Positions 1 through 64,000 of a stretch of 64,000 nt of DNA are shown one piece after another; within the stretch, counting starts at the first letter, position 1; the number at the start of each line of letters is the position of its first letter. The translations under genes and the position numbers were made by a program. The stretch is from Owenia fusiformis (taxonomy: Eukaryota; Annelida; Polychaeta; Sabellida; Oweniidae), in NCBI GenBank assembly GCA_903813345.2, contig CAIIXF020000005.1:7753375-7817374 (forward strand), read 5' to 3'. The notes under the pieces are model-generated. The model did no database searches. It saw only the letters and a program-made list of their open reading frames with translations, and was not told the DNA's origin.

Positions 1-356
1 GGCTGGTCAGGCTGTCACAGTCGTCAGATCCATTATCGGTAGCTGCATATACCAAGGATGCTATCTAGAACCTGTGTTGTTCACAAAATATATTGTGACA
101 TGCAATCGTAAATAAAGCTTTGCTTAGATGTCTCCATAACATTGAATGTTTCTTCCACATAATATTACATATTTACATGTATATATCAGACTCTTTGAAT
201 TAGTTTTAATAGACTTAATTAAAAGGAATAATCAAGTTAATGGTTATTAAATGATATGGATGACTTATTGCTAAATTTATGAAATTTACAGTTAATTCAG
301 TATAATTTTATAATCTATGAATAAAAATATATATAAAAATATATAATCTGTCCTAG

Positions 357-3300
357 GTTTAATGGGTCTCTTTGAGAAGCGCCATTTTCGCAACTACCTG
401 ATGTACATTCACAAATTTGATGAGAATGATCCAAAGACGCATGATGGGGTTGATGCCACCAAAACGACCGCTGAAGAATTGTACAAAAAATTCAGTCTTG
501 ACAAAAATACACAAGACTTTGTTGGCCATGCTGTTTCTTTACATCGAAATGACGAGTAAGTTTGGGTATTTATGATATTATAAGTCTCCTGTTATTCTTA
601 AGGATGTTCCCTGGTCAGATAGGAAAATATTCAATAGTATTTAACTTTTTCTCAAAAATGGTTTTCTGGGATTCTCACGGGCAACAAAGAATATTAAAAC
701 TTTAAAAACCATATGTTAGTGTGCTTTTTTCTGAGCAAGAGGCCTCTAAAGTGTCAATATTTGACAAAAGTGGGCGTGGCACTTTCTCATTGAAACCCAT
801 GTTAAAAATCAGGTTTTCACCCCAAAACACACTTTTGAATATTTAACTTTTTCTTAAACTCACAGAAACACTTAGTTATGCTATGTACTTCACATTTTGA
901 AAAGAAAAATTAGGGGTTGGTGTTCATCGTTTTCAACTTCGTCCAGGGAACATCCTTAAAGCCCCTGCGCATAGTTGGAATTTTTTGGTTTATGCTTTAT
1001 ATTAGGCGACTTAAGAGTGGTAGAATGTGTATTTGATTGTTAATATGAAAAAATTAAAATCCACATCAATATAGATCTTTTTTGATAAGCCCATGGTCTG
1101 CTGGGCAACTGGTCCCCAAGACAACTCACATCCCACATCCACTAGTCACCACTATTATCATATAATGCTTTGATAATATTGGACTGTTGGTATGGAACAA
1201 GAATATACATTTAACTATGTATATAACTTCAAAATAGGCAACATTCTAAAGATTTCTTTCTTGTTACAGCTACATTAAACAACCAGTGCTAGACCAGATA
1301 CGCAAAAACAAGCTCTACTATGATTCTCTGGCTACCTATGGGAAAAGTCCTTATTTGTACCCACTTTATGGACTAGGAGAATTGCCTCAAGGATTTGCCA
1401 GGTATGGATTTGGATATAAACTAAAAAACAGCAACTCTGTATTTGCAAATGCCACCAAGCAAAATGTATATTTTCAAATTAGTCGTCATTTTCATGAGGC
1501 ATTAGTATTTTCTCATTTTAGCAAAATGTACATACATGACATGACATGATATGGTTGACCCCATATTCAAAATTCAGGGCTTTTGCTAGGCTTTTGGAAT
1601 GCCATCGTAAAATCAACTCTCAACACAACCTTTTCAAGATGGTGACTGTCGAATTTTGACCACCTGTCAGATACAGTTCGCCTGCTGTCAGAACCATTTA
1701 CCAATCATAGACATTTTACCTTCAAAATTAATCCAAATGAATGAATTTAATTTTGTCATTTTGCTTTTGATTTCCATTTTTCAAAAATGCTCTTGTGTTG
1801 TTTGGGTGTTTACTATTTATAGACATTAATCCTTTTGTTAATATGTTCCAGGCTTAGTGCAATCTACGGTGGTGTCTATATGCTTGACAAGCCCTGTGAT
1901 GAAATCGTTTATGAAGATGGCAAGGTGGTAGGAGTGAAATCTGAGGGTGAAACAGCAAAGTGCAAGATGGTCATTTGCGACCCCTCATATGTACCAGGGA
2001 AGGTCAAGAAGGTTGGACAGGTAAATGACTGACACAATCTACTTGCCAAAATTGTTAACTTTTCGAATCTTTGATCTAAAGATATGAAAAGACACAAACT
2101 GCAATATTTCAAATATAAACCACACAACCCCTATAAAATATCTCAATGCTTAATTCAGGGCTTGCATTAACGGCGTCCCCTACATGTTAAGGACTCAAAA
2201 ATAATTTGGAGGACGCAAAAATTAAAAATATTTCCGTTTTTTGGACGCAAAATTTTTTTACGTCAATACTACAATGTGTTTACAACGATACCTAACAAAA
2301 ACAAATAATTATGATCTCTCACCTTTATTTGAATCGTAAATAAGGCTCAACATGTTGAATATTTACAAATAATCATGATTCTCTCAAATTTTTCGACTTT
2401 GTTTATTTTTAGATTTGAAACCATGACACGCCACAGTTTTTCCTATTCAGAAACAAATATTAGGTTATTCATGAAATAAAATGTATTCATTGTCGAATGA
2501 ACGAACATGCATTTATTCAGTCCGTATTTAACGTTTACTTCCGTTTTAAATTCGCGGCAAGAAATCAAAAACTGAAAAATAGGGGACACACTTTTTTTTC
2601 AAAGGACACACTTTTTAAAAAAAATTACGTCCTTGGGACTCACAAATTTTCTAACCTAATGCAAGCGCTGGGCTTAATTTCAGGTTGTACGTGCCATCTG
2701 TTTGCTGGACCATCCAATTCCAAACACTAAGGATGCTCTATCTTGTCAGATCATTATTCCACAGAATCAAGTAAACCGTAAAAATGGTAAGTTTGATTTT
2801 GTTACATCCTGAGAGCTTTTAGTTTTAACCAATGTTTCAGATTAAGTGGCGACATTGTTATGGTCTCCAACCTTTTGTGGACTGTGTTCCGCATTCAATG
2901 TTCCGAGTTCAGTGTTTGTAACAAATGGCAGTTGGTGCCATTTCGCATGTTAATGCCTCGTTCCTAATGTTCCAACATTAGAAATTTGAAGTGACATTCA
3001 GTCAACAACATACATAAAATCAATATGAAAATAAATATACTGTTACTTTGCTAAAAAGCTTATAAAATAGTTTATTTTTTCTGACTTAAGAAATTTAAGC
3101 AGAATAAATTATGTTGATTTGTATTTCCAGATATCTACGTTTGTTGTGTATCATATACTCACCAGGTGGCAGTCAAAGGGTATTTTATTGCACTTGTCGC
3201 CACCACAGTGGAGACGGATAATCCTGAGAAAGAATTGGATCACGGACTTAACCTATTAGGGCAAATACGAGAAAAGTAAGCTTGGCTTTAATATTTAGCC

Positions 3301-3833
3301 CAAAAATTCGACATACTCATGTATATCACAGTATATCAAAGTATTTATTTCCTGATTTTCATTGAAATGAGAACATGATAATGTACAATATTGTGTGGTT
3401 TTTTCCTCAGATCAAGTCATACAAAAGCAGATTTAGTATTCTCGAGGGCCAGCTTTTTGCTCAAACCACAATCTAAGTTAGAATTAACCCCAAATTAATT
3501 TTTGTCATATTCTGCTAATAACTTGGAGATTTTGGATGCCTAGTGTGTACTGACATCATGTAGTCCAAAAGTCATCTAACTCCACTACCTTAAAAGTGCT
3601 ACATTTCTCACTTGTAAATTATGTTAAATTGTTATTCCAGATTCGTTAGTGTTAGTGACTTGTACGAGCCCACAGACACCGGTGAGAATAGTCGCGTATT
3701 CGTTTCATCCTCCTATGATGCCACAACTCATTTTGAAACTACATGTCTCGATGTGTTAGATATTTTCAAGCGTGCGACTGGAGAGGACTTTGATTTCAGT
3801 AAAGTAAAGACACAAGAAGAAGCAGATGAATAA
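357..3833 (+). CDS. GDI: Rab GDP-dissociation inhibitor (GDI), C-terminal six exons, 5' part off window
   Basis: Coding exons read as 357-555, 1270-1401, 1852-2020, 2684-2786, 3131-3275 and 3641-3833, all with AG/GT borders and matching phases; they encode 312 residues and a TAA stop. The conserved GDI core is plain: [25 protein letters not shown], then [20 protein letters not shown] joined across an intron to ARLSAIYGG, then [30 protein letters not shown], and the end [17 protein letters not shown] extracts prenylated GDP-bound Rab proteins from membranes and keeps them soluble in the cytosol. Family members are about 445 residues, so roughly the first 130, including the N-terminal dinucleotide-fold motif, lie upstream of the window. 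Bases 1-356 are intron. I saw no frameshift or lost key motif. GDI versus the related Rab escort protein (CHM): the length and the [17 protein letters not shown] block fit GDI. Confidence 0.95.
602..955. mobile_element. TTAA-flanked MITE in GDI intron
   Basis: The 13-bp ends GGATGTTCCCTGG and CCAGGGAACATCC are exact inverted repeats. They are bounded by TTAA on both sides (598-601 and 956-959). The element is 354 bp with no open frame. TTAA target duplication is the hallmark of piggyBac-type (also Kolobok-type) transposases, so this is probably a non-autonomous derivative; which superfamily moved it is inference. Confidence 0.8.
2156..2671. mobile_element. hAT-like MITE ending four bases before a GDI splice acceptor
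   Basis: Inverted ends read CAGGGCTTGCATTA on the left and TAATGCAAGCGCTG on the right (13/14 match). The 8-bp sequence GCTTAATT flanks the element at 2148-2155 and 2672-2679, a perfect candidate target duplication. CAG-ends plus an 8-bp duplication are typical of hAT elements. The right duplication is followed by TCAG and then exon 2684, so the element lies against the 3' splice site. No coding capacity is visible. Confidence 0.75.
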
Positions 3834-6330
3834 AATCAATGAAGTTCATTAGATTATGAGGTTCATGCGAACATTATGACTATGAGTGCACAATCTGCAG
3901 TCTTGTACCACATTAAGAGTTTAACTCTGTTTATGATAAAGAGGGCGTACTCAGTCTCTTTATATTTACATTTGCAGCTATGCTTTCGTCTCTGTCACGC
4001 ACATTGGATATATAAAATTGACTGAAGATTGACTGACAGTCATGGACATTTTAGGATTGTGCATCAAAATTCAAAAAACATGGATTACGTTATATGATAA
4101 CTGATGTTTGAAGGTGTACTGGTTCCGAAGATTATTGTAACCTCTGTGATAAGCATTGATAGACGATTTTGAAACTGTATATTTGGTAGCAAAAGAGTGT
4201 GAGAAATAACAGGGTGAAAATATATTCAACTTCATACTCTTATTTATACCAAGCAAGATGCTTATATACAGGCTTTGTAATCAATTGATGTATTCTATCT
4301 ATAAATGTGAACTATTACTGTCAGTTCAACAAAAGCAATTTTGTGAATCGAAAATATCTTAAATTATTATTGCCATAATGCACTGCTTCATATGCTCATG
4401 TAAGACGCGACTTTGATTCAAACATTCCTTTCGTACTTAAATGTTGAATGTTCATAGACATGCTGTTACATAGATAAGTAGAAGGTAATGTTAACATGTG
4501 AAAAAATACTTACACATGTAGACAAGTGCAATTGGTATAAAGTGGGTAAACAATTGTCTATTAACATATACATTTCTCATCAAACTTTTATCATAACAAG
4601 GCCAAAGAGCTTTCTTGAACTTTGAAACCTCAACATTTTTCATTGTTCATTTGTTCTCAAGCATATATAGGGGTGACTGCATATTGTGATCTCATGCTGG
4701 CTCTAAAGTATTCACATGTAGTGTTGTACTGTATACAGTTCAGCAAATATACACAAACTAGAATTCAAATAGGAATTTTTTTAATGGAAAACTGACCAGT
4801 ATGATATCAAAATATGGAATTGTAGAAATAGAATGAATACTCATTAATAAGTCCTAATTATGAGTTATATGCCAAAAATTCAGTTAGTTGTAAAGTGAAG
4901 ATGATCGAAATTCATACTCCTGGGTTTTATATTTTTTATGGTATTATTATGAATAAATGTGATATAGAGTTGGGTGCAACTTGGGAGTGCTCTAATTCAA
5001 ACTTATAGGAATAGATGGGGAGGTGGCAATACATGTATTGTTAGATAGGTTTAGAAGTACTCATTAAGTGACAAAATCTGAATATGAAATTATTGTACAC
5101 TAATCTTCTAACAATGTTGTTGGACTTAGATTTTTGAATGGTTAGATTTGAAAAAGTTTTCAAAGTGAATTTTTGCTGTTTTACATCAAATGTTTCGTTA
5201 TCCAGCTCTGCTTTCATGAATAGTTGTAAATGAGAGTATACATTCGAGCATATGGCAAATATTCCAACTAATCATATATCAATTGATGAATATTCTTGTG
5301 GGTTTCATATTGTTGTAAACAAAAATTACCAATTTATTCACCCGTTTGTCTTGTTGGGTGTATATACAAGTACTAGATGTAATGAAATAGACTGATCTGG
5401 TAGTGTTAGTGCCATGTACTAGACTGACCTGGTAGTGTTAGTGCCGTGTACTAAAGACTGATCTGGTAGTGTTAGTGCCATGTACTAGAGACTGACCTTG
5501 TAATGTTAGTGCCATGTACTAAAGATTACCTGGTAGTGTTAGTGCCATGTACTAAAGATTGATCTGGTAATGTTAGTGCCATGTACTAAAAACTGACCAG
5601 GTAGTGTTAGTGCCATGTACTAGAGACTGACCTGGTAATGTTAGTGCCATGTACTAAAACTGACCTGGTAGTGATAGTGCCATGTACTAAAAACTGACCT
5701 GGTAATGTTAGTGCCATGTACTAAAAACTGACCTGGAAGTGTTAGTGCCATGTACTAAAGTACCTGAATAAATGTTAAAGCCATCTCTGTGTACGCTCCT
5801 AAACATAGTGAGCATTCTGAACAAAGATGTGTCTACGCATGCTACCATATATGGTCATATATATAAATGTCAATGTGTCTATTGTGGCTCCATCTATCTG
5901 CATGGATAATAAATCAGTATAAAACTTAAAACTTGTGTTACTCTGAATTTAAGATATAAAAATAGAGAGATCATCTGGGATGTCTCTATGATAATTAGCA
6001 ATATTTGGTAATAACATGGTTCAGCTGTTCAATATGATAATATCTGCATATCTAACATTCTTGTTGTTATGTAGTGATAACCAGAGAACTAATAGTCAGA
6101 TTGACTTGAAGCATTTAGATCGAGGACCTCTCGATGTGTTCTAATTTTAGGCCATGTTTGCAATCTCACTTGGTATAAAAATAAGCAATGGCTATAAGGA
6201 TTGATCCCTCATTATGGTGATACATAAACACACTGGTCAAGCCTGTCCTCTTTTTAGTTTTCCTAATATTACATGTGTGCATGTATATTGCATACTTCTA
6301 TCATGACTGGGTCAAATAAAGTTCAATAAT
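3834..6330 (+). other. GDI 3' untranslated / downstream region
   Basis: About 2.5 kb of AT-rich sequence follows the GDI stop, with no further reading frame I trust. It holds the minisatellite at 5389-5762 and several AATAAA hexamers, among them 4952, about 5909 and 6315-6320. On the other strand a TTTATT (AATAAA reversed) at 6364-6369 could end the convergent TMEM121-like transcript. The true poly(A) site cannot be fixed from sequence alone. Confidence 0.4.
5389..5762. repeat. Minisatellite, unit about 34-37 bp
   Basis: Ten to eleven head-to-tail copies of a unit built around GGTAGTGTTAGTGCCATG followed by TACTAAAGACTGACCT. Copies differ by single substitutions and 1-3 bp indels. It lies downstream of the GDI stop and may be in its 3' UTR. 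Confidence 0.9.
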
Positions 6331-7636
6331 AAGAAAATTCATAAACAAATCAAGTGATAAATATTTATTTTATTTTTATTTTGCAAAAATTCCAACGTAA
6401 GAAAAAGCACAATGCTACAAGTGTACTTAGTACTGTTGTCACTATACAGGTAGAATAAATAAAATATAGCACCCCAACTCTGTCAAAAACATTCCTTTAG
6501 CAATACTGTCCTAGTATATCATCAAATCTTAAATATAGAAATATGTCATTATGTAGGGGGGTTTAGTGACAATTTTTGCCAACTGGCAAAGCAAAGCAAA
6601 TAGAAACAACAGGCAAAATTATAGAAAATGATTAGTTTCGATGGAAACAGTTGGAAATTTCCTCAAAACATGGAGTTTTGGAAAAAACAACTTGTGACAA
6701 CTGCCCGATATCTGCTGCTTTTTATCTACATTAACAAACTTGAAAAAATATCATGATATTCAGTATGCCTTAACTATAACACTGTCTACTTATAAAGTTC
6801 TGGTGATGTTGCTTACTTGTATTTTGGGCAATTATAAATATTAATAGTACATAATATTTATTTTAGAAAAACTCGGTCAATTATGAACAAAAGTTGCAAA
6901 ACTCAAACATTAGCCCTGTTCATTGTGCATATACTCCATATACAATCAAAGGCACAAAATGAAGTAGCATCAAATAACAGGGTAACTACAGTCATTGTGG
7001 CTGGAGTCCACTAAAATTTCCACTATATGCTCTACCAAAGCCATTTTGTCTACAACAGTTGAAGATAACAGCACATTGCCATTAAGTATACATGTATTAA
7101 GTATATTAAAATATCACAGTTACAGACACAGTGGGGTTACACATTACACAACCTGTACTCAGTCACTCATATGACAGCATTATCCATGCCTAGATTGCGA
7201 GTTGTACAAACTCACAACATACACGTAACATGGATACAGCACGTTTTAATCAATAGTCCATTTTGAAACATTTATGCTACGCAATTATGAAGGAGAAATG
7301 AATATATAAAACTGAACTAGTCACAGGGCAAAATGAAAAGAAAAAATCCTCTTTAATTTCTGCAATTTCTGAGAAGTTTGTGAATGTTACAGAAATAGGC
7401 CATGATAATGGATACCCCACTGTGTTATCACTAGAGGAACAAGCTTTTGGCAATTTACTTTGACTTCTACCTTTAAGTACCACTTAGTATTTAAGGTATG
7501 TATACCTATTTACAAAAATACATATTAGTTCACTACTGTATCTGTAGGTATAACATGAATATAAAATGTGAACCATTTAAAACATCCAATATATATGAAG
7601 ATATAAATATTAAAAGCTGTTTTATTTCAGATTCAT

Positions 7637-8125
7637 AGTGCAAGGCCCTGACAACAGTGACATCAGATTCCGTTGTCCAAAATGGAGGATGTAATAGCAG
7701 CATCCAATCTAAAATTGATTGATTCTCATTTCATGTGACATTTTTGGCGCTAAAACTCATGTGATTATATCAAATACTAATTTAGATCAAATGTGGTCGT
7801 GAATTGCCATAATATACCGTTTTCCAAATCATCAAAGACAATGGATTTTGAATTAAAAAAATATAATGGTAGATGTTATATACAGTATCTATTGACATGT
7901 ACCCCATTTTAATTTGTAAAATTAAGGTAACTTCCTCAATGTGAGAATATTTAACTTTAGGATATTAGTAAAAATACACTTTCATTGATTGTACGTGCCA
8001 TAGGAATTTAAATCTATTTGCTCCATTTAACATGCAGCGTAAGAAAATCAAATTGAATATGAACCTTCATCCGCCATTTTGGAAAACAGAATCTGATGTC
8101 GCCATTGTCAGGGTGTTCCAGTGTG
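7637..8125. mobile_element. MITE with about 50-bp imperfect terminal inverted repeats
   Basis: The left end CCCTGACAACAGTGACATC (7646 on) and its continuation through CAGATTCCGTTGTCC to CAAAATGGAGGATG is mirrored at 8060-8117 by CATCCGCCATTTTGG to TGTCAGGG. Candidate 8-bp target duplications are AGATTCAT (7629-7636) and AGATTGAA (8126-8133), 6/8 identical, which would suggest hAT. The exact outer ends are less certain than the inner arms. Confidence 0.65.
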
Positions 8126-8633
8126 AGATTGAAGGCAACTATATGAGGCAATTGCTAAGCAGACTTGGTTTCTCTCATGTCATCTTAAAGGGACTCTTGC
8201 CCATAGATTAGAATAAATGCAAATATATGAACACATCCCTTTTTTGTCTATGGGTAGTTATAGCAATAGCTTCACGCTCTCTATCTAATATCAGTAAGCC
8301 AATACCATGAGGAGTAAGTCACCCATCCCTCTTATATTTCTGTAACCTTTTAGAATTATATTAGACATTTAATATAGAGAATATTTGAAGGGGGTGACTT
8401 CCTCCCTGTGGCCAATACATACTTAAAAACATTCAACAATTATCATTGAACACACTAACCTGGTACATAACCAGAAAATAACTAAATCCATAAAAAATCA
8501 TGATGTCATAAAGAGAACATTAAAAGCTACGGGAGCACTTCTTGTAATGAAGACTTAATATCTATCTACCTAATAAGGCCTTATTATACAGGGGCATAGC
8601 ATGCAAGGGTCCATATAGGCTTTGTAAATTTAA

Positions 8634-9018
8634 AGGCAGAATCAGATCTATTAGGGAGTAACAAAATTGCAAGCACAAATGTACAGTTGACCTTCTTATA
8701 TACTCCTTACAATCTCAAATACAATATCTCCCAAAAGATCCATGATATGTTATAAACTGGTGACGTTATTAAGGATTCCAAAATAGGAGGAAAATGTGTA
8801 AATTCTCAAATAATAAATATGATAATCATATTTAAAGATATTTTTATAAAATGAATGCAGTATTGTAAAAACTTTAGTTGTCCTCAAATAAAGTATACAC
8901 TTTAGGGATTTTAAGAAAAAAGACATAACAAGGAATCATATGAGGCCAAAATATTCTAAAATTGAAACAACTTTTGTCCAGAGTACTCATCAGTATCTTT
9001 CAAGATCTGATTCTGCCT
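8634..9018. mobile_element. TTAA-flanked MITE, second family
   Basis: Perfect 16-bp terminal inverted repeats AGGCAGAATCAGATCT and AGATCTGATTCTGCCT, bounded by TTAA at 8630-8633 and 9019-9022. Length 385 bp, non-coding. The left 95 bp recur with substitutions at 60263-60360, so this is a dispersed family. Confidence 0.85.
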
Positions 9019-9150
9019 TTAAATAGGTAAGTCAATAAGAACATTTTATTATATTTCTATATGACATAAATTGTATTTTTCAAACTTTGAGTTCAAAAAC
9101 ATCTAACAAATGCCCCATAGCAAGCCATGCCCATGGTACATATGCAGCCT

Positions 9151-10146
9151 TTAGGCTTGTTCATTAGTATGTGGTTCCTCTACAGCTGCACCCCCAGGGG
9201 CCAGTGGGCGGGGCTGAAGCTCAATATGCTCCTCACCTGGAGGGTGACGAGAATTATCCTCCCACATCTCTGGAGATTTGTGATTTTCATAAATATCTTG
9301 CACCGTAAGGAATATGATGATAAAATTCTTGACCAAAAATACGGAAATGTCTTGATCAAGTGCGTGCCATAGGAAGAGTCTGATTGACAGGAAAGGAAGG
9401 TTGACGAGGAATAATCTTGCAAGGGTGTGCAAAGTACGAATTACTTTCGCTGCCTTTCCTTCAGCATAATGAGTTTTACTCAAAGTCAATAAGGTCATTG
9501 TCGGAAGCAGGAGATTGATACATGAGAACGCAATTATTGAATCCTCCAGCGCAAAGGGTAATAAGATCCTTGTTTCTTGTACGAAGAGTATCTCCAGTTG
9601 GTCCACACTGTCCAAAACATCTAAGGAGACTTCACCCGTGACACGTTCCAGAAAGTGTTCCTTAGAGCTATGGGGCGGGGCCTCATGATGTGTCATTACC
9701 AGAAGCATAAATATGACACTAGATAGAGCGATTACAACTTTTAACAAGTTTGGCCCAAAGAAGTTCTTCTCTTCCAAGAACTGTGCCGTGTGCTTGAATA
9801 GAATAGCAACCTTAATGATGAGGACTAAGGAGTAGATAAACCATATAATGTAAGCCAATGGTAGTTCACCGCCTTGCCTTACGGCCACTAACTTCCTAGA
9901 TGCTGGAGTAGACTGATCTTCCTCTCGCCTTGCATATTTATTATGCTTATAGGAAATCACAAATGATGTGATAAACACCGAAATGACTATAACGTCGGCT
10001 ATTGCCCATAGAGAGTGGAAAATGCCACGGTCTATCACTAAGTAATAGTTCATAATGGCACCTTGCAAAATGATAAATCCGATGCAAAAGGTTCTGGTTA
10101 GGATACCACTGATATTGTTGCAGATAATTGTCCCTACGGATGGCAT
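9151..10146 (-). CDS. TMEM121: TMEM121-family multi-pass membrane protein
   Basis: One uninterrupted 331-codon frame with an ATG start (10144-10146), read as a single coding exon. Hydrophobic stretches lie near residues 15-38, 47-66, 96-117, 132-152, 193-222, 241-260 and 267-284, followed by a polar, proline-rich tail. Similarity to vertebrate TMEM121/TMEM121B is recognised from blocks I recall: YIIWFIYSLVLIIKVAILF near residue 99, the acidic SLDVLDSVDQLEILF block near 174, and SVFLVKNFIIIFLTVQDIYE near 268. TMEM121 proteins are poorly characterised multi-pass membrane proteins of about 320 residues, so the length fits. Assignment to TMEM121 rather than TMEM121B is not settled. The gene is convergent with GDI and divergent from makorin. 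A 5' untranslated exon could splice in near 10160, but I cannot prove it. Confidence 0.75.
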   Translation of the reverse strand: MPSVGTIICNNISGILTRTFCIGFIILQGAIMNYYLVIDRGIFHSLWAIADVIVISVFITSFVISYKHNKYARREEDQSTPASRKLVAVRQGGELPLAYIIWFIYSLVLIIKVAILFKHTAQFLEEKNFFGPNLLKVVIALSSVIFMLLVMTHHEAPPHSSKEHFLERVTGEVSLDVLDSVDQLEILFVQETRILLPFALEDSIIAFSCINLLLPTMTLLTLSKTHYAEGKAAKVIRTLHTLARLFLVNLPFLSIRLFLWHALDQDISVFLVKNFIIIFLTVQDIYENHKSPEMWEDNSRHPPGEEHIELQPRPLAPGGAAVEEPHTNEQA

Positions 10147-10532
10147 TTTCAGATCCTATGCTGGTGTCAGTTATGTAGTAAACAGAACAGCTTACACACT
10201 TTACGTGGTAGATCTGGTATTCTTTTCCCACTACAGATTTTCTGAAATAAAACCAATGATGATAATTTTATCAAATTACACTTTAAGTTTACATATCTAT
10301 TATAGGCTTTATCTATGGTCATTGTCCATGGTTGGGAGTTACTGAATGTCAGCTAGGAAGAACAGGTTAAGACTGCACCGCAGGTGGAGAAACAGAGTAG
10401 AGTTGTAAGCGTACTCTTATTAATTTGTTCTGTTCAGTGTGACTTTTCTCAGACTTTTTCTCGATGTACATCGCGATGTGCATCGATGTTTACTCCTGAA
10501 AATTGCCGATTATGGCACATCGCGACAACACT

Positions 10533-11042
10533 AGTCATGACTGTGGTAATGTTAAAGCTTGATATGACCATGACAGTCATATCAATGGTTGCAAGGCCTG
10601 TCATGACTGTGGTAATGTTAAAGCTTGATATGACCGTGACTAATGGTTGCAGCGCCTGTCATGACTGTGGTAATGTTAAAGCTTGATATGACCGTGACAA
10701 TGGTTGCAGCGCCTGTCATGACTGTGGTAATGTTAAAGCTTGATTTGACCATGACAATGGTTGCAAGGCCTGTCATGACCATGGTAATGTTAAAGCTTGA
10801 TATGACCGTGACAATGGTTGCAAGGCCTGCCATGACCGTGGTAATGTTTAAGCCTGGTATGACTGTGACAATGGTTGCAGCGCCTGTCATGACCGTGGTA
10901 ATGTTAAAGCTTGATATGACCGTGACAATGGTTGCAGCGCCTGTCATGACTGTGGTAATGTTAAAGCTTGATATGACCGTGACAATGGTTGCAAGGCCTG
11001 TCACGACCGTGGTTATGTTAAAGCACAATATGACCATGCCAT
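10533..11042. repeat. Minisatellite, unit about 58-60 bp, open in both strands
   Basis: About nine tandem copies of a unit containing TGTCATGACTGTGGTAATGT, TAAAGCTTGATATGACCGTG and ACAATGGTTGCAAGGCC. Because the unit is near a multiple of three with few stops, both strands show long open frames (140 residues of repeats of V-M-T-V-V-M-L-K), which I treat as artefacts. It lies between the divergent TMEM121-like and makorin genes. Confidence 0.92.
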
Positions 11043-11242
11043 TAGTTATATCATATCATCATTTAGAAGCATGAGAATACCATAATGAAAAAATTCATTG
11101 TTTAACTTCCTTAAATATGTAAATCTAGACTACTATACATGTACATGGTACTTGCGTACGTTGATACATAAAATTTTAGATTCATGAACTTATAATTAAT
11201 TTCCACAAACTAAAATACAAATCTCATTCGAAAACGTGAACA

Positions 11243-11432
11243 TTGTCATGGTCATATAAGGCTTCAACATTACTGCGGTCATGACAGGCCTTACAGCATT
11301 GTCACGGTCATATCAGGTTTTAAAATTACCATGGTCATGGCAGGCCTTGCAATATAATACAGCATTGTCACGATTATACCAGGCTTTCACAATAACACTA
11401 CCACGGTCATGGCAGGATCCTTGCGAAACTTA
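11243..11432. repeat. Inverted, degenerate copies of the 10.5-11.0 kb minisatellite unit
   Basis: Three to four units here read GGTCATGACAGGCC, ATTGTCACGGTCATATCAGG and ACCATGGTCATGGCAGGCC, the reverse complement of the unit in 10533-11042. The orientation switch with about 200 bp between arrays makes a large imperfect inverted repeat. Confidence 0.8.
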
Positions 11433-12020
11433 AAAACACTCATGTGCCAGGCATAAGTCTTGCAATAGATAGCATGTGCAAAAAGATTGAGTATTTTGCG
11501 GAAGATTTCCAAACGATGGCACTGTAGGTCCACTGATTAACATACACATTTTTTAATATCAGGGTTTACCTTGAGTACATGTAAGTAAAACGTGAATGAT
11601 GAATATTTGAATAATTATTTGTAATTTTTTATATTTTTCAGAAAATTTCCACATTGGTTGGATAGCGATTCCGATTATGAATTTCAAGTGAAACCTGTAA
11701 AACACAGGTCACTGATAAAGTATAAATACGTGTACTTAATGTTAAAATTCCTGAGAAACATTTAAATAGACGTCTATGGAGAAAATAAAAACAAACACTT
11801 TCTTACTTCCGGGTTTGTACAGCAAAGTCAGGTTTAATACTTAAAGCTATCTACGTATAACATTTATTTTTATTTTTTCGCTAGGGATAGCGTAAAATAT
11901 GAACAACAGAGCGAATAAATAAATATTTTCTTTTTAATTTGAATTTTTTTTAAACGTGTTAAAAGATATATCGCCTGATTTGTAATTTTGTTTCGTATTT
12001 TACTTAGAATTCCAGAGAAA

Positions 12021-15000
12021 ATGGCAGAGGCGCCTTCGTGGAGCAAAAAGGTTCTATGCAGGTATACTCCCTAAGAACAAAGCTTTATGTCAATAATTAT
12101 AGCAAAAAACTTGAGAAGACATATCCAATGAACAAAATATAAAAAGATTTGCCGTGTATTTTGCCCACGTAGGCTAGAATATTGTAAATCAATTGAGGCC
12201 AAATTTTGTTTTGATTTGCAATTTTTTGTGAAAAATATTCAGCTTTCAGATAGCTAGAGAATTTCATAATAACTTTGTAATTTTTGTCATTGTTAAAATA
12301 CCATATATCCACCTACCTAAGTGTTTTTTTTACTCTGGATGTGTTACTGAGTTTATAGTTTGTAATCACAGATATTGGCCAGATCGTTTTGTAGTAGGAT
12401 CATAGGCTCAAAGAATAATACAGAAGATACGACACTAAATTGGAAAATTTCGAAAAAAAAGTGACCACCTTTCAAAACGTTCCTTATACAAAATGGTACC
12501 TGTTTCCCCGTGACAGATTTTGCACTTATTTTATAGCTGAGATCTTCATCTTTCTATTTCTACTTGTTTGGTTCGAGTAAATAACCTATGGATGCAGTTA
12601 TTTGACTTTCAATACGGCGAATATTTTTCACGAAATCCGGACTCTTGTGTGTCCAAATATCATTGTAATGATGACGTCACATTTCTGGAACCACGGGAGC
12701 AACATTCAGATTTGGACAGACAAGAGTCCGGCGATAAAATATCACTGTTTTGGCCTCTTATCAACGCAGTATTGCTTGAATAACGGCCATTGGTGATAAA
12801 AAAGGTAAAGAATAACAAGACCCTTCGAATGAGGTATGATTTGTCTCATATTTTTCAGAAATGGCTGCCGAATCGTCATTTTAAAATTTGAAATTTTCTG
12901 AGGTGTCTCATCTTGAGGAAATATTATTGAGCTACTGATTCTACTACAAAAGAATCTGGCCGGGATCTATGTTTGTAATGTACTACTTTTTTCAAGGCCT
13001 GACTGCGTCGCTAACATGCTAAATATAAGAGTTAGCTGACGTTTGGGAGTCTGACTTACCTTCTAAAGGTTAGAACCATATCACCTTCGTTGCGTCGATG
13101 ATGATGCATAAACATAGCATTTGATAGAAATTAGCGTAAATGCTTTTCCGACTTTTTCATTTTTCATCAATGTTGACTTCCGGGAAGGCGTTGTAGCATG
13201 GGCATTATCACGAAATAACGCATTGACCCTTGAACTTTACTTTGTTGACGTGTCAACCAAGCATGTCTGGTGTGAAAATTAAAAGAATATTAAGCAATGT
13301 TCTACATCCGCCAAGCTAAGTGAAGTAGTCAATATTTAAAATTACCAATTTCAAGTGAAGTACGCAACGAACGAAACTGCGTGATCTACACTCCCACTAT
13401 TGGTCTGAATGAAATGCTACGTAGAAATATGAGCCGTCTGCTGTATTAGTCGATTAATAGAGTAAGACCTGTTGGTGATGCTTTATAATTTAGACCAAAA
13501 CATTGAAGAACAAACGAACCTGTAAATCGTGAAAACAACGAACAAATATTCGGTTTTCACATATGTTCGGTAATTTTTCGTATTGAAACTTCCGGAACTT
13601 ACAAAAAAATCATTCATTTTCTCGATCCATGATTTACCTCTTGGATGTTGTGGCAAATGCTCCATGGTTGACGGAACAAAGGTGATATGGTTTCATTAAG
13701 ATTCGGGTTCTAACCTTTAGAAGGTAAGTCAGACTCCCAAACGTCAGCTAACTCTTATATTTAGCATGTTAGCGACGCAGTCAGGCCTTGAAAAAAGTAG
13801 TAATGCATCTAGAAATTTTCGAAAAAATGAGGTTCTCTAAAACTTGCCCTCAGTCATATCATGATAGAGCCCATGGTCATATGGTCCCCCAATATCTCAC
13901 TTCAACTAGGACAGCACCAGTTTCCTTTTGTAACCACTCTAGCAATGAAACGTCCCTGTGCATGGTGTCTGGGGAATTGTAGTGTAACAAGTCAGGAAAG
14001 GGAGTGTTCTAAAATTCAATGCTGTGTGGGAATTGAACCCAGGACCTTCTGCTCCAAAGTCTACTACTTGAGCCAAAGGGGCAAGGTGCTACAGCGCTGT
14101 AGCAGCAACTTGCTATCGAGGATCATCCTCCCTGAAGGACGATGTCCATTTGTGACTAATTTACAAGGGCAAATTCCACTTCTGACACCAATGAGTTGCT
14201 CCAGGACAGCACCAGTTTCGTTTGTAACGGCTCTAGAGCTTTTAGACTATGGATCCTAGCTTTGATTCCCACATCGGGCGTTGAATTTAGCACACATTCT
14301 TTCATGTCTGTATCTGGTTCATATTACACTCTCCTCAGAAGTTGGCCATTTCTCTGAAGTGCCCTCAGGTCATTTTATTGGTGTTTGATGTGAGATCTCC
14401 CTCACATCAAGGAAATTTCATAAAAACACCTATTTAAAACCAAGAATACACCAACCCATACTTTGCATGTATTTTCAGGTATTTTGCTCATGGAGTATGC
14501 AGAGAAGGTGATAACTGTCGCTACGCCCATGATTTCTCACGTCCCCCAGACTCAACATGTCGTTACTACCTCATGGGGACTTGTTCCTATGGAGATAAAT
14601 GCAGGTTAGTACCTAAAGAGAAAAATTCTGGGGTCAACCCAGTTGTCCGAAACCCAGTTGTCCGAAACCCAATTCTCCGAAACCCAGTTGTCCGAAACCC
14701 AGTTCTCCGAAAATAAGGGGATCTTATCAAAAAATACAATTTTTTAAAACGAATCTTGTCGCAACCTCTGCGAATCACGACAGCATAACATTTGAATCAC
14801 GTTGACATGACATCATTGCAAAATTAGGCTAAATATGCGAAGTCAAGACGTTAATTAGCCCACGAAAGTTCATGGGTAACTTGAGAACTACAAAATACAA
14901 CCAAATACTTTTCGAACTTACAATAGCAACATTTCTCACCTAACGTCTTCATAGTTTTAGGAACGTATTTTAAACGCATGATAGCCAAATATATCAAGAT

Positions 15001-18000
15001 ACTATATCTGCCTAAATGAAGTTAATTAGTGTTGACAAAGTTTTGAAATATATTTTATCCAGATCCATCAGAAATTAAGTTATCCAATACATTACTTTAC
15101 TAGTTCTAGTATCTTGCATGACTCGTTCATAAGAATTCTTTAATTCCATCTCCCGTTCCTGCCATTCTGGTAACGCCATGCAATGGATGCAATTCAAAGT
15201 GAGAGCGAGATTTATGAATATCAGAATGCGTCCATGCCATTAATTTGGCCAAATACATGGCATGAAACTGACGTAAGCTTAAGTAAGTTACGCCCCCCCC
15301 CCCTTTCTCTGTTAAATTATGACTTTATTTTTCGGAGTAATGGGTTTCGGACAACTGGGTTTCGGGGAATTGGGTTTCGGACAACTGGGTTTCGGAGAAC
15401 TGGGGTGTACCCAAAATTCTTGGTTTTGCAAGCCTTCAGATGAACTGAAAACTTTGTTGAAAAATGAGTTCATTGTTCTTATGTTCTATATCAGAGTCAC
15501 CAATAATCACTAATTAACTTAGTGCCACAAATGAGACTAATAAAATGGCATACACTGTGAGGATTAATGCATGATTAATTAATTATTCAAACATGACTGT
15601 ATTCACACCTTCTATAAACTGTAAACAAAGTCAATGCTTCAGCTGGGTTATATTCGAGATCAAATCCCCAGCTCTGTACTAAGTGTTTCGCTCAGTGCAC
15701 TCATTGGTCAGTTTAGGTCGTTCGGGGTACAGAAAACGTTTGTGCCTAGACCCTGCGGGGTGTATTCGAAACTAGTAGCCCTGCTCTTCAGTCTATATTT
15801 CGTCGCATGAGAATAACTTTGTACTATCTCACATTTTTACGGAACTGAGAAATCAAGGTTTGAAAGTTTAGAAGCCTGTATCTTACTTAGTATTGCTATG
15901 TGAAACTTGATTTTTTGTATGTCACCTGGTCTCACCCTAGAGATATCTTATATGAAATATCATACCTTGAAACAATTTACAAGATCCTTTTTTAAAACTA
16001 TGGAAATGGAGTTGATACAATTTCCCACCGGAATAACAGCTTATTTCTAATTTCAAATTGTCATATCTGATATCAACTGTTTCAACCAATCAACTCTCTA
16101 AGAATTGGTCATGTGACTTGCAAAACTTGGAGTTATAACAATCTTATAGTAAAACAAAGTATGCCAATATGCATGTTATTGTATCTAGAATATTATTTAA
16201 TAAAATAAAGAAAATTCAATTTATAAAACTTTAAAATCAATTTCTCAAATAAGTACAATTATTTCTAAATTTTGGAATCTCAGGACACCCTTCAAAAAGA
16301 ATTTATTGCCTTTGAAACTAAGGCAGAAGTACAATACATTGAAACCAATGATGCCAATATGGTCCCCCACATATTTCCCTCGGTATAAACCCTGTAGCCT
16401 AAACCTCCCAGCACATTACAATGTAGCCCCTAAGGGCCGGTCCGCTGGTCATCATCAGGTTATTTTTGATACAGACCAGTTGATTTTTACACTGGGTATA
16501 GGAGAATAACATTGCAATTGGTCCGTAATTCCATTTTGACCAGCAGGTTTCAGATCCTTAGGGCCTAAGACATAACCAATTTTTATTACATGCACATGGA
16601 AGAAATTTGAAAATAGAAAAATAATTTCTAATTCATTTTAGATTAATGAAAGTGATGAAACCTCGATTTAGGTAATCACATTTTGTTCATTGGGATGCAG
16701 CTATCATTATCCATTCATTTTCTGTTGTTTGCTACTCTGTGGAGTACAATTGGGAATTGAAGCAATTGTAGAAGTGGAGACTAAGAGTGGCTCTTTGTAA
16801 AGAAATTGAACCAATTTGTTACTTTTGCAAAATAAAATGTAGATGATCTAAAAACAATGATCCAAAAATGCAAAAGAAAGGACAAATCTGAAAAACATAC
16901 TAGTAATAAAATAACTAAAAAGATCCCAGATGTTCAGTGAAAAGCGCAAAGTAAATCATAGATGAAGAGAAAATAAAATAAGTGTTTTAAGGAACTATAC
17001 TAACATAAAGATAACTCCTTATTGATATAGTGTATGGTCAGTAAAAGTTAAAGCTAGTTTAAATAGATTTAGCTTTTTTCCACAAACTATAAAACATCAT
17101 TTTGAAAGAGATTTCAATAGTATACAGACAGTGATTGCCTTTGAGCAATGTAGTGCAAAATATGACAGTTACTATTTGTTTTGATTACTATATCTAGTAT
17201 ATAACCTATTATTATGTACTCTACATTTCTATTTGAAGAAACAAGTAAGTAGTCTTTCATTTTCAACATTTAATGATGACAGCTTCGTATATGCATTTCT
17301 ATTGCATTTGGCCATTCAAACCCCTATAAGACCTGGTAGCAGGGAAGATAAAGGGTACTTTTGACTGCTCACATGATCTAATTAACTGGTCATTTGTACT
17401 TTTCATCTTCCCTGGTAGCAAGGATTTAGGTTTTCAAGGAAATAGTAATTCTATTTCATATCATGTGGCCATGAATAATCCAATGAGCATCTGTAATACT
17501 TAATTGAGGGCATATAATTTGAATATGCATGGGATTACACATACTGTATCATTTTATTTTTTTGATCTACTTGTAATAGTTCTAAAACTAAAACATGAAA
17601 GGCCAGGCATTCAAACTGGCATGGTATTGTGTTACAAAACATTATTTCATTCTAGATACAATAACATGCATATTGGCATTCTTCGTTTTAATATAAGATT
17701 GTTATAACTCCAAGTTTTGCAAGTCACATGACCAATTCTTAGAGAGTTGATTGGTTGAAACAGTTGATATCAGATATGACAATTTGAAATTAGAAATAAG
17801 CTGTTTGTCTGGAGATGGTACAATTTCACACTGAATTCTAGCTTAATGAGAGGGAATTGAGATGGGGCATGTATCTGAGATGAAAGCCTGTGTTTCAAAT
17901 AGTAAAATTCCATGTCTATCTCAATTTTTTTGAAAATGGCAGTTAGTACAAAGTTATTCTCACGTGACGATTTCTTAAATTAGGAATAAATCTTAATGAA

Positions 18001-21000
18001 ATCATAAAAAATGATGGAATGCATGACACATTGAAAGCAGGATACAAAATTGCAGGCCTGTAGCTATGAGGGGGGGGGTCAAACAGACTATACAGTGTTA
18101 TCTTTTTGGCTCACAAAGTGAGCCTATGGGATTGACCAGGCGTCCGTCCGTCCGTCCGTTGGTCCATCCGTCCGTCAACATTTGGCCGCACAAATTAAAA
18201 CTGCTATTCAGATTGAGTCATATCCACATTCATTTAATGCATATCCATAATGCCTATTTGACCTATCATCGCCATATCCCAAGTTCGCCCGGTTTCCGAG
18301 AAATTGCGGATTTTGACGTAGTCAACTTTTCTGTAAATACTAGACACTTTGTTGAAGTAGAACTTTCAAATAACTGTTAGTAGTTGGTGTATATGCAACT
18401 TATGTCTTCTGAAGATATCAAAGCTCTTGGAATTACGTTTTTTGGTGTTTACTCTATAAAATTTGAAAAAAAGTAGGACTTGTCATTTTCAGGAAACTTT
18501 CTCATGTATAAAGTCAATGGCAGGTTTTGTGATTGACAAGATTCTTAAAGTTTGCCTTATACTTGATCATTTCCTGCAATAAATTACATCATTAATAGAT
18601 TTAAGCATTCCCTACATATTTCTCAATATATGTCAGCATCAAATTTTTACCGTTTTTGAAATATTTGACGTCAAAAAACAGTAATAATAAATTAATTTTC
18701 AACTTGCTTCAATTTGACCTAATTTTTTTTTGAAAATCATCTACAAGTTGCCAGGAGTTCAAATCTGACATTAGTTTTATGATTTGACCTTTACTTGACC
18801 ATCAGTGACCTTCAAAAGGTCAAAAAAGTTGATTTTTCAAATTGATTTTTGGATGTATATTTTGGTCAGCTTAATCACAAAAGACCTTACTGAGCTCTGA
18901 ATAAGTAAAATTTTCAAGGTCAAAGGTCATCAAACTAGGTCACATAACTATGCTATCTAAGTTTCTCAAAGTTCGAGACTACAAATCCAAATTAATATTT
19001 TTGTTTGAAAGTCAGGATATAAATTCCTCTAAAGGTTCCAAACTGTGCGAGCATAGGACCATGGGTCCTTCATTTATTTCTTTAATTTGAATGCATTTAA
19101 ATTATCATAATAAAATAATTTATTATATATACTTGGTATGTCATGTCTGATTCTGTTGTAGATTTGATCATGAAAAACCTAAGAAGGCATCACATAAATT
19201 TAACCTCAAAGCTGATGAGAAACTGAAGTCCAAAATGGTAACCCTAAGAAAGAATGGAAGTTACTCCTCTGACAGTGGATTAGGAGTGGATGGCGGCCTT
19301 GGAGAAGATTGGGCTAAAGCCCCTGAGTTTGTTCCTGGACAACCTTTTGCAGGTAACGGCGATTATCATTTACACAGAAAAGTTGTTATCAAATTAGGGA
19401 AAAATGCAATTATCAATGTGATGCATCGTGTTATAATCTCATTCTCAAGCTCTCTCAGTAAATTATCAATACATCTATAAGATGTAAGATCTCCATTTCT
19501 TATAAAATTGATATCATTGTTGCTGGAAATTTGCTATGTAAATGTAGACTTTGCTAAGCTATAAGGTCAATGGCAATATTACCGTTTGCATATTTTGTTT
19601 ATTCATCAAAGAAATCAATGTTTAGTGTACAGGCAACTGACACCTTTTCGGGTGTATATAGTTACATATGATTATTGTATACTGAGTTTGTAAATTCCAA
19701 CCATGTTGTTGACTTGTATCAAAGTTATTTTATATTTAGAGGTAAATAAAGAATACAATATATTTACAATTTAATCAGCTAATCAGAATTCAGATATATT
19801 GAGGTACAAATATACGTTTTGTATGGATTAGAAAAGTCTCACAGAAAGGAGTTGAGTTTAGTTTCTAAATATTGTTAAAAGAAGAGAATGTCTCCTGTTT
19901 TAGTTTTAATGGATTTGGACATTTCTTGACATCTTAAATCTTTAATTACATGTACTTCTATATTTATCCCTTAAATGTTTTATTTGACAGTACCCAGCTA
20001 TGCTGACAAAACATCAAGTGGCCTGGATTGTGACGTTTCACCAGAGGAAACTGAGAACATGCTGTGTCCCTTTGCAGCTCATGGCGAGTGCCGATTTGGT
20101 GATAAATGTACATATCTTCATGGTGACACATGTGATCTTTGTGGACATGCAGTCCTTTTTCCTGGAGATGAAGTGCAACAGGCCAAACATAAAGAGGTAG
20201 GTTACTTTAGGATCTGTATATTCATGTACATGATATCCGAGGGTGCTTTCTTCAGGGAAATTCCATAGTCTATAGCAAAGCAAAAAACATGAAAAAAACT
20301 TGAGTAAGTCTGGTTCTCTTCCAAATCTGACAAGATTGCCTCGCCCTCTTACCTTCAACGCCGTTGAGATTAGTCATAACATGAAGCAATAAAAGTATTG
20401 ATTTTATCTATTGTAGACTTTGACAATTGTTATTACTATTTGATTTTTATGGTAGCCCCAAGTAAGATTATTTACAGATTTGTACCAGTTTAGCATCCAG
20501 TTTGAGTTATTTAGAAAATTGCATGGTAACTGGGGTCAAATGTACCAATTGCAATTGCAACTTGGGTCAAATGTACAAATTGCATGGCAACCTGGGTCAG
20601 ATGTTCAAATTGCATAGTAACCATGGTCAAATGTACAAATTGCATGGTAACCTGGATCAAATGTACAAATGGCATGGTACATATAACCTGGGTCAAATGT
20701 ACAAATTGCATGCTAACGTGGGCCAAATGTACAAATTGCATGGTGACCTGGGTCAAATGTACAAATTACATGGTGACCTGGGTCGATTTGTACAAATTAC
20801 ATGGTGACCTGGGTCAAATGTACAAATGGCATGGTACATGTCTAATTGAAAGCCCATGGTCAAATGTACAAATTGCATGGTAACCTGGGTCAGATGTATG
20901 AATTGCATGGTAACCTGGGTCAAATGTACAATTGCATGGTAATCCTGGGTCAAATATATTACTATCCATTAGAGGGGTGTTCCATGAAGATGTTTTATTA

Positions 21001-22491
21001 TATGGATAATCATTAACTCAAATTTTACAGGAGTGCATCAAAGAACATGAAGAAAACATGGAGAGATCATTTGCTATAGCCCGCAGTAAGGACAAATCAT
21101 GTGGTATCTGTATGGAGGTCGTCAAAGAGAAGAAGCCATCAACAGAGGCTCGATTTGGTATCCTACCCAACTGCTCTCACACATTCTGTATACAATGTAT
21201 AAGGAAATGGCGGAGTGCAAAACAATATGAACACAAAGTTGTCAGGTGTGTAGTCAGTTTTTATAGTGCCTAAAAAGTAGATTGTTATCAGCTTGATAGG
21301 CCTCAAGCAAGCACAAGGCCAAACTGCTGGATAGATTGATTTTACATTTTCTAGAGTGCTGTCAAGGCCATCACATAGGATTGGCATATTGATCAGTTAG
21401 TAGTGCATAAAATTGATGATAGATAAGTATGCATAGAATTGATGAAAAATTTTTCTTCATATTTTTCGTCATATTAAAAAAGCTGCATCTAATTAATTCA
21501 ATACATTTGCAATACTATTATCAATAATTCAAAACTTCAACATCTTGAAGTTGATACAAAGAGCCCATTAAATGTTTTTAAAAGTTTTTTAAAAATTAAA
21601 TTCATGGAAGTTTTACATGTTTTGCAGGTCTTGCCCGGAGTGTCGCACAAAGTCAGATTTTGTAGTCCCAAGTCAGTACTGGGTAGATGATAAAAAAGAA
21701 AAAGATCAACTTATTGAAGGATATAAGGGTGCACTTAGGTATGATTTTCACCCTTTTCCCCACTTTCCCCTTCCTTCATTTCTTTTTTTGTACCGGGGAA
21801 TGGGAGTTTTATCATTTTATAATAGATTTCATGCAAAGCTAACTTTTCCCTTCACCATCTTAAGAAGCAAAATTAAACTTTCATAATTTCATCTAGTATC
21901 CTATTCACTGTATTAACATATCAACTACAATTTATCAAACTTATCATCAAATTATAAGAATCTTTGATTGTGCCTTCAAAGATTATCAATTTTTCTGATG
22001 ATCAATTTTCGACAATATTATTTTTCATATTTCATGATAAGATAAAGACTTGAATTTTACCTTTTTATCATCACCCTTTGAAAAGGTAATTTTACCCTTC
22101 TTATAATCGCACTTTAAAAGAGTGCTAACAATGTTTCTAATATTGTCAAACCATGTTCATCATTTTTGCTTGTAGTCAAAAGGGCTGTAAATATTTCAAC
22201 CAAGGAAAAGGAGAATGTCCATTTAACGAGAAATGTTTCTATAAGCACGCATATCCAGATGGTACCATTGCAGAACCTACTCCACGTCGTAAACGACATC
22301 GTCAAAACCATGGTGGCGATATAGACTTAATACAGCAATATCTTCTTTGGGACTTCCTAGAAGAACGTCAAAATAGACTCATGTTAGAAATAGGCATGGA
22401 TGATGAATTAGATGATATATTCCTTTATGCAAATTGGGACACTGACACAGATTCAGACTATTCTGATTCCGAAGTTTATTTAGGTCTATAA
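12021..22491 (+). CDS. MKRN: Makorin RING-type E3 ubiquitin ligase with C3H zinc fingers
   Basis: Seven coding exons with consistent phases: 12021-12061, 14479-14604, 19162-19352, 19991-20196, 21031-21245, 21628-21738, 22176-22491 (1206 nt, 401 residues). Start [14 protein letters not shown]. Domains in order: two CCCH fingers ([38 protein letters not shown], split by an intron), a linker, a third CCCH ([19 protein letters not shown]), the makorin-specific Cys-His block starting [14 protein letters not shown], a C3HC4 RING ([30 protein letters not shown]), then the family signature [19 protein letters not shown], and a fourth CCCH ([21 protein letters not shown] split here as [17 protein letters not shown] and FYKH). 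An acidic tail ends in EVYLGL. Makorins ubiquitinate protein targets and bind RNA. The C-terminal half resembles MKRN1/3 more than MKRN2, but paralogue is not resolved. All zinc ligands appear intact. Introns 1-4 are filled by repeats listed separately. Confidence 0.95.
12367..12971. mobile_element. hAT-like foldback MITE in makorin intron 1
   Basis: Left arm CACAGATATTGGCCAGATCG then TTTTGTAGTAGGATCA; right arm the reverse, ending AAGAATCTGGCCGGGATCTATG. An inner inverted pair CCGGACTCTTGT / ACAAGAGTCCGG lies at 12638-12732. The 8-bp TTTGTAAT (9 with a preceding G) flanks it at 12359-12366 and 12972-12979, an exact target duplication. CA...TG ends and 8 bp suggest hAT. Short open frames inside are not credible genes. 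Confidence 0.8.
12981..13802. mobile_element. Long-TIR element in makorin intron 1
   Basis: Nearly perfect inverted repeats of about 95 bp: TACTACTTTTTTCAAGGCCT at 12981 and AGGCCTTGAAAAAAGTAGTA ending at 13802, continuing inward to GGTTAGAACC and then, after a short indel, AAGGTGATAT. ATG flanks both ends (12978-12980, 13803-13805), a possible 3-bp duplication. The 630-bp centre has no coding frame I recognise. It begins one base after the duplication of the neighbouring hAT-like element. Confidence 0.85.
14624..15422. mobile_element. MITE whose ends carry tandem 18-bp CCCAGTTGTCCGAAA-type units
   Basis: Left end AAAATTCTGGGGTCAACCCAG runs into five 15-18 bp units of the type CCCAGTTGTCCGAAA or CCCAGTTCTCCGAAA (14637-14712). 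The right end (15330-15412) carries four units in the opposite orientation followed by GGGGTGTACCCAAAATTCTT. So the terminal repeats are themselves tandem arrays in inverted orientation. It sits just after the donor of makorin exon 2. Short frames of R-T-T-G-F type inside are repeat artefacts. Confidence 0.8.
15797..17974. mobile_element. Long inverted-repeat (foldback) element, about 2.2 kb, in makorin intron 2
   Basis: The outer arm GCATGAGAATAACTTTGTAC at 15805 is mirrored at 17946-17965. A strong inner arm of about 170 bp (16030-16198 versus 17637-17802) includes GAATTGGTCATGTGACTTGC and its reverse. About 1.4 kb of AT-rich sequence lies between the arms. I could find no transposase frame, so it is non-autonomous or decayed. 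Confidence 0.75.
18103..19080. mobile_element. (CCGT)n-bearing dispersed repeat
   Basis: Starts with the small palindrome GGCTCACAAAGTGAGCC, then a (TCCG)n microsatellite at 18141-18178, then about 850 bp of AT-rich sequence, ending near the palindrome AGGACCATGGGTCCT (19056-19071). The same architecture (terminal palindrome, CCGT microsatellite, AT-rich body) recurs at 35445 and in weaker form at 27172 and 58300. From memory, unchecked, bivalve pearl/CvE-like elements carry ACGG or ACTG microsatellites. Confidence 0.55.
20517..20956. repeat. Minisatellite, unit about 30 bp, in makorin intron 4
   Basis: About fifteen copies of a unit of the form AAATGTACAAATTGCATGG followed by TAACCTGGGTC. 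Both strands appear open over 80-100 codons only because the unit length is a multiple of three. It lies within the intron between exons ending 20196 and starting 21031. Confidence 0.92.
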
Positions 22492-22924
22492 AACAAATTG
22501 AGTCTATGTCGAAAACCATTTATCCCCTGTAAAATGAACCATGGTGGTCATTTTCAGCTTCCTATGAACGAAGAACAGAATGCCACTTCAATTTGAACAT
22601 CTTTGCTGTGTGAACACTTTGAACACTTTCCTGGGCAGGCATTTTTGGTGCAATTACTCCATTGGTTCAATTGTTCCATTTCTCTGAGATAGACTTTTCC
22701 ATCCCAATCTTGTACACTTTTTACTGGATCCTCAACATGTTAGTTTGAAGTTTTTCATCTTCTGTTAAAGATTAATTTTTATGCTTGTTTACATTATTAA
22801 CTTCTTTCTTTCACAAAAACAAAAACCTTGCGAAAAAACTTTATGGGAGTACATGATCTCTGTAAGTAGCCCATGTTAGTTTGAAAAACCGATAATAGGC
22901 CATATTTACCTGAACAAATGGACA

Positions 22925-23440
22925 ATATGGCTTTGTAGCAAATGAAACCCATGGTTATGAAACAAATTGGCCCTGTGCAGTGATCTCCCCAGGATTTTTC
23001 TCAAGTGGGTGCAAAATTCTTATATTCACAATTCACACCAAAATTCGTCAAAATATGCCCATTTTCATGATATTTCTCATTTTCAAGTGGGTGCAAATGC
23101 GCCCACTTGCTTTAATGCTGGGAAGGTCATTGCTGTGGCTATATGACAAATAGGTCCCATGGCTATGTAGCAAATGAAACCTATGCCTATGTAGCAAATA
23201 GGCCCCATGGCTGTTTAACTAATGAAACCTATGCCTATGTAGCAAATAGGCCCCATGGCTATTTAACTAATGAAACCCATGGCTATGTAACAAATGGGCC
23301 CCATGGCTATTTAACTAATGAAACCCATGGCTATGTAACAAATGGGCCCCATGGCTTTGTAACAAATATGCCCCATAGCTTTGTAACACATAAAACCCAT
23401 GTCTATGTAACAAATGGACCACAAACTTACATCACATCTG
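22925..23440. repeat. Minisatellite in makorin 3' region, interrupted by a small MITE
   Basis: Units of 24 bp paired into a 48-bp higher unit: CCCATGGCTATGTAACAAATG alternating with forms containing TTTAACTAATGAAA. The array starts before the MITE at 22978-23135 and resumes after it. It begins about 430 bp after the makorin stop. An AATAAA at 23570-23575 beyond the array is a possible poly(A) signal, in which case the array is in the 3' UTR. Confidence 0.85.
22978..23135. mobile_element. Small hAT-like MITE inserted in a minisatellite
   Basis: Imperfect inverted ends: CAGTGATCTCCCCAGGA... AAGTGGGTGC on the left and GCGCCCACTTGC...GCTGGGAAGGTCATTGCTG on the right. A second internal GTGGGTGCAAA copy at 23086 gives a hairpin. 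CAG...CTG ends suggest hAT. No clean 8-bp duplication is visible, perhaps because the host array has diverged. Confidence 0.55.
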
Positions 23441-23673
23441 TAGCCTATATAATGGTGATACCTTAATATACCTCATGGAATCCCAACCCACTTAATTAGT
23501 TAATATAACATATTGTCTCAAATGTCTCTTTGAGATATATAAATGGTCCCCTTGTCAAAGTGTGTATCAAATAAATGGAATAATGTATTGCGGCTTATTC
23601 AGAATTGAGATCGTCACTTTGTGAACAGAAGCGCAAGCACATATATGCATGCCATGGCCTATGGCATTATTTT

Positions 23674-24495
23674 TGCTTCTTTATTCATCAAATTCAAATA
23701 TATTCGATATATGAAACATTTATATTCGCTAAATCATTTTTCCATTCGGTAAAAACGTTTATATGTTTGTTACAGCAAATAAAGTTTTCAAAATAACCAA
23801 TCACTTAATACTATGTGCATCAAATTACATATTTCATTCGTTAAATGATATTTTTTGCGTAAATTGTTATGGTATTCCTTAAGAGTAACACATTATATGC
23901 ACAATATTGAATTTCTATTTGAACCCTACCGAAATAAGTTTGCCTATATTTACCAAATGGTTTATTTTTCTACGACATAGTTAATGCATTTTACCGAAAG
24001 CTAATTTGCTATTTACCGAATGCAATAAAATTTACCGAATGCAATAAAGTAATATTCGATAACTTGCGTTGTTGTTCGATATTTTGTCACGTGACTTCTA
24101 GATTTGCAAAATGGCCGCGCAGCTATTCTACATCGTACAAATATATCACGTGACTGAAAGTCTCGTAAATTATCCAAAAATAACGAAATTTATCGAACGT
24201 GGCATTCGGTATTTACCGAATATAAATAATTTAAATACCGAATGTACAAATAATTAATTGAATTATACATGCGTTAAGGAAAACAAATTGATTCGCTGCA
24301 TCACACAAATACATGTACAAATATCAAATGTGAATGTCAATACAAAGAACAAGTGAAACTATTTAGCGAATATAAATTGTATAGATTATTACATTTGATA
24401 AAATAAAAAAAGATTCTATAGATTGGGTAAAGGTTTGGTAAATTGTTTGTTTTATTTGGTATTTATGGAATATTAATGTACCGAATAAAGAAGCA
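23674..24495. mobile_element. MITE-like element rich in ATTCGGTA motifs
   Basis: Inverted ends TGCTTCTTTATTC (23674-23686) and GAATAAAGAAGCA (24483-24495) bound 822 bp of very AT-rich DNA. Inside, ACCGAAT or its reverse ATTCGGT and the variant ATTCGATA occur about ten times in both orientations. No coding frame. Confidence 0.6.
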
Positions 24496-25148
24496 GTTTA
24501 AACACCATAATGGCCCTGTATATGTTATATACTCTAGCCTGGATTGGAGGGGATGGATAATATTTATATCTTATGTCAAAACTAGTTATTGATTATCCCG
24601 GGGCACTGTCAATTCAGAACTTCTCAGGTTTTAGCGAATCAGATTTAAACAATTACTAAGTCATATGTCTAATGAGTAATGAGGTAACTGGTATTGTCAT
24701 TATGATGTCACAATGGGCAATTGATACATTTGCAGGTTTATATACCGTGTATCAGACACAGTGCATGTATACTGTATAAATGCATTTATACCACTCTAAG
24801 TACAATTACAGTTGTATAACATGGGTCTATAACAACGATATACAGTGGAGAGTGGTATATCGTCATCGTATACAACTCCTCCGTATATAGTACTCCAGCG
24901 TATACCACTGTAGAAGTGCATTCTGGGAACTAATGAATAAAAAATCATGAAAATTTTCACGATTTCCTAGAATCAAGTGACGTCATAAATGGTTCCGGCA
25001 TGATTTGCTAGAATCAAGCCACGTCATAAATGGTTCGAGATCAACATCAGCATTATTGAGTTGGCCATGGGATATTTTTATGGTTTTTAATTGTTATGAT
25101 TGTGTTCGAATCAACTGTAATTGAACTTAGAGTGGCATAATAAGATAA

Positions 25149-25282
25149 TATAATGGTTCTATATATCGTGCATTTTATACTCTCGTGAGAATATAATATA
25201 TTCACTCGTTCGCTACGCTCACTTGTGAATATATCATATACTCACTCGAGTATAAACACAATATACAGAAAGAACCATTATA
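25149..25282. repeat. Hairpin element with TTCGCTACGCTCAC loop
   Basis: Arms begin TATAATGGTTCT and end AGAACCATTATA. The centre is ATTCACTCGTTCGCTACGCT followed by CACTTGTGAAT. The loop motif recurs in the hairpin at 53290-53423 although the arms differ. Confidence 0.65.
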
Positions 25283-25831
25283 TAACCTCATAGTATGTAC
25301 TTTATGAAAATATTGATAATATTGGTATAGATACATACATGGATCATCTTTGAGATGGTCACTGCAATGAATAGTCAAGCTACCATTCACTCTACCTGAC
25401 TTAACACCTTTTCTGTGTGCAAGGTCTTGTAGCTAGACTATGCAATGAACAGCCTTATCATGACAACACTAGTTGCAACATGTCAAAAGTCAAACTGCTG
25501 AGCTACAGACAGAATCTACAAGCTTCTTTCTCTTTCCTAATGTAAGGTGGTGTGAGTTTGGATATCACAGAACTAGAGAAGTGGATGAGAGACTTCCATT
25601 GGAAAAAACAAAACAAAAAACCTATGTTTGCCACAAGAGGTGCTGTAGGTTTCACATTCTCCGCCACCATTTTATATTACCATTGATCTTTTAGGATGAC
25701 ATCATTGGTATTATTGATCATGCATGTGCAGTTAGACTGAAATCTACAGCGCCTCTCATGGCAAAATAAGGATAAGACAAGATTCCCCGTGCTTCCAATC
25801 CATTTCTACAGGTCTGCGAATATGTAGCTCT

Positions 25832-25863
25832 GCTTACCCTGGGGGAAAAACCCCAGGGTAAGT
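25832..25863. repeat. Perfect short hairpin
   Basis: CTTACCCTGGGG, a GAAAAA spacer, then CCCCAGGGTAAG: a perfect 12-bp stem. It contains an AGGTAAG-like and CTTACCT-like core but no neighbouring gene explains it. Confidence 0.6.
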
Positions 25864-25919
25864 TGATTGAGCCAAAAGTAGACATGATATATGATGTCAT
25901 AGATGTTAGAATATCCAAT

Positions 25920-26110
25920 GTATAATGTCACAATCCGTATAGGCTATTTGTGATGTCACAATTCATATATTTGTGATGTCACAACTAAATTATGATGTAT
26001 AAGATAATATTGTACTACATTGTATGTTGCAATCTGTATTAAGATAATATTGTACTACATTATATTGTCATATACTGTATAAGATAATATTGTACATTAT
26101 TATATCACTG
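25920..26110. repeat. Short tandem repeat TAAGATAATATTGTAC
   Basis: The core TAAGATAATATTGTAC(TACATT) occurs three times (about 26001, 26040 and 26081) spaced 39-41 bp, preceded by three TGATGTCACAA copies around 25925-25985. Confidence 0.6.
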
Positions 26111-27171
26111 TCAAATTCCTCACTCTCTGATTGGTCCATGTTCTACACGTGAATTAAAACAACAAGCAATATTCAACAGAAGTCACGTGACTTCCGTTTA
26201 ATGTCACATTATATTCACCAGTGTCCGACTAAGTCCAGTGTAATTTTAATTTTATATATACTCAGGAGTACATAGTCATTATTTATTAGATATGAATAGT
26301 TTGTTATTCCATTAATGTGAGTGAGGAATATAACAGTGAATAATGATTAAATATGATAAAAGTAATGAAACAAATATTTAATTCTATTTTTGGTGGATAC
26401 CCGTGACACTTTCACAAGACGATATTCCACTAGCCCTTCGAGCTTCGTGAATGAAGAGGTATTCACCTCAAAATAATTAAATATTGTTATGGTATAATAT
26501 TGTATTGTCTAATAATGTATAAGATTATATTTTATTGTGTTAGATACAATATTGTTTATATACTTTGACAGAATAGCCCATGCTTACAATGTCATTTCAG
26601 TCAAGCTAATCTTCCAGTTTTTTTTTCAGAATTTGAATGAAGTAATTTTTTCTTGATAAAATGTCCATTCTATTTATTCCTATTATAATAATAATATAAT
26701 ATCTATTCTACAAGTTAGATGGACTGGCTTGACATTCTTAATAATTAACAGGTAGAATTAAGAATCCATTTAACTGAATTTTGTAAAATCATTTCATTTA
26801 GCCTAGAATGTAAAAGTAAAAACACTATTGCAACCTTATAGGGGTCTACAATACATAGAGTAAAAACATTTAGCTGCATTAATGTTAGATGAAATACATG
26901 TGTTTATGTAACGACCTTTGAAATACATATGTTAAGACATATCTGTGAGTGTGATCTAGGAACTTAAAATGGTTACCTAACGATATAATTATATTTATAG
27001 AGAACATTAATAGCCAGATAATATAACTATAGGTATATGTATTGTGTAGAGGTTTTCCTTGTTAAATGGGTTATCATTCAACGTGATCCATTGGAATAAT
27101 TTCCCCTTGGAGCTATTAAATCAATTGTTCCAAAATCAGTTTGTTGTTTATTGTTTAAGTTGTTATATTTT

Positions 27172-27662
27172 TATTATCCCATTGAACGAAGTTCGGGGGA
27201 TATAGAGAGTGGTTCTGTCTGTCCATCCACATATCTGTCCATCTGTCTGTGCAGGCAATAATTCAAATACCGTTGGCCCAAATTTGTTCCGACATAATGT
27301 CCCGAGTTCTGCTAGAATGATTTTGGAAATGGCTGTCAGTTTCAAAATGGCTGCCATTTCAGTGTCGATTTTACAGAATTTTAGTTACAACATATAAAAC
27401 TGTAATATTAATATGTTTTAATGCAAAAAATTATATAGGATAAGACATATTGAGTTGAAAATCTAATTAAAAAAAAATCACAACTTTGAAAAACGGTGAC
27501 ATTTAAACGCTATTTACGATTTTTGCTCATATCTGATGTGTGACTACTTTTAAGAATGGTACACTTTCTTATGACACTTTGGCAGCCATTTTTATATATG
27601 GTAGCCGTTTATAGGCCGTTTGATGGGATTTGCTATGCCGTGGCAGCTGTTATCTAGTTGTA
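27172..27662. mobile_element. Dispersed non-coding repeat, family A
   Basis: Starts TTATTATCCCATTGAACGAA, followed by a TGTCTGTCCATC microsatellite, and ends GTTTGATGGGATTTGCTATG CCGTGG. The last block, reversed, opens the repeat at 39058-39720, and the first block recurs at 60209. That defines a family with at least one other long copy and one fragment in this window. Confidence 0.6.
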
Positions 27663-27781
27663 CACGTTATTTCCTTATTTTTTAGAATTTTTCTGAGTTA
27701 TGATCTGTGTTATTGCGAAATGATAAAAAATCACAAAAAATCTGAATATTAATTTAATTCAGTTGGTTGGTTAGGTAGTTA

Positions 27782-28321
27782 TTATTTTTGCATAAAAATG
27801 ACTGGTTTAGAAATAACAATATAAATACAAAACTGTATTACCTGTATACCAAGGGCATATCCAGATCTAAAATTAGACTTAAGGGAATGTATTACCAGTG
27901 GACTCCATTTCCAAAGTTTTATTTGAAAACAAAAGTGGGTGGAATTTAGACTATTCATATTCAATGATTGTATGCTATATCTTTGACAGATAATTTCTTC
28001 ATATTGATTCTTTAAATTAAATGTATGTAGTACACTATTCTGGTTCGTGGGAAATAGAAAACATGAAGATAATCTTTTAAGGAATGCATCTATATCTATA
28101 GCTAGGTTATCATTGCATGCATTTTTGATGTTTTCTGCTAAGTTTATTAAAAGCTTGTTTCTCAAAAAGTAAACTACAATGAAGCCTGTGTAAGAAAAAC
28201 CTTTATTCAAAATTTTTCCAATTTGGAGTTGTTTCACCGTAGTGTATATTAAGTTAATGGATAATGGAAATTGGAAATGTGTTCCACTTATCAAGGTTCT
28301 CAACTTAGAGAAGTGCTTCAA
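27782..28321 (-). CDS. Unrecognised 179-codon open frame
   Basis: A long frame for DNA this AT-rich. With the local base composition I estimate a stop about every 13 codons, so 179 open codons is unlikely by chance. The listed start is TTG; an in-frame stop lies a few codons before, and internal ATGs are late. The product is rich in L, I, N, F and S with two moderately hydrophobic stretches, including FSYTGFIVVYFLRNKLLINL and a hydrophobic C-terminus near GIQVIQFCIYIVISKPVIF. I recognise no domain. It may be a decayed transposon frame or one exon of an unknown gene. Neighbours are only repeats. Confidence 0.3.
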   Translation of the reverse strand: MKHFSKLRTLISGTHFQFPLSINLIYTTVKQLQIGKILNKGFSYTGFIVVYFLRNKLLINLAENIKNACNDNLAIDIDAFLKRLSSCFLFPTNQNSVLHTFNLKNQYEEIICQRYSIQSLNMNSLNSTHFCFQIKLWKWSPLVIHSLKSNFRSGYALGIQVIQFCIYIVISKPVIFMQK

Positions 28322-28550
28322 TATACAGATTTAACTGTACTTGTTTGAATCAATATTTGAACTATTGGAAAAATCATATTCAAAAGGATTTTCTAAGTTG
28401 AGTAGTGTTAAAAAGTGTTCTATTAGTGTTCAAAATATGGTACTGGGTATTTTGAAGATTATAATTTGTTAAAAGATTATTGTTATTAATATATTATTGT
28501 TTCATTATTAGAAGATAAATTTTATCATTCATATTCCATACAGATAATAG

Positions 28551-29884
28551 AGAGATTTTGCAACTCACTTATTAAAGCATGTTTATTATTACTAGATAAC
28601 ATATAACTTATGAAGTGTTTGATTACATCATAATTTATTGCGCAGCTCTATACGTTCATAAGTGTTATATACTTATGTATAGACGATGATTTATAAGAAT
28701 ATCACACTTGTATAGAGCTGCGTAATAAATGATGACGTTATCAAACGCTTCATAAGTTATACAGGGTGTTCCAAAAGTAACAGGACTGGTCCTGGTATTT
28801 TGTTAAATATGCACCAATTGTCTTCAAATTTTTACATAATGTACTTTCATGTATTGTGACTAAAACTATTAAGTTTCGACAAAAATTATGAAACTCGGGT
28901 ATAGTTATGGTTGCTATGGTAACATGACATCACAATACCCGGGGCAACATTCCATGCAGAAAGTTTCACAAACTTTAAATATTTTGTACATCCCATATCA
29001 AAGTTGAAATGCAACTGGTGGGAATTAGATTTGCTTATCATCATTTGATATTTCTATGTACCCCCTACTTTGAAAAGTAGGTTCCTCTTTGGTCAGTACA
29101 AGAGTAGCACTCTGCATCCATAACTCAAACACACGAGTGAACCCATTTGAGGACATCACAGGGTCGCTTGAACAACTTGGAGAAGGTCATTCTCACTTGG
29201 AGAAGGTCATTCTCATCTTTAAAGGTATTACCACACTGATAAGCATTCTATTCTCCATATGAGTAAAAATTAGATATTGCATCAGAAGAGTATGGTCCAC
29301 GTTCTTAGACCTTATACCTCGAGAACTAGCTCTCTAATAGGTGCAAATGTATTCAATGCTGCATGAATTCCTATAGCAGGCAGGTTATCGACGTGGATGA
29401 CTGGCTTCAAATTGGGTCTTTTCATAAAACTCAACCTTAAATTGTGCAGGCTGTTATACAAAGTGATATTCCAGTAAAATTAAATAAATATTAATCTTGT
29501 TAAATCATACTTGATTCTGAGTTATATTGCAAAATTGCAACAAATCAACTAATAAAACGTACAAGAAATGTTGTACTGCAATAGATGAATTAGATACTTT
29601 CTTGAAGTTATACAAAACTGTTAGATATCACATCTTCATGAAAAAGTTGCCCCGGGTATTGTGATATCATGTTACTATAGTAACCGTAACTCTACCCATG
29701 TTTTATAATTTTTTCTGAAACTATAGAACTTTAGTTACAATACTTCAAAGTACAATTAATGAAAATTTGGAGATCCTAGGTGCAGAATTGACAAAATGCC
29801 AGCACCAGTCCTGTTACTTTTGGAACACCCTGTATGATATACGGTAATAATAAACATGCTATAAGTGATTTGTGAAATATCTCT
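28551..29884. mobile_element. Palindromic MITE split by a mariner-like element
   Basis: The left half (28551-28761) and right remnant (29833-29884) pair: AAAGCATGTTTATTATTAC and its reverse GTAATAATAAACATGCT. The left half itself contains both arms of a near-complete hairpin centred at about 28680 (GCAGCTCTATAC versus GTATAGAGCTGCG). Removing 28762-29832 and one TA restores a continuous palindrome of about 260 bp. Confidence 0.75.
28762..29832. mobile_element. Tc1/mariner-like element with about 190-bp terminal repeats, non-coding now
   Basis: Ends CAGGGTGTTCCAAAAGTAAC and GTTACTTTTGGAACACCCTG, flanked by TA on both sides (28760-28761, 29833-29834). The inverted repeats continue imperfectly for about 190 bp to the GCCCCGGGTATTGTGAT block. 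The 650-bp centre may hold relics of a transposase on the minus strand, but no frame is intact. Confidence 0.85.
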
Positions 29885-30098
29885 AATGTTGCAACTATTG
29901 ACTTACATGCAGTGCATGAAAACTCATGTCTAGCTCATTTTGTTACTGTAAATTGTTTTAATTTGGCGCCAGTATTGATTTGGTGATTTACAATTTCTGT
30001 TCAAAATCTTCGTCCATAAGAAATTTAAATGTTATCCCATCTTATCAGCTTATAGTAGTATTTAATGAATTTCCACAAAAATCTGTCAACTAAATATA

Positions 30099-30307
30099 CT
30101 GTATTTCTACTTAATTTGGCATCCATTTTAATTTGTTGGATCCGCCAAACTGTTAAAGTTTGCCAAATTAAGTAGCTGCCAAATTCCCCAGTACCATGTA
30201 AATTAGTACCATTACGTACAATGTACATTGTAATATTGCAAGTCAGCCAAATGTTCAAAACAGCTAATCCGCTAAAATAAGTAGCGCCATATTAAGTAGA
30301 AGTACAG
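30099..30307. mobile_element. Short TA-flanked MITE
   Basis: 22-bp ends CTGTATTTCTACTTAATTTG and, reversed at the right, CTGTACTTCTACTTAATATG (20/22 match over the full arm), with TA at 30097-30098 and 30308-30309. 209 bp, non-coding. TA duplication suggests mobilisation by a Tc1/mariner-type transposase. Confidence 0.75.
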
Positions 30308-30309
30308 TA

Positions 30310-31440
30310 ATGTAGGCACCAACATTCATAAAACCCAAATTACAATGATTTACAGTATCTGATATTTTGTCTTGCTATTTCACCATTTACTTGTAGTTCT
30401 ACAATACTACTTCTAGGACTTATAAAATGTCTAACTATTCAAGAAAATTAATGTTGGGTTTAATTTAATTGCAGTATAAAGGGATAGTTTCAGTATATCA
30501 ATTTACAATAAAAAATGTGATTAACTGTTTTGAGTTGACTCAACTTCAAACGTAAGTGTCCATAAATTGATTTGGGCAATGAAACAATGGCATTCAAACA
30601 TTCTATGTTACAATCATGCTTTACATAGCATAGTATTTAACATATAGCGCAAATGAACTTGGCATTTTCACTTTCAATTTTTATTGTAAATCCATATATT
30701 GAAACATTCCCTCAAAGTATTCTTTTTGTATTACTCGTAGACGGTGTGTATCAATAGGAGATAAAAATCACAAATAAAGTTATATTATTTACCATCAAAG
30801 TTATTGTGCATGTTGTATTTGCTAAACTGGCTTGAATTAGTTGAATTGATAATACATGGTGGCCTGGTGAGGTATAGGCTATAACGGGAGTATAGGTACA
30901 GAATATGGGTTTTATTATGCAAACCGTGACTTCTTACTCTTATATTGCCCCTAGTGACATCACCAATATCTATCTATGGCCAAATTCCCCTCTGGAATTT
31001 CTTGAGCATATTATACAATGCACCCCAGAAGAACCCTTATGTGTATTTCAATGGACCTTTCCAATAAACCCAGCCACCTTATGGTAAAAAATCAAATAAA
31101 CGATGATACATTGACTAGATTGGTGATGTCATAGGCTGTGCTTTTTCAAAATTAATAACAATATATGTTACTTATACGTTATATCTTATTTTTGCATGGA
31201 CAGATTGCTCCCTAGAACCAATGACATCAATTCAGCCAATATATCATAGTTTCTCTGGTGTATCAAAAGGAGGCAGAAAGGTCTATCATTACAACATTTT
31301 TTCTGTTTGGTTAAGAATCTCAATATACCATCACTCTACTATACCTTGCATTTGGTGTTCATGAGCAGCCCATTTGGCTTATTAGTAATGATTATGTATT
31401 TGTTTATTTTTCTGTTCCTTATTAATGGTTTATCGGTTGA
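30310..31440. other. AT-rich interval, no gene seen
   Basis: About 1.1 kb between the MITE and the LINE 3' end. One 60-codon frame at 30905 is within chance expectation. No repeat structure stood out. Confidence 0.4.
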
Positions 31441-32144
31441 AAGTTAGATGTTACTAGTTAGTTAGTTACATACTTTATTGTCAAACTATGATACATAAAT
31501 TATACATCAACTGACACTTTAACAAGTGTATGAAGTTGTTTTAGTGACAAAAATGAAAATTCAATAATAACTATACATATTGATAGCATATGTATGCATC
31601 TAACTTATGGCTAGTGGTGGTGGGTTGTGGCTGCCAATGTGTGTTAACTCTATTTCGGTTTAGGAAAAATGTATGGATGGAAAGGTAGATGAGGTGACAA
31701 CATATAATTATATTTCAGCAATTAAGTTTTTCTTTCTAGTCATTTTAAATTGAAGTAAAGAAGGCAAAAATCTGACATGATCTGAGATAGAATTCCAGAT
31801 TCTTGGACCCTGTACTTTGATTGAATATAACCCTATTTTTGTTTTGTAAGCCCTAGCATGTAAATCATGACTTCTTCTGGTAGGATAATTGTGAAAATAT
31901 TCATTTTGATTAAAATAATCATTATATAGTTTTGAATAAACAGGTTCCTGGTAAATACAACAATAGACAAAATTCGAAACATTAAATTCATACACCTGGT
32001 TTACAGGTAAAATGTTGTACTTCTTAAAGAGAGGTGCTGAATGTGCCATTCTTGGCTGGTTGTCTAATATTCGAAGGAATCTCTTTTGAAATAGAAGTAG
32101 GGAATGCAGCTCATTTGTATGAGCATTGCTATGGCCACCCCAGA

Positions 32145-33284
32145 TTAAATTACAGTAATATTATGTGAGTATATCAGGGAATTATAGATTGCCAAAAGAC
32201 TTGTTTTATTCAATAGGTGGCGAATCTTATATAAGAGACCAATTGTTCTGGATATTTTTGCTTCTATATGTTTAATATGTTCTTTCCAGGTAATATGTTC
32301 ATCAACAATGACACCTAAAAAGTTGATAGATTTTACTCTTTCAATTTGTTTCCCGGACATATCAATTTTAATATCTCTAAAGATTTGTCGTTTCTGTTTA
32401 TTGAACAAGATAAATTTTGTTTTAGAATAGTTTATTGACAATTTATTTGCTTTGAACCAATCGTCCATAAGATCAAGTTCATTATTAACCTTTTCTATTA
32501 GAGATTTCAAATCTTTATCTGAGGCCAACAAATTAGTGTCGTCAGCAAATATCACGCTTTTAAGAATATTGGAAACCTTAAACATGTCATTTACATATAA
32601 TATGAATAATGTCGGCCCAAGGACTGAGCCCTGGGGCACACCGCATGATATACTTTGTAAATCTGAGTCAATATTGTGATATGATACAATTTGCTTTCGA
32701 TCTTTTAGATATGATTTAAAAAGAGATAGTTCAGACCCTTGAATTCCATAAAAATTTAATTTATCTAGAAGGATTTTATGATTAATAGTGTCAAAGGCTT
32801 TAGACAAGTCTAAAAAAATACCAAGCGAATATTCATTGTTCTCCAGCGCATGTCGTATGTTTTCAACAAAAGTTAAGATTGCCATAAAGGTAGAGACATT
32901 TTTCTGAAAGCCATACTGATGTATATATAATATTTCATTTTCTGTGATAAAATTACAGAGCCTAAAGTTAATAAGTTTTTCTAGAAGTTTAGAAAAAACT
33001 GGCAAAACTGAAATTGGTCTATAGTTTGAGAAATTGTCTTTTTGACCTTTTTTGAAAATTGGTGTTTCCTTAGCTATTTTGAGTTTATCCGGGAAAATTC
33101 CCTGTTGAAAGGATTTATTGAATATCAAAAGTAAAGGCTGTATAAGTTCATCTTTTGCATGTTTTACAATAATCGGTTTAATATTATCAAGAGATGCTGC
33201 CTTATCTTTCAAAGTTTGTATTAATGATGACAATTCTGTTTCATCAACTGGTGTTAAGTGAAATCTATTTTCAAAATGTCCCAT
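32145..33284 (-). pseudogene. Reverse transcriptase domain of the LINE
   Basis: The longest intact piece, 379 codons. Classic RT blocks are visible: PIFKKGQKDNFSNYRPISVL, YGFQKNVSTFMAI, LGIFLDLSKAFDTINHKILL, SCGVPQGSVLGPTLFILYVN, the catalytic FADD in VIFADDTNLL, and FLGVIVDEHITW. This copies element RNA into DNA at the target site. The catalytic aspartates remain, but the protein cannot be made whole because of the frameshift just downstream, an upstream stop and the inserted element 70 bp 5' of the frame. Confidence 0.9.
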
Positions 33285-33353
33285 ATAACTAATATATTCA
33301 TTTGGTGTTCTGTTTGACTCTGGAATTTTAGAACTTAATTTTAATCCAATTGA

Positions 33354-34961
33354 TCCCCAGCCTTTCAGTAGGTTCGCTTTAGGTGATATATTTAACTAGG
33401 ATTTCTAGGTTCGCTTTAGGTAGTTCCCCATATAAAAACTCCATTGGTAGGTTCGCTTTAGGCGATGTTCAAATATGCTAATTAGGTCTAGGTTTACTTT
33501 AGGTGATCACCTAAAGCGAACCTATAACTACCTATAACTACCTAAACTACCTAAAGCGAACCTAGGTAGGTTCGCTTTAGGTAATTATAGGTTCGCTCTA
33601 GGTAATTATAGGTTCACTTTAGGTGGTCACCTAAAGCGAACCTGAATCTAATTAGCATATTTGAACATCGCCTAAAGTGAACCTAAAACTACCTAAAGCG
33701 AACCTACGTAGGTTCGCATTAGGTAAATACTTCCAAGGGCTGGGTTGGCTTTAGACCACCCAGCAGCTGGATGACTTGATTTGTTGATTTGAACTGTTTA
33801 TATATTTCTCACACATTTTGATGCATATATTCTCACGCAAGTACATTTATTTACAATGATGGTCCTAAGCTGGCCTATGGAGGTAGCCGGGTGCCTGGAC
33901 CCTACAAACTTGTGAACTGTATAGGCTATATGTCAACTGTTTATTTATTTCTCACACATTTTGATGCTTAGTTTCTCACTCAGGTACATTTATTTAAAAT
34001 TCCTCCTATTTTATAATTGCATGCTTTTATAACACTTAACCTCTTGAATACCAGCCTCTAAAAAGGGTTTGAACCCAGAGTATTGTTTATTTTTTGCCAG
34101 TTATTTTGATATTTACATCTAAAAACACTACAGTTGATGTTTGATTTCATAAGAATAGTAAACATAGACCCTCATTTTAAAACATCATTTGTGAAGATTG
34201 GATAAAAATTGCCAAAGTTAGAGCAGTTTTAGTGAAAAATTCTGTGACAGATATATCCGTCATTCTGGGTATTCAAGAGGTTAAAATAATATATTGATTG
34301 ATCATTTGTACACTTACTTACATGTACTTTGTAAATGAGCACTGATGTGATGGTCATTTCAGCATATTTCCCCATTTTCCTGGCTATTTCCAAATTTCCT
34401 GTCTAACTGATTTTAGTTTGAATATTATACCCACAATGCATTGATACTTCCTGCTATCAGCGCCCCTAGTGGCTGTGACAGAACTTCTGTTTTGTAGGTT
34501 TGCTTTAGGTAGCTTTAGGTAGCTTTGGGTTCGAACCTAAAACTACCTACAAGTTTGAAGTGTTTTAGGTAGATTTAAGATTTTTAGGTTCGCTTTAGGT
34601 AACTCTTGAAGAATGACTATGTTTTTTAGGTTCGCTTTGGGTTCGAACCTAAAACTACCTACAACTTTTCGATTTTTTAAGTGTTTTAGGTAGTTTTAGG
34701 TAACTCTAGATAATTTCTAAGATTTTTTGGTTCGGTTTAGGTAAATCCTGAAAAAGTATAACATTTTTAGGTTCGCCTTAGGTTCGAACCTAAAACTACC
34801 TACAAGTTTCTGATTTTTTTAAAGTGCTTTAGGTAGTTTTAGGTTCGAACCTAAAGCGAACCTACATGAAGTAGGTTCGTTTAGGTAGCCATCAAATTGT
34901 GGGATTCACTTTTAGGTTCGCTTTAGGTTCGAACCTACATCACCTACTGAAAGGCTGGGGA
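33354..34961. mobile_element. Unusual element built of bidirectional AGGTTCGCTTTAGGT motifs, inserted in the LINE
   Basis: Terminal inverted repeats TCCCCAGCCTTTCAGTAGGT (33354) and ACCTACTGAAAGGCTGGGGA (ending 34961). Two clusters (about 33369-33730 and 34494-34945) hold some twenty or more copies of AGGTTCGCTTTAGGT and its reverse ACCTAAAGCGAACCT, often joined head to head as GGTTCGAACC palindromes. The middle 760 bp lacks the motif and has no coding frame. In the LINE frame, FFS...SIGLKLSS is restored if the element is lifted out between T and T with no duplication (or with a 2-bp TC duplication). Lack of duplication at a TT target recalls Helentron-type elements, but that is only a hypothesis. 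Confidence 0.75.
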
Positions 34962-35444
34962 AGAAAAGAATGAGTTGAATTTATTGGCAATCAACTTTTT
35001 ATCATTTACTGCAATACCATCGACCAGAAATTCGTTTTGAACCACTGTATGAAGTTTTTTCCTATTTAAAATGTCAGAGATAATATTCCAGGTTTGTTTA
35101 ATATTTCCAGATGCAGTTTCAAATTGATTCCGATAGTGGTTTTTTTCTACAGCTCTCAAAATAGCTCTGAACCTTGCTTTATATATTTTATAGTTTCTTT
35201 CATCTTCTTCACTAGGGGTCTTCATAAATTTACGTTAAAGATTATTTTTTTGCTTGGCTGATGTGATAATCCCATTTGTTATCCATGGCTTAGAAGTATC
35301 AACAAAAAGTTTCACTTTCTTTAATTTAAGAGGAAAAGATTCATTGTATATGTTTTGAAAAATATCTGAAAATATTTCGAAGCAATCATTGACATCATCG
35401 GTAGTTTGCAAAATATCCCAGTTTAAAACACTCAACTTTTGTTA

Positions 35445-36891
35445 TGTCCCCACCACATAGTGTGGGGCCATATTGTCGGCCTAGGCGCGTCCGTCTGTCC
35501 GTCCGTACGTCCGTCCGTCCGTCTGTCCGTCAGATATCACCTTCAAATTTTCAGGGATAACTTATGAGTGCATACAGATGTGGATGAAAATTTTTTAACT
35601 CGATACCTACTTCCTGTCGGCCATTTTGAAGTCAAATGCTAAAATCCTTGTCTGCAAACTTTAAGAAAAACGGCTTCACAGTTGCTTTTAAAACTTTAAC
35701 ATCTTGTTCAGCTTACTTCATTCTAGATCTGATTAGGTTTTGGACCTGTTAGCTCAGTCATGTCAGCCATTTTGAATGTCTTAAGAAAAGTTAGCGCACG
35801 ATAATACTTTGTATCATATTGAATGGTGTTTTTGAGTTTTCATACTTTAACTATTTAGTAGCTTTATAAATAATTTCAGATGTACTTTGTTGTAAAAGCC
35901 TATGTTATTGTTAACAGTAGTTATATGTGATAATTTTGTAAGAAGAAATCAGCAAAAACACATAATCACTTTTTTATTGTCGGCCATTTTGGATTTTTCC
36001 GTCCTAAAATCTTGTCTGTGAAGTCTTGTCTACGTGTTTTCAGGTGAACCGTTTGGTGGATCAATTTCAAATTTTCAGGGATGATTCTTAGTATAAAAAT
36101 CTAGATCTGATTTGTTTTTTGGCATTCTGGGTAAATGTCAAGGCAGCCATTTTGGATTTTCTGTCCTAAAATCTTGTCTGTAAAGTCTTGTCTATGCATT
36201 TCCAGGTGAACCGTTCTGTAGATCAATTTCAAATTTTTAGGGATGATTCTTAGTATGAAAATCTAGATCTGATTAGTTTTTTGGCATTCTGGATAAATGT
36301 CAAGGCAGCCATTTTGGATTTTCCGTCTTAAAATCTTGCCTGTAAAGTCTTGTCTACGCGTTTTTAGGTGAACCATTTGGTAGATCAATTTCAAATTTTC
36401 AGGGATGATTCTTAGTGTGAAAATCTACATCTGATTAGTTTTTTGGCATTCTGTGTAAATGTCATGGCAGCCATTTTGGATTTTCTGTCCTAAAATCTTG
36501 TCTGTAAAGTCTTGTCTACGCGTTTTCAGGTGAACCATTTGGTAGATCAATGTCATATTTTCAGGGATGATTCTTAGTATGAAAATCTAGGAACAGATTA
36601 GTTTTTTGACATTCTGGGTAAATGTCAAGGCAGCCATTTTGGATTTTCCATCCTAAAATCTTGTCTGTAAAGTCTTGTTTACATGTTTTCTAGTTAACTG
36701 TGTGACGGATCAATTAAAAATTTTCAGGGGTGGTTCTTAGTTTGAAAATCTAGAACTGACTAAATTTTTGGCATTCTGGGTAAATTTTAAGGTGGCCATT
36801 TTGGATTTTCCGTCCTCAAATTTTGTTGGTAAAGTCTTGTCTACTCATTTTCAGGATAACCATTTGATGGGATCACCCATTGGTGGGGACA
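35445..36891. mobile_element. CCGT-microsatellite element with internal 155-bp tandem repeats, inserted in the LINE
   Basis: Ends TGTCCCCACCA and TGGTGGGGACA are inverted repeats. After a terminal palindrome (CCCCACCACATAGTGTGGGG) comes a (TCCG)n stretch at 35487-35532, then about six tandem copies of a roughly 155-bp unit (35970-36880) containing GCAGCCATTTTGGATTTTC and GGGATGATTCTTAGTATG. Flanks read, on the minus strand, GTACAAAA before and TAACAAAA after: an 8-bp duplication with two changes. Removing the element and one copy restores the LINE reading frame exactly (HKCVQ-KLSVLNW). Confidence 0.8.
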
Positions 36892-37855
36892 TTTTGTACA
36901 CATTTGTGTTCTTGTTTAAAATTTTCAATACTCCGCTTATCAAAAATTCTATATGAAATTTCTTTGCTTGTGGACTTCCTCAATACAGTACTAGTTAATG
37001 CAAATACAGGAAAATGATCAGATATGTCCATAATTATTACATCACCATGCTTTATGTTATTTATATTAGTAAAAATATTATCAATTAGTGTAGCAGAGTG
37101 GGATGTTACTCTAGTAGGACGGTAAATAAGGGGATGGTGGTTAAATGAATAAAGCAAGTTCAAGAAGTGTACTAAGGCACTTTCAAAAATATACTAAACA
37201 ATACAATTAGACAAACAAAGTATCTTATGCATTTCTAGGTGTTAGGTATAGTAGAGTGACCATACTCTCTTTATTGACAACACAGTACACTTTTCCAAAT
37301 TGAAATTTAAAGGGGAGAGATTGAGATTCCAATAAAGGCACATCCAAAAGAAATTAGAAAAAAATATAGTCGATAAAGACTCTATATGTTGTGTAAATAA
37401 TCAAGACCAATGCATCAACTTTGTGTTTTCTTGAGACCTTATACATCATTAAAGTCTCATGTGGGCTCATTGGAACTGTGTACTCATTAGAGAGAATATG
37501 GTTATTACAAAATTATATGCGACTATGGGTAAGGAAGTGTTGTTTTAGATGTTCATCAGTTACAAATGAAAGTAAGAGAAGGTGGATGATTTCTCTGAAA
37601 AGGTTTTAAGTACTCAACTTGGCCAATGATCTAAAGTTGAGCCTTTTTATATAGCTCATTGTTTAATCAGAAACAATACAAGAATTAAAAATCAAGATTA
37701 GAAGTAGTGTATTTCACTGTTGTTATACATACATTTCTCATGAGAAAATGATCACAACAATCACAATACATTTTAGTTTTCATAAAAATTACTCTGAATG
37801 ATATTCTTACATAAAGACAGTATAGAATGATAGTAACAAGGCATCAACATGCAAA

Positions 37856-37975
37856 ATGTCACCACCCACCATTTGTTACAGACACGGACTGTCAACCAAC
37901 GAATGCTGAACACTATCCATGAAAAAGTTGGAGACTATAATGATATGTCACCACATCTGGCCATGGTGGTGACAT
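37856..37975. repeat. Short TIR element TGTCACCACC...GGTGGTGACA
   Basis: Inverted ends TGTCACCACC and GGTGGTGACA bound about 120 bp. The right end is itself a near-palindrome (TGTCACCACATCTGG CCATGGTGGTGACA). Ends resemble those of the 35445-36891 element with C to A at one place, so it may be a deletion derivative of a related family. Confidence 0.5.
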
Positions 37976-37979
37976 AAAA

Positions 37980-39055
37980 ATGTCATGTCAGTAATAAGAT
38001 GTCCACTAATTTTTTTTAATGCTTTTTTATAAGAGCATTTACCCCTAGGGTCCGAGTTAGAGACTGTGCCACTTCAACAATCAATTTTTTCAAACAGCCA
38101 ATACCAAAAAATGAACATATTTTCAATTCCAAACAACAAAATACATTTTGCTTATGAACTCTGTAATCCAAATCTTTATTTGAAAATGTGCACCTAACTC
38201 AAATATTTCTAGCCTAAGTTACACCATTCAAATAGTGTTCAAGTGCAAACAATTTTTATCTTACAAGATTGTATTCTATTCCATTCCATAATTAATTTGA
38301 TATTCATAAAATAATGTCAAAATAAAAATAGTATTTTCGTTACCATTTTTACTAAACTGTTGAATATCAAAGCATGTAATACTTTTTGCTACTTGACTCA
38401 AAATGAGGCTGAAAATAACTTTAGCTGATAGTCATTTGGATTAGAGGTTAAGGACATGACAATCGACTTTTAACTATGGAACAATAAAAGAACGGCCTAT
38501 AATTTATGAGTGATATGATTTTTATCCACTCATGGATATTGATATCCGTGATCTCTTGCTACACAAACTTGTGCAGATATCACAAGTATCCATTATTTAT
38601 AAAAATCATATCACTAATGAATCATAGAACCCCCTCTATATTTTCTACAATTGTAGATCAATTCTGGCCTATGAATTTCAAATATTATCAACAATTCATT
38701 CAATGCCTATTTTCTCTTGAGTATGGCTAAATTAAATGATCATGCATATCAACACACTGTGGAGAATCATCTTGATATTTTTAATGTTGATCCTAAAATA
38801 TACAAAAATTGAAAATATTCTGGAAAAGCTTTAATGGAACCATCAACAAACTTTGATACAACCTTATCACAGTTTGTTGATGTCAAGTTATTGGTTATTT
38901 TGTAAAGATATCTTCATATTGAAGTCCCATAGTTAGTTTTATGTGGAGCAAATATAGGATCATTGTTTTGCCAGGTTTTAATTAGACTATTGACTAACCA
39001 ATTCTGGATACAAGATCTCCAATTACTAAATATAGCATATCATTTTCAAAAACTA
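37980..39055. other. AT-rich interval, no gene seen
   Basis: Apart from the hairpin at 38511-38613 I found no coding frame, repeat array or signal that stands out. Confidence 0.4.
38511..38613. repeat. Hairpin element
   Basis: Arms TGATATGATTTTTATCCACT... and ...TTTATAAAAATCATATCA fold into an imperfect hairpin of about 100 bp. Arm content (GATATCATTTTTATCCA, ATATTGATATC) is shared with the hairpin at 53290-53423. Confidence 0.6.
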
Positions 39056-39057
39056 GA

Positions 39058-39720
39058 AAAACTCCACGGAGTAGCAAATCCCACCGAACAAAACATATTA
39101 TGCTTATTATAGCTAGTGTAAATGTTAAAATGTTTGTGCACTTTGTGATAGAAGCATGAAATTTGGCACAAAGTTAGTTTATACCATTGTGAACTAGACA
39201 TCATCATATAAAATTTGAACCAAATCCGTTCACTGGTATATGAGTTATCAAAGACTACGTTTTTTACGAAAATTGGCTGCCATCTTAAAATCTAGCCGCC
39301 ATCTTAAAAATTATTTCTTGAACAGAGCTACTGTGTCCCTAGGCATAATCATATAAAGTTTCAACCAAATCTGTTCACTGGTATTTGAGTTATCAAAGAT
39401 TACATTTTTTACGAAAAATTGCCACCATTTTGAAATTAAGCGGCCACCTTGAAAATCTCTTTTTGTGCGAAATTCCTTTGTCCCTAGGCATCAGCATATA
39501 AAATTTGAACCAAATCCGTCAACTTGTATTTGAGGTATCAACGATTACGTTTTTACGAAAAATGGCGGCCATTTTGAATTGAGCAGCCATATTGAAAATT
39601 CCTTCTCGAGCAGAGGTCATACACTCATAAGGCATAAGCCTATAAAATTTGAACCATATCCGTCAACCGGTATTGGGAGTTATCGCCTGGACACGGACGA
39701 ACGAACTGTTCTGTTCTGCA
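39058..39720. mobile_element. Dispersed repeat, family A, with tandem 118-120 bp units
   Basis: Opens CTCCACGGAGTAGCAAATCC (the reverse of the right end of 27172-27662). It then has about four tandem units of roughly 118-120 bp containing AAAATTTGAACCAAATCCGT, GAGTTATCAAAGATTACG and a GCCGCCATCTTGAAAAT-type block. It closes with GGACACGGACGAACGAACTG. Confidence 0.65.
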
Positions 39721-39724
39721 ATGT

Positions 39725-40680
39725 TATCCTGTGATATTTCAAGGAAATAAACCAATGTTCTTGAATGACAAAATTTCCAAATTATTCAAAATCAAACAAT
39801 CAGAACAATACTTTTCAGTACAATCCTGCAATCACATGGCACTTTTCTACCTGTTGAATTTGAAGTACCCCTTTATTCATTGACATTTTACGATCCAATT
39901 CATCAAATCTTTTACTACAGAATCAATAACTTATTGCATGGAGAATATGGTGTATTATTCATGTATTCTAACATCAAATAGAAAATATGAAAGAATTACT
40001 GTACATGATTACAGTGAGCACTTAAGATCTTTTTGCTAAGGAATCTAATTTGTTGACCCCTACACCAACATAGGAGTATGATGGGGAGGGGTAAATAAAA
40101 AACATTACAACATGACAATGATTCCAGCATTTCATAATTTTAAATTTAGTGGGGTCCTAAATCAAGCTGGAGCCAATAAAATATGAACCAAATAGAGAGG
40201 TACAGATGGATGGACAAATGGCTTTTCTATAGCCCTACTCAAACTTTGTACAGTGGGATAATACATTCTTTATTTGCATATGAGAGAGACTTACTTAAAG
40301 GTGCTATATGCTTAATTTGGATTGGTCAGTTAGAGGAATACAATTTACCCAGTGTAAACAATTGACATATTTTGGCATGAGTCTTTAAGGTCTACATACA
40401 GGACTCTAGCATTCTTTTGAGATTTTGTCTCCTACCTTCAGATTAATTTGATTTTAACTGAAATACATTCAATTTTAGTTGGGTAAATTGTATACTGAAA
40501 CTGTAAGCCTTTTACTTCATTGTAGACTGTTTTTCAGAGCATTGGATCTCAGAGTCAGTCAATCCTGAAATCTCAGTTCACACTGGAAAGACCAAACCAA
40601 ACTGTATTTTTTGTCAAACCATTGGATGACTCGGACTACGTGTATTTATTATGGCATGTATGTTACCTCTTCTGCATTTT
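39725..40680. other. AT-rich interval, no gene seen
   Basis: About 950 bp without convincing exons. A 60-codon frame at 40183 is within chance expectation. Confidence 0.35.
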
Positions 40681-40907
40681 ATAGAACAGTGTTTTAATTC
40701 AGACAGAACTCAATAGAACACAGTGTTTTAATTCAGACAGAACTCAATAGAACAGTGTTTTAATTCAGACAGAACTCAATAGAACAGTGTTTTAATTCAG
40801 ACAGAACTCAATAGAACAGTGTTTTAATTCAGACAGAACTCAATAGAACAGTGTTTTAATTCAGACAGAACTCAATAGAACAGTGTTTTAATTCAGACAG
40901 AACTCAA
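40681..40907. repeat. Minisatellite, 33-bp unit, about 7 copies
   Basis: Almost perfect head-to-tail copies of ACAGTGTTTTAATTCAGAC plus AGAACTCAATAGA. Near-identity between copies suggests recent expansion or ongoing homogenisation. Confidence 0.95.
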
Positions 40908-41160
40908 ATGATTGTTGTTTACATCAACACTTCCGTTGTCAAGTTTGTAAAAGCACTACAATATTTACAAATAATCATTCAGTCCTTATTACATAACTTT
41001 CTTAAAGAAATATTTATCTAGGTAAGTGTATGTTCAACTATGTTGACATAAGGGAACAATTAAACTTCCTTATATGGAAATCATGTATCTTCATGTTTCC
41101 TTTTAAGAAGATAATTACTTTGATAATTGCTACCTGTGTATGTGTCCCATAATAACATAA

Positions 41161-42266
41161 CAGGGTGTCCAAAAAAAACAGGACCGTAAGAAAGTTGAAT
41201 AACTCGGTCAATTTTGCATATTTTGCCTTGAAATTTCAGAAATATTTAGTTCATTCAATGTGAATTTTGTTGTGAAAGTTTGATAATAATCTACCAATTG
41301 AGTCAAAAACTGCAGCTCCTTACAAAACATGCCCCAAATGTGCAAATCTCATCTCAAGTGGCTGATAATGCCTTCAGCAAAGCCACTACAAGTGTATAAT
41401 GTTTATGTACTTTATGTATTTGTAAAATAAATTCTATGAATAAAAAAAAAAAAAAAATCTCATCTCTATGCACAATTCAATCCGGCGAACAAAGCTGTTG
41501 ATGATCCTCCTACACACATGTCTTTCTGAATGGACAAATTTGTTCCAAGAACAATTGCTACTGGGGCTATCTTCCTCCTGATGAAGTGTTACATCATCCA
41601 TTGCATTCTGAACAATGCACTACCTGGGTGGCAATGAGGAAACATCGAATCATCAGTCCCTTTTGGTTCGAAGGTGACTGGGGACTTGCTATCACCATGA
41701 ACAAGGACCAGTAAATTCTCACCAAGTTTTGGAGGTCACTAAGCACCAGAAGGGACATCTAAGGAGATAATTAAGCAGTGGTTTCAACAAGCCAACACCA
41801 CCCCAACACTGCAAATGATATGCTGAAATGGTTTACGCAATGCTTTGGTGGTCAGCTCATCAGTTGCAGAATGCAAACCATATAGGCAGCTCATTTGCCA
41901 GATCTAAATCCACTAAATTTTCATCTTTGAGGATTTCTCAAGTCATTGTGTATACTGACAGGCCCCTAACAATCTTAAGAGGGCAATAACTACCCCAATA
42001 AATACCATCCACATTAATGTGTATAGGTCAGGGTCATTAACAACTTTGTTCGCAGAATTCGTTTGTGCATGGAGAGGAAAAGTGCCCACTTTGAGCATGT
42101 TTTGTAAAGGACTGTAGTTTTTGACACAATTAACAGATTATCATCAAACTTTCAGATCAAAATTCACATTGAACGAACTAAATAATTCTAAAATTTCAAG
42201 GCACAATATGCAAAATTGACCGAGTTATTCAACTTTCTTACGGTCCTGTTTTTTTTTGGACACCAG
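41161..42266 (+). mobile_element. Decayed mariner-like transposon with about 180-bp terminal repeats
   Basis: Left end CAGGGTGTCCAAAAAAAACA then GGACCGTAAGAAAGTTGAAT; right end the reverse (ATTCAACTTTCTTACGGTCC, GGACACC), with the last bases lost. The plus-strand centre still reads as a mariner/IS630-class transposase in pieces, notably the C-terminal catalytic block PDLNPLNFHL-GFLKSL near 41900-41945, where the third catalytic acidic residue region lies, with many stops and shifts. A poly(A)-like A14 run at 41442-41455 lies near the left arm. Confidence 0.8.
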
Positions 42267-42299
42267 ATGCAGATGCAGATTACTTTTACTTAACATCAA

Positions 42300-42820
42300 A
42301 TTCAGTATTCTCCTCACTAAGTATTAAATACAGTATTCTCCACTTAGTATTAAATACAGTATTCACATTTAGTGGTAAATTGTTCCTGATCTTAACTAAA
42401 TATTAAATACAGTATTCTCCTCACTAAGTATCAAATACAGTATTCTACAATTAGTTTTAAATACAGTATTCTCATTAAATATTGTATTCCCCAATCTTCA
42501 CTAAATATTTAATACAGTATTCCCACTTTGTATTGAAACAGTATTCTCACCATACGATTAAATACAGTATTCTCCTCACTAAGTACTAAATACAGTATTC
42601 TCCACTTAGTATCAAATACAGTATTTTCCACTTCGTATTAATTATGGTATTCTCCTCACTAAATATTGAATACAGTATTTTCTACTTCGTATTAATTAAA
42701 TCTCCACACTTACAATTAAAAATACAGTATTCTCCACTTAGTATTTAATACAGTATTCTTCAGCACTTAAAGTATTAAAAAACAGTATTCTCCACACCTA
42801 GAATTACATAAAGTATTCTC
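42300..42820. repeat. Degenerate minisatellite, unit about 26-30 bp
   Basis: About 18 copies of a variable unit AGTATTAAATACAGTATTCTCC with TCACTA or ACTT spacers. High divergence between copies contrasts with the nearly perfect array at 40681-40907. Confidence 0.88.
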
Positions 42821-42829
42821 CAAAGAATC

Positions 42830-45215
42830 TTTTCTCAATGGTTGGATTCTTTTTTCTACTACTATAATTTGGAAAAAGAGTCCATAAACTTATGAATAGA
42901 TAATAATTTTCAAATTCCGAATTGCGTTTGCCACCTGGTTTCTTCAGCAAAATGATAACCTTAAAACCATAGGTGTAAAGCACATAGTAATATATCCTGC
43001 TAAATTTCACATCAATTACCAGTATATACCTACACTAGATCAAACCCGTAACAACATAACAACACATACATTACCATTACACATGCTTAAGTCATACAAG
43101 TTATAAGATGTAGATATCAATCATTCATACAAATTGAGGGAATCTAAAAAAAGAAATTGACACCAAAAACTATTTTAATGTCCAGTAATGTCCATCTTTG
43201 AATACTAGGCCAAGTATTAAAGTTTCTTTCTGGATGTGAGAACTGCAACTTCATTTACAAACCAAAATTTAAATCGAAGGCATTTCCGTCAAAGTAACTA
43301 GTTGTGGAACAGTGAATAAAGGAGAAATTATTTTGCACCTTCAGCCCTGTATTCAAAGGATGTTCACATTTTGGACAAGGTATCCTTTCATGATACATAA
43401 TTCTTATTTGGCCTTTTCCCTGTACCATGTTTGTCAAAATATTGTGAATAAAAGATTCCCAATTTTTTCACCAACGCTTTCACACCAATGATAACATTTC
43501 AATACTACTTTAGAATTTTGTAATTCACAATACTTTCACAAAACATTTTTCAAAATATCATCATCTAGGTTTCCTTACCATTTTACACCTAATCTTTCAC
43601 CAGAATGTTTCAATAAGTAAACGATCCCCTGGTTTCAAACCCTTGTCACTCTGATTCTAATCTATCATCTGATCATACATTGTATGTGCATTTACCATTT
43701 ACATACAATTATATCAATCTGGTCTCAAGGATTCCTCAAAAATTCTTAATTCAACAATTCCATTTGCAGAGGTGGGTCGACTGGGTCTGGTGCAGGCTGG
43801 TATGGACGAGACAAAAATGCTTTGCACAGATGTCAGGGATGGTTGACTTGTAATAGTTAATGAGTAGGGAAGTTGGGCAAGATTGGTTCTCACTATAATG
43901 ATGAAACACAAGACCCATTTTGCACTTGGAACAGGGCAATGTAATGGGTTGACCCAACCCTGGGGTAACTGATCAGCCCTGCCACTGCTAATTTGCATTG
44001 TACAGTATAATATTTGTAATTGAAACTATTTATTTGGATTTAGTCTACCGCATGATTTCTAGTATTGATATCATAGGTCATCAAACATCGAACTCCACGT
44101 AAAATTTCACTAGTTCTCCATAACTTACAGCTGCTCAGGGTGGAGCCAAGAATACTTCATTTCGGCAACTACCACGTGATTTTATTCCAATAATATAGAT
44201 TTTGTTATTGTAAAAACTGTGTCAATGCCTCAAAAAAAGGACTTGTCATTTATTTAAAAAAAATAAGAAAATACTCGCAACTCTCCATTCTAAAAGTTGA
44301 TTGCCTTGTAAGGACTTGTCTTTGTTCAACGATAAATGATTGGTAAATAAAATAGGTCACATATTTTGTAGATAAATCTCTGTTTCGTATTTTTTTTGTT
44401 TTCGTTGCCATTTTATAATAAGGACTTGTCTTTTGAGAGAAAACATTGACTGATCTTGGCGAATAATAATTATTTCTTCATCGTTTCTATGTACACTAAG
44501 AGTAAATATAAAACATTTAAACTATGCACTAAGTATATATGTATGGGTTCCTCGTGGCTACACAATATATATTGTATTTTGGTTATATCCTCGATTATAT
44601 TAATATGCCCACATCACCCTTCTGAAATAAAGAGCTAGCTGTGACTTGCACTAAAAATAAGGATAGTAATAATGCTCAAGCTATTCCACATTTTTTCAAT
44701 TTCGAAATTCACTTTCGGCTTACTGTACAAGCGAATAATAATATGATATGCATCATACAACACATGAGTAGGAAGTACACAATGATTTCCATATTTCACT
44801 AACACTTTCGGATTCCTTTATTCCATTATTGTCGTTTTCAATATATTACCATTAAATGTGTCACTTTCCACATTTTGTAACATTTTTATCGGGACAAACA
44901 CAACATTTACTAATAATAATAATTCCAAGTTCCAAGTAAACATAACTGCCCATATTCCACATAATGATGGAAACATGGATCCTTTCTTGGATCAATGATC
45001 AATGATCGAGATTCACAATGATCAAGCTGATCCATTTTCCATACAGAGTTCCATATTGATTGAAGGATCGACGTATGTTAAGTTCTCAACTTCAGTGGTA
45101 ATATAGATGACTTATTTCCGACTTTCAGCTTTGGTTGTAATTTCTACACTGGGATCATATTTGAGTTCCTGCTGAAACCTAGCATAGATTATTTGAAGAT
45201 CTGCTGACATGTTGG
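42830..45215. other. AT-rich interval, no firm gene
   Basis: A minus-strand frame at 43255-43437 contains CPKCEHPLNTG but is short and lacks supporting exons. The core AAGGACTTGTC occurs three times (about 44239, 44311, 44421). No other structure is clear. Confidence 0.35.
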
Positions 45216-45218
45216 CCG

Positions 45219-47416
45219 CTATCCTAATAGCTTTAGATAGGTTGTTGCGACTCGTTGCTGGATATTACTGAAGCCTCCAATTTGAAAACTGCTCGACTGT
45301 GACATGATTGCTGTCGCTGTTATGCTGGAACCCTGAAATAGTAAATGAGAAACATTGTAGATTAAAATTCATCATTAATCCACATAATTTAACTGCAGGG
45401 TTCCAAGATCCAGATTGAGTTCTGTCATTCTGTATTGGAGGATGGTTAATCCTCAATTTGAACATTCACATTTAATCATTTTTGGTTTGTTTTTTTTCTA
45501 CAGGATACATGTATGTATAGAAAGTGGCGGGTGTTTGTCAACATGCTTCACTCTATTTAAAATACTAACAATAAACCTGTGTAAATTGAACACCTTAACA
45601 GGTTTAATTGTATATCATTCCATTATTTTAATCTATGAGGTAGCAAGTTAAACTAACACATCCATTTGTATCTCATGTTGACCAAAATAAGCAAAGTATT
45701 CTTCTGTTTATTTGACATTATCTTTTCATTTTTTTTTAGGTTATTGTTATTTATTTCCATATTATTCAACACAATTATTTACATAGATTGTGAGGGGCCA
45801 AGGCTATATAGCATTATTGGCCCCCCTCTAGTTAATAATATGTTACCTGAAAAGCATACTGCATGAACTGAAGATTGATTACTGTTCAGCACCTGGTATA
45901 TCTTCTAAACACAATCCTGAAAGAACAAGCATAGATGGTTCTACATACACCCTTGGTTGCAGACTCTTGCAATAATGGACCTAAATGGTGTAAAAACTTA
46001 GACAAGAATGGTGAAAAAGTTATGTTTTGTATTTAATTCAGTGGCTATTTTTAATTAATAGAAGTACTAAGAATTATTTCACAGTAAGCTTAGTAGTGAT
46101 GATCACACTGAAAAGTGAATATGTTCAGATAAAGTTTCTTTATACTTAACCTACATGTTGTTTTTCTCACTGATGGAATACACCATACAGTAAAACATGT
46201 GTATTGTAACACACAAAGTCTCCAACTTAGGAAGTGTTTCTCTCACTTTTTAATTAAAACTGAGTCAATGGGTGAGGAGACTTTTTGTTTAAACTACTAT
46301 ATGTTCTACTTGACAATTTATATTAATACCAAAGTTTTGAAACTCTGACTTAACACAATTACATGAACACTTCTTATAATATTTCACAAATCATTGTAAA
46401 TACCATTATGTGGCACCTAATACTCCCTCTTGGGGGTCATATCCACTACAGCCTGTAAATATGTTACTTTGATTTTAATTTTAAAAAATGGATGGAAAAT
46501 GGAAAAGATGAAAAATTCTTATGAGTGAGATCAAGTGTACAGTATACATACTTCTCATGTTTACATATTTCAAGAGTTGAAAGGTGTCATTCAAGTGTTA
46601 CGTGTGTGTAGAATCCTGTTGTATCTAACGTATCTTGAGTTGGCATACGTCACAACATAAGTTGTCCTTATATGGATGAACACATCATCATACAACATTG
46701 TTCAGGCCACAGATGTTAATTTTAAAGTATCACCTGCAAAAAACAAGTCTTTGATGTTTATCATTCATATTTTCTTGATTTAACATAAAGCTGGTTTGTT
46801 AGTTTTGAGATATAGGAAATATACCAAGGGAATATATTTTACTTGGACTGATAGAACATGACACCAAGATTCATCAAATCAAGCGTGGAATATTATCATG
46901 ATCAAAATTACAATGGCTGCAAGTGTGGGTTTTTTCCTTTCATGCCTTGTAATTGGATTTGTAAAATTTTTGCTACATTATGAGGAACTCTGACATGTGA
47001 CTGTGTGTGCACAGAATCATATCACAAAGAACATGGGGTTGGATAATTGAAACACATGCCAGCTCAGTTTACATGGAGCTCAGCTTTCAACACTTGCCGA
47101 TGCAATATCTAATTTATATCTTGGACAATAGATTACAAGGTGTGAATTTAATACCTGGTGATATTGATTAGGACTGACACAGGATCCCCGCAATTTTGTA
47201 CCATCTCATTAATATTATTCAATTATTAATAGGGTTCCATTAGAAAAAGTTATTGCTGTTAGGGAGATTTCTAGCATAGAATTTGAATGAGATTTTATCT
47301 CAGGTATTATTTAGTATTTTGCTTCTGGATACTTACTTTCAATGTTCCAATATTTCCACCTTTTGGCAAAACTTCTTTAAGAGCCTTTAATTTAGTATTA
47401 TGAGTAAGTTGACTTC
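45219..47416 (-). other. Possible two-exon transcript end on the minus strand
   Basis: Minus-strand 47337-47416 has a TTTATTTTAG acceptor before it and a consensus GTAAGT donor after it, and is open for 26 codons (SQLTHNTKLKALKEVLPKGG...). It ends in phase with 45332-45219, preceded by CTATTTCAG and open for 37 codons to a TAG. I recognise no protein and found no upstream coding exon in the needed phase, so it may be a non-coding or alternative 3' exon set, possibly of the RBM15 transcript upstream. Confidence 0.25.
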
Positions 47417-47419
47417 CTA

Positions 47420-48494
47420 AAATAAAGAAGAATGTGGTTAATATACAAACATTTTAAAATGTAAATATTATTGATAAATCATTAGTGATCATGTCAGTAT
47501 TAGGACAACTGGGTATTGCACCCTTTTTGGAATATAAAAAATCAAATATCAGTCTTTTGTAAACATTTGCCTCCTTCCAAAATGGTGAAATAATTGGTCA
47601 TTCTTACTAAAAAGGTAGGATTAAGCACCTGTCAAACATACATGATATATGTGTAGCCACATAACATACAGGTTCAATAATCAAGAATAATAACAAAGAA
47701 GTGACAACTAACATAGACACATAATTAGACAACTTGTACACAAAAGGATAATGGAAAAATACTTTCAATACAAAATTGAAAATAACATTGTTAAGTACTG
47801 TACAATACGTACCAGCAGCTAAGCTTCTAATATAAGGTCCCAGTGATAGCCTAGCAACGATGAGACAGTAATATACAGCAACAACTAATCATATAGGGAC
47901 AGCCTGTCAAGTTACAATGCTGATAACATCCTTCATGGGGGTCTATCCTTTTCTGGCTATTATAACAACTGTAACGTGGGTTTAACATCTTTGTAGGTTC
48001 TCGGAATATCGCTTCTTCAAATTCACATTTGTTGGCTTGTTGCCTGTGTTGGACTCCACAAATTTTACATGTGATATTTTATGTAGTCTATGGGCACTTT
48101 GATATATGACATTACACAGTTCAGAGGCACGCTTCATTTAATATATTTCCTGATAAGACCAATCGAAACTTGATTCTTTTTCTACATGACACAGATAAGT
48201 TCCACATTATTTCCAATTCCTCTCCACGAACTGATTAGATCAGCGTCTTTGCACCATTTCGAATAAGATATTGATATTAGTATAAAACAGCATTCCATGA
48301 TTATAGTTTATTTGAAGCTTTAAGCTTATAAGCACTTCATTATTATGAATTATTAAACTAATTTTTCTCCCTTATATACGCAGGGCTCGATTGTGATGTG
48401 GGCAACACCATATTGTTATTTTGATTGATTTATCATGCATTTATCACAAAACGTCACTATCTCACAACATATAATAAGTTCATATTGGTTGGAT
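47420..48494 (-). other. RBM15 downstream region / 3' UTR
   Basis: About 1 kb on the 3' side of the minus-strand RBM15 frame. Possible poly(A) signal TTTATT (AATAAA on the minus strand) at 48307-48312. Two short overlapping minus-strand frames at 47.9-48.15 kb are within chance expectation. Confidence 0.35.
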
Positions 48495-50618
48495 TTACTG
48501 ATTTCGCGTCACTACGATCACAATATGATCTTCATTCATTGGTTCGATTCCCAACTTAGGTGCCCTCTTAAGGAGAAACTGTTGGCCGAAGTCTGAAGGG
48601 GGAATAGCATGTAGCACCCCCTGCTCTCTTTCCCTTGTTGGGTTAGGGGGCAATGTAATCACGCCTGCAGCTTGTTTCTGCTTCAAATACGTCACTAGGT
48701 TCTTTAATGGGCGCTGTTGAAGAGTAGCGTCACTTAAAGAATGGTTCGTTGATGGCACAGCTATCAATATACAATGGTTATTCGGTCCACTACATTCAAC
48801 CTTTCTTGTCACTTCTTCTAATTTGGCAGGTTGGTCCAGACGTAAACGTTGTGCAATGCGTAACATAGGGGTCTCTGTAGATGTTGCGTCCCTCATCAAT
48901 GTATCAACTATAGCAACATCTCCCATCACAATATGCATTCGTGCAGGAAATGCACTATTTTTCATAATGAGAACACCATTCCATGCTACTTGAAGGCATT
49001 TGATGAAATCTGTAAATGTGTTGACATGATCGAATACTGAAACATCTTGTTTATCATTTGACCTAGAAGGATCATCAGGGACATTTAGATGATTCTCTTC
49101 ATCTGATCGTCTTCTAGATCCTTGATAATCACCATTCCCTTCAGGGGTCCTTGATCTAAAGCTTGATTCATTTTCTATGCTTTTGGGTCCACTGCGTCGA
49201 TCTTGATCATAACGACGTCTGTCACTATTTGACCTGCGAATATCTTTAAAACGATCTCGGGAATTTCCATTCTGATCATTGTTTCTCCTACTGCTTGAAG
49301 GTTCTTCCTGTATTTTAGGCGCAAAGCCAAACTTAGCATTGAGATCAATTTCACCAGTAGCATATTTAGGATCTACGAAATCTATTCTCAATCTCACATT
49401 ATCAGGTCCACCTAGGGCTACACCACGCATATTCTGTGCAGCAGCTTGTGCTGCATCAATGCTGCCTAACAATACAAACGCAAAATCACGTCCTGGGGGC
49501 CACAAGATTTTGTTTATAACACCAAATCGATCAAATTCTGTCTCCAAGGTTTCCATGCTTATCCATGGACCCAGGCCTCCAACCCATAAACATGCAGATG
49601 GTATTGCTTTTCCATAACCAATTTTACACTCATAACGTCCAATATATTGACCAGACACTTCCCGTTTAGCTCTATGGGCATCATCCAAACTCAAATAACG
49701 AATAAACGCATATGCATTTCCCGTTCCTCTTGGTGGTCTCTTCACATCAATATCTTCAATCTGACCATATTGACTGAATATCTTCACTAACTCATCTTGA
49801 TTAATATCAAGGTCTAAGTTACCCGCAAACAAAGTTGAAGTTGCTTCAGGGTCATCTTCAGGTGGAATATGATGCAAATGATGTGGGAATTTTCTTCCAT
49901 CTTGATCACTTGGTGAAAATTTGTTCATATCTCTTATATCTTCTTTTCTCTCATATTTACGGTCAACTCTTGGACCATTATCACGATTACTTGAAAGCAT
50001 TCTGTTACGTGCTGACCCTGGTGAATTACTTCTATTTGAATATGTGTCTTGGCGCACCGGACTTGGACTACGTAAAGGTCTTGAATTTTGTGGTTTATCA
50101 TAATGATACCTCCTGTAGACTGCTTCGATTCTCAGTGGCTTATCAAACATGTATAACTTGTTTTGACGAGCATATTTGGCATCACGAGCATCCTCTGGTT
50201 TGTCAAAATTAATATATGCCACTCTACCATGTTGGTTTCTTGTAATTTTGATATTGAATTCCCCAAACTTTTTGAACTGTCCAAAAAGGTGTTCACGTAA
50301 TTGACCATCGGGAATTTGTTCATCAGCTCTTGTGACTGCAAGTGATGAAAACTCTTGCTCCCCTTGTTTATCAAAAGTTCTCTTCTCCAGTCTAGGATAA
50401 TTATCATATCCTCGATCATCGCGAGGACGTTTCGACCTGAAACCGTCACCACTGTCTTGATATCTGTCGATTTTTTGAAAATCCCTCATTTTTGAATCAA
50501 TTCTTGGACCTCTGTCTCGACTAAAATCTTGACTACGATAATCTCTGGGGTCATTATTGTAATCTGTGTAGCCTCGTTTACCCCGGGGTCCACTGTCCAT
50601 TTCTTGTTGTCTTTTCAT
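48495..50618 (-). CDS. RBM15: RBM15/spenito RNA-binding protein, 3 RRM + SPOC
   Basis: I start at the ATG of MKRQQEMDSGPRGKRG (50616-50618), giving 707 residues; the frame is open 39 codons further upstream but without an earlier ATG. Domains: arginine-rich N-terminus; RRM1 about 92-168 (FKKFGEFNIKI, GRVAYINFDKPEDARDAKYA); RRM2 about 261-336 (TLFAGNLDLDINQDEL, AYAFIRYLSLDDAHRAK); RRM3 about 342-415 (CLWVGGLGPWISMETLETEF, MRGVALGGPDNVRLRIDFVD); an RS/RD-rich linker; SPOC about 541-695 (AWNGVLIMKNSAFPARMHIV, RLRLDQPAKLEEVTRKV, NLVTYLKQKQAAGVITLPPN). RBM15 proteins are nuclear, recruit the m6A writer complex to RNA and act in splicing and dosage control. Single-exon coding matches the mostly one-exon vertebrate gene. 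It ends VTRNQ-stop; an alternative donor overlaps the stop (CA|GTAAAT), so a spliced C-terminus is possible. RBM15 versus RBM15B is not meaningful outside vertebrates. Confidence 0.93.
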   Translation of the reverse strand: MKRQQEMDSGPRGKRGYTDYNNDPRDYRSQDFSRDRGPRIDSKMRDFQKIDRYQDSGDGFRSKRPRDDRGYDNYPRLEKRTFDKQGEQEFSSLAVTRADEQIPDGQLREHLFGQFKKFGEFNIKITRNQHGRVAYINFDKPEDARDAKYARQNKLYMFDKPLRIEAVYRRYHYDKPQNSRPLRSPSPVRQDTYSNRSNSPGSARNRMLSSNRDNGPRVDRKYERKEDIRDMNKFSPSDQDGRKFPHHLHHIPPEDDPEATSTLFAGNLDLDINQDELVKIFSQYGQIEDIDVKRPPRGTGNAYAFIRYLSLDDAHRAKREVSGQYIGRYECKIGYGKAIPSACLWVGGLGPWISMETLETEFDRFGVINKILWPPGRDFAFVLLGSIDAAQAAAQNMRGVALGGPDNVRLRIDFVDPKYATGEIDLNAKFGFAPKIQEEPSSSRRNNDQNGNSRDRFKDIRRSNSDRRRYDQDRRSGPKSIENESSFRSRTPEGNGDYQGSRRRSDEENHLNVPDDPSRSNDKQDVSVFDHVNTFTDFIKCLQVAWNGVLIMKNSAFPARMHIVMGDVAIVDTLMRDATSTETPMLRIAQRLRLDQPAKLEEVTRKVECSGPNNHCILIAVPSTNHSLSDATLQQRPLKNLVTYLKQKQAAGVITLPPNPTREREQGVLHAIPPSDFGQQFLLKRAPKLGIEPMNEDHIVIVVTRNQ

Positions 50619-50680
50619 ATTTGCAATATATTCATATTTGGAAAAGTGTTCTATATTTTGGGTTTCAATTTTGTTTTCCA

Positions 50681-50716
50681 ACGTCCACCATATTGGATTC
50701 ACACGCCTATATAAAT
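50681..50716. repeat. 36-bp sequence in RBM15 5' region shared with 53731-53766
   Basis: GTCCACCATATTGGATTCAC followed by ACGCCTATATAAAT lies just upstream of the RBM15 start codon and matches 53731-53766 at about 31 of 36 positions. On the minus strand it contains CAATATGGTGGAC, which resembles a YY1-type core motif. Confidence 0.5.
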
Positions 50717-50739
50717 CACTACGCAAAGTAGTCACTCAA

Positions 50740-51380
50740 TTAAGAAATTCAGTTATACTGAAAACTACTTGTCATACTACTACTTGTGTCAAATTGAAAT
50801 ACGCAACTAGTTCGAATTTATAATCTTCATTTGAAATCCCTGACAATTGATTGATATTTAGATAATGAACTTAGGAACTATATTTAGAACATTTATTGGG
50901 AACTCACGTTTAATACGTCATCAATTTATGTGTACACAATCGAAATTTCTATTGCAGCATGAATAATGAAAATCAAACAGGTTTGTTGTAATTTTAGCCT
51001 TAGTTTAGTGATATATTCATTCAGATTTTGGCAACATTTTAAATGCGATGATCTGACCAATCGTACATGGTTTTATCACCCTGGTAATACATTTGTTCTC
51101 TGGTATGAGAAGTTTGCAATGTGTCCTCGGGGGGGGGGGGGGGGGGTCACTAGATCTCTACAAAATTTGGTGGGGGTTAGCACAGTGAAAAGAATTTCCT
51201 TCATATTATCATTATAACTACGAACGCGGAATCTTTTTTTTTCAAAATTATTGATGTTTTTTTCAAATGTTATCGCATCCTACAGTCGGAGACATGACCT
51301 CAACCATCAAAAGTTGTCACAATGAGCTAAATTCCTACCAAATCGAACTAATGTCTTCGTGAATCGCCATGTTTATGATC
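50740..51380. other. Upstream of RBM15; no gene seen
   Basis: Likely contains the RBM15 promoter near 50.62-50.9 kb, but no core element can be proved. It includes an 18-base G run at 51129-51146, with possible polymorphism or sequencing uncertainty. Confidence 0.4.
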
Positions 51381-51383
51381 CAG

Positions 51384-52150
51384 GGAGGATTGACTCCCAG
51401 AATGCAACATCATATCCTTATTTAGAGTCAATACGTCCAAATCCAAACAGGGGGGTAAACACGAACGGGTTCCAAATAATGGCAAGCAGATCATTGAATT
51501 GAATAATAGTACCTCTACTACCTCTACATAATATTTATAGCCTGAAAGATACAATATAATGATGTGTACCAACAATCTTACAATAAAATAATCAATTATG
51601 ATGATTTAGGTGTTCGGAATTACCCCCATGCTAGTGTTTGGAATTACCCCACAAACTCTGTGCATTTAAATAAATAGATGTCAGTAATAAATGATTTAAA
51701 TTTGGGTTTCTTGATATGCAGGGGTGACAGGATCCAGTATCATAAGTTAAGGGTATCATATAATGATATACCATCAATCTAATAATTAAAACAATTAAGT
51801 TTAAGTTAAGTGTTTGGAATTACCCCCATGCAAGTGTTCGGATTTACCCCCCAAAAAAACTCCTGTTCGGAATTACCCCCCTAAAATACCTTGTAGTAAA
51901 AATGGAATAACCCAGATATTTTTTACAATTTTTCGTAATTTTTTCTGCAAATGCATTCTACAGTGGATAATTCACATAATATATATAGAATCATAGCATA
52001 GATGTGCAGTACAGCCAAGCTAACTACATTTTTTGATGGGGGTGTTTGGAAATAGACGTACTGACTCTACTCATGACAGGTTTCAAAATGGAGGAACAGC
52101 ATTTTTGAAAGCTGGCACGTGTCATGTTGCATTCTGGGAGCCAATTCTCC
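51384..52150. mobile_element. MITE-like element with internal GGAATTACCCC repeats
   Basis: Inverted ends GGAGGATTGACTCCCAGAAT (GCAACAT) and ATGTTGCATTCTGGGAGCC AATTCTCC. A further inverted block is AGAGTCAATACGTCCAAATC / GTACTGACTCT. Inside, GTGTTCGGAATTACCCCC occurs about five times (51610-51880). Non-coding. A target duplication is not evident. Confidence 0.6.
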
Positions 52151-52203
52151 TTGTGTTGAATCGAGCTCCAAAATCACCTCAACATTTGAAGAGTTGGCAT
52201 TAA

Positions 52204-52606
52204 GGTTCAGCTGGAAAGTAACATTTTGGTAAAAATTGCTATACCTGCACATGTTATTTTCTGGTACATATTTAAGTATGAAGGCATGTGTGTATTTCCT
52301 TGCTTTTTTCAGGAAAGTATCATTACACTGTCTACTTTTAGTAAACCTGGAAACAGGTCAATGGTAACTCCTGTGTTGTCTGGAAACTTTGAAAGAAAAT
52401 TTGGAAAAACAGGAAGTGTGGAATATCAGAATTCCCTGGAGTTCCCTTTGAACGCCTACCAGATATTCTAAAAGAAGACAATGTAATGATACTTTCCTGA
52501 AAAAAGCAAGGAAATTGATACATGCCTTCATACTTTATTTTGTACCAGAAAATAACATGTGCAGGTATAGCAATTTTTTACCAAAATGTTACTTTCCAGC
52601 TGTACC
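52204..52606. mobile_element. TTAA-flanked MITE, third family, nearly full hairpin
   Basis: Ends GGTTCAGCTGGAAAGTAACA and TGTTACTTTCCAGCTGTACC, bounded by TTAA at 52200-52203 and 52607-52610. The inverted repeats run about 140 bp per side (GCTATACCTGCACATGTTAT and its reverse), leaving a centre of roughly 120 bp. 403 bp total. A very strong foldback structure. Confidence 0.88.
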
Positions 52607-53289
52607 TTAACATGTGAATTTCACTTCATATTTTTAAGTTCCTATTTGTCATTATGGACACAAATTACGGAGAAAATAGAGCACTCAATTCACTGAGGTA
52701 AGAATTTATGACGTATGTGACAGAATGTATTTTTCATAGTGTTAGTAATTATTTATGTTCACCACTTTATGACCCCAACTACGTTTGTGGACCACAATCT
52801 AAAGTGGTAACAGGATTCGATAATTTCAGATGGATAATACACATCTTCATCATGAATTTTGAGATTTGGCAGTGATACTGGCCCGACATAACATCCTTAA
52901 CGATCTAGAAAAACATATCTCAATCTTGCTATTATGATGGCAAGTTATCCCATAGTTGAGGTCAAATCTGTAGAATAACACGTATATATATTAACGATAT
53001 TTTGCAAATGCTTGGAAAAAGCGATATCTGTGGAATACGGAGAATATTCCACATATATCACTTTTTTCCACTGATTTGAAAACTCCCGCAAATGTGACGT
53101 ACATTGTTACATGGTTACATGTTATATGCTTACATCGTGATTTCATGACGTCACAATCACAAATATGGAAATGATTAATGTTTTGGCTAATAGTAATTAG
53201 TTGAGACAAATAAAACTGAATGTTGTTGTGAAATGCTTAGGAAGGTAAACTATGGGATGATTTGACCTCAACTATGGGATAATTAGAAA

Positions 53290-53423
53290 ATCCTATGATT
53301 TTTTCGTGATATCATTTTAATCCACTTGTTAATATCAATATCTGCACTAATTTGCTACGCTCACTCGTCCAGATATTGATATCAACTCGTGGATAAAAAT
53401 GATATCCCTCAAAATCATAGGAT
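53290..53423. repeat. Hairpin element with TTGCTACGCTCACTCGT loop
   Basis: Arms ATCCTATGATTTTTTCGTGA (left) and AAAATCATAGGAT (right), continuing with GATATCATTTTAATCCACT / GTGGATAAAAATGATATC and AATATCAATATCTG / CAGATATTGATATC. Loop TTTGCTACGCTCACTCGT is shared with 25149-25282. Confidence 0.7.
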
Positions 53424-53730
53424 ATCCTATACATAATACTACAAATGTAAGTACTGCAAAATTCATAAAATTCGTAAAATGCTACTTGCTCCGCTTCAAG
53501 ACCTCAGATTGCGGGACACATGTGCAGTATACGTCTAGAAATGAAATTCTACATGGATCTTTCCAAACCCGATATTTATTGCTTAGTATTGATCTTCCCA
53601 CTATCGCGGGTCCTAGGCTGAACCCCCAGATATCAATATATTTCCATACCAATCTGCCAAATTTCAATGTGTTCCCATACCAACTAAAATGACGCCCCAA
53701 AAGCCATTACAAATATTCAAATATAAGACC

Positions 53731-53766
53731 AATGTCCACCATATTGGGTTCACACACCTATGTAAA
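53731..53766. repeat. Second copy of the RBM15-upstream 36-mer
   Basis: GTCCACCATATTGGGTTCAC then ACACCTATGTAAAT, about 3 kb from and in the same orientation as 50681-50716. Confidence 0.5.
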
Positions 53767-54432
53767 TAAAAAGAATAAAATAAATAAATAAAATATAAGA
53801 CCAATGCCATACCAAATGTACCTTGATGACTGGGTACGTAACGTTCCTACCAGGGTTAGGACTTAGGAATTTGATTTTTTCATTTTATTCCTCAAAATGC
53901 CCAAATGAACTCCAACTCAACATACCAGTCATACAATCAATCAAGCAAACAATAAACCAAGCAATCAACTAATCTATCAATAAACCAACTGGCAAAACAA
54001 ACAAACATTGATAATCTGTCAATCACTCAGGCAATGAATAAATCAAGCAACTAACATTGAATATCCTAGATGCGATTAGAAATAATCTTGATTTACATCA
54101 TTAAAAATTCACAATTCAGTCAAACTGGTGTCATATCTGGAATCTGCATATAAAATTACATCTACAAATGCGGTTTTGAAAAGAGTTTATCAACTTTGAA
54201 AATTTAATTTTCTTTGAAAATGTGACTTCTAGGTCGGGGAGATTCCCATTTAGGCAAATCCATTTATTGGTAGGAGCACTCTATTTAGTTTGAAAACTCA
54301 TCATTTATTTATTATGGCTAGCACTGTAATAGCTTTTAACTGGAATGCTTAAAGTGTGGCTAGACATATAGATCACAATGAATAAATGCACCATGGTCTG
54401 ATTGTCCCTATTATCTGATTGCAGAAAGCAAT

Positions 54433-57400
54433 ATGGGTGAAAAGAAGGATCTGCAAGATGAGCATGAAGCTATTCATCAAGATGAAGGTATAGTAATTAC
54501 TTATTCTGGGTATATAGTTTATATTCCAACATGGCACATTCTGCAAAACATAGTTTTCTCCATTTGATTTTACATGATAACTATATTAACAATGATAACT
54601 GTATTTAATTGTGGTAAGCTAATAACTGCGGCTGCTGTTCTCTGCCATCAGAACCACTGAACCATTTAGTGGAGCGGTTTTAATATAATTTATAATTATT
54701 TGAGTACATATCCTCTGCCTGTGTTGCTGTAGTTTAACATTTTTTGTCACACTCACACTGTACATGCACTTTATTTTGCCTTCATTGTACAGTGAGACCT
54801 GTAAAGTGGAACATGTCTAGAAGTGGAACACCTCTATTAGTGGAACACTTCTTGAGTTCCAAATCCAACTGACTTAATGTTGGATAAACCTCTATTAGTG
54901 GCCTCCCAAGCGGAATACTTTTTACAATATAATACTTTTTAGAGATACCAAATGTCTTCCACTTAATAGACAGGTTTTACTGTAATTCAAACCATTGCTG
55001 ATTTTCAGATTCCGATTCATTATTAAGTGATGAATCTGATGAGGTCTCAGATGAGCAGGAAGAACTGTCAAATCCCAGAGTGTTGATGCGAGAATCCAAT
55101 CCTGAGCTTCCTGAGACTGTTTCTGTCCTTGAAACACCAGATGGAGGAAAGGTTTACCTGGTGGGAACAGCTCATTTTAGTGAGAGCAGTCAGGAAGATG
55201 TTGCTAAGGTAACATTTAAATGCCACAATTGTCTCAGTTCTCAGGCTTGTATTCAAACCCACAATTGCAGTTTGCAGGTGTTAATTATTTTTGTCTGAAT
55301 ATTGCCCAAATATTGTACACCCAATCAACACTCTAAAATCATGGTACCATAGGGTGCATTAAGAGTATGGTAGTATTGATGGTACTGTTTGAGAACGATA
55401 CGGTTCTATATTTCAAGGTATCATGCAGTGCTTCAGCCAAAATGATACTGTACATGTACAGTACTGTTAGAGATTGGCTGAATATAATTATCCTATCCCT
55501 AATAGAGATACATTACATCTTAAATGCAAATACATAGGCTCTAAGGTATTGTATTCAAAAACTGATTCTGACAGATCTTGGTTGATCTCTGTTACAAAAT
55601 ATCCGGATACAGAGATACTGGGGTTTCAAAAATCTTGGTATCAACAATAAATACTTGTGCATTTGTTTTTCAGGTGATAAAGGCTACTCAGCCTGATGTG
55701 GTCATGGTAGAACTATGTAGTAGTAGGGTAAACATACTCAGAATGGATGAGGAAACATTACTCAAGGAGGCAAAAGACATCAACATGGAGAAAATTAAAG
55801 CAGCAATACAACAAGTAAATATTTCTGTTAAATTACACACTATGGTTGTGATGAGGGTGATTGCTATCCTGAGTGAATATTATAAAGACATAATTGACAT
55901 AATTAATTAAAGATGCAGACTTACTTTTGAATCATTCCTCGTATACATGTACATTTACAGTCATTATGCTGTACCATTAATCCTTTGCTTTTCATGATTC
56001 CCTCAGGTTTGACTACATCGGGTTCTTAATATAAAAAATTCAATCATTTGAAAAGTTATGAACATTACTTAGTGAGACTTTGTTGTTATTTTCGATCCTT
56101 AAGGGCTGTTAATTGAGTGCAAAAAGATTCAATGAGATTATTTATATATTTTAACGTGTAAAAATCAAAAATCTCCAAAGATAAATTTCAAAGAAAATAT
56201 CTAAAACCTTATGATATTGAAACTTAAAATGTGCAAATCATAATAACAATGAAGAGAAGATTAATGTAGCGCTTTAAGTTTTAATACAGCAATATTTACA
56301 CAAAGCAATGGTACAGATAAGAAGAACAATCCACAAGAATTGATTCACACTGAGAAGTCTAGGAGAGATTGTTACATACTGAGAAAATCAGAATCCTCTC
56401 ATATCTGTTGCAGAGTGGCGTCCTGCAGGGGATCATGCATCTCTTACTGCTGAGTATGTCTGCCCATCTAACCAAAGAGCTTGGCATGGCACCAGGTGGG
56501 GAGTTTAGACGAGCATTTAAAGAGGTTGGTATATACCAGTCAGAGTATAGGTCTAGCTCTTACCTGTCTAGTTTAGTAAAGGTACAAGTGTATGCATGTC
56601 CATTTTTTTTTTTTTTTAAACAATAGGTTTATTTCATTGATATATTTTTCATGGCATAGTACACAATCATGCGGCAAATCGCCTTCTGGCATTTTATGTC
56701 CGCTTTCAATTACAATGTTACATATAAATATACGAAAAATTCAAGAAAAATAAAACACACCCACTGTTTAGATGTGGCATGTTATAAATGAAGTGTACTG
56801 ACGGGGACCTGCTGCAACATAGATGGGGCGACCAATTACACAAAGGGGTTGAGTAAGTGGGGTCTAAGGTAGTCAGATTATGTACAACCATGCACAACCA
56901 TTAACAGTTTTCTAAAAGAAATGTTGCTGTCAACTGAAATAGTTTGTCTAATTTATCATGGGTGAGTTCGGGATCACCAAAGAGATATAAATCAATTTTA
57001 TCCTGTTGGGTTTTATAACGTGATATATCATCCACAATTAACTCAATGGCTTCATTGAATTGATGGAGTTTATTCATTCTCATGGGGCAGCTAAAAAATA
57101 AATGTCTAAAGGTCTCAGGGGACCCACACTCACAGTTTGGGGAGTCAACATTATTCCAGTTGTGAGATATCAATTGGGTCTTCAAAATAAGGTCGACTCT
57201 GGCTCTGTTGAGGTACATCTCTTGCCTGCGATTTAGAATATTAAGGGACACAGTAGATATAATCCCAGGGAACATTTCGATTTTTAGTCTCCTTTTAAAG
57301 GAGGCCAATGAAGGAAGGGACTTCAGATAAGGCTGATCACGTTGTACATTGTTCCATATCTCGACCATCTTGTATATTGGTGATTTTCTGGGATGATTAA

Positions 57401-59568
57401 TAGGCATGATATAGTCTCTGTTAAAACGCGTATTTCTAATATTGACTCTTTTATAAGGAATGAATATGTCTGTTATATATGATGGAATGAGGGCATTGTC
57501 GACTTTATACATAAGACTCTTAAAATGAAAATTTCCATCTAGCAAATAAGTTAGATAAAAATGGGAGGGACTGTGATTTCAGAAGACCATTGAGAGATGT
57601 TGGTAGATACTAATGAAAGCATCAGGTTTGAATAAGGGATGAGGATTAAAAATGTTTGTTCAATGAACTTTGCTGCTACAGAACATGAAGTTCTAGATGT
57701 TTGAATTATGTATCTATTATTCAATGTAACAAGTTTTTGATTCCAGGCTCAGCAGGTTCCAGGCTGTCGAGTGCACCTTGGTGATCGACCAATCAACATA
57801 ACTCTGCGTCGTGCTCTTGGAGCACTCTCATTATGGCAGAAAGTGAAGCTAGCCTGGTATATGCTCACATCAAAAGATCCAATTAGGTGAGCATTTGGAA
57901 CTAGCACACACTTCTAGCCTAGTTTAACTAATCTGCTCTCTACTCTAGGAGTAATGTGTATTCAAGACATTTGGCATTTGTCCTTTTAAATTAAATACAG
58001 TTTTCGGAATGCAAATTGCCTGTATTCATATGTTCTATAGATTTAATATCATTGAATGCTTTTCAATAAAACATGTTTATTTCATACATTTAAGCAAAGA
58101 AGAAGTTGAGAAATGTAAGAACAAAGATATGCTTGAGGAAATGCTGAAGGAGATGACAGGAGAGTTTCCGTTGCTAAGTAAGGTGTTTGTGACGGAGAGA
58201 GATATGTTCTTAACCCATTCACTCAGGGCAGCAGCACACCCTCTCATCTCAACAGAAACTGAGTCAGGTATAGAAACATTTCTTCCACAAAGGTGCTCTA
58301 TTATTTTGGCTCATGTGGTGCTTATTGAATTGCCTTCTTATCCATCTGTCTGTCAATCCTTCTGTCCTTCTGTCTGTCAATAATGAAAATTGCCAATTAT
58401 CTGAACCAATACGCATATCTATTTTTGGGGACATCGTTTTACTGTATCCAACTTTCAGACTTTTGCCCATTTAGGAGAAGTCAGCTTTTTATGTTACCAC
58501 CACAAGTGGTTACATATTGTTATAGTTTCTGGTGGCAGTTGGTGGTTGGTGTTTGGCAGTTGGTATTTGGCATTCGTTGTCTGTAATAAATGGCAGGTGA
58601 TGGCAATTTGCATGTTAGTTTCACCATGTGAGAAAATTGAGGATAACTATTTTTTTGTTAAATTTAGAGATGGTGACATAATGTTGACAGTTGTGGAAAA
58701 AAATTGTCACAGTTTAACCCCCTCTATATAAAATTTTAATCGACTTGAAAAGTAACATTCTTCCCTTACAAAATCATTAATTACCCTCTGTGTAACACAA
58801 CTTCCACAATTGAACACTCATCCATTATCATAAATGGCTTTTGTTTATTTCCTCCTCATCCATTACCATATATGGATTTTGTGCATTCACTCCTGAGGCT
58901 CGTGTTTTTAGGATACATTCCAGCAGTGGTAGTTGGAGTTGTAGGTATAGGGCATGCCCCGGGCATAAAGGAGCATTGGAATTCTCATATTGATCTACAT
59001 AGCTTACTCAGGTAGGATTCATTCTGGTGCTCAGGTGCTAATTCTGTATGTGTAATAAATTGTTATTTCAAATTTCCTAGAGTTGTTCCTCCTTCATTGA
59101 CGCTGGGCAATTGGCCAAGTACAGTAAAACTTATCTAATCCCAAAATGGGACCAGCCAAAAGGCTTTCCAGGTGTTCACATTTTCAATTTTTTAACATGA
59201 ACGTTTATGGCACATAAAATGGCACCAAAAAGTGTTCACATTGAGGGGTGTTCATATATTCACTGGTCTAACTGTCCTTTTAATATGCAGTTGCTTAATA
59301 TAGAATAATTGTTCAATAACAAAACCAATTTATAGATATCCATACATGATTCATTACTATAAAATATCAGCCATTGTTGCAGTGCATGAGTTTTACTATT
59401 AAATACTTATCTGTTTCAAAATCTGATTTCAGTGTTCCAGAAACCACACTTCTGAGTAAGATGTGCGTTTGGACTGTAAAAGCAAGTATTCTAGGTGCCT
59501 TAGCTTATGGCTCATATAAAATGGGAAAATGGACATACTTGACTATAGTCCCATCTTTAGGATTTTGA
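54433..59568 (+). CDS. TRABD: TraB domain-containing protein (TRABD)
   Basis: Eight coding exons in phase: 54433-54487, 55009-55208, 55674-55814, 56414-56524, 57747-57886, 58095-58267, 58912-59011, 59433-59568; 1056 nt, 351 residues (human TRABD is about 376). An acidic N-terminus (MGEKKDLQDEHEAIHQDEDS...) leads to the TraB fold. The first GxxH motif is GTAH at about 71-74 (KVYLVGTAHFSESSQEDVAK), followed by PDVVMVELCSSR with the conserved Glu, SGVLQGIMHLLLL, LGMAPGGEFRRAFKE, VHLGDRPINITLRRALGALS, FVTERDMFLTHSL, and a second GxxH (GIGH at about 286-289, VVGIGHAPGIKEHW). A C-terminal hydrophobic segment about 318-338 may be a membrane anchor. The TraB/Tiki fold includes proteases, but TRABD enzymatic activity is not settled. 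The final intron phases and all core residues look intact. Introns carry a MITE and a LINE fragment. Confidence 0.94.
54790..54982. mobile_element. Pogo/Tigger-like TA-flanked MITE in TRABD intron 1
   Basis: Ends CAGTGAGACCTGTAAAGTGG and, reversed, CAGTAAAACCTGTCTATTAA, with TA at 54788-54789 and 54983-54984. Internal GTGGAACACCTCTATTAG copies. CAGTA-AACC-type ends with TA duplications are typical of pogo/Tigger MITEs. Confidence 0.75.
56603..57590 (-). mobile_element. 5'-truncated LINE fragment in TRABD intron 4
   Basis: On the minus strand a 214-codon frame (56901-57545) reads like the C-terminal domain of a non-LTR retrotransposon, ending with the zinc-knuckle-like CECGSPETFRHLFFSCP block and FLLENC. 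It is followed by a non-coding tail ending in an A15 run (T15 at 56603-56617 on the plus strand). It is thus a 5'-truncated, poly(A)-tailed insertion antisense to TRABD. This frame is not the same protein as the LINE at 31.4-37.2 kb. I could not see a target duplication. Confidence 0.8.
58300..58520. repeat. Relic of a CTGT/CCGT-type dispersed repeat
   Basis: GGCTCATGTGGTGC followed by TATCCATCTGTCTGTCAATC and a CCTTCTGTCTGTCAA stretch resembles the palindrome-plus-microsatellite start of 18103. At 58495, ATGTTACCACCACAAGTGGT resembles the TGTCCCCACCAC end of 35445. It may be two abutting fragments. Confidence 0.35.
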
Positions 59569-59725
59569 TTGCTATTGCTGTACATAATAGAAATGGGACT
59601 AATCGTACCTCAAGAAAGATGACACTTTAGATTTTACTCTTATGACATTTTAGCAGAGTCATTTATTACAACCTATTTATGTGATGCTCATTAAAGAAAG
59701 GCTTCATTAACTAATAGGGCATATT

Positions 59726-60038
59726 AGCTAGGGTTTCAAGGCCCTAACCAGGACCTGTAGCTTAATGTTTAAGGCCTTAAATGGGACATTTAGCTAGATG
59801 TTTAAGGCCTGAAATCTGACCTATAGCTAAACGTTTAAGGCCTGAAACTTACAAATCCTTAAACAGGACCTGTAGCTATATGTTTAAGGCCTTAGACTAG
59901 ACAGAACCTAAAGCTAGATTCTTAAGGCCTCAAACCTGACCTATAGCTAGAGGTCCAATACATTAAAAAGAACATACATGACATGTATAGCTGGATATTC
60001 AAGGCCTTAATAAGGACCTTTAGCTTGTGATTCAAGGC
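59726..60038. repeat. Degenerate minisatellite downstream of TRABD, unit about 36-40 bp
   Basis: Eight to nine copies of a unit of the form GACCTGTAGCTAGATGTTTAAGGCCTTAAA. It starts about 160 bp after the TRABD stop, so probably in its 3' UTR. Confidence 0.85.
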
Positions 60039-60204
60039 CGTGGCTCATGAGATCTGAGAACAAAAGATATTAATATATTTTAGGAATTAAATTTTTTAAT
60101 CAAAGTGCTTTACACAATGATTCAATACATGATCTGATACAGTCTATGTTGAAAAATGACTGTTCACTGATGCATTTTTCAAACAGAGGTCATTATTATA
60201 GTTT

Positions 60205-60365
60205 TGATTATTATCCCACCAAACAAAGTTTAGGAGGGATATTGAGCCCTGAATTCAAAATTCAAAGGCAGAATAAGATCTATAGGGAGTGATAAAATTG
60301 CAAGCAATATGTACAGTTGACCTTCTAATAATCTTTCTTACAATCTCAAATATATGTACTGAACC
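60205..60365. repeat. Fragments of two dispersed families side by side
   Basis: TTATTATCCCACCAAACAAAG (60209) matches the start of family A at 27172. From 60263, AAGGCAGAATAAGATCTATA and on to AGTTGACCTTCTAATAAT match the left 95 bp of the TTAA MITE at 8634. Confidence 0.7.
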
Positions 60366-60369
60366 CATG

Positions 60370-63213
60370 TGGGCATAGGACTCTGCTCAAGAAGGCTAGT
60401 GAATTCAAAATTGCTCCCATTTTTATAAGGAATCTTTCACATATCGAAAATACCTGATTTGGTCAATGCCTTCTAGATTGCACCCCACTCAAGCAGAAAT
60501 TTATAAAATTGAGTTAAGTCATGTCATGGATGTAGATTTTGCCAAAACAAGACAATACTTCTGCTTATTTCTTTAAGTAATCTTCAAAATAACAAGTGAT
60601 TTGATAAAATATGTTTTGTCCAGTGGGATTTGCTATTCATGGGAGTTGCAGTTTTTCTAGTTGCAATAAAGTATGAGAGTGGAAAACTTCCGGAATTGTT
60701 TGTGTCCAATAGACAAACGTGTATAAATGTTGATTGTCATATCACAAATCCTCATGTCCATAATCCATCTTTAGATGCTGCAGGTGCTGTAATATATACA
60801 ATATATATGTGATAGGTCAGGTGTGACACTCTGTATTACAATATATATGGTTTATATTATATACAATAATCCAGTCACATTTCATTGTTTACATGGGCAT
60901 GAATCAAGAGGTAGTTCATGAACAGTTCATGAACATAGGGTTTGTTTGGAAGATGAGGCCAAGTCACATATAGTAATTAGTCACCTATATTCAATCCCTC
61001 TTAATTATATGAAAATATAATAAGTATGTATAGCATGAAATATAATAGCATGAATGCAATGAAAAGTAGGGGAATTGCCATGAAGATACATTAAATATAA
61101 TTGAGGTGATGTTTTTTTGTTATCTTTATTCTATATCTGTATCTCACTTTGTGGAATGCCTGATGATTTCTTCATATTTATCCAGCATGTTTTGAAATGT
61201 TACTTTGCCGCTTTGATTCATGTTATTCTGGGCAATTTCTCCCTTTTCAAATTTTTGTTTTTGCGTTTGACAGCAATAACTAAGTCATAACATTTAATAA
61301 ATGTATCTCTAATGTATGCTGTATAGTAGTTAAGATGTAAATAGATTTTTAATTTCTGAAAAAAATTCAAAACCACAAAGGGGTTTCCATAAATGTAATG
61401 AATACAACCTATGTGGCTACATGCTATGGGGAAAATATTTTGCATAACTGGTATGCTAAAAAAACTGAATTTTAAAAATATCAAAACAAATACCCAATTT
61501 ATACCCTATTATCTTGTCCCTAGGACAACAGTTCTTTTAGTGCGCCAAGCATTTACTAAAAAACCATAACAAAAATTGTAAATATCAATGAGGGTTAACA
61601 ATACATCATCATATGTTTTGACTCCCTATTTTCAAAAATAAATGGTGTTCAAAGAAAATGGTGTTCACAGTATTTTACTGTACATTTTTGTATTTGGTTA
61701 TGGTTTACTGTTATATTTATTTCCATGCATTCAACTACATGTACTGTATACCACATTTTGCACTTCAGATTAACAAATATTACTTTTACGCATATTTTGC
61801 ATTTGGTTGTGGGACTATAAGCATTTAGTTCATTTTAACTCTTAGCAGACTGAAGATTAGATGTCTTACCAATTTAAATAATTCCCCCTGTAGTGATGAC
61901 ATAACTTGTCCTGAACTCGTCCAAAACACTGTTATTAAAGATAGCAAACTACAGGGACAAAATACAAAGGTACAAAATACAAAGGTACAAAATACAAAGG
62001 GGTGAAATGACTCATGACTGCTTAGTGTTATAGAGCTATTATTTGTTTGTTATATTAATAATAATATTTTGGAATAACATAAAGAAATGTACAAAATGTG
62101 TACTAAAACATGAATACTGTACGCTATTTGGGGAATTTAAATATCTCCTCAGAAATAGTGAAAAAAATGTGCACGTTTTTTGGGAAGTATTAAATTGGGA
62201 TAGAACAAGCATGTGCAATAAAATTTTATTTTAAATCATGTACATAATAGTTGTATCTTCAAAATATCTCAAATTAATTCTTGGTAAATAAAAATATTTA
62301 AAAAAAATCCTTTCAAAAATGTTTTTTAGTCATTGAATATGTCAGTAAATTATTTTACTTCACATTACATTTGTAAATGAAATGTTCATGTGCATTTCTC
62401 AAATAGGAGTTTTAAAGTTTTAAAATGTGAAGAGCCCTTATCAATATGTGTACATTACATGTATATTTAAGGGCCGCGTTGAATGTTATTTTACACTTCA
62501 AAATCAGCCCTAAGATCTTAAGATATGTATGTTCGCAGATGTAATGTGGGTAAAGGTTGAAATATGCAATCTATCAATCACTTTAATATGTAAGTTTGAC
62601 TATATTTTATTGGCGCGAAGCAGTGATATTATAATTGTATTCAGGCCTTATACATACTGTACAAATATTACTGATAAGTGTTAGTAAAATGTACAGAGAT
62701 AAATCACAATCCTTGACTGTAATGTACTATGTCATGTTTATGTTTACATTTTGGTTTACATGACTCTTATCAATTATTCATCTATGTGTAATATCAATTG
62801 CTGGCCTACCAAGATTTCAAAATTTAAATTCAGTTGCATTAACTTTGTAGTGTTAAAGGACTGGTTACTTTTGGAGATTATTGTACTTTATGTTTATGTT
62901 TATTGTTATAGCTAATGTTTTCTTTTGACCAGCGTTTGTAATTGATGTGTGTAACAAATTGTTACACTTTTGTAAACATTAAGTGCAATAACTTCCCAGG
63001 TAGAGTCTTATTTAGTCCTTTTGGAGTTTTGGGATTCTCGTAAAATAATTCCCTAAAGGAACTGAACCTTTTGTTTCACACATTTTCTTTTGAAAGTCAT
63101 TTGAGGCCGTTTATCCATTGTGCTGAGATGAAAATCCTCTACATGATGTTGTCTGTCACACCTCAGTGGAGCAGATCATTGGACGTGGTTATTTAAAAGT
63201 TTACACTCTATGC
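60370..63213. other. Gene-free AT-rich interval
   Basis: About 2.8 kb with no convincing exon on either strand. Short frames at 60630, 61218 and 62043 are within chance expectation. The right-hand part is probably 3' UTR of the minus-strand RING gene. Confidence 0.4.
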
Positions 63214-64000
63214 TCATAAGAAAACATCTATTTTTGTTTCAATTTTACATCTACACATAGGGCATAGGTCTAGTTCCACCGCACATGTAGAGCACGTAGC
63301 CATATGCCTACATGGAAGGAACACCACTTTGATATTCTCATCGAGGCAAACCTTACATAGCATGACAGATGAAAGTCTCCTAACAAGCTCCTTTGGCTGA
63401 TTTGAGTCCCCGTTTGTAAGTTTTGTATATGTGTCAGTGTCGTTAATAGAGAGGTCCATGAGATTAATAGCGGAATATGGAGTCACTGCCACGCTATCCT
63501 TTCGAGTGATACTTAATGGTGGTGCTGTAGCGCCTGCATATGCACCCAATTCGCCATCGTCGTCATTTTCGTCGTCACTTTCGGCGTCCGGTTTAGGCTT
63601 GACTGTGAACACTTGGTGTTTGTCAGCGTCCTTGTGGATGTAACAGAAAGCTCCGTGTGTGTTGCTGTCGTCATCGGGATCTTCCGTAAAGTTCTCATCG
63701 GGGGCAAGCCAACAGAAATGTGTCAGGCCAGGTTCCGAGAGTTGACTTATCGTGATTGGCTCCAATCTGTTCTCTCTCTTTAACTTCATTGCCATCACAC
63801 ACGATAGCTTCTGTGGCGGGTCGAAGTACAAGCCCTTCCCCTGAGCTACTGAAGTAACTCGCACAACCTTACCCCGGCCATTGAAGTAAATAAATCCACC
63901 AAATGCGATGAATGAGAATCTTGGATCTGAATAATCAATCTCCTTAGTTTTATCATTGGAAATGTCTGAAAAGCCATATACTGGGTATGCATAGGCGAAG
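63214..64000 (-). CDS. RING-finger protein, C-terminal part, 5' end beyond window
   Basis: Open on the minus strand from the right window edge to a TGA at 63214-63216; 261 complete codons are seen and the true start is off window (the first in-frame methionine is internal, so I do not use one). The C-terminus is a RING-HC domain of the IAP/BIRC type: CKVCLDENIKVVFLPCRHMA, then CSTC, then LCPMCRCKI, with all eight ligands present, and the protein ends KIDVFL. Upstream are a basic-hydrophobic region with FGGFIYFNGRGKVVRV and YFDPPQKL, then an acidic low-complexity stretch (DAESDDENDDDGEL). I do not recognise the N-terminal portion. A C-terminal RING predicts E3 ubiquitin-ligase activity; BIR domains are not visible in this part. 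Confidence 0.8.
   Translation of the reverse strand, partial: FAYAYPVYGFSDISNDKTKEIDYSDPRFSFIAFGGFIYFNGRGKVVRVTSVAQGKGLYFDPPQKLSCVMAMKLKRENRLEPITISQLSEPGLTHFCWLAPDENFTEDPDDDSNTHGAFCYIHKDADKHQVFTVKPKPDAESDDENDDDGELGAYAGATAPPLSITRKDSVAVTPYSAINLMDLSINDTDTYTKLTNGDSNQPKELVRRLSSVMLCKVCLDENIKVVFLPCRHMATCSTCAVELDLCPMCRCKIETKIDVFL

Follow-up and report, generated by a model that had tools for sequence, protein, structure and literature searches.

A probable non-autonomous DNA transposon with two helically spaced motif arrays interrupts a LINE reverse-transcriptase frame

Introduction

Within a 64-kb stretch of DNA (the window, i.e. the whole of the sequence analysed), a LINE reverse-transcriptase frame is interrupted by 1,608 bp (33354-34961) that begin and end in inverted repeats and carry one short motif many times over in two subterminal clusters. 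What kind of element is this, how did it insert, and is its type a new one? An earlier note on this DNA had favoured an undescribed transposon type. We examined the ends, the insertion site and the motif arrays of the element, looked for relatives, and weighed the known systems that it resembles (features in Table 1).

Table 1. Features of the element and of the interrupted LINE frame, in positions of the window
Feature	Positions	Strand	Remarks
LINE frame, downstream part	32145-33353	-	starts SIGLKLSS; reverse transcriptase, RVT_1
Left terminal inverted repeat TCCCCAGCCTTTCAGTAGGT	33354-33373	+	20/20 complementary to 34942-34961; consists of TCCCCAGCCTTTCAG plus first half-site TAGGT
Left array	33369-33724	.	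13 15-mer sites on a lattice of about 20 bp; 27 TAGGT/ACCTA half-sites
87-bp inverted duplication, first arm	33448-33534	+	inside left array; 90% complementary to 33599-33685
87-bp inverted duplication, second arm	33599-33685	-	inside left array
71-bp direct repeat, central spacer	33787-33857	+	second copy 33930-34000, 87% identical
Nested 241-bp element	34036-34284	.	13-bp perfect inverted ends CCTCTTGAATACC, TTAA both sides
Right array	34495-34946	.	7 15-mer sites; 28 half-sites; 5 GGTTCGAACC palindromes
Right terminal inverted repeat	34942-34961	-	20/20 complementary to left repeat
LINE frame, upstream part	34962-35234	-	ends FFS at junction

Results

Terminal repeats and insertion site

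The ends of the element agree with the 19-20 bp terminal inverted repeats (TIRs) that had been reported for it: they are perfectly inverted over 20 bp, and the element thus has at both of its ends the repeats of a cut-and-paste DNA transposon. A search for the 19-mer core of the TIR with up to three mismatches returned only these two ends in the 64-kb window, against 0.00 in shuffled sequence. Bases 16-20 of each repeat already form the first half-site of the adjoining array, and the part of each end that lies outside the array is the outer 15 bp.

The element breaks the LINE frame on the minus strand, the product of which matched the Pfam family RVT_1 (E 2.6e-34). Eleven solved-structure sequences also supported a LINE-type reverse transcriptase, with matches that started at query residue 34 or later and left the junction uncovered, and five phage records matched the LINE protein at 25-31% identity. 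Joined outside the 20-bp repeats, the flanks read NKFNSFFSSIGLKLSSKIPESN and the frame was open across the junction, giving the peptide NSFFSSIGLKLSS; a stop codon was present further upstream in the LINE. The target inferred from this join, assuming no duplication, reads TTGA|AGAA along the plus strand and CT|TC along the minus strand (the bar marks the point of insertion). In many LINEs this position has the form [F/Y]Fxx[I/V]G, the longer form, as in FFSSIG, being the usual one. No second copy of the interrupted LINE was found in the window by tblastn, and searches of viral_contigs with the frame, two pieces of it and a two-row alignment returned one fragment at a contig edge, which did not include the junction region.

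Target duplications of 1-10 bp were tabulated for three definitions of the ends (20, 19 and 18 bp). The sole exact duplication was a single A/A, which would break the LINE frame. Two near-duplications, each with one changed base, keep the frame. One, AT/AA with 19-bp ends, likewise yields FFSSIG since TCA also encodes serine; the other, TGA/AGA with 20-bp ends, yields FFSIG. The earlier note had read the empty site as implying no duplication or one of 2 bp, the latter being a GA duplication that requires ends offset by two bases; this stands in so far as joining the flanks restores the LINE frame, and was too narrow in that AT/AA and TGA/AGA fit as well. We conclude that a target duplication was probably absent or no longer than 3 bp, with the single copy compatible with none, 2 or 3. 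Between 4 and 10 bp, no length gave matches at over half of the positions under any of the three definitions; at 8 bp, 4/8 positions matched with 20-bp ends and 2/8 with 19- or 18-bp ends. hAT, Mutator, Merlin, P (the duplication length of which falls within this range) and other superfamilies with duplications of 4-10 bp were rejected on this ground. piggyBac was rejected for the element as a whole, as its flanks show no TTAA duplication (TTGA/AGAA, TGAT/AAGA); TTAA flanks the nested element.

Motif and arrays

Allowing up to three mismatches, the 15-mer AGGTTCGCTTTAGGT had 20 matches in the window, all of them within the element (10 exact, the worst with two mismatches), compared with a mean of 1.00 and a largest value of 4 in 100 shuffles of the whole 64-kb window, and a mean of 0.04 and a largest value of 1 in 200 shuffles of the element alone. 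Thirteen sites fell in 33370-33724 and seven in 34496-34928, 14 being forward and six reverse, which confirms the earlier description of two subterminal clusters carrying the motif in both orientations. When preceded by T, the 15-mer contains two TAGGT half-sites 11 bp apart. Of the half-site TAGGT/ACCTA the element has 55 copies, 35 of them forward and 20 reverse, versus 87 in the other 62.4 kb. "Dozens" of motifs, as claimed earlier, is accordingly right for the half-site and too high for the full 15-mer. The arrays measure 356 and 452 bp, each starting with the last five bases of the adjacent end. Three related units make up part of the right array (starts 34522, 34634 and 34775, i.e. 112 and 141 bp apart). 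The frequent fusion of motifs into palindromes that had been described was found in the right cluster, which holds all five GGTTCGAACC palindromes (34528, 34640, 34781, 34842 and 34926), and not in the left, where GATC and GGTC occupy the position of the palindrome centre.

Beyond what the earlier note described, the half-sites are spaced at about one turn of the helix. Among 103 same-orientation pairs no more than 70 bp apart, spacing had a period of 10.2 bp with a mean cosine of 0.596, a value reached in 0 of 1,000 random placements (largest 0.252), part of this signal being internal to the motif with its two half-sites 11 bp apart; 27 of the pairs were at 10 or 11 bp, seven at 21 bp and seven at 42 bp. 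Successive sites of the left array were spaced by 37, 42, 41, 19, 40, 19, 21, 21, 19, 41, 21 and 19 bp, and the strength of the resulting lattice, 0.953, was matched by none of 5,000 random placements (largest 0.919). The lattice of the right array, calculated from seven sites and without a random control, was weaker, at 0.715 for 20.6 bp and at best 0.803 for 11.0 bp.

Half-sites facing each other head to head had a fixed distance: with spacers of 0-12 bp considered, all five exact pairs had a spacer of 4 bp, which read GATC once, GGTC once and TCGA three times, and two further TCGA pairs had one altered base (TGGGT). Exact tail-to-tail pairs had spacers of 2, 2, 7 and 9 bp. As background, GGT-N4-ACC occurred eight times in the span of the element (one of these in the nested insertion) versus nine times in the remaining window. 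A constant 4-bp spacer with differing letters is how a dimer site would be expected to look. Given that the arrays contain the 87-bp inverted duplication (90%) and the three related units, their sites do not count as independent of one another, and duplication may have produced some of the regularity together with most of the repeated pairs with a 4-bp spacer. Tandem runs of 10 and 21 bp were also detected.

Coding content and nested insertion

The longest frame confined to the element was 57 aa, and no transposase was found in it from the listing of frames and a Pfam scan of four of the 23 listed frames, which returned 0 families at E up to 1. Between the arrays lies the nested 241-bp element, a putative piggyBac-like insertion as judged by its ends and target, the exact 13-mer ends of which occurred nowhere else in the window. 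Subtracting the nested insertion and one TTAA leaves a host element of 1,363 bp.

Searches for relatives

No other copy of the element was found in the window, either with the TIR at up to three mismatches or by blastn (E 1e-3). DNA scans of viral_contigs for the TIR 19-mer, a gapped motif pair and a 23-mer of the right array gave 0 matches, as did a distant-mode search of plasmids with the whole element. In genome_contigs the TIR 19-mer had three exact matches in bacterial contigs, which we attribute to chance, as 0/3 loci (8,000 bases) contained a second TIR (up to three mismatches) or the 15-mer (up to two). Because these collections hold viruses, prokaryotes and plasmids, the searches are silent on how many copies the host has. 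Four strings taken from the end and the motif were absent from the literature texts searched, among which the accessible part of a paper on bivalve transposons (PMC10294476) had nothing on the layout of the element; an entry in Repbase or Dfam may nevertheless exist.

Discussion

Nature of the element

We consider it likely, with good confidence, that this is a non-autonomous (gene-less) cut-and-paste DNA transposon, the superfamily of which is not fixed by a single copy, because it combines perfect 20-bp ends, motif arrays and regular geometry with no coding capacity found and a LINE frame kept on both sides. As only one copy was seen, with none other and no autonomous partner in the window, its mobility is deduced from its anatomy and from the interrupted LINE. 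An autonomous relative elsewhere in the genome would supply a transposase cutting at TCCCC/GGGGA (or CCCC/GGGG); the TAGGT half-sites might be bound either by an element-encoded DNA-binding protein or by another domain of that transposase. With a spacing of about one helical turn, these half-sites would face the same side of the DNA, and the protein could assemble in a regular manner along each array and draw both ends of the element together, with the head-to-head pairs and their 4-bp spacers possibly serving as dimer sites.

A possible reading, although on the unlikely side, is that the element is one of the PHIS transposons (Spy, ISL2EU, Harbinger, Nuwa and relatives), and more specifically that it is moved by a DDE transposase of the Spy type, with insertion that leaves no duplication. 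According to the available text of PMC10045372, PHIS elements have no target-site duplication (TSD) or TSDs of 1-4 bp, and the frame-restoring join is compatible with zero duplication while the near-duplications AT/AA and TGA/AGA would fit too. Spy, which is found in bivalves, has no TSD and TIRs of 15 to 467 bp in the five tested (PMC4482050, PMC11304231, as far as accessible), and is thus like our element in its TIRs and, on one reading, in the missing duplication. However, Spy inserts in AAA|TTT whereas the rejoined target here is TTGA|AGAA, and the word "subterminal" is absent from the main text of both papers. Nor do the flanks, G-AT and AA-G with G on both outer sides, agree with the A|AT|T of ISL2EU, and the element starts with TCCC or CCCC where the accessible portions of the literature give A or G as usual for Harbinger, AG or GG for Pangu and GGG for NuwaI. 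It is unlikely, despite the same layout and density, that the element is a non-autonomous relative of CACTA transposons (CMC/EnSpm) whose subterminal motifs are bound by a TNPA-like protein and whose 2-4-bp duplication is hidden by one substitution. In the accessible text of PMC2613891, subterminal motifs of CACTA elements occur in both orientations and are bound by an element-encoded protein, and the soybean Tgmt* element carries 28 subterminal repeats in 159+732 bp (891), direct and inverted and capable of forming stem-loops; our element has 20 sites in 808 bp (356+452). Short TIRs, asymmetric arrays in both orientations, similar density and palindromic pairs are therefore shared with Tgmt*, and the earlier claim of an unusual density falls. 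CMC TSDs measure 2-4 bp (PMC4482050, in its available part), and TGA/AGA, one base apart, would preserve the LINE frame; over 2-4 bp the closest flanks agreed at 2/3 (TGA/AGA) or 1/2 (AT/AA) positions, neither exactly. Against this, the ends are TCCCCAGCC and not CACTA, the motif is different, the 3-bp duplication is not exact, and a 2-of-3 match is frequent by chance. A 3-bp duplication would moreover give the LINE FFSIG and not FFSSIG, the longer form being the usual one in LINEs. It is quite unlikely that the arrays are satellite-like, grown by slippage and inverted duplication in an ordinary TIR element and without any role in binding. The 87-bp inverted duplication, the units 112 and 141 bp apart and the 10- and 21-bp tandem runs are what such growth would leave, but each terminal repeat has a half-site built in (bases 16-20), the arrays sit next to the two ends and away from the middle of the element, and head-to-head pairs keep their 4-bp distance although the letters between them differ.

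The earlier note had compared the element with Helentrons, and a rolling-circle origin (Helentron/HINE), with insertion at T|T and no duplication, would account for the minus-strand join CT|TC and for the palindrome TAGGTTCGAACCTA, which ends 24 bp from the plus-strand 3' end. In the accessible text on mite HINEs (PMC4067079), the 3' end is preceded by a palindrome at approximately 8-35 bp and by inverted repeats at about 38-60 bp, and the boundaries carry T runs. The likeness of a T|T target on one strand and a palindrome near one end is nonetheless a poor fit, as element polarity implies that target and palindrome should share a strand. Here T|T is on the minus strand, the 3' end of which (33354, last 130 bases) folds no better than shuffles (z 0.80), whereas strong folding (z -6.77, from the pairing of two array segments 48 bp apart) is found at the plus-strand 3' end, where the target is A|A. 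T runs are absent from both boundaries, and the repeats of the element are at its very ends and not subterminal as in HINEs; we therefore regard a rolling-circle origin as highly improbable. Scarcely probable at all is an IS607-like serine recombinase element, suggested by multiple subterminal repeats without a duplication. In the IS607 family, dimers of TnpA bind cooperatively to multiple subterminal repeats and insertion occurs without duplication, but IS607 elements are without TIRs and IS607 itself inserts at GG (PMC6188088, accessible part), in contrast to the perfect 20-bp TIRs and the target without GG found here. The same text describes many subterminal repeats or sites at variable spacing and orientation in hAT elements, to which our element is alike in its multiple subterminal repeats and from which it differs in having no 8-bp duplication. 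ATon of Aedes aegypti has TIRs of 15 and 17 bp in two families, an AT that is either split or duplicated (the authors could not tell which) and no autonomous partner found (PMC3422177, as far as accessible). It resembles our element in being gene-less, with TIRs and a target ambiguous between a split and a 2-bp duplication, and differs in its AT target, its size of under 500 bp and, in the available text of that paper, the lack of any mention of motif arrays.

Is the gene-less cut-and-paste transposon that we favour, then, of a new type? The earlier interpretation is borne out for a transposable element whose arrays, by their anatomy, are fit for protein binding; its further step to a new type leaned on a target site left undecided and on one copy. 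The element is real and clearly marked, and its general kind is a known one. Its density does not set it apart, because a CACTA element is comparably dense, and TIR elements without a target duplication (Spy) or with an ambiguous one (ATon) have already been described. It is very unlikely, in our judgement, that it represents an undescribed TIR lineage with blunt or near-blunt insertion without target duplication, a target unlike that of Spy, and a protein that polymerises along TAGGT half-sites in phase with the helix and forms dimers on head-to-head pairs of constant 4-bp spacing. If the missing duplication held over many copies, the element would be a further eukaryotic case, beside Spy, of TIRs without target duplication, and its regular arrays would offer a clean system in which to study the building of a synaptic complex by subterminal sites. 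Known from one copy, it serves chiefly as a well-marked family to seek, in which the 15-bp terminus and the arrays should make relatives and an autonomous partner easy to find in a host genome.

Other repeats in the window

The window is, we infer, eukaryotic, since it contains a LINE and mobile elements with inverted repeats. At 12981-13802, perfect inverted repeat arms of 97 bp with flanks GTTTGTAATG and ATGCATCTAG and a possible ATG duplication mark an element of fold-back type. Perfect inverted arms of 114 bp lie 1.8 kb apart at 16035-17805, within a longer inverted structure (arms 15808/17962 and 16161/17679). Beyond the LINE, 35983-36866 is occupied by 5.4 copies of a 162-bp tandem repeat. 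A 33-bp tandem repeat with GACCTATAGCTA units is found at 59733-59847, in the only 400-bp bin outside the element that has at least four TAGGT/ACCTA half-sites.
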